The position numbers and the translations under genes were made by a program. DNA of 64,000 bases from Polychytrium aggregatum (taxonomy: Eukaryota; Chytridiomycota; Chytridiomycetes; Polychytriales): NCBI RefSeq assembly GCF_025602895.1, contig NW_026516346.1, forward strand, positions 35,139-99,138, given 5' to 3'. Every line of letters begins with the position of its first letter. Positions within the stretch are counted from its first letter, which is position 1. The notes under the pieces are model-generated. The model was not told the origin of the DNA. It saw only the letters and a program-made list of their open reading frames with translations, and searched no databases. Positions 1 through 64,000 of this stretch are shown here, piece by piece.

Positions 1-3000
1 TGATTCAGATCATGTACTTTGAGCGCGGCGCGACACTGATAAAAGAAGGCGAGCGCAACGATGGCCTCTACTTTGTGATTGATGGCATGCTCCAAGCTTC
101 CATGAAAACCCAGGTTGAGGTCTCTATGCAGCCCAAAGCTCGCCAAACCACCTACGATGCCGAAGTTACTGAACCCCGCGGAGTTCAAACGCGGTCTTTT
201 CGCAAGAGTCTCTTTTTGATCAAGCCTGGTGGTCTGGCTGGATATCTTGCCGCCCTGACAGGTATGAACGTTTGTAATGGCACTCACCTCCACCGGCGGC
301 ATCTGAGAACCGATTCTGCCCTGCTCGTTCGCAATCGATTTGGGGAGGAGGCCCGCTTGGTCGTGCTGAGCAATCCTCCAGCAGCTTTCAGCACCCGCCA
401 CACTACGGCCGTTTCATGGACCATTACCGTCTAACTTGTCTCGATCACGCTTCGTTTACCACGATGGAACTAAGGCCATGCCTCATTCGTGACAATCCGA
501 GCAAAGAAGGATACCCTCGTCGGCTTCATGTCTCGAGCCAATCTTGACCGCCTCGTGGAGCGTCATCCTGCTATTCTTCTGACTCTAGCTAAGCGACTCA
601 TCAGTCAGCTCTCCCCAATCGTTCTTCACATCGATGTCGCCCTCGAGTGGACCACAATCAGTGCCGGCCAGTTGCTCTGTCGCCAGGGTGACCACTCGGA
701 TGCACTCTACATAGTGCTCAACGGGCGACTCCGCAGCATCGCTGAACACCAGCGGAATGGGGAGAAGCAGCTTGAAATCCTTGGTGAGTACGGCCAAGGT
801 GAATCAGTTGGCGAACAAGAGGTGCTCACGGACGTGCGCCGACCAGCAACTATCCACGCCATTCGAGACACCGAGATTGCGGTTATGCCCAAGACCCTGT
901 TCAATACGCTGTGTCTTCGCCATCCCGAGATCACCATCCAAATGGCCAAGATCATTGCCACCCGCTCGATTTCGACCCCTCAGCGTCTTCCAGCCTCGTC
1001 CATTATTTCCGATTCTCTTGGCGCTGCTGCAGACCTTGGCAAAAACAACGTCAACCTCAAGACCGTGGCACTGCTGCCCGTCAATGGAATCACCCCCATA
1101 GCCGAGTTTGCCGACAAGCTTGGCGATGCCCTCGAGCTCATCGGCGCCAGTGTCGCTCGTCTCAATACCTCTGCGGTTATGAGCAAGCTTGGAAAGCACG
1201 CTTTCAATCGCCTTGGAAGACTCAAGTTGAACAACTGGCTTGCCGAACAGGAAGAAAGCTACAGGATCGTTCTCTATATTGCCGACGGCGGCGTGAACGC
1301 ACCGTGGACACAACGGTGCATCCGTCAGGTAGATCAAAGCCCACGCGGCAGTTGCTCAGCAGCTCCGCCTGGATACCAGTCCAGGCGAACGCACTGAGTT
1401 CGGCCTGTCCTGTCCTGTCCTGTCCTGTCCTGTCCTGTCCTGTCCTGTCCTGTCCTGTCCTGTCCTGTCCTGTCCTGTCCTGTCCTGTCCTGTCCGCGTT
1501 GACTGATTTGTTTCTAACCAGCCTTTGATCACATCCCCATTCTTATGGCGCCTCCTCCAACCACGGACTCATTATCTCATCCTTGGTGGCGATGATGCTT
1601 GCCACATAGGCCGACTGTATTCTGTTAGTTGGTCTCGGTGACGGCGATCCATCGATTGGAGAATTTGAGCGACTCCTGCTCGGTATGAAGACTACGGCTC
1701 GCAAAGAACTCGTTCTTTTGCACTCAGAGCGCCGATGTCAATCAGGAAGCACCGCACGGTGGCTGAAAAACCGGCTCTGGATCCATGCCCATCATCATGT
1801 ATGTCGTCGGCCTCAATGCCGGTTCATCCACTGGGCGGTACCGTGGTATCCCACCCCAAACCAACCGAGTTCCTTCGACTAGATGTTGTGGCTTGTTGTT
1901 TCCGGGTTCGTTAGGCTGATCCAATAACTACAAAGACGCATCCTCGCTCACAATTCCCACCCCCGTTACCGATCCTGCTGGTGTCCTAGGTCCACATGCC
2001 GATCATTGGTCCCAAGATCTTCAATGACAGCCGTCGGCAGGGTACTCTTCTTCATTTGCGTCATCTGCGAGGCCAGCTCTCCAAGTATTATGCTCAGGTG
2101 ACCGCAAAGGACTTCAAGGCAGATCACTCTGCCATGACCTCGCCCAATATCTATACCGGCATTCGATCGGACTTTGCGCGTCTTTCGCGCAGACTGCTGT
2201 CCCGCTCAATCGGCCTTGTCCTCGGCGGAGGTGGAGCCCGTGGCTTGTCTCACCTCGGTGTGATCCGAGCATTCGAAGAAGCCGGCATTCCAATCGATAT
2301 GGTGGGCGGCACAAGCATCGGCAGCTTCGTGTCGGGCCTCTACGCCCGCGAAAACGACCATGTCTCGATCTATGGCCGAGCAAAATCCTTCAGCGGCCGA
2401 ATGACCAGTGTCTGGCGCCAGCTTATGGACCTCACATACCCTGTCACCAGCCTATTCAATGGCCACGAGTTCAATCGTGGTATATGGAAGGTAAGCTTAG
2501 TGTCTCGTCTGGGAACAGCAAGGCCGTTTTTCGTGTGTAGCTGGGAGGGTATTGGATCGCGACATTCAGGTACAGATTGATTCTCTTGGAACCATCCGGG
2601 GTTGCCAGCGCCACCGTCCAGCGGCTGGCTGGGTGAGCGGATAGGCGTGTACTTGCTAATGGGACGGCTCAGGCCAAGTCTGACTAACACACACGGCTCG
2701 ATGCGCGCCAACAGTGCTTTTCCAATACCCAGATTGAAGACTGTTGGCTCTCCTTCTTTGCAGTGACCACCAACATAACGTGGTCTCGAATGGAAATCCA
2801 CCAGAAAGGCTACATGTGGCGCTACATCCGCGCGTCAATGTCGCTCTCGGGATACCTGCCGCCACTGTGCGACAACGGCAACATGCTTCTGGACGGCGGT
2901 TACCTCAACAACCTGCCGGCAGATGTTATGCGATCGCTTGGCGCCGAGACGATCGTGGCTGTAGACGTTGGCAATGTCGACGACACTTCACCTGTGAACT

Positions 3001-3362
3001 ATGGCGACACGCTCTCGGGCTGGTGGGTGCTACTGCGGCGCTACAATCCCTTTGAAAAAACCGACTATGGCAAGATCCCACAACTCGCCGACATCCAGTC
3101 GCGCCTGGCGTACGTGTCGAGTGTCAAACAACTCGAGGAGGCCAAGCGAGTCGAAGGGTGCTACTACCTGCATCCGCCTGTTCACAAGTACGGCGTCCTG
3201 AGCTTTGATAAGTTCCAGGAAATTTACGAGACCGGCTACCGGTTTGGTCAAGACATTGTCCAAAAGTGGGAGAAAGACGGTACCCTGCAGAAACGGTTTG
3301 GGGTTCGTAAGGACGACGGCAAACCAGGCAAGACTGGGCACGCTCGTCGTGCCTCTATATAG
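1..3362 (+). CDS. NTE1: Lysophospholipase NTE1 (patatin-like phospholipase), 3' part
   Basis: Serine esterase of the neuropathy-target-esterase family, an ER-membrane enzyme that deacylates phosphatidylcholine and lysophosphatidylcholine. The gene runs off the left edge, so the N-terminal membrane segment and first cyclic-nucleotide-binding domain are missing. Phase-consistent exons are 3-261, 475-1328, 1610-1798, 1990-2490 and 2715-3362. Exons 1-2 hold two cNMP-binding modules (a [13 protein letters not shown] segment, then one from about 640 to 950). The patatin domain has the oxyanion stretch GGGGARG, the nucleophile motif GTSIG (Ser codon 2314-2316) and the DGG motif holding the dyad Asp (2892-2894), so it looks catalytically intact. 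Intron 1329-1609 contains a (TGTCC)n array. The stop is TAG at 3360. Family identity is certain from the patatin region and the typical motif order; the exact first codon lies outside the window. Confidence 0.93.
1406..1495. repeat. (TGTCC)18 minisatellite in an NTE1 intron
   Basis: Eighteen perfect head-to-tail copies of the pentamer TGTCC fill 90 of the 281 bases of intron 1329-1609. The splice sites lie outside the array. The strand is strongly C/T biased apart from the G in each unit, and the repeat is likely length-variable. Confidence 0.97.
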
Positions 3363-4102
3363 AGAGAACTAGTGCTGTTGCTGTTCCAGCATATCTGGTA
3401 TAGGAATGCCGGCCTGTCGCCTGTCGCCTGCCACCTGCTGCACTTCGTTTCATTTCCTGGTGTACTTTGTATGCACACTTGCTTTCTTTTTACTTTGTCG
3501 CGCCATCGCTTTTGTCTGTCTCGCCTGGTCGGCCCAGTCTTGGGTCCCCCTGTCAAGTCACCTCGAATGTCTGCAGCGCACCCGAAACGGGTCACTCGTT
3601 GTCGAGTCCAGGGTGTCACTTTTTTTTTCAGATTTCGGAATACACATCCATACATTGGCAGTGGTGTACATAGCCCCGACCTCATGACGAGCGCCGTCCA
3701 AGACCCACACGGAGGTCGATCGGCTTGGTCGACGAACTGCCTTGATGTTGCCACCCCGCCCCACCCCCCAAAAAACTCTTCCCACATCGACCTCCATCCG
3801 AGTAGATGAGTTGAATCGCACCGACGGCGGAGCAGCTCGAAAGAACCAAAGAGCCTCAGGAAATGACAGGCTTCGCCCGGCTTCCGTGTAGTAGATAGCA
3901 TGTGATTCCCTTGGATGACCTCAATAATACGTGTATTCTCGTCTAAAAGATTGTTCGCCAACAAGAAACCAAGTGTCCTGTTGCATTTGCACGGCTGTGC
4001 CGGGTCTCCAAGGCCAGGGAAGACAGGGTGTCCACTTTGACGACATGGAGCGCATGTCTCCCCATGATCATGTCAGCCGCAGCGGCGTCCCTGTCTCGGC
4101 GA
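3363..4102. other. Intergenic, convergent 3' ends
   Basis: This 740-base gap lies between the NTE1 stop and the nitrilase stop, so both genes point into it. Open frames here are short and show no recognisable domain. It contains a T9 run near 3620 and a GCC/CCA-rich stretch near 3755. I see no gene in it; it should hold the two 3' UTRs and polyadenylation sites. Confidence 0.6.
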
Positions 4103-5332
4103 CTATTCCAGCTCGAGGAGGGTCTGTCGCTTTCGGTTCACCACCAGTCGAGTTACATCGGGGCGGGAGTAGTGACCGGCCAAGTCAAAGTTCTGGCGCT
4201 CCTCGCGAACGCGCTGATGATTCAGGACCACAACGACAACGGCTTCTCTGCCGACGATGGGCTCAAGGACCCATCGACCGTCGGGACCGGCGACGCACGA
4301 GCCGCCGTTGGCAAACGATCCCGATGAATGGGCCTTGATTTCGGCTGCCTTCGGGATATCGTCCGGAATATCATCGGCGTGCATTGTGCTGCTGACAGAG
4401 ATGACAAAGGATCGGGATTCTTGGGCAATGAAGCGAGTGATATCCTCGGTGTTGCGCAGATTGCCAGGCCAAAGGGCAATATGGAGATCCTCGCCTGGAA
4501 GCAAGGAGCGGAGAGGTCAAGACGAAAGCGTTGATGGTGAGTGGTAGACATGGAGGGTCAGAGCCTGGCGAAACCTGACCGACAAGACTCAAACCATGCG
4601 AGCCAATGAGAAAAGCAAGCATCTGGATCATAGTCCAAGGCAGGCATCAATGGCCGATCGTCCAATATCCGGAACAAACCTACCTTGAGCATAGAGGGCC
4701 GCTCTGGAGAGAGGCATCCAGTTCTCGAAGCAGTTGAGGGTTCCGTAGGTGAAGCGGCCGAGTGGATGCACAACTAGACCATTGCCATCCCCCGGCGACC
4801 AGGCCAGACGTTCCTGTTTGGGATCAAGAGGTGTCAGCGACAAGGCTCTCCGATAGTCGTCCGCCACCAGCCCAATGCCGGTCTTTACCTCATAAGTTGG
4901 GCAGAGCTTGCGATGAGCGCTGGCAATCGTGCCGCGGGCGTCGATCGTGACTGCCGTGCAGTAGAGGCTGTGTCCTCCTCGGTCCTTTGGACGCTCGATG
5001 GTGCCGAGAACGACAGCGATGCTGAGCTGCCGGGCAAGAGCGCAGACAGAGTCAAGGTGGCCATCTTCGATGCAAACAGCTTGATCCATGTAGTGCGCAT
5101 GGATCTCCTTCTGAAGCGGATGGTCCCAGCGAGCGGCATCGGTGCGCTCAAGCCACCAGGGATAACCAGGGACGAGAGCTTCGCCAAAGACGACCAGCTG
5201 GGCGCTCTGTTGGGCAGCCTCGCGGATGGCCTCATGGACCTTGGCAAGGGTTTTGGTGCGGTCGAGCCAGACGGGGGTGATCTGGGCCAGGGCGACCCGG
5301 ACTTCGTCGGTGGAGGCGTCTGCAAAGGCCAT
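4103..5332 (-). CDS. Nitrilase (carbon-nitrogen hydrolase family)
   Basis: Cytosolic nitrilase-type enzyme that hydrolyses nitriles to carboxylate and ammonia. Two exons on the minus strand, 4684-5332 and 4103-4494, join through a GTAGGT...CAG intron in phase 1 and give 346 aa, the usual nitrilase length. The Glu-Lys-Cys triad is visible: FGEALVPGYP (Glu), HRKLCPTYEV (Lys) and GTLNCFENWMP (Cys). The ATG at 5332 was chosen because the frame upstream of it only reaches a TTG and because VRVALAQITPVW follows closely, as expected for a nitrilase N-terminus. Cys is followed by Phe where most nitrilases have Trp. The natural substrate cannot be told from sequence; aliphatic nitrilase or a plant/fungal cyanoalanine-type enzyme are both possible. 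The last 12 residues are not conserved in type. Confidence 0.87.
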
Positions 5333-5803
5333 GGGAGCAGCAGAATCGATCGGTGCAATCCGAGATGAAAAAGACGGATCTGGAGCAGCGCTTGTGGGGA
5401 CGAGATCTTGGGCGACGGCGTTGTCGTGGGTCCTTCCCGAGAATGGCGTCAACGAGAACCACGATCGCCGAGCAGCGCCGGGTGAGACGGTTCAGGGCTC
5501 GGGTGTCGATCAGAGTCGTCCGATTCACAGCCCACACAGCCCACGCCGGCCAACAAGTCGGTCATCCGCGTGTTGGGGGTGTATTGTTTCCGAGTGAGTT
5601 TGCTGCCCAGAGCGCAGGTTCTCGATATCGATAAATGGGTGTGTATTTGGAGCGCCAGGGAAAACAAAAGGCAGCAACCAGCAATCGAATCAGGCGTGCG
5701 CGTGATCCGTGTCGTTCATGGCATTAAGGAAAAAGAAAGAAATGCATACAGGGGAGGAGTTGTGGAGGGGACGCAGCGATGGCACACATCTTTGCCAGAT
5801 CAA
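5333..5803. other. Intergenic between nitrilase 5' end and OTC 3' end
   Basis: This 471-base spacer must hold the nitrilase promoter and the 3' UTR of the carbamoyltransferase gene, both on the minus strand. Several reading frames stay open through it by composition, but none starts with ATG and shows a domain. No repeat or RNA gene was recognised. Confidence 0.5.
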
Positions 5804-7231
5804 TCAGTCATCGCGGGCACGGATCATGAGCATCTCATAGACAGACATGACCGTGTACTTTCGGTTCTCAGCCTCGGGGAAGACGATCGACCGGGCAGGG
5901 TTATAGAAGACCTCGTCGTCAACCTCTTCTTTCTTGCGGGGCAGGCAGTGCATGAACTTCCAGTTGGGTTTGGCATGGCCAGACTTGGCCATGGCCTCGG
6001 TGATCTGGTGACAGAGGAAACCGAGAGCGGCAGGGAGCGAGTCAGCAAATATCACAGCATGTGACAAATCGCGACAACGGCAGCAGCAAGAACAGGGTGA
6101 TAAGCAGGGTCAGACCCAGGGCACGAGTGTTACCTGGTAGCCGGCAAACTCCATCAGGCGCTTGGCTTTCTCGGCCTCTTGGCCCATCGAGACCCAGGTA
6201 TCGGTGATGATGACATCGGCGCCGTTGATGGCGACGAGCGGGTCGGTGGTGAAGCTGATCTCGCCATACGATTCGTCGCCGTTTTCGCCGCCACGCGAGT
6301 TCTTGAGGGCGAACTCGACAACGTCAGACTCGGGCTGGTAGCCCTTGGGTGTGGCAACCGAAAACGAAATGCCAACACGGGGCAAAGTGGTCATGAGAGA
6401 ATGCAGGATGTTGTTGGCATCGCCAACCCAGGCGACCTTCAGGTTCTTGAATAGCGGAAGGGGAAGGGGGCCCTCGTGATCGAGACAATCGGGAAGATAG
6501 GTCTCGTAGAGAGTCATCAGATCGGCAAGGATCTGCAGCGGGTGGAACTTGGCCGTCAACGCGTTGATGACGGGAACCGTAGAATGAGCCGCCAAGGTCT
6601 GCAACAGGGAGGACATGGAAACGGTGAGAAGTGACGCACAAAAGGCGAAGCAAGGATTGGGTGGTCAGAAGACATGCGATACGGGCGAACGAGCGACAGG
6701 ACGGAACCACCAACACAAAACACCTACCTCAATCTCAGAGTGCTCGCCAACTCGGGCCAGGATAGCGTCAACCATGCTACTGACGACAATGGCAGTGTCC
6801 ATCAGGGGCTCTCCGCCAGAGATCTGGATGTCCTCCTTGCCCAAAAACATGGGATGGCCACCAAAGTAGGCCCATCCGGCCTCGGCAGAAACACGAGTAC
6901 GGGTGCTTCGCTTGGTGAAGATCATGGCAAGAGTCTTGCCCTTGAAAGGGAGAGAATTGGGGGTCGAGTGCGTCGACTCGGCCTTCATGAAGGCCTTGAT
7001 TTCCAGGGCCCGGCGCACGAGCGAGAGAACCTGAGGAGTCGAAAAGTCCTTGAGGGCAACAAAGTGCTTGACGCCGCCAAAGCAGACATCAGGTCCGCCG
7101 TAGGGGATGTGGTAGAATGCCTTGCGCTGGGCAAGAGAGTTGGACAGGGTGGGAACAAGACCCTTGGGGGCGGGGCCGCCGAAGGAACGGGCAACGGAGG
7201 CCTGGGACGAATGCTTGAGGATGGTGTTCAT
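5804..7231 (-). CDS. ARG3: Ornithine carbamoyltransferase (mitochondrial)
   Basis: Catalyses carbamoyl phosphate plus ornithine to citrulline and phosphate in arginine biosynthesis. Three minus-strand exons, 6728-7231, 6134-6598 and 5804-6004, are all phase 0 and encode 389 aa. Diagnostic motifs are present in order: the carbamoyl-phosphate loop STRTR, the HPLQ motif (FHPLQILAD), the ornithine-loop region ending in SMGQE, and the catalytic HCLPR. The N-terminus ([19 protein letters not shown]) is rich in Arg, Lys and Ser and lacks acidic residues, as in a mitochondrial presequence, matching filamentous-fungal argB rather than cytosolic yeast ARG3. The ATG at 7231 is the only start before that sequence. 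It is divergent from the gene at 8324. Nothing looks damaged. Confidence 0.96.
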
Positions 7232-8323
7232 TGCAGCAGATCGATACGAATCACAGAGAGGACGGTGCGGGATGCGATTTATAGACCGGAGGTTTTCCAG
7301 ATCTGGCGGGGCACCAAGGTGAAGCGAAGGTCGGGTCAGAATCAACGAGCAGACTGCGAGAATCGATGAGGGAGAGGGATGGGAGACCGGTGGATTGGCA
7401 GCATCATTCGTGATCGGGCGCAAAGCCGAGCGGGGACTGGGGGGGTGTGCGACGGCAACCAGAGAGGCGAGCGAAACACGGCGATAACACCGAGACAAGC
7501 AGCGGCACTTACTTGGTCAGAGATGTAGTCAAGCTGGACTTTTTCAGACGTGTGGATGTAGCAACAAATCATCGACCTTTGATCTCTTCAAAGGAAGGAG
7601 ATAGGTCCGAGGTTGCGGAGAACGAACGAACGAGCGGGTGGGTGGCGAGAGAGATGCAAGACAGCGATCGGGCAGCGCCGCAGGTTATATATTCCCGCCG
7701 CTGGCGCGAAAAAACGCAGTCGCCTCCGCGATAGGCCAGATAAGAGCATTACGTCAGCGATGACGGGCCGGACACATGACCGCGCGCACAAGGCCGTGCG
7801 CAGCGCGTTGCCGTGCGACGGCGGGCGGACACGGCGTGGCGCAGGCGCACGGGACGCGCCACGGGACTGGCTGCGGCTGCGCATGTGCGGCTGGCCACGG
7901 GCTGGCCGGGAGGGACGTGTGGCAGTGCCGGTGCACGTGGTCAGCGATGGTGTCGCCGAGTGTGGCGGTGAGTGTCGCAGAGAGTGGACGATGGGCGTCA
8001 CCGACCATGTGAGTGCACAGCCGAAGATCAATGCCACAGACCAATGCTGCAGACCAATGCTGCAGATCAATGCCACAGACCAATGCTGCAGATCAATGCT
8101 GCAGGCAAATGTCGCAGGCGCTCTGCGCCCAAGGGCACATGCGTGACAGATGCGTCACAGCCTCGCGATTTTGGCCCGCGCCGTGTCACCAGTCGTTTCG
8201 TCACCAGCCTCATTTCTCCACCATCTCTCCTCCACCATCTCTCCTCCTGCATCGTCTCTCCTCCTGCATCATCTCTCCTGCACCATCTCTCCGTTCCGCA
8301 CATCGCCATCGGCACTCGTCGGC
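7232..8323. promoter_or_regulatory. Divergent promoter region, OTC / SH3-receptor gene
   Basis: About 1.1 kb separates two divergent start codons, so both promoters must lie here. A CRE/ATF-like core ACGTCA with a neighbouring GATGACG half-site occurs at about 7751-7764. A GC-rich stretch runs 7780-7930, a 13-bp minisatellite lies at 8028-8118, and a pyrimidine-rich tandem tract built on CTCCTCCACCATCT-like units runs from about 8214 to 8290, just before the ATG at 8324. No convincing ORF is present. Transcription-factor assignment is inference. Confidence 0.5.
8028..8118. repeat. 13-bp minisatellite, 7 copies
   Basis: Seven contiguous 13-bp units of the form YCAATGCYRCAGA (for example CCAATGCTGCAGA), the last two ending in AGG. 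Several units carry a PstI palindrome CTGCAG. The units are too short and have no unique spacers, so this is not a CRISPR array. Confidence 0.95.
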
Positions 8324-10357
8324 ATGGCCCTGTCCCTGCTTCCTTGGCTGCTGGTCCTGGTGCTTCCAGCATCCTCTGTCGTTGCTGCCTCGCTCGATCC
8401 CTCTGGATGCACCGCCATCGCCTCGGCCAATCCTCCCCTTTCCAAGGACTATGCCGTCCCAGATCCCTCCGACAACAATGTCCTTATCAACTGCATGAAC
8501 TTTTGCCAGGACCGCAACAGCAACATCGCCCCCGCCCGCATCGCGGTCTTCTGGCAGCAGTGCTCCTCCAGCCCGCAGATGTATTGCACATGTTTCCCGA
8601 CCTATGTCAGCTATCCATCGACCACCTGTGGCAGCAAGAGCCCAGGCACATGCGGCGGTGTGCCCTGCGGAGACTGCACAGCAGCCCTCTTCTATGATGT
8701 ACGTTCGCTCGGCTGCTCGCCATGTTCACTTGGATTGGCTTGAGACATCTCATACCATCAACACATGTCTGTACAGATCACCGGTGTTGTTCGACCACCA
8801 CCACCACCTCCTCCTCCTCCTCCTCCTCCTCCGCCGCCGCCGCCGCCGCCGCCTCCGGGAACCACCTCGCAAGCCCCAGGATCCACCGGCCCGCCGTCTC
8901 CTGCCAGTACCTCGGTCTCGAGTGGCGCACCATCTGGGTCCATGTCGGCGGCGTCAACACAAGCAACCGCCTCGGTGTCCGTTTTGCCCCCGTCGTCTGT
9001 CACCGGCTCGGTCATGTCTGAAGCATCGCAGAGCGTCACATCCAATCCAGCCGACACAAGCCTACCCTCCGGGCTGCTCCCGCCCACACCGGCTCCGAGC
9101 GGAGGCAGCACCACCGGCAGTACTGCTACTGGCTCCTCTGCGAGCACAACCGCGGTTGTCATGTACGCCACCATTGGCATTCTTATCATCCTTCTCGGCA
9201 GCCTCATTATCTATCGGTCGAGGAGAAAGCTGAACCCGTCCCGCAAGCCGAGATCCAGTCCCGACCAGGAGCCTGTTTCGCCACTGATCAGTCATGCCGC
9301 CGCCATTGCCATGGTCCCCCTTGGCCGCCAGTCCTCCGATGATGGAATCGGCCTCGTGTCTTTCCGCCAACAGACGCTACCACCGGATTCGTCCTCCCAA
9401 GCGCATGCTCAAGTCCAAGCCCAGGATCCAAGCTCTGTGTCTCGAGCGTCTGCGATAGCTGTAGAACCAACAATAGTGTCTGTACCATCGACTTTGACGG
9501 AGGAGCGCTTGACATCCGCAACTGCCCAGTCCGACATTATAACGGAGCCGAGCCCAGCCACAGAATCCGACGAAAAGTTCATCTTGTTTGTCGCGATGAG
9601 TGCTTACCACCCAACCGCTGACGACGAGCTCGAGATCAACACCGGAGACATCATTGGAATCCGGTTAGTGCCTCGTTTGCGATGACGACGGGCCCTCTTC
9701 TCGATTGGGGTACTTTTTCAACAAGCATGGCTCTGCGCAAACTCTGATTGCTCATGCTGGTCCTGTCTGTTCGATCCTCACCAGAAACGGCGACACCACC
9801 AAGTCCCGCATGAAAGGCGTCAACACCACCACCACAAAAACCGGATTCTTCCCTGGCCGCCTCCTGACCAGCTCGCTGAGCGCAACTGGGACTGAATCTG
9901 CCGGGTCGGTGGTGTCTTCTAGGGCTTACCAACAATCCGTCGAACCCAATCAGCCCGATTCGCAGGATTCTGCCCATGCGTCCCGCTACATCGTCTCGGT
10001 GCCGTTTCAGTCCCAAAGACCCGACGAAATAACCCTCCGCAGCCACGATACCGTGCAAGTCCGGTGAGTAGCCCTGTTCAGCAGAGGCGTCGATGGCTGT
10101 GCTGGAGCCGGATGCCTACTGCAAGTTCCTAGCAGCTCGTTTACAAGCCTTTTAACCTCTCGCCGCTCTGTTTCTTTCGCCCATGCATCGCCATCTCCAG
10201 CCATTGGTTTGAAGATGGTTGGGTTTATGGCACGAACGAAGCCACTGCTCAATCCGGGATCTTTCCATCAACGTATCTACAACCTCTGGACCCTGTCGAT
10301 GCGCCCCCGGAATACTCTGAGAGCGGCCAGCGGTCGCCACCAGGGAACAAACTCTAG
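8324..10357 (+). CDS. Receptor-like membrane protein with two SH3 domains
   Basis: Four exons, 8324-8698, 8777-9663, 9785-10063 and 10201-10357, join in phase and encode 565 aa. In order: a signal peptide (MALSLLPWLLVLVLPASSVVA); a Cys-rich ectodomain of about 105 residues with paired cysteines (CTCF, CGGVPCGDC); a run of 21 prolines (codons 8795-8857); a Ser/Thr/Pro stalk; one membrane helix (VVMYATIGILIILLGSLIIY) followed by a basic stop-transfer RSRRK; and a cytoplasmic part with two SH3 domains. SH3-1 runs FVAMSAYHPTADDELEI to KTGFFPG, SH3-2 YIVSVPFQSQRPDEITL to SGIFPS, and each is split by an intron. The same layout, with one SH3, recurs at 60467. The topology resembles the yeast Fus1/Sho1 class of signalling adaptors, but the ectodomain is not one I recognise. 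A role in surface sensing or polarity is inference. Confidence 0.82.
8795..8857 (+). repeat. CCN trinucleotide repeat coding poly-proline
   Basis: Twenty-one consecutive proline codons in three blocks: CCA, then CCT, then CCG. The blockwise codon use suggests expansion by slippage at three places. It separates the Cys-rich ectodomain from the Ser/Thr stalk of the SH3 receptor-like protein. Confidence 0.95.
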
Positions 10358-10612
10358 ACAGACCCGTTGCCTGCGTGTCGACCTATTTGGGTGTGGCAGC
10401 TGCAACGGACACTCGCCGCACGGGCATCATACGACTCTGGATTCCGTGTGATTCCAGATCATGCACGAATCTATGACACTGTCGCTGATTCTGATACATT
10501 GTAATTCCATTGCCGCCGTGTTTAACATGGGACGAGGCGGGGCTGCTTTGTCCGTCCCGAATACATGAATGCATGAATGCATGCACACTCTTGTGATTCT
10601 CACTGGCAATTT

Positions 10613-11695
10613 ATCACAATCAATTTTTTCCGGCTGCTCGCGGTTGCTCATCTCGAATATGAATACACGCTGTAGACCAAGATGCAGCAAAAGTTGGAAT
10701 CCGGCCATGGTCGGTTGACGGCATTTGGTATCATCTTGAGCCAATTGACGGTGGTGGTGGGCGATTGATGCGGAGGAATGACCAATTGTATCATTGTTGG
10801 AAGCTCCACTCCGATTGCGGACAAGAGCCACCACCATCTGAATCTCTCTGGTTGGGAACCTAGTCAAGCGTGGCTGTGTGTCAGCGAGATGACATGATCG
10901 CTTGGCTATCAGGCAAGACTCACCTTGACAAGATGTCTTCCCACGACTGATTGAGCGAGCGATGCGTTTCTGGATCTGAATCAAGGACGCCAGTGTGAGC
11001 ATCTCTGCCAGCCCAAAATGCGCTGGTTTTGAGGAGATTCTTTCTTCCCCAAGGGCGGAGCCAGCCATCGCTGCTATTTTCTCGCCAGATGGCTCCCAAG
11101 AGAAAGACACCCCGACCCCGACCCAGGAGAGTCATTGGGTGATCCTGGGTCGGGGTCGGGGTCGGGGGGTGTCTTTCTCTTGGGAGCCATCTGGCGAGAA
11201 AATAGCAGCGATGGCTGGCTCCGCCCTTGGGGAAGAAAGAATCTCCTCAAAACCAGCGCATTTTGGGCTGGCAGAGATGCTGCGCAGTGGCGTCCTTGAT
11301 TCAGATCCAGAATTGCATCGCTGAGCAATGAATGAAATGACGCGGTATCAGTGCCTACCGACCAATAGAAAAGCAGAATATAAATGAATGAAACCAAAAG
11401 AACCCCTGCTGTCTACATTGGAGCCGGCTGGAGCCGGATGGGAGCGGGAAGAAACAATCCAGAATGCATCCAGGATCGAATGCATTCTGCGCAGCATGAG
11501 ACACGTGATAAAGTACTTCTGGGCGAATGCCGAGGATCTGGTACCCACCACCGTCAATCGGCTCAAGGTGATACCAAATGCCGTCAACCGACCATGGCCG
11601 GATTCCAACTTTGCTGCGCCACATACAACGTGACTTTCAGGTGACCGAGATGAGCAGCCGCGAGGAGCCGGAAAAAATTGATAGTGGGGCTGGCT
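10613..11695. repeat. ~1.1-kb mosaic inverted repeat containing transposon pieces
   Basis: Two nested pairs of inverted arms share nearly the same centre. The inner arms (about 10960-11133 and 11144-11318) meet at a GGGTCGGGGTCGGGG/complement hairpin near 11140 and are almost perfect. The outer arms (about 10613-10765 and 11533-11695) pair with few mismatches around 11150; the stretches between inner and outer arms do not obviously pair. The inner left arm begins in the 3' end of a DDE transposase (RLIERAMRFW-stop, about 10945-10980) and then a frame starting MAPKRKTPRPRPRR at 11089, matching the N-terminus style of the Fanzor at 32491 (MPPKRK). So the inner palindrome is an inverted duplication of a Fanzor-transposon segment. 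The outer right arm is the sequence leading up to SPT4. Confidence 0.85.
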
Positions 11696-11881
11696 CCACA
11701 GCAAATCCGCCCCGGCTGCGGCCCTTGTGGCACGCCGGCTTTCGGCCTTGGGCGATCTCGCCGCTGCCTCGATTTCTTGCCCTTCTCACCACCACCCCGA
11801 TCAGACCGCTCCTGCATCGGCTTGCTGCTGCTGCTGCTGCTGCCGCTGCCGCCCAACCATCGCTGCAACAAAGCTTTACCC

Positions 11882-12223
11882 ATGTCCGATGACACACCGA
11901 GAGACCGACGGCGCCAGCGTGCCTGCCTGTTATGTGGTCTGATCAAATCCACCAGCCAATTCCAGAACGACGGCTGCGACAACTGCTACGTTTGGGTCAA
12001 GACCGACGTATCCTACTTTGAGTACACCTCCGCAAAGTTTGATGGGGCCATCGCCATGCTGGAGCCCGACTCATCTTGGGTAGCCCGCTGGCAGCGCATC
12101 GACAAGTTCTGCAGCGGCATTTATGCCATCCGAGTATCTGGCCGCATCTCCAAAAACCTGGAAGATCGCCTGGCTGATGAAGGCTTCAAGTATCGTCCGC
12201 GCGACGGATCGGCGCAAGAATAG
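11882..12223 (+). CDS. SPT4: Transcription elongation factor Spt4 (DSIF small subunit)
   Basis: Small zinc protein that pairs with Spt5 to form DSIF, a processivity factor for RNA polymerase II in the nucleus. A single uninterrupted exon encodes 113 aa, within the family range (about 100-120). The N-terminal zinc site CLLC...CDNC is intact, followed by the family segment on Spt5-contacting strands (YFEYTSAKFDGAIAML, DSSWVARWQRI, GIYAIRVSG). The ATG at 11882 was chosen because the frame upstream is long only by composition and runs into a (CTG)n/(GCC)n tract at about 11822-11851 that would lie in the 5' UTR. Upstream lies one arm of the large inverted repeat at 10613-11695, so the promoter region has been copied in inverse orientation. 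Confidence 0.95.
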   Translation: MSDDTPRDRRRQRACLLCGLIKSTSQFQNDGCDNCYVWVKTDVSYFEYTSAKFDGAIAMLEPDSSWVARWQRIDKFCSGIYAIRVSGRISKNLEDRLADEGFKYRPRDGSAQE

Positions 12224-12754
12224 GGGACCTAAAGACACAACCGGATGGATCGTCGCCATCGACTCAGCGCTGGTGCATCCGCACGATGCAGTCTCGCCCC
12301 TCGGAATCCTCACACGGCCCCCAGAGATCATTTCCCCACATCCTCCCATTCACCTCCTCGCCTTGCAAGTCCTCGGGCTCCAGAAATTGACTCCTATACT
12401 CCCCCTCGTCATATCATTCTCTCCCGCTCGTATCATCCGGTGCCGTATAGGTGTTACGTTGATGTGCATGAACGCAGCGACCACAATACAGTGGTCGAGC
12501 AGAACGTTGTTCGGACCAGAGAATCTGCTGAATGTCTTGTACCTTTCTGTCCCCGGCTTTATTCAAGACTCCACAATCGATTGGGAGCGGGGTCTCCGAG
12601 TCGGGACGTCGACTCGGACAAAGTCTAGGCAACACGAGCCAATTTGCCATCGTCTGTGTTGATTCGAGGCTTGACTCTTGTTTTTGCGGTTCAGTGAGCC
12701 TGAGGCCTTCGGACTTGGACGTCCGCAGTGGCAGCGATCCCGAAGCCATGATTG
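12224..12754. other. Intergenic, convergent 3' ends
   Basis: This 531-base gap separates SPT4 and the minus-strand gene at 12755. Open frames are present but without a domain or Met-initiated homology signal. I see no gene, repeat or RNA in it. Confidence 0.5.
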
Positions 12755-14057
12755 CTAGTCAAGCAACTCGACCGCCACCTTCAGAAGCTCCAGCATCCTC
12801 ATGTATGTCGCTGCTTCAGCAGTTTTGCTCTGCTCCTCCAGATAGGCTGGAGGGAGAGCCAGATCGCCGATCCTGGAGTCCAGGTCTTGGAGCTTTTCGC
12901 TGTCCAGTCGCATGTATTCCTGGAGAATCAGGTCTCTCGCTTCGATGTAGGCCAGCTGCATCTGCTGGCCCAGGAGCTGCTTATCAGCATCGGGGCTGGT
13001 AATCATGTGCTGAAGCTCCTGACGGAACTGCGAGTCAACGCTCTGCCAATCCTTGTACAGGCTGCCGCTCGAGTCCATCGGCTGTATGCCGCCGGGCAGC
13101 TCGCTCTCGACGCCCTGTAGTTCAGAGGGCCCGATGGTCGCAATGGCCGAATCCGACAGCGCCGCATTTGGAGCCATCGCAGCTTCGGGTGGGATTGAGT
13201 TGGAGTGGCATTCGGGGTCCTGGCTTTGGGAGCGATGGGCGGAGAACATGGCTCCCAAATCGACATGTTCATGCTCGCTCTCCGGCTGGTACCGACTGTG
13301 CTGAAACCGAGGGACTTTGTTGCGACGGAGGGCCAGCCGGCTCTGCATCAGAGTCACACCGAGACAGTCGGGAACCATTTCCTCGAGTTTCGTACAAAGC
13401 TCTGCCAGTGTCTTGTCTGGCTGGCACCTGCATGACGAGGCGATACCCGCAGCGGTCAGTATTCGACGACTCCAGAACCAGCAGGGCTCTTGGTGCACTC
13501 GTTCATCGACTCTGAATTCGATTCCCGGTCCGGCTGCATACATGACCCGAGGCCCGCTCTCCATGGTGAAATTGGCTGTGTCGCGACGAGTGTGTCGATG
13601 ACGAATATGTCGTCGAAGGGAGCAGAGACCAAAGTGTGCAGATGGAAAGGCAGTTTTCCAGAGCTGAACCCGGGGCACATAGCCGTATCTGTTGGCATGG
13701 AGGGCTTCTCCGACACCAAGCAAAGCCGTGAAGGGGACGACGAGAGAGCCGGTGTCGCACGACACAATATCTGTCAAAGACATCCGTCAAAGGATCGGCC
13801 AGGTTGAGGAGACATGGCGATGCCGGTCCTGCCGAGGCATGGCTGGATCTTGTGTCCAAACGCACAACTAGAATGTAATTGCCTTTGTGCGGCTCGACAG
13901 GCTCGATTTTCCGTCGGTAGGTTGGGTTGGCTTGCAGGGTGATGTTGAATAAGCAGCGGGACATCTTGCTGTCGAATCGCAATGCTGTCTCCATCTGGGT
14001 CCTGAATACACAATCACCAGTCGCTCGCCATGACGAGTCACAGTACCCTCGATTCAT
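12755..14057 (-). CDS. Unknown protein, 5' structure uncertain
   Basis: The main exon, about 13770 down to the TAG at 12755, encodes a protein I do not recognise. Its C-terminal 110 residues are predicted mostly helical and rich in Glu, Gln, Leu and Asp (SGSLYKDWQSVDSQFRQELQ, ARDLILQEYMRLDSEKLQDL, TYMRMLELLKVAVELLD), suggesting a coiled-coil or helical bundle. The middle is acidic and Ser-rich. An ATG at 13783 could start this exon (MSLTDIVSC), but an open upstream frame from 14057 (MSRCLFNITLQANPTYRRKI, then EPVEPHKGNYILVV) looks coding. It can be joined by removing about 90 bases with GTTTGG...TTTGACAG in phase, giving ...ILVVHIVSCDTGSLVVPF. Function is not assigned. It is convergent with SPT4. 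Confidence 0.5.
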
Positions 14058-14374
14058 ACGCCGTGGGAGGACGGAGGGCGATCCACACTCATCATTCGGA
14101 GGCTGTCGAGGCGGTTCTCTTGATTGTGCATGGCCTGGTGCATGGCCTGGCGCATGCGGCCTTTCAGGAGCCGCAGGTTCGATTAAAATAGCACAGCATC
14201 CTGGACGAGCCGACCGCCCATATCGGACGATGTGGATGTTCGTCGAGATGGGCTACATGAATCGCTGTCGGACACCATGCTCTTCGGTTCTCAAACCAAC
14301 GGTCAAGACGACATCCCGAGGTCCAGCGTCCCATCCGAGTCGGAACAGACCACATCGTGTTGGCGCAAAGCCCT

Positions 14375-17300
14375 TCAATTGCCTGATGGATTCAACGCCA
14401 CTTGCACATTCATGAAGATCACCACGATCACACACGCCGTCATAAACAGCAAGCAAAATATAGCAACATAGACCGACGGAATGTAGCGGGTGATAAAGTA
14501 CGGGAGTGCTTCGAATGGCCTCTGATCGATCACGACGGATTGATGGATCGATTGCGTGCCCATTTCCGGATCGTGCAGCTTGATCGAGATGATTTCAGTG
14601 CGATGGCTGGCGATGGACATGCGCTTCTCGTTCAGAGCCCCCGAGGTTCCAGTGCGGCTGGTGTCCTCTCGACCGGCTCCAGTTGTCATCGACACCATTG
14701 AAGACTTCGACAGCCCACCTGCAGCAAGGCGCTCGTTGCTACTGGCCATGATTCTGCGGCTCATTTGGGCAGCAGCCATCTGCCGTCTGGGATCAGGAGT
14801 CTCGAGCAGAGCCCGGTTGCGGGGGCGTTTTCCCGTGAGGGCCGCACCGACTGACGACTGACCAGAGACTCCGCCAGAACTGATACTCGTCCCAACGCTC
14901 ACGGCCGAGACTTCGTTGATGCACCAGGTTCTCGGCCGCATTTGTGTGCGAGAGATGCTGGTGGAGTTCATGCGCGACATTGGGCGGGGCATGTTCATCA
15001 TGTCGTCGTTGCTGCTCTTGACAATGTCGATCACCGGGATCTCCATGTGCTTTCGGTCCTTGACTTGGGCCTCAATAGAGCCCGACTCGAACGGCACCAC
15101 CTCCGGCAGCTTAGAGTCGGATTTGGATGCGAGTGGGAGCTCCAAGTCCTTGCCGGAGGAGACGTTTGACAGCCGGTCAGGTCTGGATCCATCCGCTTCG
15201 CTCCGTACATCGTTATTGGACTTTGCCATTCCCATCATCCGTGGCGCCAGACGCCCCATGGGAGCCGGCGAAAGCCCCGTGGCTGAGTGACTACTGGTCA
15301 TTCTCGACACTATTGGCTGTTCAACCGTCAGCTCGTCCCGAGAGGTTCGCATGGAAGGCTGGGACGGTGTTGCGCGAATCAACGACGATAGTGGAGGACT
15401 CGCTTGAGCCACCGCGAGGACCAATTGCCCCGGAGGCGGCGTTTCGTGCTCTTCAGCACTGGGTTCTGAAAATTTGATTCCCTCATCAACCGAAGAGTAG
15501 CGCGGAGTCCCGTGCGAGAGCGAAGTATTGCTCTTGGAAGTAGTGGCAGCAGCCTGGGATCCCATTGGAGATCCCATTGGAGATCCCACTGGGTATCCCA
15601 CATGGCTGTCGCTCAGATTGGCAAAAGTCGGCGACTTGAGACTCTCGCTGAGTCGCGAACAGTATCCCGACGAATCTCGGGCCTTCTCTTCGACGCTGGT
15701 CTGGTACTCGGACCCCACGCTCTGCTGTCGTTCCAAATTGCGCTGGATGACTTGAGCTACGCTGATGGCTTCTTCGCTATCGATGGTCATCAATGGGCTG
15801 AGCATCTGTATCCGGCTGAGACTGTTGCGACTAATCGAGCTTGGCGGACTTGCAGCAACCAGATTGACAGAAATGTTCTTGAGATTGGCTCGTATGGGAG
15901 CATTGGGCGATAATTGGGAGGTTGCATGCACAGCTGTCGAAGTGGCCTGGCCGGCCGCCGCCTCCTTCTCCATGGCATCGAGATCTATCACCCTTTCCTT
16001 CGAAGGGACTCTTGCGCTGGCGCTGATGCTCTGAACGCTATCGGCATGGGCTGGTCGGATAACGGACCGCTCTCGCGGGGCGGAGGAGTACAGAGACCCC
16101 CTGCTGATCCCAGGTGCAATTGACGTGTTTGTGTGCTCAGCCAGCGAAAGCTGGGGGTTCGTTTCTTGAACCGAACTGATCGATGCTTCTGAGTTCAGAC
16201 GCTGGTGAAGTTTTCCGTATTCGAATGTCTTTCCGCGATCGATTCCAAGTCTTTCGAAGTTGGTATGAGGCAGATGATAGACAAAGTCAAAGTCGTCTTC
16301 GTCGTCGTCAGATGCCTTCTTCTTATAGTTTGTATCCATGTACAGAAACTCGAGCTCATCCAAGACACTTTGGTTGAGCTCTGGCGTTCATTCAGCATGT
16401 TCATCCGAATGCATGTTCATTCAAAGGCACCAGCTGTCAGCTTTGATCGGTGCGTATCAAGTGCGGACTGAACGATGCTCAAACGACACTCAAGCGTGAT
16501 CCACAGAAGGTCGCTCTCAGGTAGAGCTCCAGCGCAGCGTGAGCTATCGTCGCGCGATGGCATTTCCACCGACATGGGTCATAAGCACGTATACATGTAT
16601 GTGTGCCACGATGATGATATTGCCGGACGAGCCCTCGAATGCCTGGTACTTACCCTTGTTGCGCCTTGAGAGAAAGATATATACCATATACGGAATGATG
16701 AAGTTGGACAGACTTGCAAAGAACAGCGAGCTCCAATTGACAATTTGTGTGAGCCAGTCACCCGTTTGGAAGGGGATAACGAGAATGAACGGCAAAACGG
16801 CAGCAAAGAAGGTTGCCCACTCTGAGCAACGTTCGAGGCAGGCGCCGTATTTGTTTCGCAGTTCGCCACGGATTCCGCACAGAGATCGAGTCGGCGAATT
16901 AGTGAATGAGTCAAGTTGAGTGAGGGTGGAGTGGGTCAGTTTGAAAGGCTTGAAGATCCAAAGCAAGCCAAATGTCGCCGTGGGTGCCTGCACAGGTGTT
17001 TCTCTGGCACAAGCACCATGGCCGAGGTCCTAGTTCACAGCTTACCATGAGAACAAAATCCGCTCGTAACAAGGTTGAGTCGCATAATGATTATATACAC
17101 AGGTATCGTCGGTAGAAGCACGGTGATGGAAAAGATGAGATTCAGAATCACAATCATGAGCACGAGAACTGGGCTATTGGCTGCGGTGTTGGTCAGAAAC
17201 GAGCTGATGATGTTGGAGTTTTCTGGAATCGGCACCGTCACGGCTCCTAAGAGAGTTGTTTGTACGATGAGATGCTGTGGAGACGAAGGCCAGCGCGCAA

Positions 17301-19497
17301 TTTGCCCACGACCCCGTGTTGTTGACCATACTGACGAGCACTATTGGTATCCAGCCCGTCGCAACAGATTCTACGGGCACTTTGGGATTACCAATGATTC
17401 CGACAAAGATGAATTGAATGGTGGGCAGCCACAGCGACCAAAATATAGATTTGAATATGGACACATCCTTGTGCTTTGTGTTGAGCCACGAGGGTATCTG
17501 AGTGATGAATGCTGTGTTGTGATGGTATTCATGTCAGTAAAAACACGTCGAGCAACTCCAACGACTGCACTTGCTCGAGCCCAGGTGAATTGGTGCCAGA
17601 CGGGCATGAGAAATGCCACCTATGATGCGTGCGGATAGTGCAGCGTGCGAGCATGATGCAGCGTGCAGAGTTGGTGCAGCGCAGGGTCGAGGTGAGCGGA
17701 TGATGTCATTACCATAGTTGAACATCACGGTTCCGACGACTTGCGAAACGTCCTTGGTCTCAGGGTGGATCAGGGACCAGTTGAGGCCTTGCGAGATGAA
17801 CATGATGCACCAAATCACGATCACCGACACTGTCAAGAGGAACGAGACTGGGAAAGCCAACCAAGCATCGTGAATAACCTCAGCTCGGACGAGAAGGCAG
17901 CTATGCGATACATTACGCAAACTCGGTCACCGTACACCGCATGCTTCGGGCCACTCTACGCCCCGCCACAAGACTGTGGTCCTTCCCATTACTTACAAAA
18001 TTGGACGATAATGTTGTCATTGAGGTTGAGGGCCGACAAAGGTGCACACACAAATATGAAAACCTGCCGGTTCACAGCACCGTTGGAAAGTAAAGCCACA
18101 GCATCACAGGTGAGTTTGAGTGCAACAGTCGGGGTATGCCCATGCTCACGCCAATGCTAATCCGGGTTGATTTGATCCGTGTTCATTGCCAAGGCACTGC
18201 GGCAGCTACCACCGCGCTAGCGAGTCAATGGACAGCACGCATTACCAAATATCCAAGAGTGAAGAGCATGATCGTGTTCTGAAACGGTGAGTTTGCATCG
18301 ATGTTTCCGGGTTGGCAGATGAATCCAGATTGACTCCATGGGTAGATTGCGAATCCACAGGTCTGCCCAAAGACGACGCCGATAACTGCGTCGAGTTGCT
18401 GGTCGAACAAGCATCAGTACGGAAGTGCAAACATATGGAAAGATCAGCCAGTGGCCAAAGGGTTGATTCGGCAGCTCAGGCTATCACGGAGGCAGGTGCG
18501 TGCAAACGACTTGGTAAAGCAGACCATCGTGAGCACACGCCGACGGTTTGTGGCATAGCGAGCCTTGAGACCCGCAGCAGCTGCCCATGCTTTACCTGGC
18601 ACGCCAAAACAATCGTGGCGATGTTGACGGACTGCATTGACAAATAGAGAATGACGTGCATGGCATAGTACGCCTTGCGGCCGTAGAATTGATGCACCAG
18701 TGTCACGTACTCGACATTGCGCTGGAGTAAAATACACGGCCACAGGCCGAGATAGAGCTGCAGTCAATGTCTGAAGAATCGTCCACACGCCAACCTGCAA
18801 CGGCCAAGGGTGTCTCGCCGAGTGCACAACAGATGGCTGAAGTGAATCGAGAGTGGACGCAAGCATGCCGCGCAGAGCAGTGGGTACCCCACCTGGAATC
18901 TCTCATTCCCAGGAAATGCCGTGAGGGCTTCAGTCAAATAGAGGGATCCCAGGCCAGAGAGCAAGGCGAAAACGAGAAAGGCTATGGTTGGGCTACAGTC
19001 AAGAGCGTTGGGGCAATAAAAGCAAGTCAGATATGCGCCTGAGGACAGCGAGCATAAAACCTCAATCGAGGGTTTTGTCCTGGTGCAATCGCTTGGCGCT
19101 GCAATGGTATCATGGCTGGACACTCGCTCCTGCTCAGTACTTACGCAAACCACCCGCACTGCTGATAGAGAAGGGGTATGGTCACGATTCCTGTGGAATG
19201 ACGAGTCGCCGTTGACGACGGGTTATCATCAGACAATGGCGGCAGAACCGCGGATGCTTGGTAAACCGACGAGCCGCGGCAGGGAACCGAGGTGATTGTC
19301 AAACTGATAGACCTACCCGGCCCCATGATGCTGCTGGCAAGCAGCCCAACACTGCCGACAAAGCCGCTGGAAGCGATTGAACAAATGCAGATGAGTTCCA
19401 TTGCTACTGCTCCTCCCCGCAAGACCAAGATGGACCACGGAGGCCTTTGTTGTGGGTATCCCATCGACCACCAGAGTCCTCGTCGAGCTGTCCCCAT
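14375..19497 (-). CDS. Amino-acid-permease-like transporter with long C-terminal tail
   Basis: Eleven minus-strand exons join in phase to 1112 aa: 19317-19497, 19145-19190, 18893-18992, 18596-18721, 18246-18398, 17997-18063, 17713-17883, 17392-17511, 17046-17246, 16654-16821 and 14375-16380. The first ten encode a polytopic transporter of the AAAP (Aa_trans) type: GSVGLLASSIMGPG, IVTIPLLYQQCGW, LTEALTAFPGNERFQ, AFITQIPSWLNTKHKDVS and FIIPYMVYIFLSRRNK are typical landmarks. The last exon adds about 665 residues, acidic then Ser/Thr-rich with Met-Gly-Ser-Pro repeats. It ends in another hydrophobic helix (VYVAIFCLLFMTACVIVVIF) 12 residues before the stop. The join RRNKELNQSVLDELEFLYMD is supported by strong GTAAGT and CAG sites, so tail and transporter are one gene. 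Substrate is unknown. The ATG at 19497 precedes TM1; a second ATG lies 33 codons downstream. Confidence 0.8.
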
Positions 19498-20170
19498 TCA
19501 AGCTCTCCGGAGAATCATCGGCGATTGCTGTGTCGGCTTACACATTTTTAATATAGATATCGGACATGCTTCGCTGTCTGAAGAATCTCAGTGCAACTAG
19601 GAGGGAGTGATGACGATCGTTGTGGCAAGATTTGCGAGCGTCGAGAAAATGCAGAGGATGAAATCGACAAGACGAGTAAATGGAATTGAGACGGCGAGAA
19701 CGGGAGAACGAAAGAGGGAGGGTGAGCAGAAAGTTGAATCGGCTCGGGCAGTGGAGATGCACACCCGTTCGTCATCGCCCGACATGTCGCAGCATATCTA
19801 AGCTTGACCATATCTTCACGCACTGCCGATATACCCCGGATCTAGAGCCTGACATCACATCCGGCAGAGCGCCATCAGCTGATTCGCAGGCAGGCGCCCG
19901 ACGACATATTGAACAAGCGTGATTGGGCCGATGTGAAGTTGTGTGCTCCGATAGGGTCTGCTGCTGAGGCCGGCGATCCAAGCGACAAGTCCGGCCCACA
20001 GACTTGCCCACACCTTGACAAAGCCCTATTACTCTCCTTGAACTGCTTGCGCCGATCAGGTCCTGGTCGATTCCATGGACCGCAAGAGAGACTTTCTCAA
20101 TTATCTAGTGCAAAGTTTACCATGAACTGCTGTGCCGACAGGTCAAAGCATCCAGGCTCTCATATCGATA
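19498..20170. other. Intergenic, promoter side of the transporter gene
   Basis: About 670 bases between the transporter start and the short transposon at 20171. The stretch holds AT-rich patches (ACATTTTTAATATAGATA near 19540) close upstream of the transporter ATG, a plausible core promoter. No ORF with a recognisable product, no repeat array. Confidence 0.4.
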
Positions 20171-20666
20171 CAGCCAATCCAGCGAGAAACGGGACTATCT
20201 CCTGGCATAAGGCTCCAAGCACAGTCTTGAATACACTTGGTCGATCTCCTGCGTCGATGTGGGAGTGTAGTGCATCCACTCGATGTGGGAGTGTAATGGA
20301 TGCATTCGACCCTCTGGACAGCTCCATGATGTATCGATATCAAGATACTCGGCCTTCTCGAGTCGCTTGGCTTCCTGGCACTGTGAGCATACCTGGAGAT
20401 CGAGTCACTTGAATCGCCGTCGCCTGGCGGGTGTCTTTCGCTTGCGGAGAGCCATCTGAGCGAGAAAGCGTCCTTGATTCCGATCCAGAAACGCATCTCA
20501 CAAGTGGCCCATTTGTGGGTCATCTGGTCACCGAATGCAAACGATGGCTCTCAGTGCAGCGATGCGGAAATCGAGTGTGTGGCGAATGGTCGTGGCCAGC
20601 GCGCGTAACAAAACATTTGATCAATCGTCAAAATCACGGGTGTCCCGTTTCATATTGGATTGACTG
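20171..20666 (-). mobile_element. Short Fanzor-derived element (deletion derivative) with TIRs and TA flanks
   Basis: A 496-bp element bounded by TA on both sides (20169-20170 and 20667-20668). Its ends match those of the full element at 31599: left GAGAAACGGGACT, right TGTCCCGTTT, with ATTGGATTGACTG at the tip. Inside, on the minus strand, are the end of a DDE transposase (TGCGTTTCTGGATC), a Lys/Arg-rich start like the Fanzor N-terminus, then a zinc-ribbon half reading VCSQCQEAKRLEK. The Fanzor core between them is deleted. A 26-bp unit starting CGATGTGGGAGTGTA is duplicated at about 20262-20313. It is non-coding as a protein and probably moved in trans. Confidence 0.85.
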
Positions 20667-20855
20667 TAAAACAGCACTTGCCCCCAAGCCCTGTCGGGAT
20701 GCAGATCCTTGATCAAGGAAACTCATCTTTTAAGTGTGGATGAGCATCATTCCGCTGTCATTAGCCTACCCAGGGTAGATGGAGCGCTCAGTACCGCCAG
20801 GGTCCTTACAGTCATCGAGGAGACAGTATTCTACTTTAAAATCCGATCATGCTGT

Positions 20856-23800
20856 TTATTGAGAGTTCCAGCGGCTCTGGGGATGTCTTGATCGACTCAC
20901 ATGGAGCTGCGGTGATATCTGTTTGAGACGGCGCTCCAACTCGCCAAACAGTGATGACTCCATATCGCCACAGTCTAAATGCTGGAGGAGGGGCATGCGG
21001 GGGAGCCCTTCGACCGAGGACAAGTTGGAGCAGGCGCGCAAATCTAGTTTCTCCAGGTTTGTCAACTCAGCGGGAAGGCCTTGGAAGGATCGAACCGAGG
21101 CAGGAAGCTGAAGATGCCGAAGGGCAGGCATGAGGGGGCAGCCGCGAAGGCTTGTTGCATGAACTGGGTGCCTTTGCTGGCAATACTCGAGAGTCTCCAA
21201 GCGAGGCAAGATGTTTGGAAGGCCACGCATGCTGCTGATTGACGGCGGCAGCATCAAATGTCGAAGATTTGGCGTGGGCGGAAAGCCTTCGAGCGATGTG
21301 AGCGAACGGCAATGGATGTAAATCCCCTCAATGAACGGTAGATGTTCTGGGAGGCCATGAAGGCTGGAAAGTACTCCGTCCAAATACAAGATCTTCAGAT
21401 TGGGTGTGTATGGAAAAGCTTCGAGGGATGCAAGTTTACTACATCCGCTGAGGCTCATCCAGTTGAGGGACGGCAGGAAGCTTGGCAGTCCATGAAGACT
21501 GGAAAATGAACCGCTCAGTCTCAGTCTCTTCAGACTTGGCAAACCTTCCAGGGACTCGGGCTCGGATGACGATGGCAAATCAAGCTCAACAAGTGGTTCC
21601 CGATAGGTCGTTGGCATGTCAGGGACCACGAGTTCCATTGTGATTCTTGGCACCCACAACCTTGCAAGCTGAGTAAAACCTTGGAGAGACTCGAGTTTGC
21701 TACATTGTGAGAGATCCATGGTCTCAAGGGACCTCAGGACTTTTGGCAGTCCTTCCAAGCTTCGTATTGATGGAGGCAATGTTAACTTGACCAATTTGGG
21801 CATCTCTGGCATTCCATCGAGCGACAAGAGTGAATGGCACATGAGCTCAAGGCTCTCGAGGGATGGCATGGAGCTTGGCAACCCACACAGGCTGGATATC
21901 AGTCCACCCAGCTTCAATCTCGTCAACTTGGGTGTCTGTGGAAAGCCTTCGAGGGACTCAAGCATCGAGGCCTTCGACAGGTCGAGTTCATCAAGCGAGC
22001 ATAGGCGGGCCATTGGCATTCCAAGGACTTTAAGGCCACTTGGAGGCTTCAGCACCGTCAATTTTGGCAAGTTGAAGAGACCCTTGAGTGATGCAAGTTC
22101 AGTGCACCGCGACAAATCCATCACATCAAGTGAATTCAAGATCTCTGGCAGCTCTTCCAAGGTGGCAATTGACTGAGGCAGGATCAACTTTGTCAGCTTC
22201 GGCATCTCGGACATCCCGTGAAGTGTTTTCAGTTGAGTGCAGCCCTCGATATCGAAGCGGCAAAGCGACGGAAGTATTGAGGGCAATCCTTGGAGACTCC
22301 CAACATTTGTAACGAGTTTGAGGTGCTCGAGCATGGGCATATCGGGCATTCCTCTGAGCGACGTAACGTTTTTTCCCTCAAGCTCCAAATCCTTCATGAA
22401 ATCGAACCTCCGCGGCATTCTGAGGAGAGGTTCGGTGTCTTTGGGGGCCAATAACTTCATTTTGGGCTGCTGCTCAATGCTCAACACAACGGAGCGACGG
22501 CTTTCTCTTCGGCGCCATCTCGAATGTTCCTCATCAAAGTCATACCCATCGGGCTGGATTGCGACGTCCATCAAAGGAGGCTCCCACTTTGCCACCGCGT
22601 TGGGAACCTCCAGCACCGATAGACTGCCGTCGCCACCTTTGTGCTGATATCCGATGTATGTTGCATTTTGGTCGACGCTCAACAGGTGGAGTGTCATGCT
22701 CTTATCGGAACTATCTGCCTTGTGGCGGCTTCCGGTGCTCTGCTGCGGGATCCCTACTTCAGAGGCCGCTGCCCCCAAGAAACGTTCGAGAATCTCGCGC
22801 GACTGTTCCATGACCACTTTGAGGATGTTGCCTGACAAGCTCGCTTCGGAAAGCGCTTCGGTGACGACAAGGGCCAACGATATCCAAAATCCATTCGGGA
22901 CTCGATCGGCGGCAGATACGGGCGGCTCTGATTCGGAACCATACTGCTGCTGGGACGACGCTCGGAACCAAGCCATTTTCTTGGCCATACCCTTCAGATA
23001 GAGCGATTGAGGGAGTTTGATGGCTGTTAAGTTCGCGATCGGAGGCAGACCTCGGATCGATTCCAATTGATCGCACATCCACATGTCCAAGATCTTGAGC
23101 GAGTTTAGTTGGGTCGGGAATCCACTGAGCGTCTGGAGTGAGCCCGGGAGACGGAGAGTCTGCAGCTTGGGCAAGGGCGGGAATCCTGCGAGAGTCTCCA
23201 TTCGGCTGCAGCGACCCATGTCTAGCAGTATAATTTGATCAAAGTATTGATAGAGGCAGTCGATGCTCTGGACAAGTGGAGGCAGGTATACGACTCGGAT
23301 GTTCGGCAATTGTGATAGTCCTTTGAGGCTTTCGAGCTTTGCGCACCCGGACAAATCGAGAGAGGCTAGAGCGGGTAGACGCTCTGGCATTCCCTTGAGG
23401 TCAAAGATGTTGCACCGAAGTGTCAAGGATTCAAGTTGGGGCATCTCTGGACATCCGGTCAAGTCTATGACTCTGCCGACAGAGTCGTCGACGGCAAGAT
23501 CTTTGATACGCCTCATGATTCGTGGCCTGTCCGATAGCATGGAGGCTGCGCAGTTGATCAATCGGAGGTGAGCAAGTCCCTGAAGATTATGCAAGATGCA
23601 CAATTCGTGCGGGAGCAGCTTGGAAACTTGCTCGTCGGTGTGGAGTGGATGGTGTTCGAACCGGACGATGCTGTATGTTGAACGGCAGTCAGTAGCGCCG
23701 CATTTGCCCTTACACCGCAGCTGCCCGTTTTCAACCAGCACAATGGAGCTGTCGAGGATCTTGAACTGATCCTGTGGACTGAGTGAGCGGAAAGCGTCGT

Positions 23801-24347
23801 GGGCATCATCGTGGCATATTTTCCAGTAGCCGACAGTGTCGAAGGGATGGCCGAGACCCAGGCCCTTGCTTCGGGACGTGATGGCTTTGCGGAGGGCCTT
23901 GTGCCGAGGGACAGCCGCCCAGAGCGACAGCTCCTTCTGATATGTCTCGAAACTCGTGGGATATCCGTTCTTGCGTGTGAGGAAGTGGCATATTCCCTGG
24001 AGGATGCTCTTCCGACCTATCGATTTCTCAACCTTGCCAAAGATATCGCGGACTTTCACCCTGTCTCCAAAGTGGGACTGGGCAACTCGAAACCAGGCGT
24101 CCTCAGAAACAAGTGAGAGTACATTCTTGTACTGTGGCGCCAGGTCGGGAAGGAGAGCCAGGGTTCCGCCATCGATGGCAGCGATGAAGGCGCCGTTGCA
24201 GATCAAGATCGTGAGGATGTCATGGCTGGCGAGAGAGGCACAGACACGGCTGGGATGGCCGGAATGAGGGCTGTCCTGTTGTTCGGCTTCGGTAATGGAA
24301 ATTATGCCACCCGTCGGATCGTCCTCCGATGTGCTCTTGTGGGACAT
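20856..24347 (-). CDS. Large leucine-rich-repeat protein, single exon
   Basis: Intronless gene for 1163 aa. The first ~270 residues are unique and contain CGATDC and cysteine pairs. From about residue 290 to the end the protein is built of LRRs, mostly in doublets of 46-48 residues with the rhythm LPSLExLxLSxCSKLxSLxGFP / PNLxxLxLPxSxxSLxGLP. This is the compact type seen after NB-ARC domains in plant resistance proteins and in some bacterial LRR proteins. A non-LRR insertion of about 190 residues (near the AKKMAWFRASSQQQYG stretch) splits the array into two blocks. There is no signal peptide, TM segment, F-box signature or NB domain that I can see, so a cytosolic ligand- or protein-binding role is the only safe inference. 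The ATG at 24347 is preferred; the frame upstream reaches only a TTG. Confidence 0.85.
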   Translation of the reverse strand: MSHKSTSEDDPTGGIISITEAEQQDSPHSGHPSRVCASLASHDILTILICNGAFIAAIDGGTLALLPDLAPQYKNVLSLVSEDAWFRVAQSHFGDRVKVRDIFGKVEKSIGRKSILQGICHFLTRKNGYPTSFETYQKELSLWAAVPRHKALRKAITSRSKGLGLGHPFDTVGYWKICHDDAHDAFRSLSPQDQFKILDSSIVLVENGQLRCKGKCGATDCRSTYSIVRFEHHPLHTDEQVSKLLPHELCILHNLQGLAHLRLINCAASMLSDRPRIMRRIKDLAVDDSVGRVIDLTGCPEMPQLESLTLRCNIFDLKGMPERLPALASLDLSGCAKLESLKGLSQLPNIRVVYLPPLVQSIDCLYQYFDQIILLDMGRCSRMETLAGFPPLPKLQTLRLPGSLQTLSGFPTQLNSLKILDMWMCDQLESIRGLPPIANLTAIKLPQSLYLKGMAKKMAWFRASSQQQYGSESEPPVSAADRVPNGFWISLALVVTEALSEASLSGNILKVVMEQSREILERFLGAAASEVGIPQQSTGSRHKADSSDKSMTLHLLSVDQNATYIGYQHKGGDGSLSVLEVPNAVAKWEPPLMDVAIQPDGYDFDEEHSRWRRRESRRSVVLSIEQQPKMKLLAPKDTEPLLRMPRRFDFMKDLELEGKNVTSLRGMPDMPMLEHLKLVTNVGSLQGLPSILPSLCRFDIEGCTQLKTLHGMSEMPKLTKLILPQSIATLEELPEILNSLDVMDLSRCTELASLKGLFNLPKLTVLKPPSGLKVLGMPMARLCSLDELDLSKASMLESLEGFPQTPKLTRLKLGGLISSLCGLPSSMPSLESLELMCHSLLSLDGMPEMPKLVKLTLPPSIRSLEGLPKVLRSLETMDLSQCSKLESLQGFTQLARLWVPRITMELVVPDMPTTYREPLVELDLPSSSEPESLEGLPSLKRLRLSGSFSSLHGLPSFLPSLNWMSLSGCSKLASLEAFPYTPNLKILYLDGVLSSLHGLPEHLPFIEGIYIHCRSLTSLEGFPPTPNLRHLMLPPSISSMRGLPNILPRLETLEYCQQRHPVHATSLRGCPLMPALRHLQLPASVRSFQGLPAELTNLEKLDLRACSNLSSVEGLPRMPLLQHLDCGDMESSLFGELERRLKQISPQLHVSRSRHPQSRWNSQ

Positions 24348-24499
24348 GCTGAACTGCAGCGGAATCGGGCTGGCGACCAACGATGGAGGAGAGGGCAGCT
24401 GCTTTTCTGGATGCCTGGGCTTGGTGCTTTTATCTTACGTTCGGACATTCGGCTGGCTGGGCCACCCATCGGACATCCCGCCTGGCTGCGCCGGTTGTC

Positions 24500-24890
24500 T
24501 TGCTCCCCGATTTTGAGCATTGGCGCATGTTATCACTCAAACCATTTGCGTGCTGGCCATAACCGTTCAGTGATGCGTTTCTGGATCTGAATCAAGGACG
24601 CTTTCTTGCTCAGATGGCTCTCCGCAAGCGAAAGGCACCACCCAGGCGACGGCGATTCAAGCGACTCGATCTCCAGGTATGCTCACAGTGCCAGGAAGCC
24701 AAGCGACTCGAGAAGGCCGAGTATCTTGATATCGATACATCATGGAGCTGTCCAGAGAGTCGAATGCATTCATCACACTCCCACATCACCACAGGAGATC
24801 AAGTGTATTCAAGACTGTGCTTCCCAACCCAACTAAACATTGAGATTGCCAACCAGGACGGGAAATAATCGCATGGCTTGCCCACTAGAG
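24500..24890 (+). mobile_element. Fanzor-derived element relic, plus orientation
   Basis: The sequence is the inverted counterpart of 20171-20666. GTGCTGGCCATAACCGTTC near 24550 matches the subterminal region of the full transposon (about 31670-31692). The transposase terminus TGCGTTTCTGGATCTGAA follows at 24575. A frame starting MALRKRKAPPRRRRFK at 24614 then runs into the zinc-ribbon fragment LQVCSQCQEAKRLEKAEY, and a conserved tail ATTGCCAACCAGGACGGGAA closes it at about 24841. Clear TIRs are not visible at either end, so exact limits are uncertain. Confidence 0.75.
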
Positions 24891-25020
24891 CCAACAGAAG
24901 GAGGGTATTGATGCCATAGTGATCATTTCTGAGGGGAAAGCTGTAGATATTGATATGGGCATTCGTCCAGGTCGGAAAGGCGAGGCTGGTGAGCTTGGCA
25001 AGACCGCTTGTTCTCGAACC

Positions 25021-28000
25021 TCACCACCAGATGTAACCCAGCATCCCTCGCTTGCTCTTCTCAATGGCTTTGATCTTGGGGTCGGCTTGGTCATTGCCAT
25101 GTTGGTGAGTCCTCTTGTACCAGCTGAAGGCAGTGTCAACGTCCTTGGTGACGCCAAGACCACTTTCGTAGCAGAGACCAAGGCTGAATTCGGCAGGCGC
25201 ATATCCTTGGTCCGCTGCTTTGGTATACCATTCAACCGCCTTGCGGTAATCTTGGGTAGTTCCCCTGCCCTTCTCGTAGCAAACGCCGAGCATGTGTTGG
25301 GCAGCTGCGTCGCCATGCTCTGCGGCCTTGTTGTACCATTCGACTGCCTTGACGTTGCTCTGAGCAACCCCTTGGCCATTCTCAAAGCAGGAACCGAGCC
25401 TGTATTGCGCAGTGGTGTCGCCTTGATCGGCTGCCTTGGAGCACCACTCGACAGCCTTCTCGTAACTCTGCACGACTCCACGGCCGTGGTAGTAGCAATC
25501 GCCGAGATGGCTCTGGGCAGCGACATGTCCCTGGTCGGCCGCTTCGCTGTACCAGTGAGCAGCGTTGATGATGTTTTGGGACACTCCCTGACCTTCCTCG
25601 AAGCAGCGGCCTAGTTTGTACTGAGCGTCTGCGATTCTCTGGTTGGCCGCCTCTGTGTACCACTTTACGGCCTTGGTGTAATCTTGGTCGATGCCATGCC
25701 CTTCGTAATAGCATTCGCCCAGGCTATACTGAGCAGAGGCATGGCCTTGCTCGGTAGCGCTGGTATACCATTCCACTGCTTTGACATAGTCCTGGGTGAC
25801 TCCTTGGGCGTTCTCAAAGCAAGTACCGAGCGAATATTGCGCTTTTGCGTTGCCGCGCTCAGCCGCCATGGTATACCATTCGATGGCCGCGGCATAGTTG
25901 CGTTCGACGCCCCGACCATAATGATAGCAGAGCCCGAGCATGTACTGGGCACCCGGATTCCCCTGTTCGGCCACCTTTGTGTACAGTCTGGCGGCCTGGA
26001 CGTAGTCTTGATCGACTCCCCGACCGTAAAAATAGCAGGAAGCGAGGCCGTGCTGAGCGGCCATGTTTCCCTGCTTTGCGGATTTTGCGTACCACTCTGC
26101 GGCCTTGGCGTAGTCACGGACAACGCCACGGCCGTGGTGGTAGCATTCGCCAAGATTCCACTGGGCGACGGCGTTTCCTTGATCGGCGGCCTTGGAGTAC
26201 CACTCGGCAGCTTGGCCGTGGTCTTGCACCACTCCTTCTCCCTTTTCGTAGCAAGTGCCAAGGATCAACGAGGCGGCGGCACTTCCCTGGTTGGCGGCTT
26301 TGGTGTACCACTGGACGGCTTTGAGATGATCCTGGGAAGCCCCTTGCCCCATTTTGTAGCAACTGGCCAAGATTAGTTGAGCAGCGATGTGGCCTTGTTC
26401 GGCAGCTTTGGTGTACAGCTCGAGAGCTTTGTTCTCATCTTTGCTGAAGCCGATGCCGTGATGATGGCAAGATCCGAGCTGAAACTCTGCATACATGTTG
26501 TCTTGTTCAGCAGACTTGCGCATCAACTTGATGGCCATCCACGGGTTCTTTGCGAGCCCCCAGCCGTTGAGATAGCAGGACCCTGTCCAGTATTGGCTAT
26601 CGCTGAGGCCCTCGCCGTCGAGCTTTTCAAATAGTTCTACTGCTTTGGCTTGGTTCTGGGCCGTTCCGAAGCCGTGGATCAGACATACGGCCACAAGATG
26701 CCTGGACAGCCTATCCTGCTCCGAGCCGAGCTGGCAGAGCTCAAAGAACCTGCGGGCGACAGGAGAGCTCGAAGACGACAGCTTTCCCTCGACCGCAGCC
26801 ATGCATTCGTCCTCACCAAGAGGAAATTCCGCCGACTTGTTCTCCCGGATGAGTCTGGCGCCCATCATGCGATCCTGCTGAGTGCCTAAACCAAGATAGT
26901 ACATCCAGCCGAGCATGTGGGTTGCGATTGGCCTGAATACTTTGTCGGTGGACTTGCTACTGACTTCATTCCAGTACGAAAAGGCGTCTGTGTGCCGCTG
27001 CGCAACACCGAGCCCTGAGAGATGGAGCCAACCTAGATAGAAGTAGGCCTCGAGGCTCTTGGATTTGGCAAGATTGCGGTAGATCCGGCCGGCGGCATCC
27101 AGCAGAGGTGTCTGTTCCTTGCTGATCGGATCGACCCTGCTCAGTTTGAAGAAATCCTTGATTGCCTTGGGTGGTCTCTTCGCGCGGAGCTCTCCAGCTT
27201 GGGTCAGGAGACGGGCAGCGACTTGATGATGAGCATCCTTGTCGCCAGCCTGATATCGATCTATGAGGAGGAGCGGGATATCGTGATTCACCGGAAGGTC
27301 GTCATCGGCAGAGCCCGAAGGTGGGGGCGGAGGCTGGGGTGTTTCGACGGGCTGGGTTCTCCGCGTGCTGCCATTACGGCTCATACTGCTCAGGATTCTG
27401 GACATGGGGATTGGGGAAGTAACTGGGGAAGCAATTGGCGAGGCGATTGGGGAAGCAATTGGGGAAGCAATCGGCGATGTTGTCGTGAACAGCTTCAGGG
27501 CAGCGGCGATATCGGAGAACCCGGGCCGCTGCGCAGGGTCTTGGTGCCAGCAGCATTCGATCAGCTGCCATACTTCATCCGGGAGGCCCTCGAATCGCCT
27601 GGGTCGGTTGCCACGGATGACTCGAGTGGCAATCTGACCCGACTGCATAAGCTGTCCGTCGACTGTCACCCAGATCTCGCCGTTATTGAGTACTTGGTAC
27701 ATGGTGATGCCGAATGCGTACACGTCCGTCTTCTTGGTCGAGCCTGTAGGGTGGTCGTCGTCGAGCATCTCGGGTGCCAGAAAGTCGGCCGTTCCACAGA
27801 ACAGAGCCGTCGAGTGCGTCCGCGCTGCTGCAACCGTCGCAGTCCGCTGGCGTGCAAGACCAAAGTCTATAATGACGGCGTTGAAATATTTGTCAAGAAG
27901 AATGTTTTGTGCCTTGATATCGCCGTGGACAATGTTTTCATTGTGGAGGTACTCCATGCCAGAGGCAACCTGGCCGAGGAGTCGAAGCTTTTCGGCAAGA

Positions 28001-28386
28001 TCGCGGGGGGCGGCTCGGATGTATTTGCCCAGAGAGCCGTTGGGCATGAGCGGCGAGACCATGAAGGGGCGGATGGCACGACCCTCGGCATCTCGATTGC
28101 AGGCTCCCGAGAGCGGCAGAACGTTGGGATGGCTCAACCGATGCCACACATTGACTTCGCGCTCAAAGCTCGTCTGTTCGTCGCTGTTCAAGGTGGTCTT
28201 CAGCTGTTTGACGGCGACATCCATGTTGCCAAGGCGAGCAGTGTAAACATCGGCAAAGCCTCCGCTGTCGATAGGCTCGGGGGACCGATTCGTGACAGCC
28301 TCGCTGGACAGATACCAGGGAGGCGGATGGATGACACTAGGGCTGGGGCAACTGGCTGCGGCTGCTGTTTCAGTTCGATCGGCCAT
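25021..28386 (-). CDS. Protein kinase with C-terminal Sel1 repeat array
   Basis: Single exon, 1121 aa from the ATG at 28386 (the frame opens further upstream but lacks kinase features). N-terminal kinase domain: glycine loop SGGFADVY, VAVKQL with the ATP-binding Lys, catalytic loop VHGDIKAQNILL (HGD in place of HRD), DFGLAR, and an APE motif (FLAPEML). The closest style is TKL/Dictyostelium-type kinases. A linker repeats SPIA several times. The C-terminal ~720 residues are Sel1-like repeats of 36 residues (pattern AxxxLGxCYxxGxGVxxDYxKAxxWYxKAAxQG), at least 18 by eye, forming a TPR-like superhelix for protein binding. Catalytic residues appear intact despite HGD. Kinase-Sel1 fusions occur as large families in some early-diverging fungi and arbuscular mycorrhizal fungi. 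Partner and pathway are unknown. Confidence 0.9.
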   Translation of the reverse strand: MADRTETAAAASCPSPSVIHPPPWYLSSEAVTNRSPEPIDSGGFADVYTARLGNMDVAVKQLKTTLNSDEQTSFEREVNVWHRLSHPNVLPLSGACNRDAEGRAIRPFMVSPLMPNGSLGKYIRAAPRDLAEKLRLLGQVASGMEYLHNENIVHGDIKAQNILLDKYFNAVIIDFGLARQRTATVAAARTHSTALFCGTADFLAPEMLDDDHPTGSTKKTDVYAFGITMYQVLNNGEIWVTVDGQLMQSGQIATRVIRGNRPRRFEGLPDEVWQLIECCWHQDPAQRPGFSDIAAALKLFTTTSPIASPIASPIASPIASPVTSPIPMSRILSSMSRNGSTRRTQPVETPQPPPPPSGSADDDLPVNHDIPLLLIDRYQAGDKDAHHQVAARLLTQAGELRAKRPPKAIKDFFKLSRVDPISKEQTPLLDAAGRIYRNLAKSKSLEAYFYLGWLHLSGLGVAQRHTDAFSYWNEVSSKSTDKVFRPIATHMLGWMYYLGLGTQQDRMMGARLIRENKSAEFPLGEDECMAAVEGKLSSSSSPVARRFFELCQLGSEQDRLSRHLVAVCLIHGFGTAQNQAKAVELFEKLDGEGLSDSQYWTGSCYLNGWGLAKNPWMAIKLMRKSAEQDNMYAEFQLGSCHHHGIGFSKDENKALELYTKAAEQGHIAAQLILASCYKMGQGASQDHLKAVQWYTKAANQGSAAASLILGTCYEKGEGVVQDHGQAAEWYSKAADQGNAVAQWNLGECYHHGRGVVRDYAKAAEWYAKSAKQGNMAAQHGLASCYFYGRGVDQDYVQAARLYTKVAEQGNPGAQYMLGLCYHYGRGVERNYAAAIEWYTMAAERGNAKAQYSLGTCFENAQGVTQDYVKAVEWYTSATEQGHASAQYSLGECYYEGHGIDQDYTKAVKWYTEAANQRIADAQYKLGRCFEEGQGVSQNIINAAHWYSEAADQGHVAAQSHLGDCYYHGRGVVQSYEKAVEWCSKAADQGDTTAQYRLGSCFENGQGVAQSNVKAVEWYNKAAEHGDAAAQHMLGVCYEKGRGTTQDYRKAVEWYTKAADQGYAPAEFSLGLCYESGLGVTKDVDTAFSWYKRTHQHGNDQADPKIKAIEKSKRGMLGYIWW

Positions 28387-28843
28387 GACTGCCAAACCAA
28401 GCGATGACGAAAGGCAGGACCGTGGTAGATTGAGAGGGCCGCGAGACGACAGGAAAGACCAGAGGCCGCAGGGGCTTTTGGAGTTGATGGCAAGCCTGAG
28501 GAGGCCGGGGGGATGTGCTGGCCACTTCCATCTTTGGCCAGGCGTGGGGGCGTGGGGCTTGTTGGGTGGCGGATGACAGCCGCACACAGGGATTCAGTTG
28601 ATGGGGCCCTCCTCCAACGAGACCAGGCTGGCCCTCCCCGTCCGCCGCATAGCTGGTTGTCGTGAATGGACCTGTGTATTCAAGAACGAAGGCGCCGCCA
28701 CTGGCCATGCATACAAGTTGGCACGGATCCTCTACTTGACCGCGGGCGCAATGGTTGTATAGCAAAATAGAGATTATGGCCTGCCACGAGAGAATGGCCG
28801 AGGCAGGTATGGCGATCGACCAAGTGTCGTTGTCGACGACACT

Positions 28844-30144
28844 CTAGGCCACCGAGGCTTGTGACGCTGAGGCAGGAGGCGGATCAAAGGCCGATGGCTC
28901 CTCCACAGACTTGCGGCTCGGGAGGCCAGACGCATCGCCGTTGGCGGCCGAAGAGGATTGGTTTCGTCCGCGATGTACAATCTTGAAGACCTTGGCAAAG
29001 CTCTCTTTGAGAGAGTGTGCCGAGGACGACGGCGCCAGCTTGCCGTCGCCTCCGCCTGTGCTGAGTCGAGAGGCGATCTCGCCCATGCCTGAGGCGCCCG
29101 TGTTTGGCAGGCTGGCCCCAGAGGCAGAGAGCGAGGCCGGCGCTGGCGTCGAGGAAAAATGTGCGTCTCGGTTGGGAGGAGAGATTGAGCGGCGTGAGAG
29201 GAAGCTCCCGAGGCTGCCAGTCATGGCGCCCTTTTTCTTGTGATGCTGGCGCCTGTAGTCATCCATCAGGTACTTGATCTGGATCGAGTTGAACGCGCCG
29301 CGCCGTTTCTGGCGGATCAGGGCGATCGCATCGATCGGGGCGATTCCGGCCTCGACCAGGGCGATTGCGACCATAACCGGAGCACGGCCAAGGCCAGCAA
29401 CGCAGTGCACAGCCTGAGCGTGCGTGCATGAGAGGGACGGAAGCAGTCAGCAAGTGAGGCACATCCATCTGGCGAGGCACAGGAATACGGCAGGCGATTC
29501 AAGGTCGAAAGAGCTGTGGCACTTGCGCGATCCACCAATCTCACCCTGCGCTCACACCAAGCCGGGATACCTACGATAGCTGGACCGGACTCGGCGCTGA
29601 ACGTCACAGGAACATGCGATGCCGTCGGGAAGGGGCCAAATCGACTCTCGCACAGCTGCAGGAAGGTTTCGATGGCACAGGGAGCCGGGATTCCGCCGTC
29701 CTTGATCATCAAGTCGGTGACGTGAATGCCGCCGTTCTGGAAATACTCTCTGGAGTACGTAGGCTCACACAGACGCACAATGTCGCTCACGGTATGCTTC
29801 TTGAGCTCCTGCAGATTCCACACAGTATCGAGTCTGTTAGTGAGGGCGCATGGCAAGGCGTACGGCAGGCGGCTCCAACCCAATCCGCAGCGACAAGTCC
29901 AAGGGTCAGAGAACACTGGTCCAGGAAAGCACAGATGACACTTGATTCTGAGTCCACAAAGGGCATGCTGGCTCTTAGGCTGGAGAGCCGCGGTACAAGG
30001 CAGATGGGTCCGTACCTCCAAATAAAATCCTAGGCTGTCCTCGGTTGGGCAATCCATGATAACGAAACGCATGTGATTTACTTCGACGAGGGACATGGCA
30101 CGGACCAGTAAGCCGGTACGGCTCGAGGGCTGCACGCTTGTCAT
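28844..30144 (-). CDS. PTP4A/PRL-like dual-specificity phosphatase with C-terminal tail
   Basis: Three minus-strand exons, 30016-30144, 29575-29808 and 28844-29413, are all phase 0 and encode 310 aa. The fold markers of PRL phosphatases are present: [19 protein letters not shown], the segment [15 protein letters not shown] (VR.CE.TY is PRL-typical), [16 protein letters not shown] in place of the usual WPFDDG, and the P-loop [11 protein letters not shown] followed by [16 protein letters not shown]. The catalytic Cys and Arg are intact. The general-acid Asp position (normally PFDDG) reads IKDGG, so one Asp remains. PRLs normally end with a polybasic stretch and a CaaX prenylation box. Here a basic HHKKKG is followed by about 120 Ser/Ala/Pro-rich residues and no terminal Cys, so membrane anchoring by prenylation is lost. 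Confidence 0.88.
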
Positions 30145-30729
30145 GTGTGAACGGTGAGGATGGCTGAAAGCGATACGGTCGCGAATGGCGGTGGGCGATT
30201 TGCAGCGGCGAGAACGATATACTCGGCTGTTCGTACGCTTGATGTAAGTTGTCAATCCAGTGTCAGAATAGAAAGTGAAGCAGAGTCTCCGCGCTTGAGA
30301 GCAAATTGTGGAGCGGCGTAGCCAAGATGGATCAGATCGTCGGAAATCCAAGGCAAGGAGGGTAGAGGGGGGGGAGTTATGTTGCGGGGGAGCTATGTTG
30401 CAGGGCGGTACTGCGTCAAGCGTCGAACGTAACCACGTTGGCAGAACGGAGGCCAACGAAGGAGGAAGGAAGGGAAGACAAGGAGGGAGCGACCGATTCA
30501 CACAACCAGGATCATAAGCAGAGCGGATGGATTTGGTTGAACTTGAGAACGTGGACCGGGGGTGCTGGAAGCTGTCGACGACGACGAAGGACACGCTTGA
30601 ATATCTAGTTGCAGGCCGAGGATGAGGGGTTGACGTACAGATGGATGGTATATCACTGGAAGCTCGGACAGGGCAGCGGCACTGGGTCTTGGATACCAGG
30701 GCTCAGATGTCGGTCGCGAGGTCCGAGTT

Positions 30730-30778
30730 GAGTTTCGAGTTTCGAGTTTCGAGTTTCGAGTTTCGAGTTTCGAGTTTC
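30730..30778. repeat. 7-bp tandem repeat (GAGTTTC)7
   Basis: Seven perfect heptamers upstream of the phosphatase gene. The unit contains TTTCGAG on the overlapping register. Confidence 0.95.
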
Positions 30779-31495
30779 GGGCAGAGGTGCCGGATATTTG
30801 CGACCGGTCACGAAGCAGCGAGTCAGACGACGTCCGATGGCAGGAATGAAGCGAGGCTGATATAACGAGCGAGTCCAGGGAAGGAAAGGAGACGACGTAT
30901 GTGGATTTGGGACAGAGACAGGAAAAGCCAAAGTGTCGATATGGACAAAAGCGGATAACAGCTGGAGGGGGAGCGACAACTGGCACTGGAAAAGCAGCGG
31001 GAGGGCAACTTAACCAGGATCAGGCAGGGCTCCCAGGGCAAGGCAGGCAAGGGCAACGAAAATGGAGGCGGAGGAGGAGGCGATGGGAAGGACAGCGGTA
31101 TCCAGGACGGAGAAAACCAAGGGCATAGTCATCAACGAGAACAGGAGCACAAAAGGAGGATCGGCGGGACAACAAATAGGACGGTGGAGCCACTGGAGAT
31201 CGGATGGAACGGAGGGACAGAGCGTGCAAAGGAAGCGGGGTCAGCGACAGACGATGGGATGGGTTGGGCGACGGGTTGGAGGCGAGAGAGGAGTGCGCGA
31301 GAGAAGCGTGGGGCGAGGCAACAAGTGCAAAAGCAAGTGCAAAAAGCAAGTGCAGATGGAGGCAGAGCGAAAGCAAGATGGGGAGGACGGCCAGGATCCA
31401 CAAATACTGAGCGGGAGGGCGGAACGAACAATGGGTGTGTTGGGGTCCGAGAGCGACAGGAGCACGGCCGCAAGGCTCAACGGCGAGCACCGGAC

Positions 31496-31536
31496 GGGCA
31501 TGGAGCGGGCATGGAGCGGGCATGGAGCGGGCATGG
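31496..31536. repeat. 11-bp tandem repeat (GGGCATGGAGC), 3.7 copies
   Basis: Three perfect units and one partial unit ending GGGCATGGGA, about 60 bp upstream of the left end of the Fanzor transposon. Confidence 0.9.
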
Positions 31537-31682
31537 GACCGCAGGCCGAGGGGCCGACTGTGATGCGGATGTAGTTATGTGAATGCGATGGGGTGTTACA
31601 GACAATCCAATAAAAAACGGGACACCCGGGTTTTTGACCATTCATCGAATATTTTGTTACCCAATGCTATCGCGCGCTGGCC

Positions 31683-32238
31683 ATGACCATTCGCCACACA
31701 ACCACTCTCCAGAGGAAAGTTTCACTCTCACTCTGCCACACTGCCATCCACCGAGCAGGTCTCTCACACAAGAGGGCAACACACCTCTACAAGTCCAAGC
31801 GACTGGATGAGCGAGTGGCACAGTTCAGGGACCAGGTCCGCTCCATCGACCCACGACGATTCGTTTTTGTCGACGAGACAGGGATCAGGAGATCCATTTT
31901 CCCTCTCTACGGATACTCACCGAAGGGTGCTCCGCTTCGCCAGCGCAATCACATGAAGCACAAGTCTGTCTCGGCTGCATTTGCCATCAACCACTCTGGT
32001 GTGCTGCATCGATCGCCGAGGATGGTCAGTGATCTTCACCCCACCTGCCTCGCCCGACTTCAATCCCATCGAGAACTTCTTTGGGATTGTGAAGCATCAG
32101 TACAGGAAGGCAGCAGCGCTGAATGCGTCTGAGGGGTTCAAGGTCGGGATGGTGACCCTGTTTGAGTCTGCCGTGCGGAGGGTGCTTCCAGATGTCTTCC
32201 CACGGCTGATTGAGCGAGCGATGCGCTTCTGGGGTTGA
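31683..32238 (+). pseudogene. DDE transposase relic (Tc1/mariner, DDE_3-like)
   Basis: Two frames are needed. From 31740 the frame reads IHRAGLSHKRATHLYKSK, then RRFVFVDETGIRRS (first catalytic Asp in FVDE) up to AFAINHSGVL near 32004. After a frame change near 32035, TPPASPDFNPIENFFG (the third-acid motif, NPIE) runs to the end VFPRLIERAMRFWG at 32238. The segment that should hold the second catalytic Asp (a LDNAxxH-type motif) is absent: the two halves are joined by a deletion of probably 40-60 codons. The N-terminal helix-turn-helix region is also mostly lost. It cannot encode an active transposase. The C-terminal RLIERAMRFW tail recurs in the relics at about 10945 and 24575. Confidence 0.85.
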
Positions 32239-32490
32239 GTTCCCTCCAATCAAGCCGCCATTTTCACGCTCAAATCCCTGGCTTGAACCTCTCGGCGATT
32301 TTTGAACAGGGTCACTTCCCCAACCAGCCCGCAACGACGGGCTCCTGCTCTCGGGTATAAATGCCACACCTTCGTCCTGCTGCTTTCTTCCCTCATCTCG
32401 CCTTGATCTGATCATCGCGCCATTGTACGATAAAAAAAAGTCTTTGCTCTGACCAGTACCACTGGCAGGCATCCAGCATCCTCTGCCCCC

Positions 32491-34869
32491 ATGCCTCCGA
32501 AGCGCAAGGGTACCGGTGATGGCCAGCCTCAGCCTACCAGGCCCAAGAAAGCCAAGTCACAGTCGGAGCCTGTCTCTGGTTCGTATTCTGACCCCACGCA
32601 TGCTTGGTAGTCTGTTGCTCCGTCGCTCACCACCACTGCTTCTGCAGATCCAATGGATGTCGATCCCACCGAGCCTGGTCCATCTACTTCCTCGAGTACC
32701 GGCAAGCGATGGCGCCAGTGCGATGGCACCGATCACGAACGTTGCAACACCAGCAAGTGTCCAAAATACCGGCCCCTCAAGAGTTCTGTCGTCCCTCTCG
32801 TGGATGGAAGGCCATCCGCCCCTCAGTTCAGCTGCTTCAAGCAGACGATGGATGGCTGTTGTCTCAATCCCGCTCTCCGCGACAAGATCCAGGCCACCGT
32901 CGAGGCCATGACCCAGATCCAGTTCGAGGCATCCAGGCTGCTCAACCTGCACATCCTCCGGTGCATCGAGCAGGATCTTCCCGTCCCCGTCATCTCCAAG
33001 TCCACCCCTGCTTTCATCCGCCAATGCTTCAAGATCGTCCAGGACGGTGCCCTCTCCCGACGCAGGGACAACGAGAAATACAACGAGCATCTGGTCGCTT
33101 CCTTTCGCGACTACCAGACCACTCGGCACGCAGACCTGCCTCCGGCCCCTCGTCTGCCTGATGGTGCTCACAGTCAGCCTCTCACACTGGCTGTCAATGC
33201 CTATGCCACCAACTGCACCACCCACCTCGACCTGGCCTACTGGCGACTCCTTCGCCGCTTCTGCGCTGCCGTCTTCCCAGCCAACAAGCATAAGCACGAA
33301 GCCATCGAGGCCTGTCTCGAGCTCTTCGAGAAACCAGGGCAGACTCCACCCAAGGCCGATCTCGAGTTCCTCTATCCAGACTTTGGCCACGTCCTGGACG
33401 AGTTTCGGTACAGCAGCGACCAGGACCGCTTCCGGGCCCTCCATCGCCTCTCACACCATGTGGGAATCCTCGCCCGAGACAAGATGGTCGACAATGTCCA
33501 CAAGTGGATCGACTGTGACATGCCCGCCCTCCGAGTCACCGAGCTGCAGCGCCAGGCCAAGCTGGACGAGCTCACTACCCGAGGCATTCCCTCCGACGAC
33601 AAGCGATTCACCACGGCCAAGTCTGAGCTCGGCACCACCAAGTCCAAGATCAACAAGCTGGCATCCAGGATCAAGTGGTGCCTCAAGCAGCTCGCTCTCG
33701 ACACTCCTCCGGCCGTGTGCACGATAGGTCCTCTGTGCACTGCCAAGGCCAAGTATGTCAAGATCGACACGGTCACTCTTTGGCAACTCCTGGTCCAACG
33801 AACATCGTCCTTAGGACTCACCAGGGACAAGCTCAAGGATGAAGGTGATGACGGCATCAACAACCAGGATCGTCTCTGGCGCAGTTGCTTCAAGCTGCGT
33901 AGTTCCCTCTTCCAAGAGCGGGACGTGAACAAGAAGCTGTTCAACTACGAGATCAGCACCGATGGCATTGGATGCACCATCGGCCTCGTCAAGTTTGTGC
34001 GTCGAACCGATCACACCGAGACCATCGAGCCTCCTCCGACTGCCGAACAGCGCATCCAGGCCCACATCGGCGACCCAGACCCCGATCGCACCACTTGGAT
34101 TGGCATCGATCCTGGAGTCGGCTCCATCTTCACGGCGGTCATCCAAGCACCGGGCCACCAAGACGAGGTGGTCTCATTCTCGAATGGCCACTACCAGCAC
34201 ATGTGTGGCCATACGTCCAACACCAAGTGGCACAATATCATGAAGTATCGACTCAGCATCGAGACCTGGATGTCGACCACCCCCTCGCCCAAGGTGTCGT
34301 CCTCGGAGGCTTTCAAGGTCCATCTCACCCATGTCCTGCGACCGGAGCTGCGAGTGCAGCTCGACTTCCACCTTGGCAAGAAGGCCCGTCACCATCGATT
34401 CACGGGCCACAAGAGGCGCCAAGTGGCCGTCGACAGGATGTGCAAGGCCGTCCTGAAGCACGCCCCGATACGGACCGATGTGGTGATCGCCTTTGGCAAT
34501 GCATCATGGCGACAGGGCAAGGGCTATGCATCCAGCCCTCGGAGGCAGCGGTTTGCTCGGTACTTTGAGCAATTCGAGCACCACCGACGCCGTCCCAATC
34601 ACCATCATGGAGGCATCAAGGTGGCCTCGACGAACGAGTTCAACACCACCTCGCAGGTGTGCTCCAACTGCCTGGAGCCAGTTCGGTTGGAAGGACTCGA
34701 TGCGCCCAGTGTTGCGAATTCCCACTTTGTCAGGAGCTGCAAGAATCCCAGCTGCCGGACAGTGTGGAATCGCGACGTCAATGCGGCGCGCAACATGATC
34801 ACAGTATGCAGGTCGATTGTGGAGATCGGAGAGCGACCGGCGGTCTTCACTCGGAGGCTGCCAAAGTGA
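32491..34869 (+). CDS. Fanzor: eukaryotic TnpB-like RNA-guided nuclease
   Basis: Two exons, 32491-32578 and 32648-34869 (phase 1, CAG acceptor), encode 769 aa. The N-terminus is basic (PPKRK, RPKKAK), a likely nuclear signal. The first ~500 residues form a helical, Cys/His-containing recognition part. The RuvC domain follows: RuvC-I GIDPGVGS (Asp 517, codon 34108), the RuvC-II region VVIAFGNASW, which lacks the Glu of bacterial TnpB, and 46 residues later a Glu in STNEFNTTSQVC (Glu 693), the relocated position described for Fanzors. A zinc ribbon uses CSNC (701, 704) and CKNPSC (727, 732), then RuvC-III NRDVNAARN (Asp 739). All catalytic and zinc residues are present, so the gene looks functional. 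Fanzors are nucleases guided by an RNA encoded next to the gene; cleavage by this one is inference. Confidence 0.93.
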
Positions 34870-34966
34870 TCTGTTTATTTCTTGTGGCTTTGCTTGACGC
34901 AAGCACAGCACATACTACATGTTCATGGAAACGGCTATATTGTCCCGTTTTTTTCTGAATAAAGTG
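34800..34966 (+). ncRNA. Candidate guide (omega/f) RNA scaffold at the Fanzor 3' end
   Basis: The last 70 bases of the Fanzor ORF and the following ~100 bases up to the right end are the best candidate for the guide-RNA scaffold, by analogy with TnpB elements, where the guide RNA overlaps the ORF end and the right element end. In support, a relic at 47100-47290 (minus strand) keeps a recognisable copy of both the ORF end (GTCGATTGTGGAGA, GGAGAGCGAC-like) and the 3' UTR that follows, although most of the protein-coding part is lost. If correct, the guide would lie just right of 34966. No secondary structure was computed. Confidence 0.28.
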
Positions 34967-35061
34967 TATATGTTAGGTGGGCCGAGATCCGAATCGCACT
35001 CGTCCGGGAGTATGGGCTCGCAGTGCTCAAGCGAGGACGGCGGCAGGGACATTGGTGTGTC

Positions 35062-35109
35062 GTTGCATACGCTGTTGCATATGCTGTTGCATATGCTGTT
35101 GCAGATGGC
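35062..35109. repeat. 12-bp tandem repeat (GTTGCATATGCT), 4 copies
   Basis: Four units, the first with TACGCT and the last diverged (GTTGCAGATGGC). Confidence 0.9.
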
Positions 35110-35339
35110 ATGTTCGTCACTTTGACTGGGCGAAGGCATGATGATGATTCGGGCGTTACGGCGAACTTATTGAAACGGACATCTTCCCACACGGATGACT
35201 TGGGTGGGTTGTGTGAAGCAGACGACTTTGATATACAATCTGCCATGAACAATCGCAAGTCCGGCCTGGCCAGAGACACCGAGCGCAGCACCCGCCACCG
35301 AGCGGCAATACTCTTGTCGCCACGACCGTTGGCTCCAGA

Positions 35340-35412
35340 GATCCACTCGCCGATCCATCTGTCGATCCATCTGTCGCTCCATCTGTCGCTCCATCTGTTG
35401 ATCCATCTGTTG
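35340..35412. repeat. 12-bp tandem repeat (GATCCATCTGTC), about 6 copies
   Basis: Units alternate GATCCATCTGTC, GCTCCATCTGTC and GATCCATCTGTT, with a diverged first copy. Confidence 0.88.
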
Positions 35413-35962
35413 GCCTGTCGTTTGGCTGGGGCTGTTTGTGGGAATCGACCCAGGTGCCAGCTGCGCAGATCACCTGCCCTGCGCTTCCCCCGCCCGACGG
35501 CCCCCATTGGCCCGTGTGCTCGCCCGCCCATTGGCCCGCGGCGTGGCACGGGACCGGTGCGCTGCGCACGGGCTCCACGTCACGCAAGGCTGTTCTGTGC
35601 CGTTCTGCTCCGTTCTGTGCCATTCTGCCCGTTTCTGTGCCACCGGCCCTTGTGTGCTTTCCTCTTGCCGCCTGCCATTTCGGGACGCGCGTCCAGAGAG
35701 ACGCTCTCGCTGACCTCTCGCTGGCCTCTCGCCCTCGCCCGTTATTTGTCCTTCGCTTTCTTGCTCCATCTCCATCTTGTTCATTCATCAACCAGCCGGC
35801 CCTCCAACTCCCCGATCGGCCTCCTCCGCCTGCCTTCGGTCCCCCCTCGTCGGATTCGTATCTTTGCAGTCCGTTCTGCAGTGACACCGGATTCTGCATC
35901 TCGCCCGTGCTCGAATCCCCGTTGTACTCGCCTGCCAAGCTTCTGCTCTCCCAGCCATCTCC

Positions 35963-38900
35963 ATGATTCTCGATCGCCCTGCCTTGTCGGGCCATGTCGC
36001 CGCGGATTCTGGGCTGGCCATCGTCCGTGGCGATCCCCCGTCTGCCGACGAGGATGAGTTCATGTCTTGCTTTCTCAACGAAGATTGCTTCCTCCTCTCG
36101 TCAGCGGCGCTGGCCACGCCTCCGGACGATCGCTTACCCTCCGACACCCCCGCTTCTGATGACAGCGCCTTTGCATCCTTCTTCCATCCGTCGCCTTCTT
36201 CTTTCTCGACCTCGTCCTCGTCCCGTCCCTTGGGCTCTTCGCCTTCGCTCTCGCCCAAGGTCTCCCTCCCGTACACCATCCCTGTTCTCACCCAGCCTCT
36301 GTCGCCGTGCTCTTCGCTGCATTCGTCACCGCCTCCCATCGCCACACTGGACCATCTGCTCACCATCTCTGAGCCCACATCCGAGACAACGCCGCCTCCA
36401 GATCTGTCGTGCATCTCGTCCGAGCCCGCGGCGTCCCTGGGGTCGTCGTTTTCGTCCTTCTTGAATGCGTCGGACCCGCTTGTCGCCTCAATTCCGCCAA
36501 TCGACTCGTCCCTGCTCTTTGCGTCGCTCGCCGCCGATTCGTCGCTGCAGAATGTCTCTTCGGACTTGGCCATGGCTTCGTCCTTCCTGCCGACCTCGAT
36601 GGCCACTTCTCCCATCGCAGCCTTGGCGCCGTCTTCATCTCTCCCTCCAAACCCGTTCCTGGCCACTCCGGGGCTCCCGCTGGCGACCTTCCCGACCGCC
36701 GCCGTCCCCTCCGTATCTGCACTTTCTCCCAACCTGATCTCCATGATTACCTCCGGCACCGCGGCAAGCTGCCAGCGACTCCTCAACGAGCCGCAGCGGC
36801 GAAAACCCGGCAGGAAGAAGAAGGTAATCACAAATGTACACAGTGCTGGCGACAGCGACTGATCCCTCGGAGATCACACCGCGCAATCTGTTGCAATGCA
36901 GCAATCCACAACTGAGCGATGCTCGATCGACGCATCCCCACCGCCCACAGCTGCGTTTCTGCGCCGATAAGCTTCGAGCTGACTCTCTTTCATCCCTCGT
37001 TCTGTTTCTCGCTTCCTCTGCTTTCTCACCGGCGGCATTTTCTTGGATCGGCCGGCAGACCGACTTGATGGATATTACGAAGGCCGACTTGCTCGCCGCA
37101 AAGCCCGAGTTGCTTGTCCCCACGAGCGAGCTTTCAGCCTCAAGCGCCATGTTGGCGCAGAAGTTGCAGCGCCCTGTGTTGATGCCCAAGCCCGAGTCGG
37201 GACCCCCAGTTGCGCTATCCCCGCTACCCACCCTGGCTGCCACTGTGCCTGCGACCCTCATCTCGTCCGGCCGTATTGCATCCAAACCCGCTGTCTCACC
37301 ACCTCCAAAGACGGCAGCACCAGCGATTGCGGCTGCACGGACTGTCGAGATTGCTCCGAGCTCGCCCGCTCTCAAGAAGCGAGCCACGACCTCTATCGTT
37401 TCGCCAACGACGCCTCTGCCCATCGTCGACCCCATCGTGAAGATTGAGATGCTTTCTGACACTGAGTCGACGGACAGAGACCCGAATCTCTGCACTGTGT
37501 CGATGGACGCCGAGGTCAGCTGCCTCGGCCCTTCAGTCGCCCTCGTGGCCAACAAACGGCAGGAGCGCATGATCAAGAATCGTGAGGCAGCAGATCAGTC
37601 GCGCAAACGCAAGCGCGAGCACCTGCAGCAGCTTGAGCTCCACGCCCAGCAACTTGTTTCCGAAAACGACCAGCTCAAGCAGCGCGTGCTGGAGCTGGAG
37701 AGCATGAACTGGGAGCTCAAGCTTGAGAACGAGTCGCTGAAGGCCAAGTTGGCCGCTACTGGAAGCAGCAGCAGTGCCGGCGTTGATCGTGTTTCTCTTG
37801 GCGCAAACAAAAAGACCGTTGGCACCCTTTTCATGGTATGTGCGTGCATCGGAATCGGCCGGGCAGCTACCCAGCGTCTGCTGGAACTGGTCGTGTCCGC
37901 CTTGTGTACGATCATCGTCGGCACCATTATCGTCAGCAACAGCATTGCTATAGCCTCCGCCATCGCCGCTAACGAGGAAGCTATCGATACGATCCGATGG
38001 CTGGCTCGTGTTGGCTTGGACCTGAGCTTTCTGAGGATCTGTCCCTCGTGGCCAAGCAGCGATTGCCTCTCCGGCTTTGATGACTAAGTTTGCTTTCATC
38101 TGTCTGTATGGCGCAGGTATTTTTGTTTTCGTTTGCCGTGATTCTCATGCCCGGGTCGCTCCACAGCAGCCCGCATCGTATCGATGGAAGCCACACGTCC
38201 AGAATCGGATTTTGGAGGTGAGCGGCGCCTGTGTGCCGCAGCTGTGACGATGTTGGCAGCGGGAGGGGGGGTTGATCACTGTCCAAGTCACCCGGAGACT
38301 ACTGTTTGGGACTCTGAGCTCCAGACGGTGCCGATATCCCCGCACCCAAATTGACGGTGCAGTTTGCTTTGTGTCGCAGCGGATTCACCAATGCTCTCGA
38401 GGCAACCCCACACCAACATGGCAAAGTCTTTGCCAACGACGACTCTCTCGGACAAAAGATTGCCCTACTCGACCCCGTCCCTGCCCAGGCCGAAGGTTCG
38501 GTCTCGTCCTCACCACTCGCCCAGACGCCAGCCTCCCGCCACGCAGATCTGTCTGTTTCTCAGCTCCGACAGCAGCAGCTGATCGACGACATTGTGCGTC
38601 GGATCGGCCGTGACTCTGTGTCTGGCGCCTTTGGCGAGGACGGACCGTCGGATGCATTCCTGACTTCAACGTATCTCAAGCCGGCCGACATCCGTCAGCT
38701 TAGCACACTCCGCGATATATCCGTCAAGAACTTGACGTCGCTGCTGCAGGGTTGGAGCATGGCAACTTCCCATGGCGGCGTGCAGCAACTCTATATCGAC
38801 TCAAAAGACGCAGAGTCCAGTACCATCGATATTCTCATGAACGATTCGACACACGTCCCTGTCGCTGAGCTCCTCCGCTTGCTCACCGGGCTTGAAAACG

Positions 38901-39566
38901 ACGATGCCGCGGGCGGGCATACCGACTCGTCCAAGTCGCTAGGAACCAGAGACGCTCGCTCGACCCAGCAATCTGCCGGAGAGTAAGTTCATTGCATCGA
39001 CTAATGGCCAGCGACGGATGCTCCAGGAATCGCCGAAATGCGTCTTCTCGGCCGATCATGTCGGTGACTAACTCAGGGTTCGATGGTCTTGCACTGCACT
39101 CAGCTTCAAAACGGACATTCGCAAGGTCATCAGTGATGCCTATGCATATGCCTCAGGCATACAGCTTAGCCCCTTCTATGCAGGCCTGTCTCCAAAGCAG
39201 TCCCGAAACCAGCCCAAACGCCCCTCGCCCCGATCGGTCAAGAAGACACCTGTCGCCAACTCCCAGAGATCCCCGTCCTCAGGCAACCAAAGCTGCGAAG
39301 CTCTCAAGTCCGAGTGGCTGAACGAGATCCGAAGCGGCCCCAAGCTGTCGGTTTACACCTTCTTGGGCACTTCTCGGCTCATGGATGGCCCCGATGCCCT
39401 GGTGGATGGCTCCCGACAACCTGGCAGCGCCGAGGTTGGCGAGTGGACAGGCAGCTCCAGCCGACTCGGCAACCAAGCCCCACATGATCTTCACAGCGAC
39501 CGCCGCGAAACATACTTGCAGCTTGATCTGGAAGTTGTTGGCGCCAAGCTGGTGACCCGAAACTAG
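35963..39566 (+). CDS. ATF6-like membrane-anchored bZIP transcription factor
   Basis: Five exons, 35963-36823, 37059-37835, 38117-38217, 38380-38982 and 39104-39566, join in phase to 934 aa. The N-terminal ~480 residues are a Ser/Pro/Thr/Asp-rich activation-type region with an AT-hook-like RRKPGRKKK. The bZIP basic region is ERMIKNREAADQSRKRKREH (N-x7-R invariant spacing) and the leucine zipper continues LQQLELHAQQL, QRVLEL, LKLENESLKAKL. Across the exon 2/3 junction comes a single hydrophobic helix, TVGTLFMVFLFSFAVILMP, then about 370 residues with no zipper, as expected for a lumenal domain. This is the layout of ATF6/CREB3-type factors, released from the ER by intramembrane proteolysis. 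No clear site-1 protease motif (RxxL near the membrane) was confirmed. A role in ER stress or lipid sensing is inferred from architecture. Confidence 0.82.
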
Positions 39567-39718
39567 ACACTGGTGTCTTTGCGATATATGACTTGCTGCT
39601 TTCTTGCGCTGCTGGCGCGCGTGATGATCACCCTCCGTTTTTATTCTATTTTTGCTTTCCGGGCCTCTGCCTGCCAACCCACCACTATTCCTTGCTGTTC
39701 TCGTTTCGGTCACTTATT

Positions 39719-40224
39719 CTGTTTCCAAAATGAAATGGGACAGTGTGTTTTCTGGAACCTGAATACACCCACCCACTCATTGCATTCATGGCCAAGCAAG
39801 TATGTCCAAGGAGACCGAAGTGGTGGCTGTCTTTGGGAATGCCTTGTGGAAGCAAGGGAAGGGATACGCATCCAGTCCCAGGAGGCTCAGGTTTGCCAAG
39901 TACTTTGAGCAGTTCATACACCACCAGAGACGACCACCAGACCGATCCGTCTCCAAGATCCATGTGTGCTCGGTGAACGAGTTCAACACATCCCAGGTGT
40001 GCTCACATTGTCGGGAAGCCAAGCGACTCGAGAAGGTCGAGCATCTTGATATCGAGTTAGTATAGGACTGTCCAGAGGATCGAGTGAATGCACCACACAA
40101 AGATATTGCCAACCAGGACGGGAAACAATCTCACGGCTTGCTCACTGGGGCCTACAGTCAGTCAGCGGGGTTCAGACATCTGAAGCCAGGAAGGGGAAGT
40201 GTCCCGTTTTTCTTGGATTGACTG
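39719..40224 (+). mobile_element. Short Fanzor-derived element, 506 bp
   Basis: Left end CCAAAATGAAATGGGACA (39724 on), right end TGTCCCGTTTTTCTTGGATTGACTG-like, ending near 40224. Only about 80 bases of the left end remain before a fragment of the Fanzor C-terminal region: AVFGNALWKQGKGYASSPRR, then NEFNTSQVCSHCREAKR at about 39970-40030. An in-frame TAG follows at about 40062. The tail ATTGCCAACCAGGACGGGAA is shared with the relics at 24841 and about 53390. TA flanks are not preserved exactly. Confidence 0.85.
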
Positions 40225-41090
40225 TGAAGTCGGCAGGAATCGTCCCAACCACACCAACCCTGGCAGCAAACCACCTGTGCACATATCGAGCATTCACTAG
40301 GAGGGTGAATGAGCGAAATCAGATCCGTGGCCAGAGTGAGCAACTTCAAACCCCGGCGTGCTGGCCTCCATCAATCCTCCACCATGCAACCACCTGCTTC
40401 AGACAGAGGGTCTTGGCCGCTGACACATTATCACACAACATGGCTCAAATCGACACCGTTTGTGGCAACACCATCAAGTTCACCGACAAATACCAGCAAA
40501 TACCGCCGACTCAACTGGACACGGATACCTCCACATTGTCCATAGTTTGCTTATCACCGTCGTCATAATCACTTGACCGCGAACGAACAGTCACCAGCGA
40601 ACGGTCAGCCACACAATATCCCGACGATAAACTTGAACACGTTGCTGAACAACAGACCGCTACGCTCAACCAATATTGATGGTTACAGCACGCTGCGACC
40701 AGTTGCTCCGCTGGATTGTTTTGGGCTCCAATTGATCTCAGCAGGATCGAGTCAGGGTGATGGAGGGGATTTCCCGGATAGCGGAATCCAAGATCAGCCA
40801 CGATGAATCATCCTGACCAGCGCTTGTGAGCCAACCGCTGTGTGGATGGAGATTTGGCCAAGTCGGCACCTGTCAGTGGATCAGTGTCAACGACACCTGA
40901 CCAGCGGTTCGCCGCTGCTTGTTCTTTGTTCCTTGTCAGCTCGATCGTTGCACCTCTCAGCCCTCAGAACGGCTCAAGTCGAACAGGACAAGACTTCTCA
41001 CGCGATGGCAACAGGTCTCGTGCGGGAACGACTGGCATTATATAAGCTCGCCCAACTCCCACCGAGATTGGCAAGTAGCCTTCCGACAAC
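40225..41090. other. Intergenic; TATA-containing promoter of the gene at 41091
   Basis: No ORF with ATG and a domain. A consensus TATA element TATATAAG lies at 41039-41046, 45 bases before the ATG at 41091. The rest is unremarkable. Confidence 0.5.
41039..41046 (+). promoter_or_regulatory. TATA box
   Basis: TATATAAG, 45 bases upstream of the ATG at 41091. The short distance implies a very short 5' UTR or a start just downstream. Confidence 0.5.
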
Positions 41091-41696
41091 ATGTCTCGCG
41101 AAATCATCCAGTTTCATAATCCTTTGCCAACTTGGTCCGGGTCCTACTCCGACCTCTCCTTCGCTGCGGAGGAGAGTCAAACTGATGACCTTGGGCATTC
41201 AACTCTCGAGAGTTGGACAGATGAGGATAGCATCGAAGAAATTGATCGCCTCACATCCCAGCAGGTCAATTTGGCCGAGGCTCTCGAGTTGATTCGTGCT
41301 TCAAAGGCGCCTTCCGAGCTCGATACTCTTGAACTCCACACTGCATACAACACAATTCTCAACAGTGACCTGGTTCCTCGACCTCAAACAACTACTTCGA
41401 TGGCGCCGTCGCCCGGCATGACGGCGCCTCACATTGGAATATACAAATCCCAGCCTTCTTTCCCGCCCTCGATCACCAAGACGGCCACGAGCACGGCTCC
41501 CCGCATGTGCGTCGTATCAGTGCCGAAACCCCGTAGCAACACTTCCCATATCCTGTCCTTCCGGGATGAGACTACCCACGATCATGACAAGAGATGGCTC
41601 CAGATCAACCGCACCAGATCATATCCAAGCGGACTGACAGCGAGCTCCATGAAGAAGGTGCTGGGTATGATTGGCAAGCTCATCTTGAGGAAATAG
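41091..41696 (+). CDS. Unknown 201-aa protein
   Basis: Single ATG-initiated exon with a TATA box close upstream. The N-terminal third is acidic (SQTDDLGHSTLESWTDEDSI), with EEIDRLTSQQVNLAEALELI predicted helical. The middle is Pro/Thr/Ser-rich; the C-terminus is basic and helical (SSMKKVLGMIGKLILRK), possibly amphipathic and membrane-interacting. No known domain. I call it because of its length, biased amino-acid use and promoter; it could still be a chance frame. Confidence 0.45.
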   Translation: MSREIIQFHNPLPTWSGSYSDLSFAAEESQTDDLGHSTLESWTDEDSIEEIDRLTSQQVNLAEALELIRASKAPSELDTLELHTAYNTILNSDLVPRPQTTTSMAPSPGMTAPHIGIYKSQPSFPPSITKTATSTAPRMCVVSVPKPRSNTSHILSFRDETTHDHDKRWLQINRTRSYPSGLTASSMKKVLGMIGKLILRK

Positions 41697-42091
41697 AACC
41701 ATAGCCCGATGAAGCTATGTGATGTGACAAGTACACCGCCAGTAACTTGATAATAAATCAGTCCAATCTTTCCCGAACTAGCGGAGATGGTTCCTCGTCT
41801 AGGCCAATATCGGCACCGGCGCTGTGGTTAGCGTGATGGGCGATATGCACATGCTCCACACTGTCGCATTCCATCCAGGTCTTGGTGGAACTCAGGCATC
41901 TCGTTCTGCATTTGGAGTATTGGGTGGCTCAGATCTTCTATTCAAGTGTGCCGATGAGCCATACTTGTCGTGGACGGCCCTATCCCGGCCCAGACACCTT
42001 ACATGTTGCTCATTCCTCGGTGTACAAGCTTGGTTCAGAGTCACTCGGGCCACAGCGAGTACACACGGCGAAACAGATGGCAGACAGAGGG
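41697..42091. other. Intergenic, convergent 3' ends
   Basis: About 395 bases between the unknown gene and the velvet-factor stop. Nothing recognised. Confidence 0.4.
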
Positions 42092-43758
42092 TCAGCTCGT
42101 CGGAATGGAGAGGTTGGTCGCTGTGGCGAATTCAACAACTTTGGTATCACGGGCTCCATTCCTCTTGTTTCGCACTTTTCTAGTCGCCCTGACACCTCCT
42201 CGAGCGAGGGTCTTGAGAACAGATGAAGGCTCTGGTGGTGTAGGTGAAGGAATGTAAACAGTGGTGTCAACCTTTGTGCGTCGGTGGGGCTTGATATCAT
42301 TAAGGGACTAGGCAAGATTGCTCCTCACCTATCATTCCAGGAAAGGATTTCCATCCATGGGATACAAAGGGGTCGGATAGGACCGTGCTCACTGTCGAGC
42401 AGCCAGTGCCAAGGGAACTGGTGAAGGTTCGGCAATCCAGGATCAGTTGGACGGCATTGCGTTGGCACCCGCCGAATCGATAACGAAGTGTCGAGGCAAG
42501 GATCCGTCTTGGTGCTGGAGCCCAGATATCAGCCCTGCCAATATCATTGGCCGTGGCAGTCCCCCAGTTTGTCTCTGTCGCATATTGCTTCAACTTACCG
42601 AGGATCGCTCAAGTCGACTAGGGTGAACTTGAGACGATATGTTCCTTCAACTCGAATGTACACTTTGTCGAACGCAAAGAAGACACCAGCCTTGGAGCTG
42701 TCGGCGCTCTTGGAGAAAATACTTGAGGAAACCAAGTTCCCAAAGAGCGATGGCTGGGCAAATGGAAGCAACCGCTTCATGCTCTGGTCTTGAGAGCTCA
42801 AACCCAGATGCGAATATAGACCGACTGAATCTTCGCTGGCTCGGTGGCGGCTATGGCTCCGTTTACTGTCATGGAATTGATCCGTCGACACCGATGTTGA
42901 CGACCAGGCTGGGTGAGGAGCTGACCGGGAAGTGATAGACAGGGAGGCTGCCCCATCGGTATTGAGGTCCTCTTGAGTAAATGCTTCGTTTCCTGCGAAC
43001 CAAGCCTTCGGAATAGGGCTTGGTGGGAGGGAAACAGTCGCCTTGGCTTCGTTCTCAAGCATGTGGATGTCGGACGATTCCACATCTGGGGGTGGGGTCC
43101 AAGCGACACAGGGATCCGGGTTGGACCCTGCAGGTATGTCTTTGAGGAGAAGGGCTGGGGAAACTGGATTGACAGGAACTGCCTCCTTGAGACGTATCGG
43201 GTTGACAACAAGAGATAGATCTGCGGTGCCATCAGAAGAGTAGAGCTGGATATGGACAACAAAGCCTGAGGCTTCGATCATCGACGAGGGGCTAGAAGGG
43301 ACAAATGATACTCATCAGTAACGAACGGTGATATCAGCCATGTAGTGGATGCTCATCCAGTGGTAGTGGTGATGGAGTAAGGCAGGAGGGAGAGACCGGA
43401 TGGATCATGGACGACTCCAGGATGGGCCTATGTGGCGGCTCAAGCAGGTTTGGCTCTGTCTCCACGGCGACAACCAGAGATTCCAAGGCTCACAAGCATG
43501 GGTTGGCATAACACTTGCTCTGAAATCAGGGCTCCTCCAGGTCCCCGTCGGAAGAGTTGCAGGATCGGGGCCGGACTGATTGGACGCCCATACATCTGGG
43601 GGCCGAATCCAGAGCAACGAACTCGCTCAGGCTGGTCGACGATCTGCAGGACATAATGCGGGCGGTCGCCGGGCTGTGTGGACGAGTGGAGCGAAACCTG
43701 TGGGTCAGTGGTGGGAGCGGGCGAACTGGACGGGTTCGGTTTAGTGGTGATGGAGGAC
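42092..43758 (-). CDS. Velvet-domain transcription factor, 5' exon not found
   Basis: Fungal velvet factors are NF-kB-fold DNA-binding regulators of development and light response. Minus-strand exons with matching phases at the 3' side are 42599-about 43287, 42329-42417 and 42092-42231; an upstream exon runs from about 43758 to about 43545. Velvet landmarks occur in order: YVLQIVDQPERVRCSGFG, RPISPAPILQL, SGFVVHIQLYSSDG, then after a ~140-residue Ser-rich insertion GVFFAFDKVYIRVEGTYRLK, then SDPFVSHGWKSFPGMIE, and RGGVRATRKVRNKRNG, a velvet-type basic C-terminus. The intron between the first two listed exons has no perfect phase-matching GT donor that I could fix, and the start codon lies in an exon upstream of 43758. 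The long insertion inside the domain resembles the VosA/VelB arrangement. Confidence 0.83.
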
Positions 43759-44338
43759 CTGAGGCGGGAACAGGCAGCCCGATGGTTTGAGATATGAAAG
43801 CCGAACAGGGGGCCGTGTCGAGATGTAGACGCCAATGATGGGACAGTAAGAGCGATATGATTGGTTTGATGGCCATACCATCATTAGAAGTGGCCAAGAG
43901 GTGCGGGTACCAAAGGAGGATTCAGGCTGGACCAGTCGGTCGCTCGAAATCGAGTCAAGATATGGACATTGGACTCGACGCACCGTGCTGGGTCCGGTTT
44001 ATATGGCCATCCAAGGGAGCTAGAGGCGTTCAAGCCTCTCCAGACGGGGGTCATAGATCAGTATGGCTGATTCCGCCTCTCCTGGAGACAACAGGAGCAG
44101 CGCTGATACACACCACAGCCGTCACAGGAGTTCAGACGACCCGAAGTCTCCCAGGGCTTCTGATGCAAACACAATATCTCCATTTTCTCCGTGTGGATCA
44201 GGGTCAGCATCGTGACAGGGACAACAGCGATTTACGTCCGGAGCCGAGACCCAGCCGCACAAATCGGATCTCGCGAAAGTCCCAGATGATTCAGCGCGAC
44301 ATGTGCACACATCTATTTTTTTTCTTTCTTTCTTTATT

Positions 44339-44360
44339 GTGCGCCGCCGTGGCGGCGCAC
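44339..44360. repeat. Perfect GC-rich palindrome after a T-rich tract
   Basis: GTGCGCCGCC and GGCGGCGCAC pair perfectly around a 2-base centre. It is preceded by a T/C tract (44310-44336) with repeated TTTC. It could be a replication- or termination-related hairpin, or the tip of a small element; no partner copy was found in the window. Confidence 0.75.
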
Positions 44361-44574
44361 TAGCCATCAGGACCCCGTGGTCCCCGGCATCTCGCTCTTC
44401 ATGGAGTACATCGAGTGTTTAAAAGTCCCACTCAGGAATGTCGCCGGGCCTGGCTTGCCATCCAGCGAGTCTCCACATCAGGGTATGGAAGATCTGTTCC
44501 AGATCAGTCCACAGACCGTTGAAGGCCTGTCCCACGATGGGTTCTTCGTTTTCCAGCTTGCCAAATGCACACAT

Positions 44575-45120
44575 CTATGCAAACAGCGCCCATGAGAGGG
44601 CCGCTGCTCGCCGGCTCGACTTGCGGCACATTTCCTGGCGGCTTTGCGCCTTTCGTTCCCCGGCATTTTTGCTGCACCAAACCCCCGCCCTGCCGCATTT
44701 CGGCTGCCAGACCTCCGTCTTGCGAGACCACAAAGTCCGCACACCGTCCGGGATGTGCGTCTTTCCACATTGCTCCAAGCGGACTGACCCAGCCGCCGCC
44801 TTGGCCGCTGTCAACGAGCCCAAGCAATCCACCCCGATGTCCGCCGATGCAAGGTTGGTCGAGGGACAGGATAAAACCAGCACCAATCGGAACGCACTGT
44901 AATTTGGATACAGCAGCAGTGACTCATACCAGGGCCTGGAGCCGTATGATGCACTCAGTTGCATTGTTTCTTGGATGCAGGCGGAGCGGCGGCCAGACAA
45001 GGGAAAACAGGCTGAGGCACACGCAGCCGAGGAATACGCGGCGAAGAGGAGCAGCCCCAAGGTCAGCGGGGCTCTGGGTCTTGCCAGTGTGTCGGTGATT
45101 TGCGGGAGTGGGCGGCTCAT
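44575..45120 (-). CDS. Possible small secreted Cys-containing protein
   Basis: Minus-strand frame of 181 aa from the ATG at 45120. Residues 20-40 (LTLGLLLFAAYSSAACASA) resemble a signal peptide, although preceded by a longer than usual polar n-region. Eleven cysteines follow in the mature part (CASACFPLSGRRSAC, QPKCGRAGVWC). No known family. A splice site inside the frame cannot be excluded and the opposite strand is also open over this GC-rich stretch, so this is a weak call. Confidence 0.28.
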   Translation of the reverse strand: MSRPLPQITDTLARPRAPLTLGLLLFAAYSSAACASACFPLSGRRSACIQETMQLSASYGSRPWYESLLLYPNYSAFRLVLVLSCPSTNLASADIGVDCLGSLTAAKAAAGSVRLEQCGKTHIPDGVRTLWSRKTEVWQPKCGRAGVWCSKNAGERKAQSRQEMCRKSSRRAAALSWALFA

Positions 45121-45991
45121 GTCCAATCACACAGTCCTTTTTGAATCATTTGCTGTCAAGGCCCGGACGTCCCGAGCAGTATATGAGAAAATAGGAATAT
45201 ATAGGGGAACAGTGTCGTTGGATAGCTTGGGAGAAACGGGTCGTCGCCCTCATGCCCACCACACAGTCCGACAGCAGATCGAGATAAACTGCCATGGGGA
45301 CGTGCCCACAACACTCAGGCCCCGAGTCGTCTGTCCCCACCGCAGTGTCCCAACCCAGGATTGCCAAGCCATTGACAAGTGACGCCACCAACGGGAGTCG
45401 GCGAAACCTCATCCGCTTGGCCCATGCCCATGACCGCCGCCCTTCGTTTGTCGCCGTGACCCCCGACACTGAGTGTCTCTCTGGCCGATCCACTGATGCA
45501 TCCGTACCTCGTTTCTCCTCCAAACCTCGCTATGGCGGGGGAATTGAGCGGGCTGTCCAAGAGAGATACTGGTCGGGCTCCGGACGGACTGGCGTTGGTC
45601 GCCTCGACATGCCGCCGAGACGCCCGGGCAAGGTGGGTCAAGTTCGGCGAGGGCTCAAATAGGATGCGCAGGAGAGGCTCTCGACAGGCCCCCAAAGTCT
45701 GGGCAGTGCCAGAGCCTCAATCGAAGGACCATCATCCTATCACATAGCGGCGCCTCCTTCGCTCGAACACCCCTTCCAAAACATTTCCACTGGCCTATCT
45801 CCGTAGGTCTCAAGGTTATTCTCGGTAAGTTTCAACCGAAGCGAAGCGGAACTAGGCTATCATCGTCCTCTCTCGATTGGACACTGCGGTCGTCCTGCAC
45901 GCCTTGAGCCGGAGTCTCATTTTTGGTGCAGCACTGACTGATACCTGTTGCTGTTCAATTCTTTGGTCGACAGCACGTTCCCAATCCAATC
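45121..45991. other. Intergenic upstream of the zinc-finger gene
   Basis: About 870 bases. Frames on both strands are open in places by composition but show no domain. No repeats noticed. Confidence 0.4.
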
Positions 45992-46639
45992 ATGAGAATC
46001 CGGGATCTCCTGAACGAGTCCGAGGAAGACCTCACACGGGGATCCACACAAGTATCCCCACAAGGCACCCCTGTATTTTCAGGACATCCACGGCTCCGTG
46101 TTGGGTCGCCGGCCATCCCTTTATCTGGTGTGCCAGTGTCCTCCATACTGCTCCGAAGTGGCTGTCCATGTGAGGCGCATAAAGGTGTTTCCATGTCCGG
46201 GGTATATCTGCATCCACTGGATCAGTATTGTTCCGCACTCTTGACTTCAGAAAGGGAAATAGCACTGCAGCCGACTCGTCCTCGATCCTTGGCGCCCAAG
46301 GATGCGGCCTCAAAGTTGGCTCGTTCCATCCGTACCCATGATTCACTCGTCAAAGGACCAGTTCTCAGTTCTGCAGCCCGGAAGTTGTTCATTTGCCCCC
46401 ATTGTCTGATGGACTTTGGTCGGAAACAAGAGCTCAGTCGACACATCCGATGTGTGCATACAGTCGATATGCCATGGGTGTGCCCAGCCTGTCTCAAAGG
46501 ATTTGGAAGGATTGATGCCTTGAGGTGCCATTTTTCCACCAAGAGGGCTCAAACCGAAGGTTGTCGATTCAAGCTCGGAGGGCTTCCCATTGCATCGTTG
46601 GTTTCACTTTCATCGGTCTCGTCTTGCCACAACGACTGA
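45992..46639 (+). CDS. C2H2 zinc-finger protein, 215 aa
   Basis: Single exon. Two adjacent classical fingers lie near the C-terminus: FICPHCLMDFGRKQELSRHI followed by RCVH (C-x2-C-x12-H-x4-H), and WVCPACLKGFGRIDALRCHF, whose second ligand position is a Cys further on (STKRAQTEGC), making it C2HC-like. The linker TVDMPWV is not the TGEKP type. The N-terminal 130 residues are Ser/Pro/Leu-rich without domain. It is probably a DNA-binding regulator. The stop lies 22 bases before the left end of the Fanzor-derived element at 46662, so its 3' UTR is within the element. Confidence 0.8.
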   Translation: MRIRDLLNESEEDLTRGSTQVSPQGTPVFSGHPRLRVGSPAIPLSGVPVSSILLRSGCPCEAHKGVSMSGVYLHPLDQYCSALLTSEREIALQPTRPRSLAPKDAASKLARSIRTHDSLVKGPVLSSAARKLFICPHCLMDFGRKQELSRHIRCVHTVDMPWVCPACLKGFGRIDALRCHFSTKRAQTEGCRFKLGGLPIASLVSLSSVSSCHND

Positions 46640-46661
46640 TGTCCTGATGGTTCGACAAATA

Positions 46662-47435
46662 CAGCACACCCAATACGAAACGGGCCACTGTGTGGAGCCA
46701 GAGTTGCCATTTTCCCGAATGCTGAATACACCCATCGCTCGATATTGCCGACGAGTGTCGGAGGGGACGGGCATGGTGTTTGCTTTTGGGGATGCCTCGT
46801 GGAAGCAAGGGAAGGAATACTTATCGAGTCCAATGAGACTCAGGCTCACCTCGTCACTTGAACGATTTCATCATCACCATAGCCGCCCAAGGCCAAGAGC
46901 ACACGAGCGACTCGCTCGACCGACTGCTTTGATCTTGAGAAACGGTGCTTTGCACAGAGATGTCCAGAGGATCGAATGCATGCACCGCACTCTAACACTC
47001 CGTTTATTGTGGAACAAGCTGTCCTCTTGTATCCTTCAAATGAGAGATACGGAGCGCTCGCTTTGACAACTCTGCTGTAGAGTTCACACTTTGTACATGA
47101 GCATACAGGACACCCTTACGATCCCATATGTCAGCGTCGTAGGTATGGCTTGCAGCCAACAGAGCCAAATGCACTGAATCGATCGCTTTGGAAGCCTCCA
47201 AGGGAAGAATGCCTGTCGCTCCCCGGTCTCCACAATCGACATGCACTGGTGTCGGAGTGCCAGCGGCGAATGGCGCTCTTGGACACACTGAATATGGAGT
47301 CAACGCTTCTCGGGATATGGATGAGGGCGTATCACCGCATCACAGAATGATTATGGTCAGCGCGATGTTTTGAGGCAACAAAATATCAAGTCCATGGTCA
47401 AAAACCAAGGTGTCCCGTTTTTGTTGGATTGATTG
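46662..47435 (+). mobile_element. Fanzor-derived element, 774 bp, rearranged
   Basis: TA-flanked (46660-46661 and 47436-47437). The left end contains AATACGAAACGGG, the right end TGTCCCGTTTTTGTTGGATT. As at 39719, a short left end (with CTGAATACACCCA) runs directly into a Fanzor C-terminal fragment, MVFAFGDASWKQGKEYLSSP, at about 46770-46830, then diverges. The region 47100-47290 carries, in the opposite orientation, the very end of a Fanzor ORF plus its 3' UTR (compare 34800-34910). So the element contains two Fanzor 3' pieces head to head. Confidence 0.85.
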
Positions 47436-47801
47436 TAAAAACAGTTACATCCACGAAACGCATTTTCTGCACAGACTGAGAACCAGTCTATTGCTGCAAC
47501 TCCAAGTCCAGGCACAAGACGAAGGTCCTTGTGACCCCAGCAAACGAACATGGATACCCTTCGAATCTCCACCTTGTGCGCTGGGAACGCAGCACGGCTT
47601 GAAGAAGCTTCCGACAGCGAGACCAGAACCATCACTCATAACATTCATCCAAAAAACCTGCACCCATTCGGATCGAGCAGATCGACGCCGAGATCCGGAC
47701 TCGGCGGCCCTGTCAGCGCTCAGTCCTGTCGTCGATCGCACGCACGCTCATTCGTCACTGCTTTCTTGTCGAGGTTTCGGCACTGCCGCTATCGACAAAT
47801 A
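47436..47801. other. Intergenic, securin-like gene 3' side
   Basis: About 365 bases between the right end of the element and the stop of the minus-strand gene. No gene recognised. Confidence 0.4.
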
Positions 47802-49329
47802 TCAGTCCATTCGTTTGGTCTTCTTGAGGAGCCGACTTGGTCGTGGAATTAGGGATGTATATCGGACCCGCGCTGAACTGGATTTGCTCCTGGGTTGCGG
47901 CTCGACTGCGCTAACTACAGCAAGATCGAACAGGGGTGCGGCATCGTCTGGCAATGGTTCAAGCTCTTGCAGTGGCGAAAGTGAGTCTGTGGCTGTAGTT
48001 GTTATTGTGTATATATGCGGGAGGGAGAGATGTTGCGATGAAGTGACCCCCATCATTCGCGTGGAGAAATTGATTTTGTGCCGCAGGCAGTAGCGTTGCG
48101 ATGATGACGAGGGGTTTGTAAGTCAGAAACAGTGAGATTGATGGCAACTGGGCCGGAAACAGCGAACATGGACACGGAGAGCATGTCCCGAGGCCCGGTT
48201 TGTGTGGATGCAGCAGCGGGGGCTGGTTGGCAGTGCCCAATCGAGCGGTTCTCACCTTCTGCATCGCAGTACTGAGCTTGAGCACCGAGTGGCTCAGACT
48301 CAGGCTCGAAGTCGAATTTGATGACAGACCCCAGAGCGTCCAGCGGCTCCGTGTTCAGTATGGTGGGAATGGTGGCGACATGCGCCTTGATCAGATCGTC
48401 AAAGTCGATTGTATCAAACTCGGGTTTGAAGACATCTGATCATCACGAATAGAGAGTTTTCGTCCAAATTAAAAACTGAAAGAAAGAATCTGCACACGAC
48501 CCAGAGATGGATATCCAGCCTGGGCGGAAGGAAGTGAAGCAATCGGCCCGGCTTGGCACCCATGACCAGGCTTCGTGGCAACAAACATGATGGGGACGAC
48601 ATACCGAGGCACGAAGCGCTTGGAGGCTGATATTCGATCTCTGGCAGGTCGTCACTATCGAGGGCAAGGACCTCTGCTGATTCGGCCTGCACATTCTCGG
48701 CGGGAACAGCAATCTCCTTAGCGCGCAGCTCGGCAGGATCGACGGTGGGCTCAGCCTTGGCTTTCTTCTTCTTGGCGGAGGCCGAGCTCTGAAGAAAGGC
48801 CTTTCGCTTCTCGGATTTTTCATAGTCCTGGGTATTGACGTTGATGGGACGCAGCGGGGTTCCAGTGTTTCCTTTGGAGGTCTCGTCCAGGCCGGATGCG
48901 TAGCTCGACTTGAGCACCGAGTTGAGCAGCTTGATGTTTTCCTTGTGAGGCTTGAGTCCCGAGTTGGCGAGCTGCTGCTTCTGCTGGGTGTTGAACTTTG
49001 AGTTCAATGCTGGCCTGGCGACAGAGAGAGCATCTGATGCCGTGACGCAGCCGACGATAGACGCAGCCGATGATGAACGCAATGCACAATGCCACGAAGA
49101 GCCCAGAGAATGAGGGATCAAAAGACCGGAAAACAGCCTTAGGATGCTGGTGCAGGTGCACGGGCCCGCAGTGAGCACGCACAAGTGCTTGCAGCGTCTC
49201 ACCTTTGAGCGCTGGATAGGGAAGCCGAGGAGTCTGGAAGGCCTGTTTTTGCAGCAGCGCCGACGATTTGGCGAGCTGCGCCGGGGTGTTTTCCTTTTCG
49301 CGACCAAGGCCGGGCTGGGGGCGGAACAT
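47802..49329 (-). CDS. Securin-like protein with two KEN boxes
   Basis: Four minus-strand exons, 49203-49329, 48605-49009, 48256-48435 and 47802-47965, all joined in phase 1, encode 291 aa with no globular domain. The N-terminus has a KEN box (GREKENTPAQ, residues 12-14) and a second at 65-67 (KPHKENIK), both potential APC/C degrons, separated by TPRLPYPALKAL. The middle is basic (SEKRKAFL, KKKKAKAE). An acidic DDLPEIEYQPP at 162-172 resembles the conserved acidic motif of fungal securins (S. pombe Cut2 type), and FKPEFDTIDFDDLI plus ELEPLPDD lie further on. Securins inhibit separase and are destroyed at anaphase. Sequence conservation of securins is low, so this is a reasoned proposal; another cell-cycle-degraded protein is possible. 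It is divergent from the TTC12-like gene. Confidence 0.6.
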
Positions 49330-49803
49330 GGCCAGAGGGCGGTCGACTCGGGCGTCGCAGATGCCAAACGAGCAGCGTGCTGGTCCTTTGGGAGTGGGGC
49401 GTGCGTTCGCTCTGACCGGCGATGGGCAAGGCGGATGAGATGGGCGAGCCGGACGAGCCGGATGAGATGATGGACGAGCCGGATGAGAGGGCGGGTTGAA
49501 GGTCGGCTGGCAAGTCCAATCCTGGCCCAAATGGCCAAATGTGCGCAGCACTGTACCACAGAAGCGCAGCACCCGCACATCCATGAAACCAGCGCCCGCC
49601 AAGTCCCATGATCGCTGCCCCGCCAAGTCCCATCGCCTTGCCCGCCCAAACTCCCTGCCTGCTGCAGTCTTTGCCCATCCAGACCGACCCCCATCTGTCG
49701 CGTGGGAGAGCGCATCAGCGTCCCGTCCGCTCGCACCTTCAGCCGCCAAAGCTACCTGACAGACTCGTCCTCCCCAGCTGTGCCAGAATTTCGCTTGCCG
49801 CTG
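49330..49803. promoter_or_regulatory. Bidirectional promoter, securin-like / TTC12-like
   Basis: The 474 bases between two divergent ATGs (49329 minus, 49804 plus) must contain both promoters. There is a 12-bp-like imperfect repeat of GAGCCGGATGAGAT units at about 49440-49490. No TATA box is visible. Confidence 0.45.
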
Positions 49804-52800
49804 ATGGATCCGCTCAGCTCGGCTCTCGCCAAGATCAACGAGGAGGTGGAGGAGCTGGAGGCCTTTGCCGATGATTTCGGTACGCGCTCAAAAGTTCAGG
49901 CCGTGTCGTAGGCCTTGCCGTGGTGTCTCAGCGCGTGTTTTTTGCAGGGGTGTGCTCTGCTGGGCTCGTCCTTGTATGTTACCCTGGTTCTGCTGTGGTT
50001 AGTGTTGATGACGGCACTTCGGAGCGGCGACACGCCACCGGCATCTTTAACACCCAGACGTGTTTACCGCCGGTCTTAATCAGCCGCAAAGATGGACGCT
50101 ATTCTGAAGGGAGACTTTAAGGACGAGTCGCTTGACGGCCTCGATCTCGCCGCCGAGATCGAGGTCGCGAATACAGAGCCCATCCAGGACCTCATCCAGA
50201 GACAGAAGGATCTCTTGACGCGCAAGGACTCGGGCAACTCCATTCCCTCGACGATTTCGAGCGGATTGGTGTCTCCGATGCCACCTTCCAGAGTGCAGAG
50301 CCAGAGCCAGAGCCAGATCTCTGTGGACATTAATCGGGCTGGATCATCTCCATCGCCGCCAATGCCGGCAAGCAATCGAACCGATGCTCTGGCTCATTCT
50401 CCAGAGATTCCGCTCATGCCGTCAGAGGACAAGATAACAGCAGGCGCCCCGCCAGAGATCAAGCTTCCACCAATCCCATTTGCGACGTGTGAACTTCGCC
50501 ATGGCACGCAGCCATCCGAAAACCAGCCCCAGCCGTGCCCCAAGCCCGTCAAGAAACACGATGCCAACGACTACTCGCGCTTCGCGAAAATTGACGATGC
50601 CCAGAGCGACGATGAGCCAGACCCACGGGCTGCTCGTGTCAACGGCAAGGATTCCATCGGTACCCAGTCCAAGGAGCACAAGGGGCCATCTCAGAAAAAG
50701 AAAAAAAGCAACGTATCGAGGGAAAAGCTCTCTCGCGCAGTCAAGGACTACTGCGAGTCCATCAAGCTGCGAGGCAACAGCCTCTTCCACGCTGGAAAGT
50801 ACATGGATGCTGTCGAAGAGTACACCACCGCCATATCCATCTACCACAATCCCCCTCGGGACCTGTTTCCGCCGCCGCCCGAAAACAGCGGCTCTCTCCT
50901 TGCCGAGCATCGCTGGCTGTACGAGTTGGCGCTTCCGTCCGTGCCTGTCGACCCAGCCCTTCTTACCAACCGGGCGCTATGCTGGATCCGTCTTGGCCGA
51001 TTTGAAGAGGCCATCGACGACCTCTCTGCAGCAATCGAGCGGGACCCGACTTTGATCAAGGCCTACTGGAAGCGCTGCGAAGCCCTCCGACTCTCAGGCC
51101 GAGCCGATGAAGCGCTGGCGGATCTTGAACAGGTGGCCGAGCTGCTTGCACAGCACCAGCACGAGGCCGAGAAAGCGCCCCTCGGCAAGAAACCGGCACC
51201 TCTGGGCATCACCATCGACGATATCGACAGAACCAGGCGCTACATCAAGGAGATTCAGAGATTCACGTACAGCGGTGATCTAGGTCCCGAGCACGAGTCC
51301 AGCATCCGAACCATGCAGGGCTTGCTGCAGCATCTCGCCGAGCAGCTCAAGGACGACCCCGAGAGCGAGCGAGCAGCGGTGACGATTGAGTCCATCCGGA
51401 AGGTCGTTCAGTCCGAGCCGCTCTTCTGCGAGCATTTCCGCCTGGCCAACGGATTCAATCTCTTGCTCTCGCCTCCAGTGCTCTGCGTGGACTCGCTCCC
51501 CTTGATCATGCCCATCTTTGTGGACATTTGCCGCCATTCATTCAACAACCAGCGAATCCTGGGACTGTATATCGAGCCGCTTGTTCAGAGAGTGGCGCGC
51601 GCCCAGCAAGCTGAGACGACGGCACTGTTGATCCTCTTGCTTTCGCAGTGCTCGCAACAGCCCGATTTCGTCGATGCCCTCTATCGCATGAATGCTTCCT
51701 CGACGAGCCAATTTGGCGCACGCCTGATTCGACCGGACCAGTACGACAGCGACATGCTGGATGACTTTCCCGATATTCCCTACTACGGCGTCCGGCTGCT
51801 GACGCACCTGATTCGACATCGGCCCAACGGCCCCCATCTGATTCTCAACAAGTGGAAGGTGTCCGTCCCAGAGATCCTCGGAATGCTCGGTGGCTACATC
51901 CAGAGCGACGCGCTTGCTGTTATCGATCGAGACGACAGCGAAGCCGAGTCGGTGCACATGCTTCCCCATCCCGAGACCCTGGTCTCGGCTGTCTGCGAGT
52001 GCATTCATCAGATTGTCGAGCTCGACAAGTCGAGCCATGCGCAATCTGTGCACAAGCACGGGCAGGGTCTCGTGTACGGGGCTATGGCGGCAACCCAGAA
52101 AACGGCCTCGAGATACATCCAGACCCGCAAGGGCAAGGGCAAGGCCTTAACTGGCGAGCGCGATGCTGCCTTGGATCAACACATCATCCGCCACCACTTG
52201 GGCTGTCTCCTGACGACCGCATGCAACATCTTGACCACGTACAGTCAGGCGCTGCATGATGGCACCAAAAGTAGCGGGCTGGCCAACCAGCTAATCACGC
52301 TCTTGCCCACCGAGTTTCAGATGCCCTCGCTGTTCCTGCTGTCCAAGCTTCTGAGATTCAACCGCGACTCTGTGGGCAAGTGCCTCGACGGCTGGTGGGA
52401 TGAGGTGGCAGACCACATTCAAGAAGCCATGGCCCAAGCCGCCACTTTGACAACCCACAACGACGCAGGGGGAGCTCTGTCTGGATATTCATCTGTTCGG
52501 GAAGAATCGGATCGCTACAGGAACGCAGCAGCACAGTTGTTGGCGGCCTGGCTGATGCTCGACTCACGAAATGCGGACCAGTGGATCGCAGGTGGAGGCG
52601 GTCGCTGGCTGGCGAGCTTGATTGTCCAAGAGGAAGATAGGCGCCGCAATTGGATGGAGAGACACGAGGAGCCGACGAACGATCTGTTTGTGGGAAACTT
52701 GGCTCTGTGTCTCGCAGAATGCACAAAGAAGGGTAAGCATAGAACGAGCGGCTCTCCGCCATTGGTGCGCAAGACTGTGAGGATATAAAGTGTGCAATCG

Positions 52801-53205
52801 CTTTGATCCCTCCTCGGATGGCTCAATATCGTGATCCTTTCCTTTGGATCTGCCGTCTCCAGCAAGCCACTGCGCCGAGTTTGCCAAGCACGAGATTGTC
52901 CGGAGCATGATTCATTTTCTGAGATTCAGCCAAAGCAATGCCGCAAAGAAGAATATGGCGATAGCATGCTCCAGACTCTGTGGATTCTCTGGTAAGCATG
53001 CCCGAGCATGGCCATGAGATGGTGGGGGAGCCTCGGCTGGGGATGATTTACTCCGGATCTATCCAGGGCTGCTCGGAAAGTGCCCGCAGCCTCGGGAACT
53101 GACCAGATGTCTGCTTGGGTCAACTGTGCTTACTCAGACGAGATCCGTGCGCAAGTGAGGAAGCTCGATGGCATGGAGCTGCTGCACAAATGCGCTTCAC
53201 TCTGA
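49804..53205 (+). CDS. TPR-ARM protein, TTC12-like (axonemal dynein assembly)
   Basis: Four exons, 49804-49879, 50084-52732, 52863-52991 and 53138-53205, join in phase to 973 aa. The first exon (MDPLSSALAKINEEVEELEA) joins through a CAG acceptor at 50083. After a ~240-residue disordered, Ser/Pro-rich part with KKKKKSN, a TPR block spans about residues 245-410 (RGNSLFHAGKYMDAVEEYTT, TNRALCWIRLGRFEEAIDDL, AYWKRCEALRLSGRADEALA). Then comes a long helical ARM/HEAT-like region to the end, closing with NMAIACSRLCGFS and LDGMELLHKC. TPR followed by ARM repeats is the layout of TTC12 (needed for dynein-arm assembly in motile cilia) and of UNC45. The ending resembles TTC12 and the N-terminal extension is not UNC45-like. 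The insert in the TPR block is unusual. Confidence 0.72.
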
Positions 53206-53325
53206 TCAAAGCGATGTCGATTGGACAGAAGCCGCTGCTTCCTTCCACCGCGACTGCGACTGCGGCCACGCGGGGAGAGTATTCGACTGCACCAAGGACA
53301 GTCACTTTCTGGCATCAGATGTCTG

Positions 53326-53640
53326 AAGCCTACTGAACTTCCATAGGCTCCAGTGAGCATGCCGTGCGATTGTTTTCCGTCCTGGTTGGCAATCTCTTGG
53401 TATTCGTTGGTTTGGAAAGCATAGTCTTGAATACACTCGGTCGATCCCTGTGGCGATGATCGACTGATATTGACATCTCGATGTGTGAGTGTGGTGCATC
53501 CACTCGATGTGTGAGTGTGGTGCATTCACTCGAGGGAGTGTGATGCATTCACTCGACCCTCTGGGCAGTTCCATGGTGTATTGATATCAAGATACTCGGC
53601 CTTCTTGAGTCCCTTGGCGTCGTGGCGAGTATGACAGGGG
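53326..53640 (-). mobile_element. Fanzor-derived element relic, minus orientation
   Basis: Read on the minus strand it contains a KKAEYLDINTPWNCPEGRVN fragment of the Fanzor zinc-ribbon part and the tail ATTGCCAACCAGGACGG shared with 24841 and 40104, plus three copies of a 26-bp unit starting CGATGTGTGAGTGTG at about 53480-53550 (two copies in the relic at 20171). Terminal repeats are not clear, so limits are approximate. Confidence 0.72.
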
Positions 53641-53818
53641 TGGGACAGAGGTGGGACGGACGCATCGGTGGCTGGCGTCGGTCTGTGTTCCGGTTTGGCT
53701 CGGCTCGAATACCCTTTTCTCGGACATCTTGCTCCACCTCCAAAAGACGCTTGCTCCATCTCCAAAGCAGCTCACTCCATCTCCAAAGCAGCTCACTCCC
53801 CCTCCCTCTGGCTGCTCC

Positions 53819-56800
53819 ATGTCGACCTCCGCGGCTGGCGACAGCCCCTACCAATGCATCACCCACGGCCCCAAGCACGACCTGTTCATCTCATATAGAG
53901 TCGCCACCGAAGCCGCTACTGTCCAGGCTTTGAAGGAACTGTTCAACTCGGCCGCCCTCCGTCGATACAAAAAGCCCCTCACCATTTTCCACGATGTCGA
54001 CTGTCTCAGCGATGCCGATGACTGGCGCGACGGTTTCATGAGTGCCCTTCCCAAGAGTGGGTCTGCTATCCTCCTCATCAGCCAGGGATCTATGAACATG
54101 ATGAAGGATAGGGCCAAGAGTGGTCAAGACAATGTCGTCCTCGAAATCGAGAAGGCTCTCGAGCTCAAGGATGAAAACTCTAATCTGCCTGTCCTTCCCC
54201 TCGCAGTCGCCACCAAGGGGACAAAAGACGGTGTCGATGTCTATACTCCCTTCCAGCCTGATCCGATGTTCTTCAACGATCCTGCCTTTGGCTCTCTCAA
54301 AAAGATCATGTCTCGTTTGAGGGATATCAACGTGCGCTCCCTCGATCCCACGAAGCTATACATGCGAGTCTATTACCTCCTCACCCTAATCCGCCCTCTG
54401 CGGATCGAAAGTTGGACCAAGAGGGAACTCGACGAAAGGCACTTTTGCGACCCCAAGTTCTGGGTCGATCCTGCCCACCTCCAAACACTGTTGGAGAAGG
54501 TGACCCTGACCGGCCGTGCCATCATCTCGGGCACAGGTGGCATGGGCAAGTAGGTGCTGGCCCGCCAGTTCGTCCGCTACATGATGGATGACCTCACCGT
54601 GAGCAACGCCGCCGACTTGCAGGCCATGAGGAACGAGACCGTCACCGCCAATGCACAATATTCCGATGTCTTCTGGGTCAACTGCTCGACCGAGACGACA
54701 GCCCTCGAAGACCTGGGCCGCATTTTTCCTGGCATCAAGCCCAACAAGCTCAGAGAACATGCTGCAGAAACATTCAGCAGTTTGCCTGGCTATCTCCTGA
54801 TCATCGACAATGTCGACGACATCAGCGTAGTCGACTTTATTTTTGACTACAACAAGCAGAAGGGATTCAGGGGCGACGTTGTTCTTGCAACTCGCCTGGC
54901 CTCGCTGCCCCTTGGCTCATTCCTCAAGTCGTTCAAGGCCAAAATCACTGGATACAAGCACGATCCACTCCGTCTCGGTGGCTGGGATGGCTCCACCGCG
55001 CGCAAGTACATCACATCGTCTTCGCCACTGATCGGCAACAAGCTTGCTTCGGACGAGGCCAAAAAGTCTCTCGACAACATCGTCTCCAAGGCCAACGGGT
55101 GTCCTCTTGTCATCGAGATAGTCGCGGCGTATCTCGAGAGCCACGACACTGCTCTCTCGGTACTCGGGGAGGCGTTTGCAAAGGCCCAGCAAGATCAGAG
55201 TGAGGACGACAAAGTCCGGCTGTCGCTCGAGACGGTTGTAGATCTGTCCCTTGACTCGCTGATGAAGCGCGGAATCGAAGGAGTCGAGGCAATCCGGCTG
55301 TTTGGCGCTCTCAGTCTGGTGGCGCCGACGGACATTCAGCTCAACCTCATTCAGACGATCGCTCAAAAGCTGGAGCTCAAGACTGATGGTGAGCAAATGT
55401 GCAACGTGGGTGGATGTGGTCCGAGGGACCCCCTGCTTGCACCCAACGCTGATAAATTATTCACGCTGACGGAATTTCGATGGCCCACACATGATCCTGA
55501 CTATTCTGAAATCACAACTACGATCCACACGATACCACTGCCAACTCCCTCTGTCTAGCCGCCCGCCTGATCGACCTGGTCACCCAGAGCGGTCTTTTGC
55601 GAATCGAAGCCAAGAGTCGGTATTCAACCCACTCTCTTACCCAGCAAATCGCTCGGGAATACATCAAGACGCACAACGAGCTGGGAGCCGAGTCTATCGA
55701 AGACCTTACCGGTGAAGCGCTGCTGCTGCTCACGGAATCGCTCGGTTTGGAGACCCTCCAGTACTTTGAACACTTGGAGCAGCTCGCCATCAAGGTTGTC
55801 CCGGATCGATACACCAAGGAGACGCACGTCTTCTTGGAGAGCCGAGTCGGAGAGCTCGCCCAGAAGAATGGATCCTTGCGGGTGGCGATTCAGACCCTCG
55901 AGAGCAACCTCAAGCGGACGATCGAGTTCCGTGGCACCGAGCAGCACATTGATATCATCCACATCCTGAGTTTCCTGGCCGATGCCCGAGGTCAGATAGA
56001 GAACCTTGATGGCGCCGAGGAGGCCTTCAATCGAGCTGTGGCGATGGCAGATGCAACAGATGGGCTCGGCGACGATCTGCAAACCGCGCTCACCCTCAGA
56101 CACTTGGGCTCGGTGGCCTTCCAACGGGGCAAGCACGACAAAGCCGCGGAGCTGCTCCAGCAGGCTCTCGATCGGCAGATCAAGATCCGTGGCTCCAGGG
56201 CGCATCCAGACGTTGCTGATACCCTCGATTGCATCGGAAACGTCAAGAAAGATCAGGGAAAGTGCGACGAGGCCGAGAAGCTGCATCGAGAGGCCGTGGA
56301 CATCAGAGCTAAATCGCTCGACACGCTCGACCATCCCGAAGCCGCCCCGGCCCCCGGCGCTGCCTTGTCGAAAGGCGACTACGATGCCATGTCCAATTAC
56401 TTCCAAAAGTCGCTCGAGCTCCAAAAGGATTTGCACCCCTCGCCACACCATCCTTCGATCGCCACCTCCCTCGAGTTCCTTGACAAGATAACCAAATCGC
56501 AAGGACGGTATAAAGATGCGCCCAACCTTTACAAACGGACTGAGGACATTGGCGGAGCAGTCCGCGACCCGCACGAGAACATTGATGTCGCCACCATTGC
56601 CACCCGTCTTGGTCAGGTTGCCAGCGCACAGAAGGACTTTAACGCCGCCGAAAGGTACTATCAAGAGGCTGTGGACATCAGAGCCAAGTCATATGGCACG
56701 CGTGTCCATCCCGAAGTCGCCACCGCCATCGACAAGCTCGGGGACGCCGCCTTGTCGAAAGGCGACTACGAGGCCGCCGTCAAGTACTTCCAAGAGTCGC

Positions 56801-57321
56801 TCGATATCAAAACCCAAGTCTACGACTCGCACGAGCACGGCGAGATCCGAGTAGCTCTCCAGCATCTTTCCCAGGCAGCCGCGTCTTTGGGTGACTACGA
56901 GACCGTGCTCAAATGCAACAAAGAGTTGGCTGACCGTGAAGGAAAGATCAACGATTCAAAGAAGAGCCCCTTGATCGCTGTGGTGCCCGTTGCGGTACAA
57001 GCGAGCGCCATCGAGTCGGACGACCAGGACACCAACGTGAAGGATCTCCAAGAGATGCTCAAGAACGAAATCAAGATCCACGGGACGAAATGGCACAAAT
57101 CGGTCGCCCAGATCAACATCAGGCTGGGAAACGCCTCTTATCACCAAGGACAGTACGAGGCCGCTCACCAGTACTTCCAGGAGGCGCTCAACATCGTGAC
57201 CAGGATAACCGGGCGAGAAGATCATCCTGACACCAATGAGATTCTCGCGAAAATATCTTTGGTGAACGAAATGCTACCGTCTGACGAGTGGGAGGACGAC
57301 GAAGAACAGCCGGCTCGTTAA
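53819..57321 (+). CDS. TIR-NB-ARC-TPR protein (NLR-like) interrupted by TAG in Walker A
   Basis: Exons 53819-55388 and 55559-57321 join in phase 1. Ignoring one stop, they encode about 1110 aa. Residues about 20-190 form a TIR domain: HDLFISYRV, then WRDGFMSALPKSGSAILLIS, with a Glu in NVVLEIEKALEL at the usual NADase position. An NB-ARC/STAND module follows: P-loop IISGTGGMGK, Walker B YLLIIDNVDD, the VVLATRLAS sensor, ANGCPLVIEIVAAYL (GLPL-like) and a winged-helix part. The C-terminal half has kinesin-light-chain-type TPRs (HPDVADTLDCIGNVKKDQGK and similar), at least six. TAG at 54551-54553 (codon 245) replaces the Ser/Thr right after the P-loop Lys; the frame continues VLARQF, exactly the expected NB-ARC continuation. 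No GT-AG intron can remove it. It is a recent pseudogene, a read-through gene or a sequencing error. Confidence 0.87.
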
Positions 57322-57829
57322 GCACCGACTGGGACACTGGTCATCGTTCAAGCGCCATTTGGCCCCTATGCTTTCGCAGCCGCCAGGTCTGCGCTCGAAG
57401 CCAGAGCGGACAAGAATGATAAAGATTGCTCTGCCATCGTCCCAGCTCTCTCCGCCAGATCCGCAGCCTCCAACACATCCCACGCGATCGATCCCGAGTT
57501 TGCGTCAACGACGGCGATCAGAAATACATATTTGACAATCCGATACGCTACGACATCATAGGCCGACATCGCAGCCTGGTCGATCCAGCAGCCGCAGGCT
57601 CACAGATCTGCTTGGGTAGGGGATTGCGTCAGCTGCGACTGCGATCCATCGACAGCCAGTCTCCTGCTCGGCCAAGGACTGAGACGGCTGCAGAGGAGCG
57701 AAAGTAAGCGGTCCCTCGAATGGCGGTGTCGCAACCATCGAGCAGATCTGTGGCTAGCAGTCCCTGTCGGTCACCATGCGTCTTTGAGATCAAGATGGGT
57801 CAGCGGAGACCTGAAAACGAAGCTGTCGC
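57322..57829. other. Intergenic, convergent 3' ends
   Basis: About 500 bases between the NLR-like gene and COA5. No gene or repeat recognised. Confidence 0.45.
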
Positions 57830-58407
57830 TCACTGAGAAGCTGCCTCTGCTCCGAGCTGATCGTTTCCGACGGGGGCGGGCTTGGAGGATGCGACGTTAG
57901 CGCCATAGGGCCCACGCATCCGCTTTCGGGGGTCGACCTGCCAAAAGTGCATGTGAGGCGGGAAAGGTCAGTCGATCGAGCGCAGCGACAGGGTATCGTA
58001 TCGGGTGTGTCGCAGCGTGAAGCGCATTGTGTGTTTGCCCATGCATCCTGATCGGCATGTGGGTGTTTGACGAGGGTCCATCAAGTTCCAGCCGCAAGCC
58101 TGTTGGCGGATCATCTTCTGATTCTGTCCAGTGTCTCGTTCAGCACCATCATGCTCGACACCTCGCTCATGTTGGCAAGCAGCCGATAGGGACGGGTCCG
58201 GTGACTGCGGCGACAGAGCACATCGATACCTACGGTGCTGTGTTTGCAGTCCAGGTAGATCTGCTGGGCAAGCCGGCATTTTCTCGGCACAGAGTCGTCG
58301 TATTCCTTCAGGAGACATTCCTTGACCGAATGGCGCTGGACCAGGACGCAGTCGCTCTCGAGAAGACAGCTGACGAGATCATCGAAGAAGGCTTTGCAGC
58401 TGGGCAT
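57830..58407 (-). CDS. COA5: Cytochrome c oxidase assembly factor COA5/PET191
   Basis: Small intermembrane-space protein with twin-cysteine motifs, required to assemble respiratory complex IV. Two minus-strand exons, 58234-58407 and 57830-57937 (GTAGGT donor, CAG acceptor, phase 0), encode 93 aa. The N-terminal half reads MPSCKAFFDDLVSCLLESDC, then ECLLKEY, then the C-x9-C pair CRLAQQIYLDC. After the splice, the family ending (usually DxRxRFRG) reads VDPRKRMRGPYG. Without splicing the reading frame would end in an unrelated tail, so the intron is supported by family conservation. ATG at 58407. All expected cysteines are present. Confidence 0.9.
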
Positions 58408-58700
58408 GGTATCGGCGTGGGTGCTGGGCAGCGGCGCTGTATTGTCGGAGTTTGCTGTTGGCTGGATTGTGCAGCACCTGGGTCAGAGTCGCGGCCTGGC
58501 TGCGTTGGCTGCTGATGGTGATGGATCTTGCGAATAACAAAACCGCAGGACGATTCTGCACCAGCATGAAGCGAGAGGGAGGCGAGGATCTCCCTTGCTC
58601 TCGGCGAGAGGGCCGAGACGGTGCGCAGCCGGCACAACTCCAAGCACAGGGCACCAGAACGCAACGAGAGCACACCAGCAGAGCGCAAACCAAATGAAAC

Positions 58701-58790
58701 GAATTGGACTGGATTGGACTGAATTGGACTGGATTGGACTGGATTGGACTGGATTGGACTGGATTGAACTGGATTGGACTGGATTGGACT
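58701..58790. repeat. 10-bp minisatellite (GGATTGGACT), 9 copies
   Basis: Nine contiguous decamers, two with GAATTGGACT and one with GGATTGAACT. Confidence 0.95.
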
Positions 58791-59525
58791 GACTTGAAAC
58801 GAAATGAGCCGATTCCCAGCGGGCGAGAAATCGCCATTCATCCGCTTGACATGGCGAGGGAGGGAGAGCCACGGCTTGGACATACTCCCATGGGCTCTGA
58901 ATGCGGGGCGGGACAGGCCCGAACCCGCACGGTTGCATGGATGGCATTGCGGGGTCATGGTCATGACTGAGTGTTGCCCGTGGGCACCAGCCGGGCAGCG
59001 CAGGCGGTTGATGCAGAAAATCGCAAGAGTGGCGACCACAAAAACGCAAGATCGACATGGACGCGACCGACGCGAGCGCCGATGATGGACTGCAGCTTCA
59101 TCGACAACCCGCCGTGGCCCGGGATGGACCGGCGGCTGGAGGAAGCAGCGGACTCGGGCGATATGATTTGGAGATGTGCTCCAGCGACCTGCTCCGGCGA
59201 CGTGCTTGGGCACTCCTGGGACGAGGGTCCGTGGGAACATCGGGTGCCAGGACGAAGATCGAGGACCAGAGCCGCGTTCGGCGCCACCGGGCACAGCCCA
59301 CACAGCCGACGCGTCGGCGCGGATTGGCCGGCGGGGCGGGTCACGCGAACTGTGCTTTTTTGGGCAGACCGCGCCGCGCGGGCCTTGTCGTCCAAACGCG
59401 GCGGAGAGGCAGCGCGCACCCGCGCGCATGCGCGTTGCCGCCCTTGCGGAGCCCGAGCGCCGGCGTGCCCGTGGCTGGCGCTGCCACAAACGGAAAGGCA
59501 ATCGACGTGTGCGGTGCCAGTTCAA

Positions 59526-59594
59526 CTGTGTGTGTGGTGCTGGCTCGACTGTGTGTGTAGTGCTGGCTCGACTGTGTGTGTAGTGCTGGCTCGA
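59526..59594. repeat. 23-bp tandem repeat, 3 copies
   Basis: Three copies of a unit starting CTGTGTGTGT and ending TGCTGGCTCGA, differing at one base. Confidence 0.92.
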
Positions 59595-59946
59595 CTGAAT
59601 GCGCGTATCTTCTATGGCACATCGAAAGCGAGCGCCCAACAATCGCACATGTGCCGTCAAGCACACGGCGAGTGCGCAATCGCGACTCGGTCTGCGCTGT
59701 GCATCAATGTCGACTGGTGCTGTGCAGGCCGCCGAGTGCACGCCGCCAATTGGTCGGGCTTGTTCCGCGTCGCCTTTCGTCGTCACGTTGGCCGCGTCTG
59801 GCTGTGGCCATTTCGCGCAACTCTGAGCATCACCCGTATCCGTTGTGAGGGCATTGGCTGCAAAGTGGGTCGCCGTCAAAATCGTTGAGCCGTTAGTATG
59901 CATCTGTGGATGTGTTGTTCCAAGCGTGTCGCCAACGAGCATGTCG

Positions 59947-59979
59947 ATATCTGGATATATCTGGATATATCTGGATATC
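59947..59979. repeat. 10-bp tandem repeat (ATATCTGGAT), 3 copies
   Basis: Three perfect units plus ATC, AT-rich inside an otherwise GC-rich spacer. Confidence 0.92.
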
Positions 59980-60466
59980 AATGCCCCCTTTGCGAGCTTG
60001 ATCAAGTCCTCGCCGCCTCCATCCGCTGGATCTCTGGATCTTGCCTTGGCGCGCTTCGCTTGCTTGCTCCAGCCACTGCCGCACAAGCTGCCTCTGCTGC
60101 TGCCTCTGCTGCTGCCACCCACACGTTCCCGTCCACAAGCCGGCGCTGTCCTACTGGCCAGCCGCGATAAGGAGCGCCGGCCTTTGTGGTCGTTGCTGTT
60201 TGCGGCTGCCTTGCCCCGTCGCCGCCCAGCCAACACCACAGCGCCCACTGTGCTGCCGAGGCTCCAATCCCTGACGGCCTCGTCGGCCTCGTTTCCAGCG
60301 TCCGTTCGTTTAAAGCCCTCTGCCGTGGCCTCCACCCGCCTCCGTCGTCTCCGCCTTTCCTTTGGGAACCTGCTCCCCTCATCCCTCTCCCTCCATCGCT
60401 CGCTGTTCTTCCCATTCCCCCTCCAGCTCAGGTTCTCCAAAGAGGCTTCTCTTGCTCTCCGTCCAC

Positions 60467-62362
60467 ATGCTCGCCAGATCCGTCGCCGCCTTTGCGCTTG
60501 CCGCCGCCTGGGGCTCACTCCAGGCCAATGCCCAGACCAGCCCCCAGTGTGTTTCTCTCGCAACCGCCGATCCATGCAAGGAGTTTGCGGGTAAGTGGCA
60601 TGTTCGGTGCCAAACTGTCTCTCTGGCCAGCAGCGGTTGGCGGACCGCGGCCTGTTGGCCAGGGCTGCATATGTGCCTGCCCGAAAGCCATCTGTCTCCC
60701 GCAGCCCCTGCCTGTCTCCCACTTGCCTCCACTCGGTCGCCAATATCGAGATTGGGCGATTCATCGCTTGGAATAAGCCTGACCCTGTTTTATGCCACTC
60801 TGGTCGCCACTCCCTTCGCCTTTGCCCCACTCTCTCTGTAAACCGCCGTCCCGCACCGTTCCCCGATTCCAGCCGACTCGGTTGTCGTCCCCAACGCCAT
60901 GGGCTACACCGACCTCAGCAGCTTCAACAGTCTCACATCCAACTGGCTTGCAAATGCCCCGGTTCGCTACCAGTGCCCAACCTTCAACTACCACATCGTT
61001 CCTTATTTCACCTCGGTTCGCTGTGGCCTCGAGGTCGACCGTGCCACTCAGACGACCTCCACCACCATCAAGTGCAACGGCAATGCTGCCCCTGCTCAGA
61101 TTTGCGCTTCATCTGTCAAGGCCATGATTGCTGGCATCAATCAGGCCTTTGCTGCCTGCCCTGCCTGGCCCGACAGCAGCACCAATCTGCGTACCCAAGA
61201 CATGAATGAGTATCAGACCTTGTTGGGCGATGTCACCGATAGCCCCGGATGCATCTCGGCTATCTCCTACGAACAATACTGCGGTAGGCATCGCCATCTG
61301 CATACACTCGCCGCCAACCTGTCTTTTAGGCGATATATCACTAATGGAATGTGCACCCTCTGTCCGGTCCCAGGCTACTTCTACCTTACCGATGCCCAGG
61401 CCTACTGCGCCCAGACCACCACCGATCCCTGCTGCAAGGCTGCGAACATGGGCGGCAACAATGCCACCTCCGCCGCCGCCGCTGCCACATCAGCGACCCC
61501 CAAGATCTCGGTTGCTGCCGCCACCACCTCAAAGCCCAGCGCTGTGTCCACTTCGGCCGCGACCGACTCGTCCAGCTCCAGCTCCAGCACCAGTCTGTTC
61601 TCTAGCCCGGCCGTCATTGGCGGCATCGCTGGTGGTGGTGCCCTTCTTCTTGGTGGCATCGTTGCCGCCGTGATCGTTATGCGCCGCAGAAAGGCCAACC
61701 AGCAGGATAGCTATGACGACTACAACGGCGGCAACAGCTATGACAACCGCCAGACCTTTGCCTACGGTGACGCCAACAACGCTGCTCCCCAGACCATGTA
61801 CGGAGGCAACGACAAGTCCATGTACGGTGGCCCGCAGACCATGTACGACGGACCCCAGACCATGTATGGCGGCAACGATCAATCTATGTATGGCGGCCCG
61901 CAGACCATGTATGGTGGAAACGACAAGTCTATGTACGGCGGCCCGCAGACCATGTACGACGGTCCTGATGCCGGCCAGGTCTCGGAGACCATGGAGGTTA
62001 TCTACAATTACACCGCCAACCTGTCCGACGAGATCCAACTGAGTACGTAGCCACACCTGTCCCATCGTAGCGCGAAGTGCCATCGTTTGTTACGCTTCCA
62101 GTCTGCACCATCACATGCGCCCCTCTAACCGCGAATCTTCACTTCCCAATCGCGCCCCGATTTGCTTTCAGACATTGGCGATACCATCATTGTCAAGTGC
62201 AAGTTCGATGACGGCTGGGCCTTTGGATTCAACGTCAGCACCAGTCAGGAGGGCTCGTTCCCGCTGGCCTGCGTCGATGTTCCCAACGGCGGCAGCGGTG
62301 CCCCGCGAAAGAACGAGGGAATCCGCCAGCGTGCCTCGTCGCTGTACATGCCCGCCAACTAG
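60467..62362 (+). CDS. Receptor-like membrane protein with one SH3 domain
   Basis: Exons 60467-60590, 60873-61283, 61374-62042 and 62172-62362 give 464 aa in phase. Signal peptide MLARSVAAFALAAAWGSLQA; a ~240-residue ectodomain with about 12 cysteines (CPTFNYH, VRCGLEVD, CAQTTTDPCC); a Ser/Thr/Ala stalk; a membrane helix AVIGGIAGGGALLLGGIVAAVIV with MRRRK after it; then a Gly/Tyr/Asn/Met repeat region (units MYGGPQTMYDG and MYGGNDKS, at least seven); and an SH3 domain split by an intron (EVIYNYTANLSDEIQLNIGD to EGSFPLACV). The intron 61284-61370 is not certain: its removal restores phase, but the unspliced frame is also open and carries CTLCPVPG, so alternative retention is possible. Same order of parts as the gene at 8324, with a different ectodomain. 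Confidence 0.82.
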
Positions 62363-62461
62363 ATTAGACAGCTTCCCACAGTCCCTTCTTGCGCCCTGGC
62401 CACCATCACCGACCCCTCTCGTTCCCTGTTCGAGATCCCTCCACGACCGCTCACGACCACT

Positions 62462-62571
<110 letters not shown>

Positions 62572-62580
62572 TGACCACGA

Positions 62581-63340
62581 TCCCGTCACCGGACTGTCTG
62601 TGATCCCAATCTTTGCCGAGCAAATGTGCACTTTATTCCACGTCCACTCACCCACCCCATGTGCATATTCTCTGGCCGGACGGGACAAACATGATTATCC
62701 TGCCAGTCAACTCGCTCCCCGACTGCTTTGCATTTTGGCGGAGGAGAGTTGCGTCTTGGCCCTCACTCTCCCTCATCCAGTCCCTGCCGGATTTTGACTT
62801 GCATTTTGTGATTTGCTTTCGTTTTCTTTTGTGCTCTATTTCGCCCTCGGTGGCCACTGTCCTCGGTGCTGCTCCGTTTTGGAACACGCGAAACGGCTTC
62901 GTCCATGATGGCAAGCAATGCATCACCTTTATCAAATCAAAGGAGGGGAGGGGCTCCGTTCTGCAGATCATCCATCCGATCAAAGTGTTCGATCGCGAGC
63001 ACTCCAATCCCTCGACTCCTCGTTCATTCGGCCGGCAATAGTGTGGTGTTTGGCAATGAATCGTGTTGGTTCTTTGCCGTTTCTTGAGAATGGCGGCTCT
63101 TGTGGGGTCATCAGCACAAACGAGAGTGAGGGTGGCAGCAACAAACCAGGGCCATAGGCGAATGTCACCGATGAGCATCGCAGATGAATGCACGACCCGC
63201 TTCTGCACATATATATTGGCTCTGAATGATGCTGTCTGCATCGCAGCTGATCCCGGCTGAGACCGCGGCCGTCAACCTCCCGTTTGGACATCCCATGAAC
63301 GCATGAATCAAGGCAGGCGGGGGGATGGCTTGGGCTGTCG
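62581..63340. other. Intergenic, convergent 3' ends
   Basis: About 760 bases. Frames are short and without domains. Nothing recognised. Confidence 0.45.
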
Positions 63341-64000
63341 TCATTTGCCCCCTGAGACCAAACCGGCAACCACCTTGCGCTTGTACATGTCCCAGTTCCG
63401 CTTCTCCAAAAACACGTCCTGCAACCGCTGTACTGGTACGATGTAGCTCTCGCGATCCATCAGGACCGACTTGACCATCTCGTTTGACGCCAGACGCACA
63501 TAGTCGACCCGAGACATCACAGCGATTTCGCACTTGGTATTTGCGACTATGGAATAGTACGAGCCCAGGGCCTGGTCGTCCGGATCCTCGTAGGTAAGCC
63601 GGGCGATGAGCTCAAGCTTGTTGATGTTGCGCTCCTCGTCCGAGAGGGCCATCTGAATACTGCTCTCTTGGTTGCTGTAGTGTTTGTATCGCGGGAACTC
63701 TGGGTAGAGGGAGCCCGGGGTCAATTCCATCGCACACAGCATTTGCTCGACCACTTCGTCTGTCTCCTCCAGAGGCATGCCATCCGTGTATGCCACCAGG
63801 GAGTACTTTTTGCCGCCGCCGATGATCGTCCCGGTCTCGCGCTTCACAAACTTGACTTTCTTCAGGGCTCGGCAGCTGCCCTTGAGGATCCAGTGGACGC
63901 ATGCCGACTGCGCCCCTTCGACAATCATGATCTCGCGGGCCTCGTACTGCATGATCTGGCAGGCCTGCACCAGCTTCTGGGTCACGGCTAGATTGCTTGA
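63341..64000 (-). CDS. Cyclic-nucleotide-binding-domain protein, C-terminal part
   Basis: The minus-strand frame is open to the right edge, so the 5' part is outside the window; the stop is at 63341. About 220 residues are visible. Near the start of the visible part, QIMQYEAREIMIVEGAQSAC and VHWILKGSCRALKKVKF match the first strands of a cNMP-binding beta-roll (V-x-I-x-x-G). The phosphate-binding cassette (GExx...RxA) is not evident in what follows; instead there is YSIVANTKCEIAVMSRVDYV, the last strands and C-helix. It resembles the cyclic-nucleotide-binding-domain proteins such as CNBD2 of ciliated cells. Whether it binds nucleotide is doubtful. Confidence 0.75.
   Translation of the reverse strand, partial: SSNLAVTQKLVQACQIMQYEAREIMIVEGAQSACVHWILKGSCRALKKVKFVKRETGTIIGGGKKYSLVAYTDGMPLEETDEVVEQMLCAMELTPGSLYPEFPRYKHYSNQESSIQMALSDEERNINKLELIARLTYEDPDDQALGSYYSIVANTKCEIAVMSRVDYVRLASNEMVKSVLMDRESYIVPVQRLQDVFLEKRNWDMYKRKVVAGLVSGGK

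Follow-up and report, generated by a model that had tools for sequence, protein, structure and literature searches.

What a transposon gains from carrying an RNA-guided nuclease is the question raised by a locus of the chytrid Polychytrium aggregatum, where a Fanzor gene lies between transposon ends. The biological role of Fanzor is stated to be unknown in the Discussion of PMC10432273. We analysed a stretch of 64,000 nucleotides of contig NW_026516346.1, hereafter the window, together with related copies elsewhere in the genome assembly. The larger finding lies in the element family and the marks at its ends rather than in the single gene: these marks suggest that Fanzor helps the element to copy itself into empty sites, and so bear on the open question of its role. 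For that question the P. aggregatum genome is informative at the level of sequence: natural insertions are numerous, their motif can be predicted, a transposase in almost unchanged form accompanies two types of Fanzor, and the scars predict the place at which an empty site would be cut and repaired.

The Fanzor gene and the element around it

The initial annotation had described a single 769-aa frame with one phase-matched intron, and exactly this frame was recovered: it opens with an ATG at 32491, is interrupted by one GT..AG intron and closes with a stop codon at 34867-34869 (Table 1). An alternative GT..AG pair, 39 nt apart, is also in frame and would give 779 aa. The proposed RuvC aspartates D517 and D739 and the relocated glutamate E693 were likewise present, unchanged in all 28 unique genomic copies read, and D517 with the P-G that follows it, E693 and D739 were invariant in all 6 proteins of an alignment of six related proteins that served as profile A1. 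The Fanzor1 signatures named in PMC10711439 are DPG at RuvC-I, a relocated (alternative) Glu and the RuvC-III Asp. All four cysteines of the annotated C4 zinc ribbon were found as well (C701, C704, C727 and C732), with a match to Pfam PF07282 (Cas12f1-like TNB, E=7e-10).

The plain 769-aa sequence retrieved 4 relatives at E<=0.001 (7,531 scored candidates), and a single-sequence search of the PDB returned no solved chain up to E=0.1. The profile search that the initial annotation had proposed as a check grouped the protein with Fanzor1: A1 matched the solved chains of SpuFz1 (8gkh, E=5e-29) and GtFz1 (9cer, 5.1e-17). In the A1 alignment, D517 (IDPG), E693 (NEF.TS) and D739 (NRD) fell on the SpuFz1 motifs IDPN, DEYKTS and WNRD; the Mg-binding residues of SpuFz1 are D383, N385, E541 and D606 (PMC10432273). 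Based on this profile match and on the aligned, invariant catalytic acids, membership of the 769-aa protein in Fanzor1 is well supported. The frame is not a product of chance, since nonsynonymous changes are depleted among copies (see below) and the family profile retrieves solved Fanzors.

The gene had also been called intact, which held for the reading frame and the catalytic residues but not for an N-terminal motif. Residue 51, the first Cys of a CX2CX4HX7C zinc-knuckle motif (read by eye), is Cys in 27 of the 28 unique copies and Trp in the window copy. The same motif is present in the type-2 Fanzor described below and in P0001 (both by eye, in the A1 alignment). With one Cys missing from the motif, the nuclease activity of the window copy is uncertain.

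Inverted repeats and an alignment of 30 copies delimited an element of 3.37 kb (31599-34966) between TA dinucleotides, with inverted repeats located at 31605-31624 and 34941-34960, bearing out the earlier proposal of a Fanzor in a chytrid transposon. Its terminal inverted repeats and TA duplication are those of the Tc1/mariner-IS630 class, and the left and right repeats differ in sequence. The transposase of the window copy is frameshifted and has lost two internal stretches kept in other copies, so this copy is non-autonomous. A 310-aa transposase frame was found in 8 of the 30 loci read (7 unique sites) and a 331-aa frame in one; the transposase of copy L017 matched PF13358 (DDE_3, E=5e-24), and the spacing of 34 between D and E, counted by eye on translations of copies, is of the DD34E type. 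The element is a cut-and-paste DNA transposon carrying a Fanzor1, a nuclease of the RNA-guided class. Neither Rfam, at its gathering threshold, nor a tRNA scan gave a match in the 64-kb window. Two large host genes lie on the minus strand of the window, one for a leucine-rich-repeat protein (20859-24434) and one for a protein kinase in which 14 Sel1 repeats were matched (25024-28593). A further neighbouring protein, encoded at 50080-52785, shows 100% identity over 98% of its length to a known P. aggregatum protein.

Table 1. Features of the Fanzor-carrying element, in window coordinates
Feature	Position	Strand
T plus TA, predicted target-adjacent motif TTA; left target-site duplication TA at 31597-31598	31596..31598	+
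Left terminal inverted repeat, outer bases variable	31599..31624	+
Remnant of an IS630/Tc1-mariner-type DDE transposase (PF13358)	31683..32238	+
Fanzor exon 1	32491..32578	+
Fanzor intron, 69 nt, GT..AG	32579..32647	+
Fanzor exon 2, with RuvC acids D517, E693 and D739 and zinc ribbon; Cys51 replaced by Trp	32648..34869	+
Predicted omega/reRNA guide scaffold (constrained 3' end of the ORF and conserved 3' region; extent uncertain)	34680..34968	+
Right terminal inverted repeat	34941..34966	+
Right TA target-site duplication	34967..34968	+
Right flank, predicted guide of the window copy (from element layout and SpuFz1 guide length)	34969..34984	+

From position 34680 onward, third codon positions were variable in 7 of 63 cases compared to 220 of 674 before it (p=1.8e-4, for a boundary picked post hoc), and pi was 0.022 over the 99 bases past the stop, compared to 0.069 at third positions and 0.034 in the intron. 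This pattern of constraint fits a predicted guide-RNA scaffold overlapping the end of the ORF, an overlap described for GtFz1 (PMC10432273), and the guide of SpuFz1 is 14-15 nt long (PMC10432273). The fold of the right-end RNA was no better than that of shuffles (z=-0.93).

A family of insertions beside TTA

Across the 64.7-Mb assembly, 403 left-end and 245 right-end matches (<=1 mismatch) were found, compared to 0 for a reversed control; these counts include both haplotypes and short derivatives, and the left-end count also other subfamilies. Identical flanks on two contigs indicated that both haplotypes are present for at least part of the assembly, with a divergence of 1.2-1.9% in the two pairs compared. 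In a protein search in which 60 of 1,253 candidates were scored, all 60 matched at E=0 and 51 lacked a stop; exon 2 was free of stops and frameshifts in 23 of the 28 unique copies taken from this search. Among 30 loci picked by their 3' end, partly the same copies, 2 were without an ORF and 20 of the other 28 were open over the part read. A single host-domesticated Fanzor is ruled out by the 60 scored near-identical copies and by the transposon ends around the copies read.

In 27 Fanzor copies, the window's left out, shared variants stood at 0.28-0.31 of the neutral N/S and singletons at 0.46, in a sample chosen for good matches, which lowers these values. When transposase and Fanzor were compared in a multiple alignment, their shared N/S was equal (0.763 and 0.755), so the constraint is not peculiar to the nuclease. 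An apparently far weaker selection on the transposase proved to be an artefact of pairwise alignment beside deletions.

Short Fanzor-less derivatives (L061-L069), of 275-376 nt and 1.1 kb, retained both ends, and for some Fanzor-less derivatives the same flanks recur around a full copy on a different contig (L126/127 for L062, L004 for L142). The end of contig C52 coincides with the right TA of copy L115, and repeats of this family may be breaking the assembly. Copy L006 differs at its right end, CCCCTGAATACAGTGTA, and a similar sequence flanks L064, so the family may include a third, related type of end.

Ends were read for 74 copies, a non-random set made up of the 30 best Fanzor matches and, for the rest, exact end matches in contig order; L006 was without a right end, and L114/115 stops at a contig end. 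Dropping 7 rows that shared another row's right flank left 65 unique sites. The base before the left TA was T at 63 of these sites, A at one and C at one, compared to a background of 12.9% of the window's TAs with a T in front (p=2e-53). One base further out, A or T stood at 50 of the 65 sites. No mirror preference was seen after the right TA (G 22, C 21, T 11 and A 11 over the 65 sites), and the left-right difference in T preference was marked (p=1e-22). Genome-wide, exact left ends comprised 258 with TTA and 33 with VTA, haplotype duplicates and other subfamilies included. For the five non-T sites of the main family with a right end read, the right TA was normal in L068, L108/109 and L172 and absent in L189 and L190, which are therefore not clean insertions. 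Fanzor-less short copies had T at 7 of 8 unique sites; because they retain the right end, they are not a clean control. As read from these flanks, TTA is likely the target motif, perhaps extended to WTTA. In S. punctatus, a conserved CA precedes the left repeat, and CATA is the motif that was measured there (PMC10432273), an agreement that calibrates the reading of a motif from flanks.

The family also provided a natural exchange of modules. Elements with CAGCC left ends differ in their 3' half and in their Fanzor, a second one sharing 44% amino-acid identity with the first, behind a transposase 95-97% identical to that of the main family (read in part, at 6 of 8 sites). Of 13 CAGCC rows, 9 were classed as type 2, 1 had no match (L186) and 3 stayed unclassified; C63:45903 and C326 are one site, which left 8 unique classified type-2 sites. 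The base before TA was T at 4 of these 8 and A, C, C and G at the others, compared to 63 of 65 in the main family (p=9e-4). With L153, L154, L155 and L159 added, which by eye have a type-2 sequence or right end, T stood at 6 of 12, still different from the main family (p=9e-5) and still above background (p=0.002). On this comparison the near-absolute T appears to track the Fanzor/right-end module more than the transposase; since 6 of 12 exceeds the background, the transposase may add part of the T bias. In L161 (490-3084), the second Fanzor lineage has an 864-aa frame from TTG with two CCHC-like motifs near the N terminus.

Target sequence at the left ends

At 11 of the 65 sites, the left end deviated from the common forms TACAGGCA, TACAGGCG and TACGGGCG, examples being L098 (TACAGTAGATC), L100 (TAGTGGCAA), L003 (TACCGGC) and L009 (TAAGAGC). 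In this first set, 12 of the 18 deviating bases were those found at the same place in the copy's own right flank (permutation mean 4.0, p=5e-5). For a follow-up, 20 further left-end variants were taken without sight of their right flanks, among them L157, picked as a supposed member of another subfamily. The right end was located in 12 of the 20, the other 8 having none in the stretch (L166-L169, L174, L175, L178 and L179), and two of the 12 were partner haplotypes of copies already counted (L142 of L004, L176 of L143). Elsewhere, no right end was recognised in the fetched stretches of L163, L164 and L180, and L140 was without a partner end. At the 10 sites scored, all 15 deviating bases matched the copy's own right flank (expected 3.4; 0 of 20,000 permutations); the right TA of L177 reads CA. 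Both sets combined gave 27 matches in 33 variant left-end bases (expected 7.4; 0 of 20,000 permutations), and the bases that did not match lay in L001 (1), L008 (3), L062 (1 of 2) and L110 (1). Left ends reading CAGCC or CAGTC were assigned to other subfamilies and kept out of the scoring; L153, with a type-2 left end, showed no match to its own right flank.

Of the 17 matched left-end tracts, L177 being left out, 12 ended in at least 2 bases common to target and element (mean 2.5), and the longest scar reached 9 bases past the TA. A changed terminal base was seen in 37 left rows compared to 2 right rows (p=9e-4, taking 102 as the least number of right ends), and the 2 right-end rows are probably one site on two haplotypes. 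On the ends and flanks compared, the left end has been overwritten by target sequence from the TA onward, usually stopping at a short shared stretch, and this was seen on the left only.

The scar was present on both alleles in 6 of 6 verified haplotype pairs (L004/L142, L009/L019, L062/L126, L143/L176, and L141 and L157 with their second copies). For the 25 sites queried (21 + 4), we found no empty allele among the candidates scored (40 of 64, then 6 of 6), although such an allele should have come top of the ranking; the empty target is therefore a reconstruction. Since no examined insertion had an empty partner, the insertions probably predate the haplotype split, and insertions of that age would be expected to show concordant scars under all models. 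By eye, the right flanks of L098/099, L124/125, L138/139 and L010 look like degraded terminal repeats from related elements, which would suit a preference of insertions for the edges of older ones.

Origin of the end marks and comparison with known systems

We consider it probable, with some margin for doubt, that Fanzor cuts empty sites under RNA guidance and that the element enters them during repair, with the inserted copy as template. A guide RNA would be made from the right end and run into the right flank, such that each insertion would program the nuclease against its own uninserted site, TTA followed by the right flank. The nuclease would cut this empty site on the sister chromatid or the homologous chromosome, and repair templated by the inserted copy would write the element into the cut site; insertions beside TTA would be kept and spread, and others would tend to be lost. 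After such a cut, the broken left end would carry TTA and target bases foreign to the element's left end. Full trimming would restore a clean left end, and a few bases shared with the element's left end would allow partial trimming, leaving target bases behind as a repair scar. No scar is expected on the right, because the broken right end would be wholly homologous to the donor. In PMC10432273, the four Fanzors that were assayed cleaved the non-target strand 14-19 bases past the motif, farther out than the longest scar reaches.

Such a mechanism would account for the motif and its one-sidedness, for what the scars contain, how far they reach and on which side they lie, and for the retention of the right end by Fanzor-less copies. 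It draws on the layout of the element, the TTA and the scars, from which guide RNA, cleavage and homing are all inferred. With both alleles scarred in the six pairs, this assembly gives no direct sign of spread between present alleles. More tentatively, and with confidence falling just short of even, Fanzor transposons could be natural eukaryotic RNA-guided gene drives, whose record would be the near-absolute TTA and the target scars at the left end.

A narrower form of the same explanation would have Fanzor act only after excision, cutting the empty site of the sister chromatid and so restoring the donor, with no spread between alleles; we find this form rather doubtful, and its share of probability overlaps with that given to RNA-guided homing as a whole. 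Retention through restoration of the donor copy has been proposed for bacterial TnpB, and it would leave the same TTA footprint. However, Tc1-type excision normally leaves a footprint of its own, which would spoil the target, and the scars hold uninterrupted target sequence from the TA on.

In the main rival account, Fanzor would be a passenger on a transposase that itself prefers TTA in one orientation. Scars would then form at insertion, when the transposase joins the right end only and the left end is sealed through short synthesis on the target and template switching at microhomology. The same scar and the same microhomology would be predicted, the scar on both haplotypes of each pair seen would be explained, type-2 elements do retain some T bias, and the difference between left and right repeats makes an orientation bias possible. 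Yet two separate left-right asymmetries would be required, one for the T bias and one for the scars; a symmetric transposase ought to scar right ends as well, against the 2 rows and 37 counted; and a near-identical transposase next to the other Fanzor goes with T at 4 of 8 sites rather than 63 of 65 (p=9e-4). We therefore regard this account, both of the motif and of the scars, as unlikely. That the scars stem instead from gene conversion between the left end and the degenerate termini that older, related elements left in the right flank, following nested insertion, seems to us highly improbable: the right flanks of L098/099, L124/125 and L138/139 do resemble decayed terminal repeats, but those of L003, L004, L009, L100, L141, L157 and L171 are not repeat-like (all by eye).

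Guided cutting of empty sites, the reading we favour, can be set beside what has been described. The best matches in the open-access literature searched, a scope outside which most subscription papers lie, held no report of homing by Fanzor elements or of repair scars. As far as this literature shows, three things are new: how large the family is in P. aggregatum, the TTA footprint together with the module swap that serves as its control, and the scarring of left ends.

Spu-1 of Spizellomyces punctatus, the element of SpuFz1, is likewise a chytrid Fanzor1 carrier with inverted repeats and TA duplications (PMC10432273, PMC3627910); it too has conserved bases upstream of the left TA and Fanzor-less short derivatives, and the catalytic acids of SpuFz1 align with those found here. 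In contrast, no transposase was found within the Spu-1 repeats, whereas some P. aggregatum copies carry one; the Spu-1 motif is CATA, whereas TTA is read from flanks alone; and P. aggregatum has more copies, with left ends scarred by right-flank sequence. Fanzor1 in Tc/mariner elements with a transposase was described in 2013 (PMC3627910). PGv-1, PUl-1, HMa-1 and others share with the present family a mariner-type transposase, Fanzor1 and TA duplications, and among those elements, too, similar 5' transposase halves are followed by differing 3' portions. That paper compared four related elements, all of them single-copy, whereas P. aggregatum combines in a single genome two Fanzor lineages behind 95-97% identical transposases, at copy numbers from several to many. 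TnpB of IS200/IS605 elements has been presented as a plasmid gene drive in a 2025 preprint (PMC11870625), in which an insertion likewise programs the nuclease against its own empty site and so biases inheritance. That system is bacterial and experimentally shown; the one proposed here is eukaryotic, is associated with another class of transposase, and is deduced from sequence.
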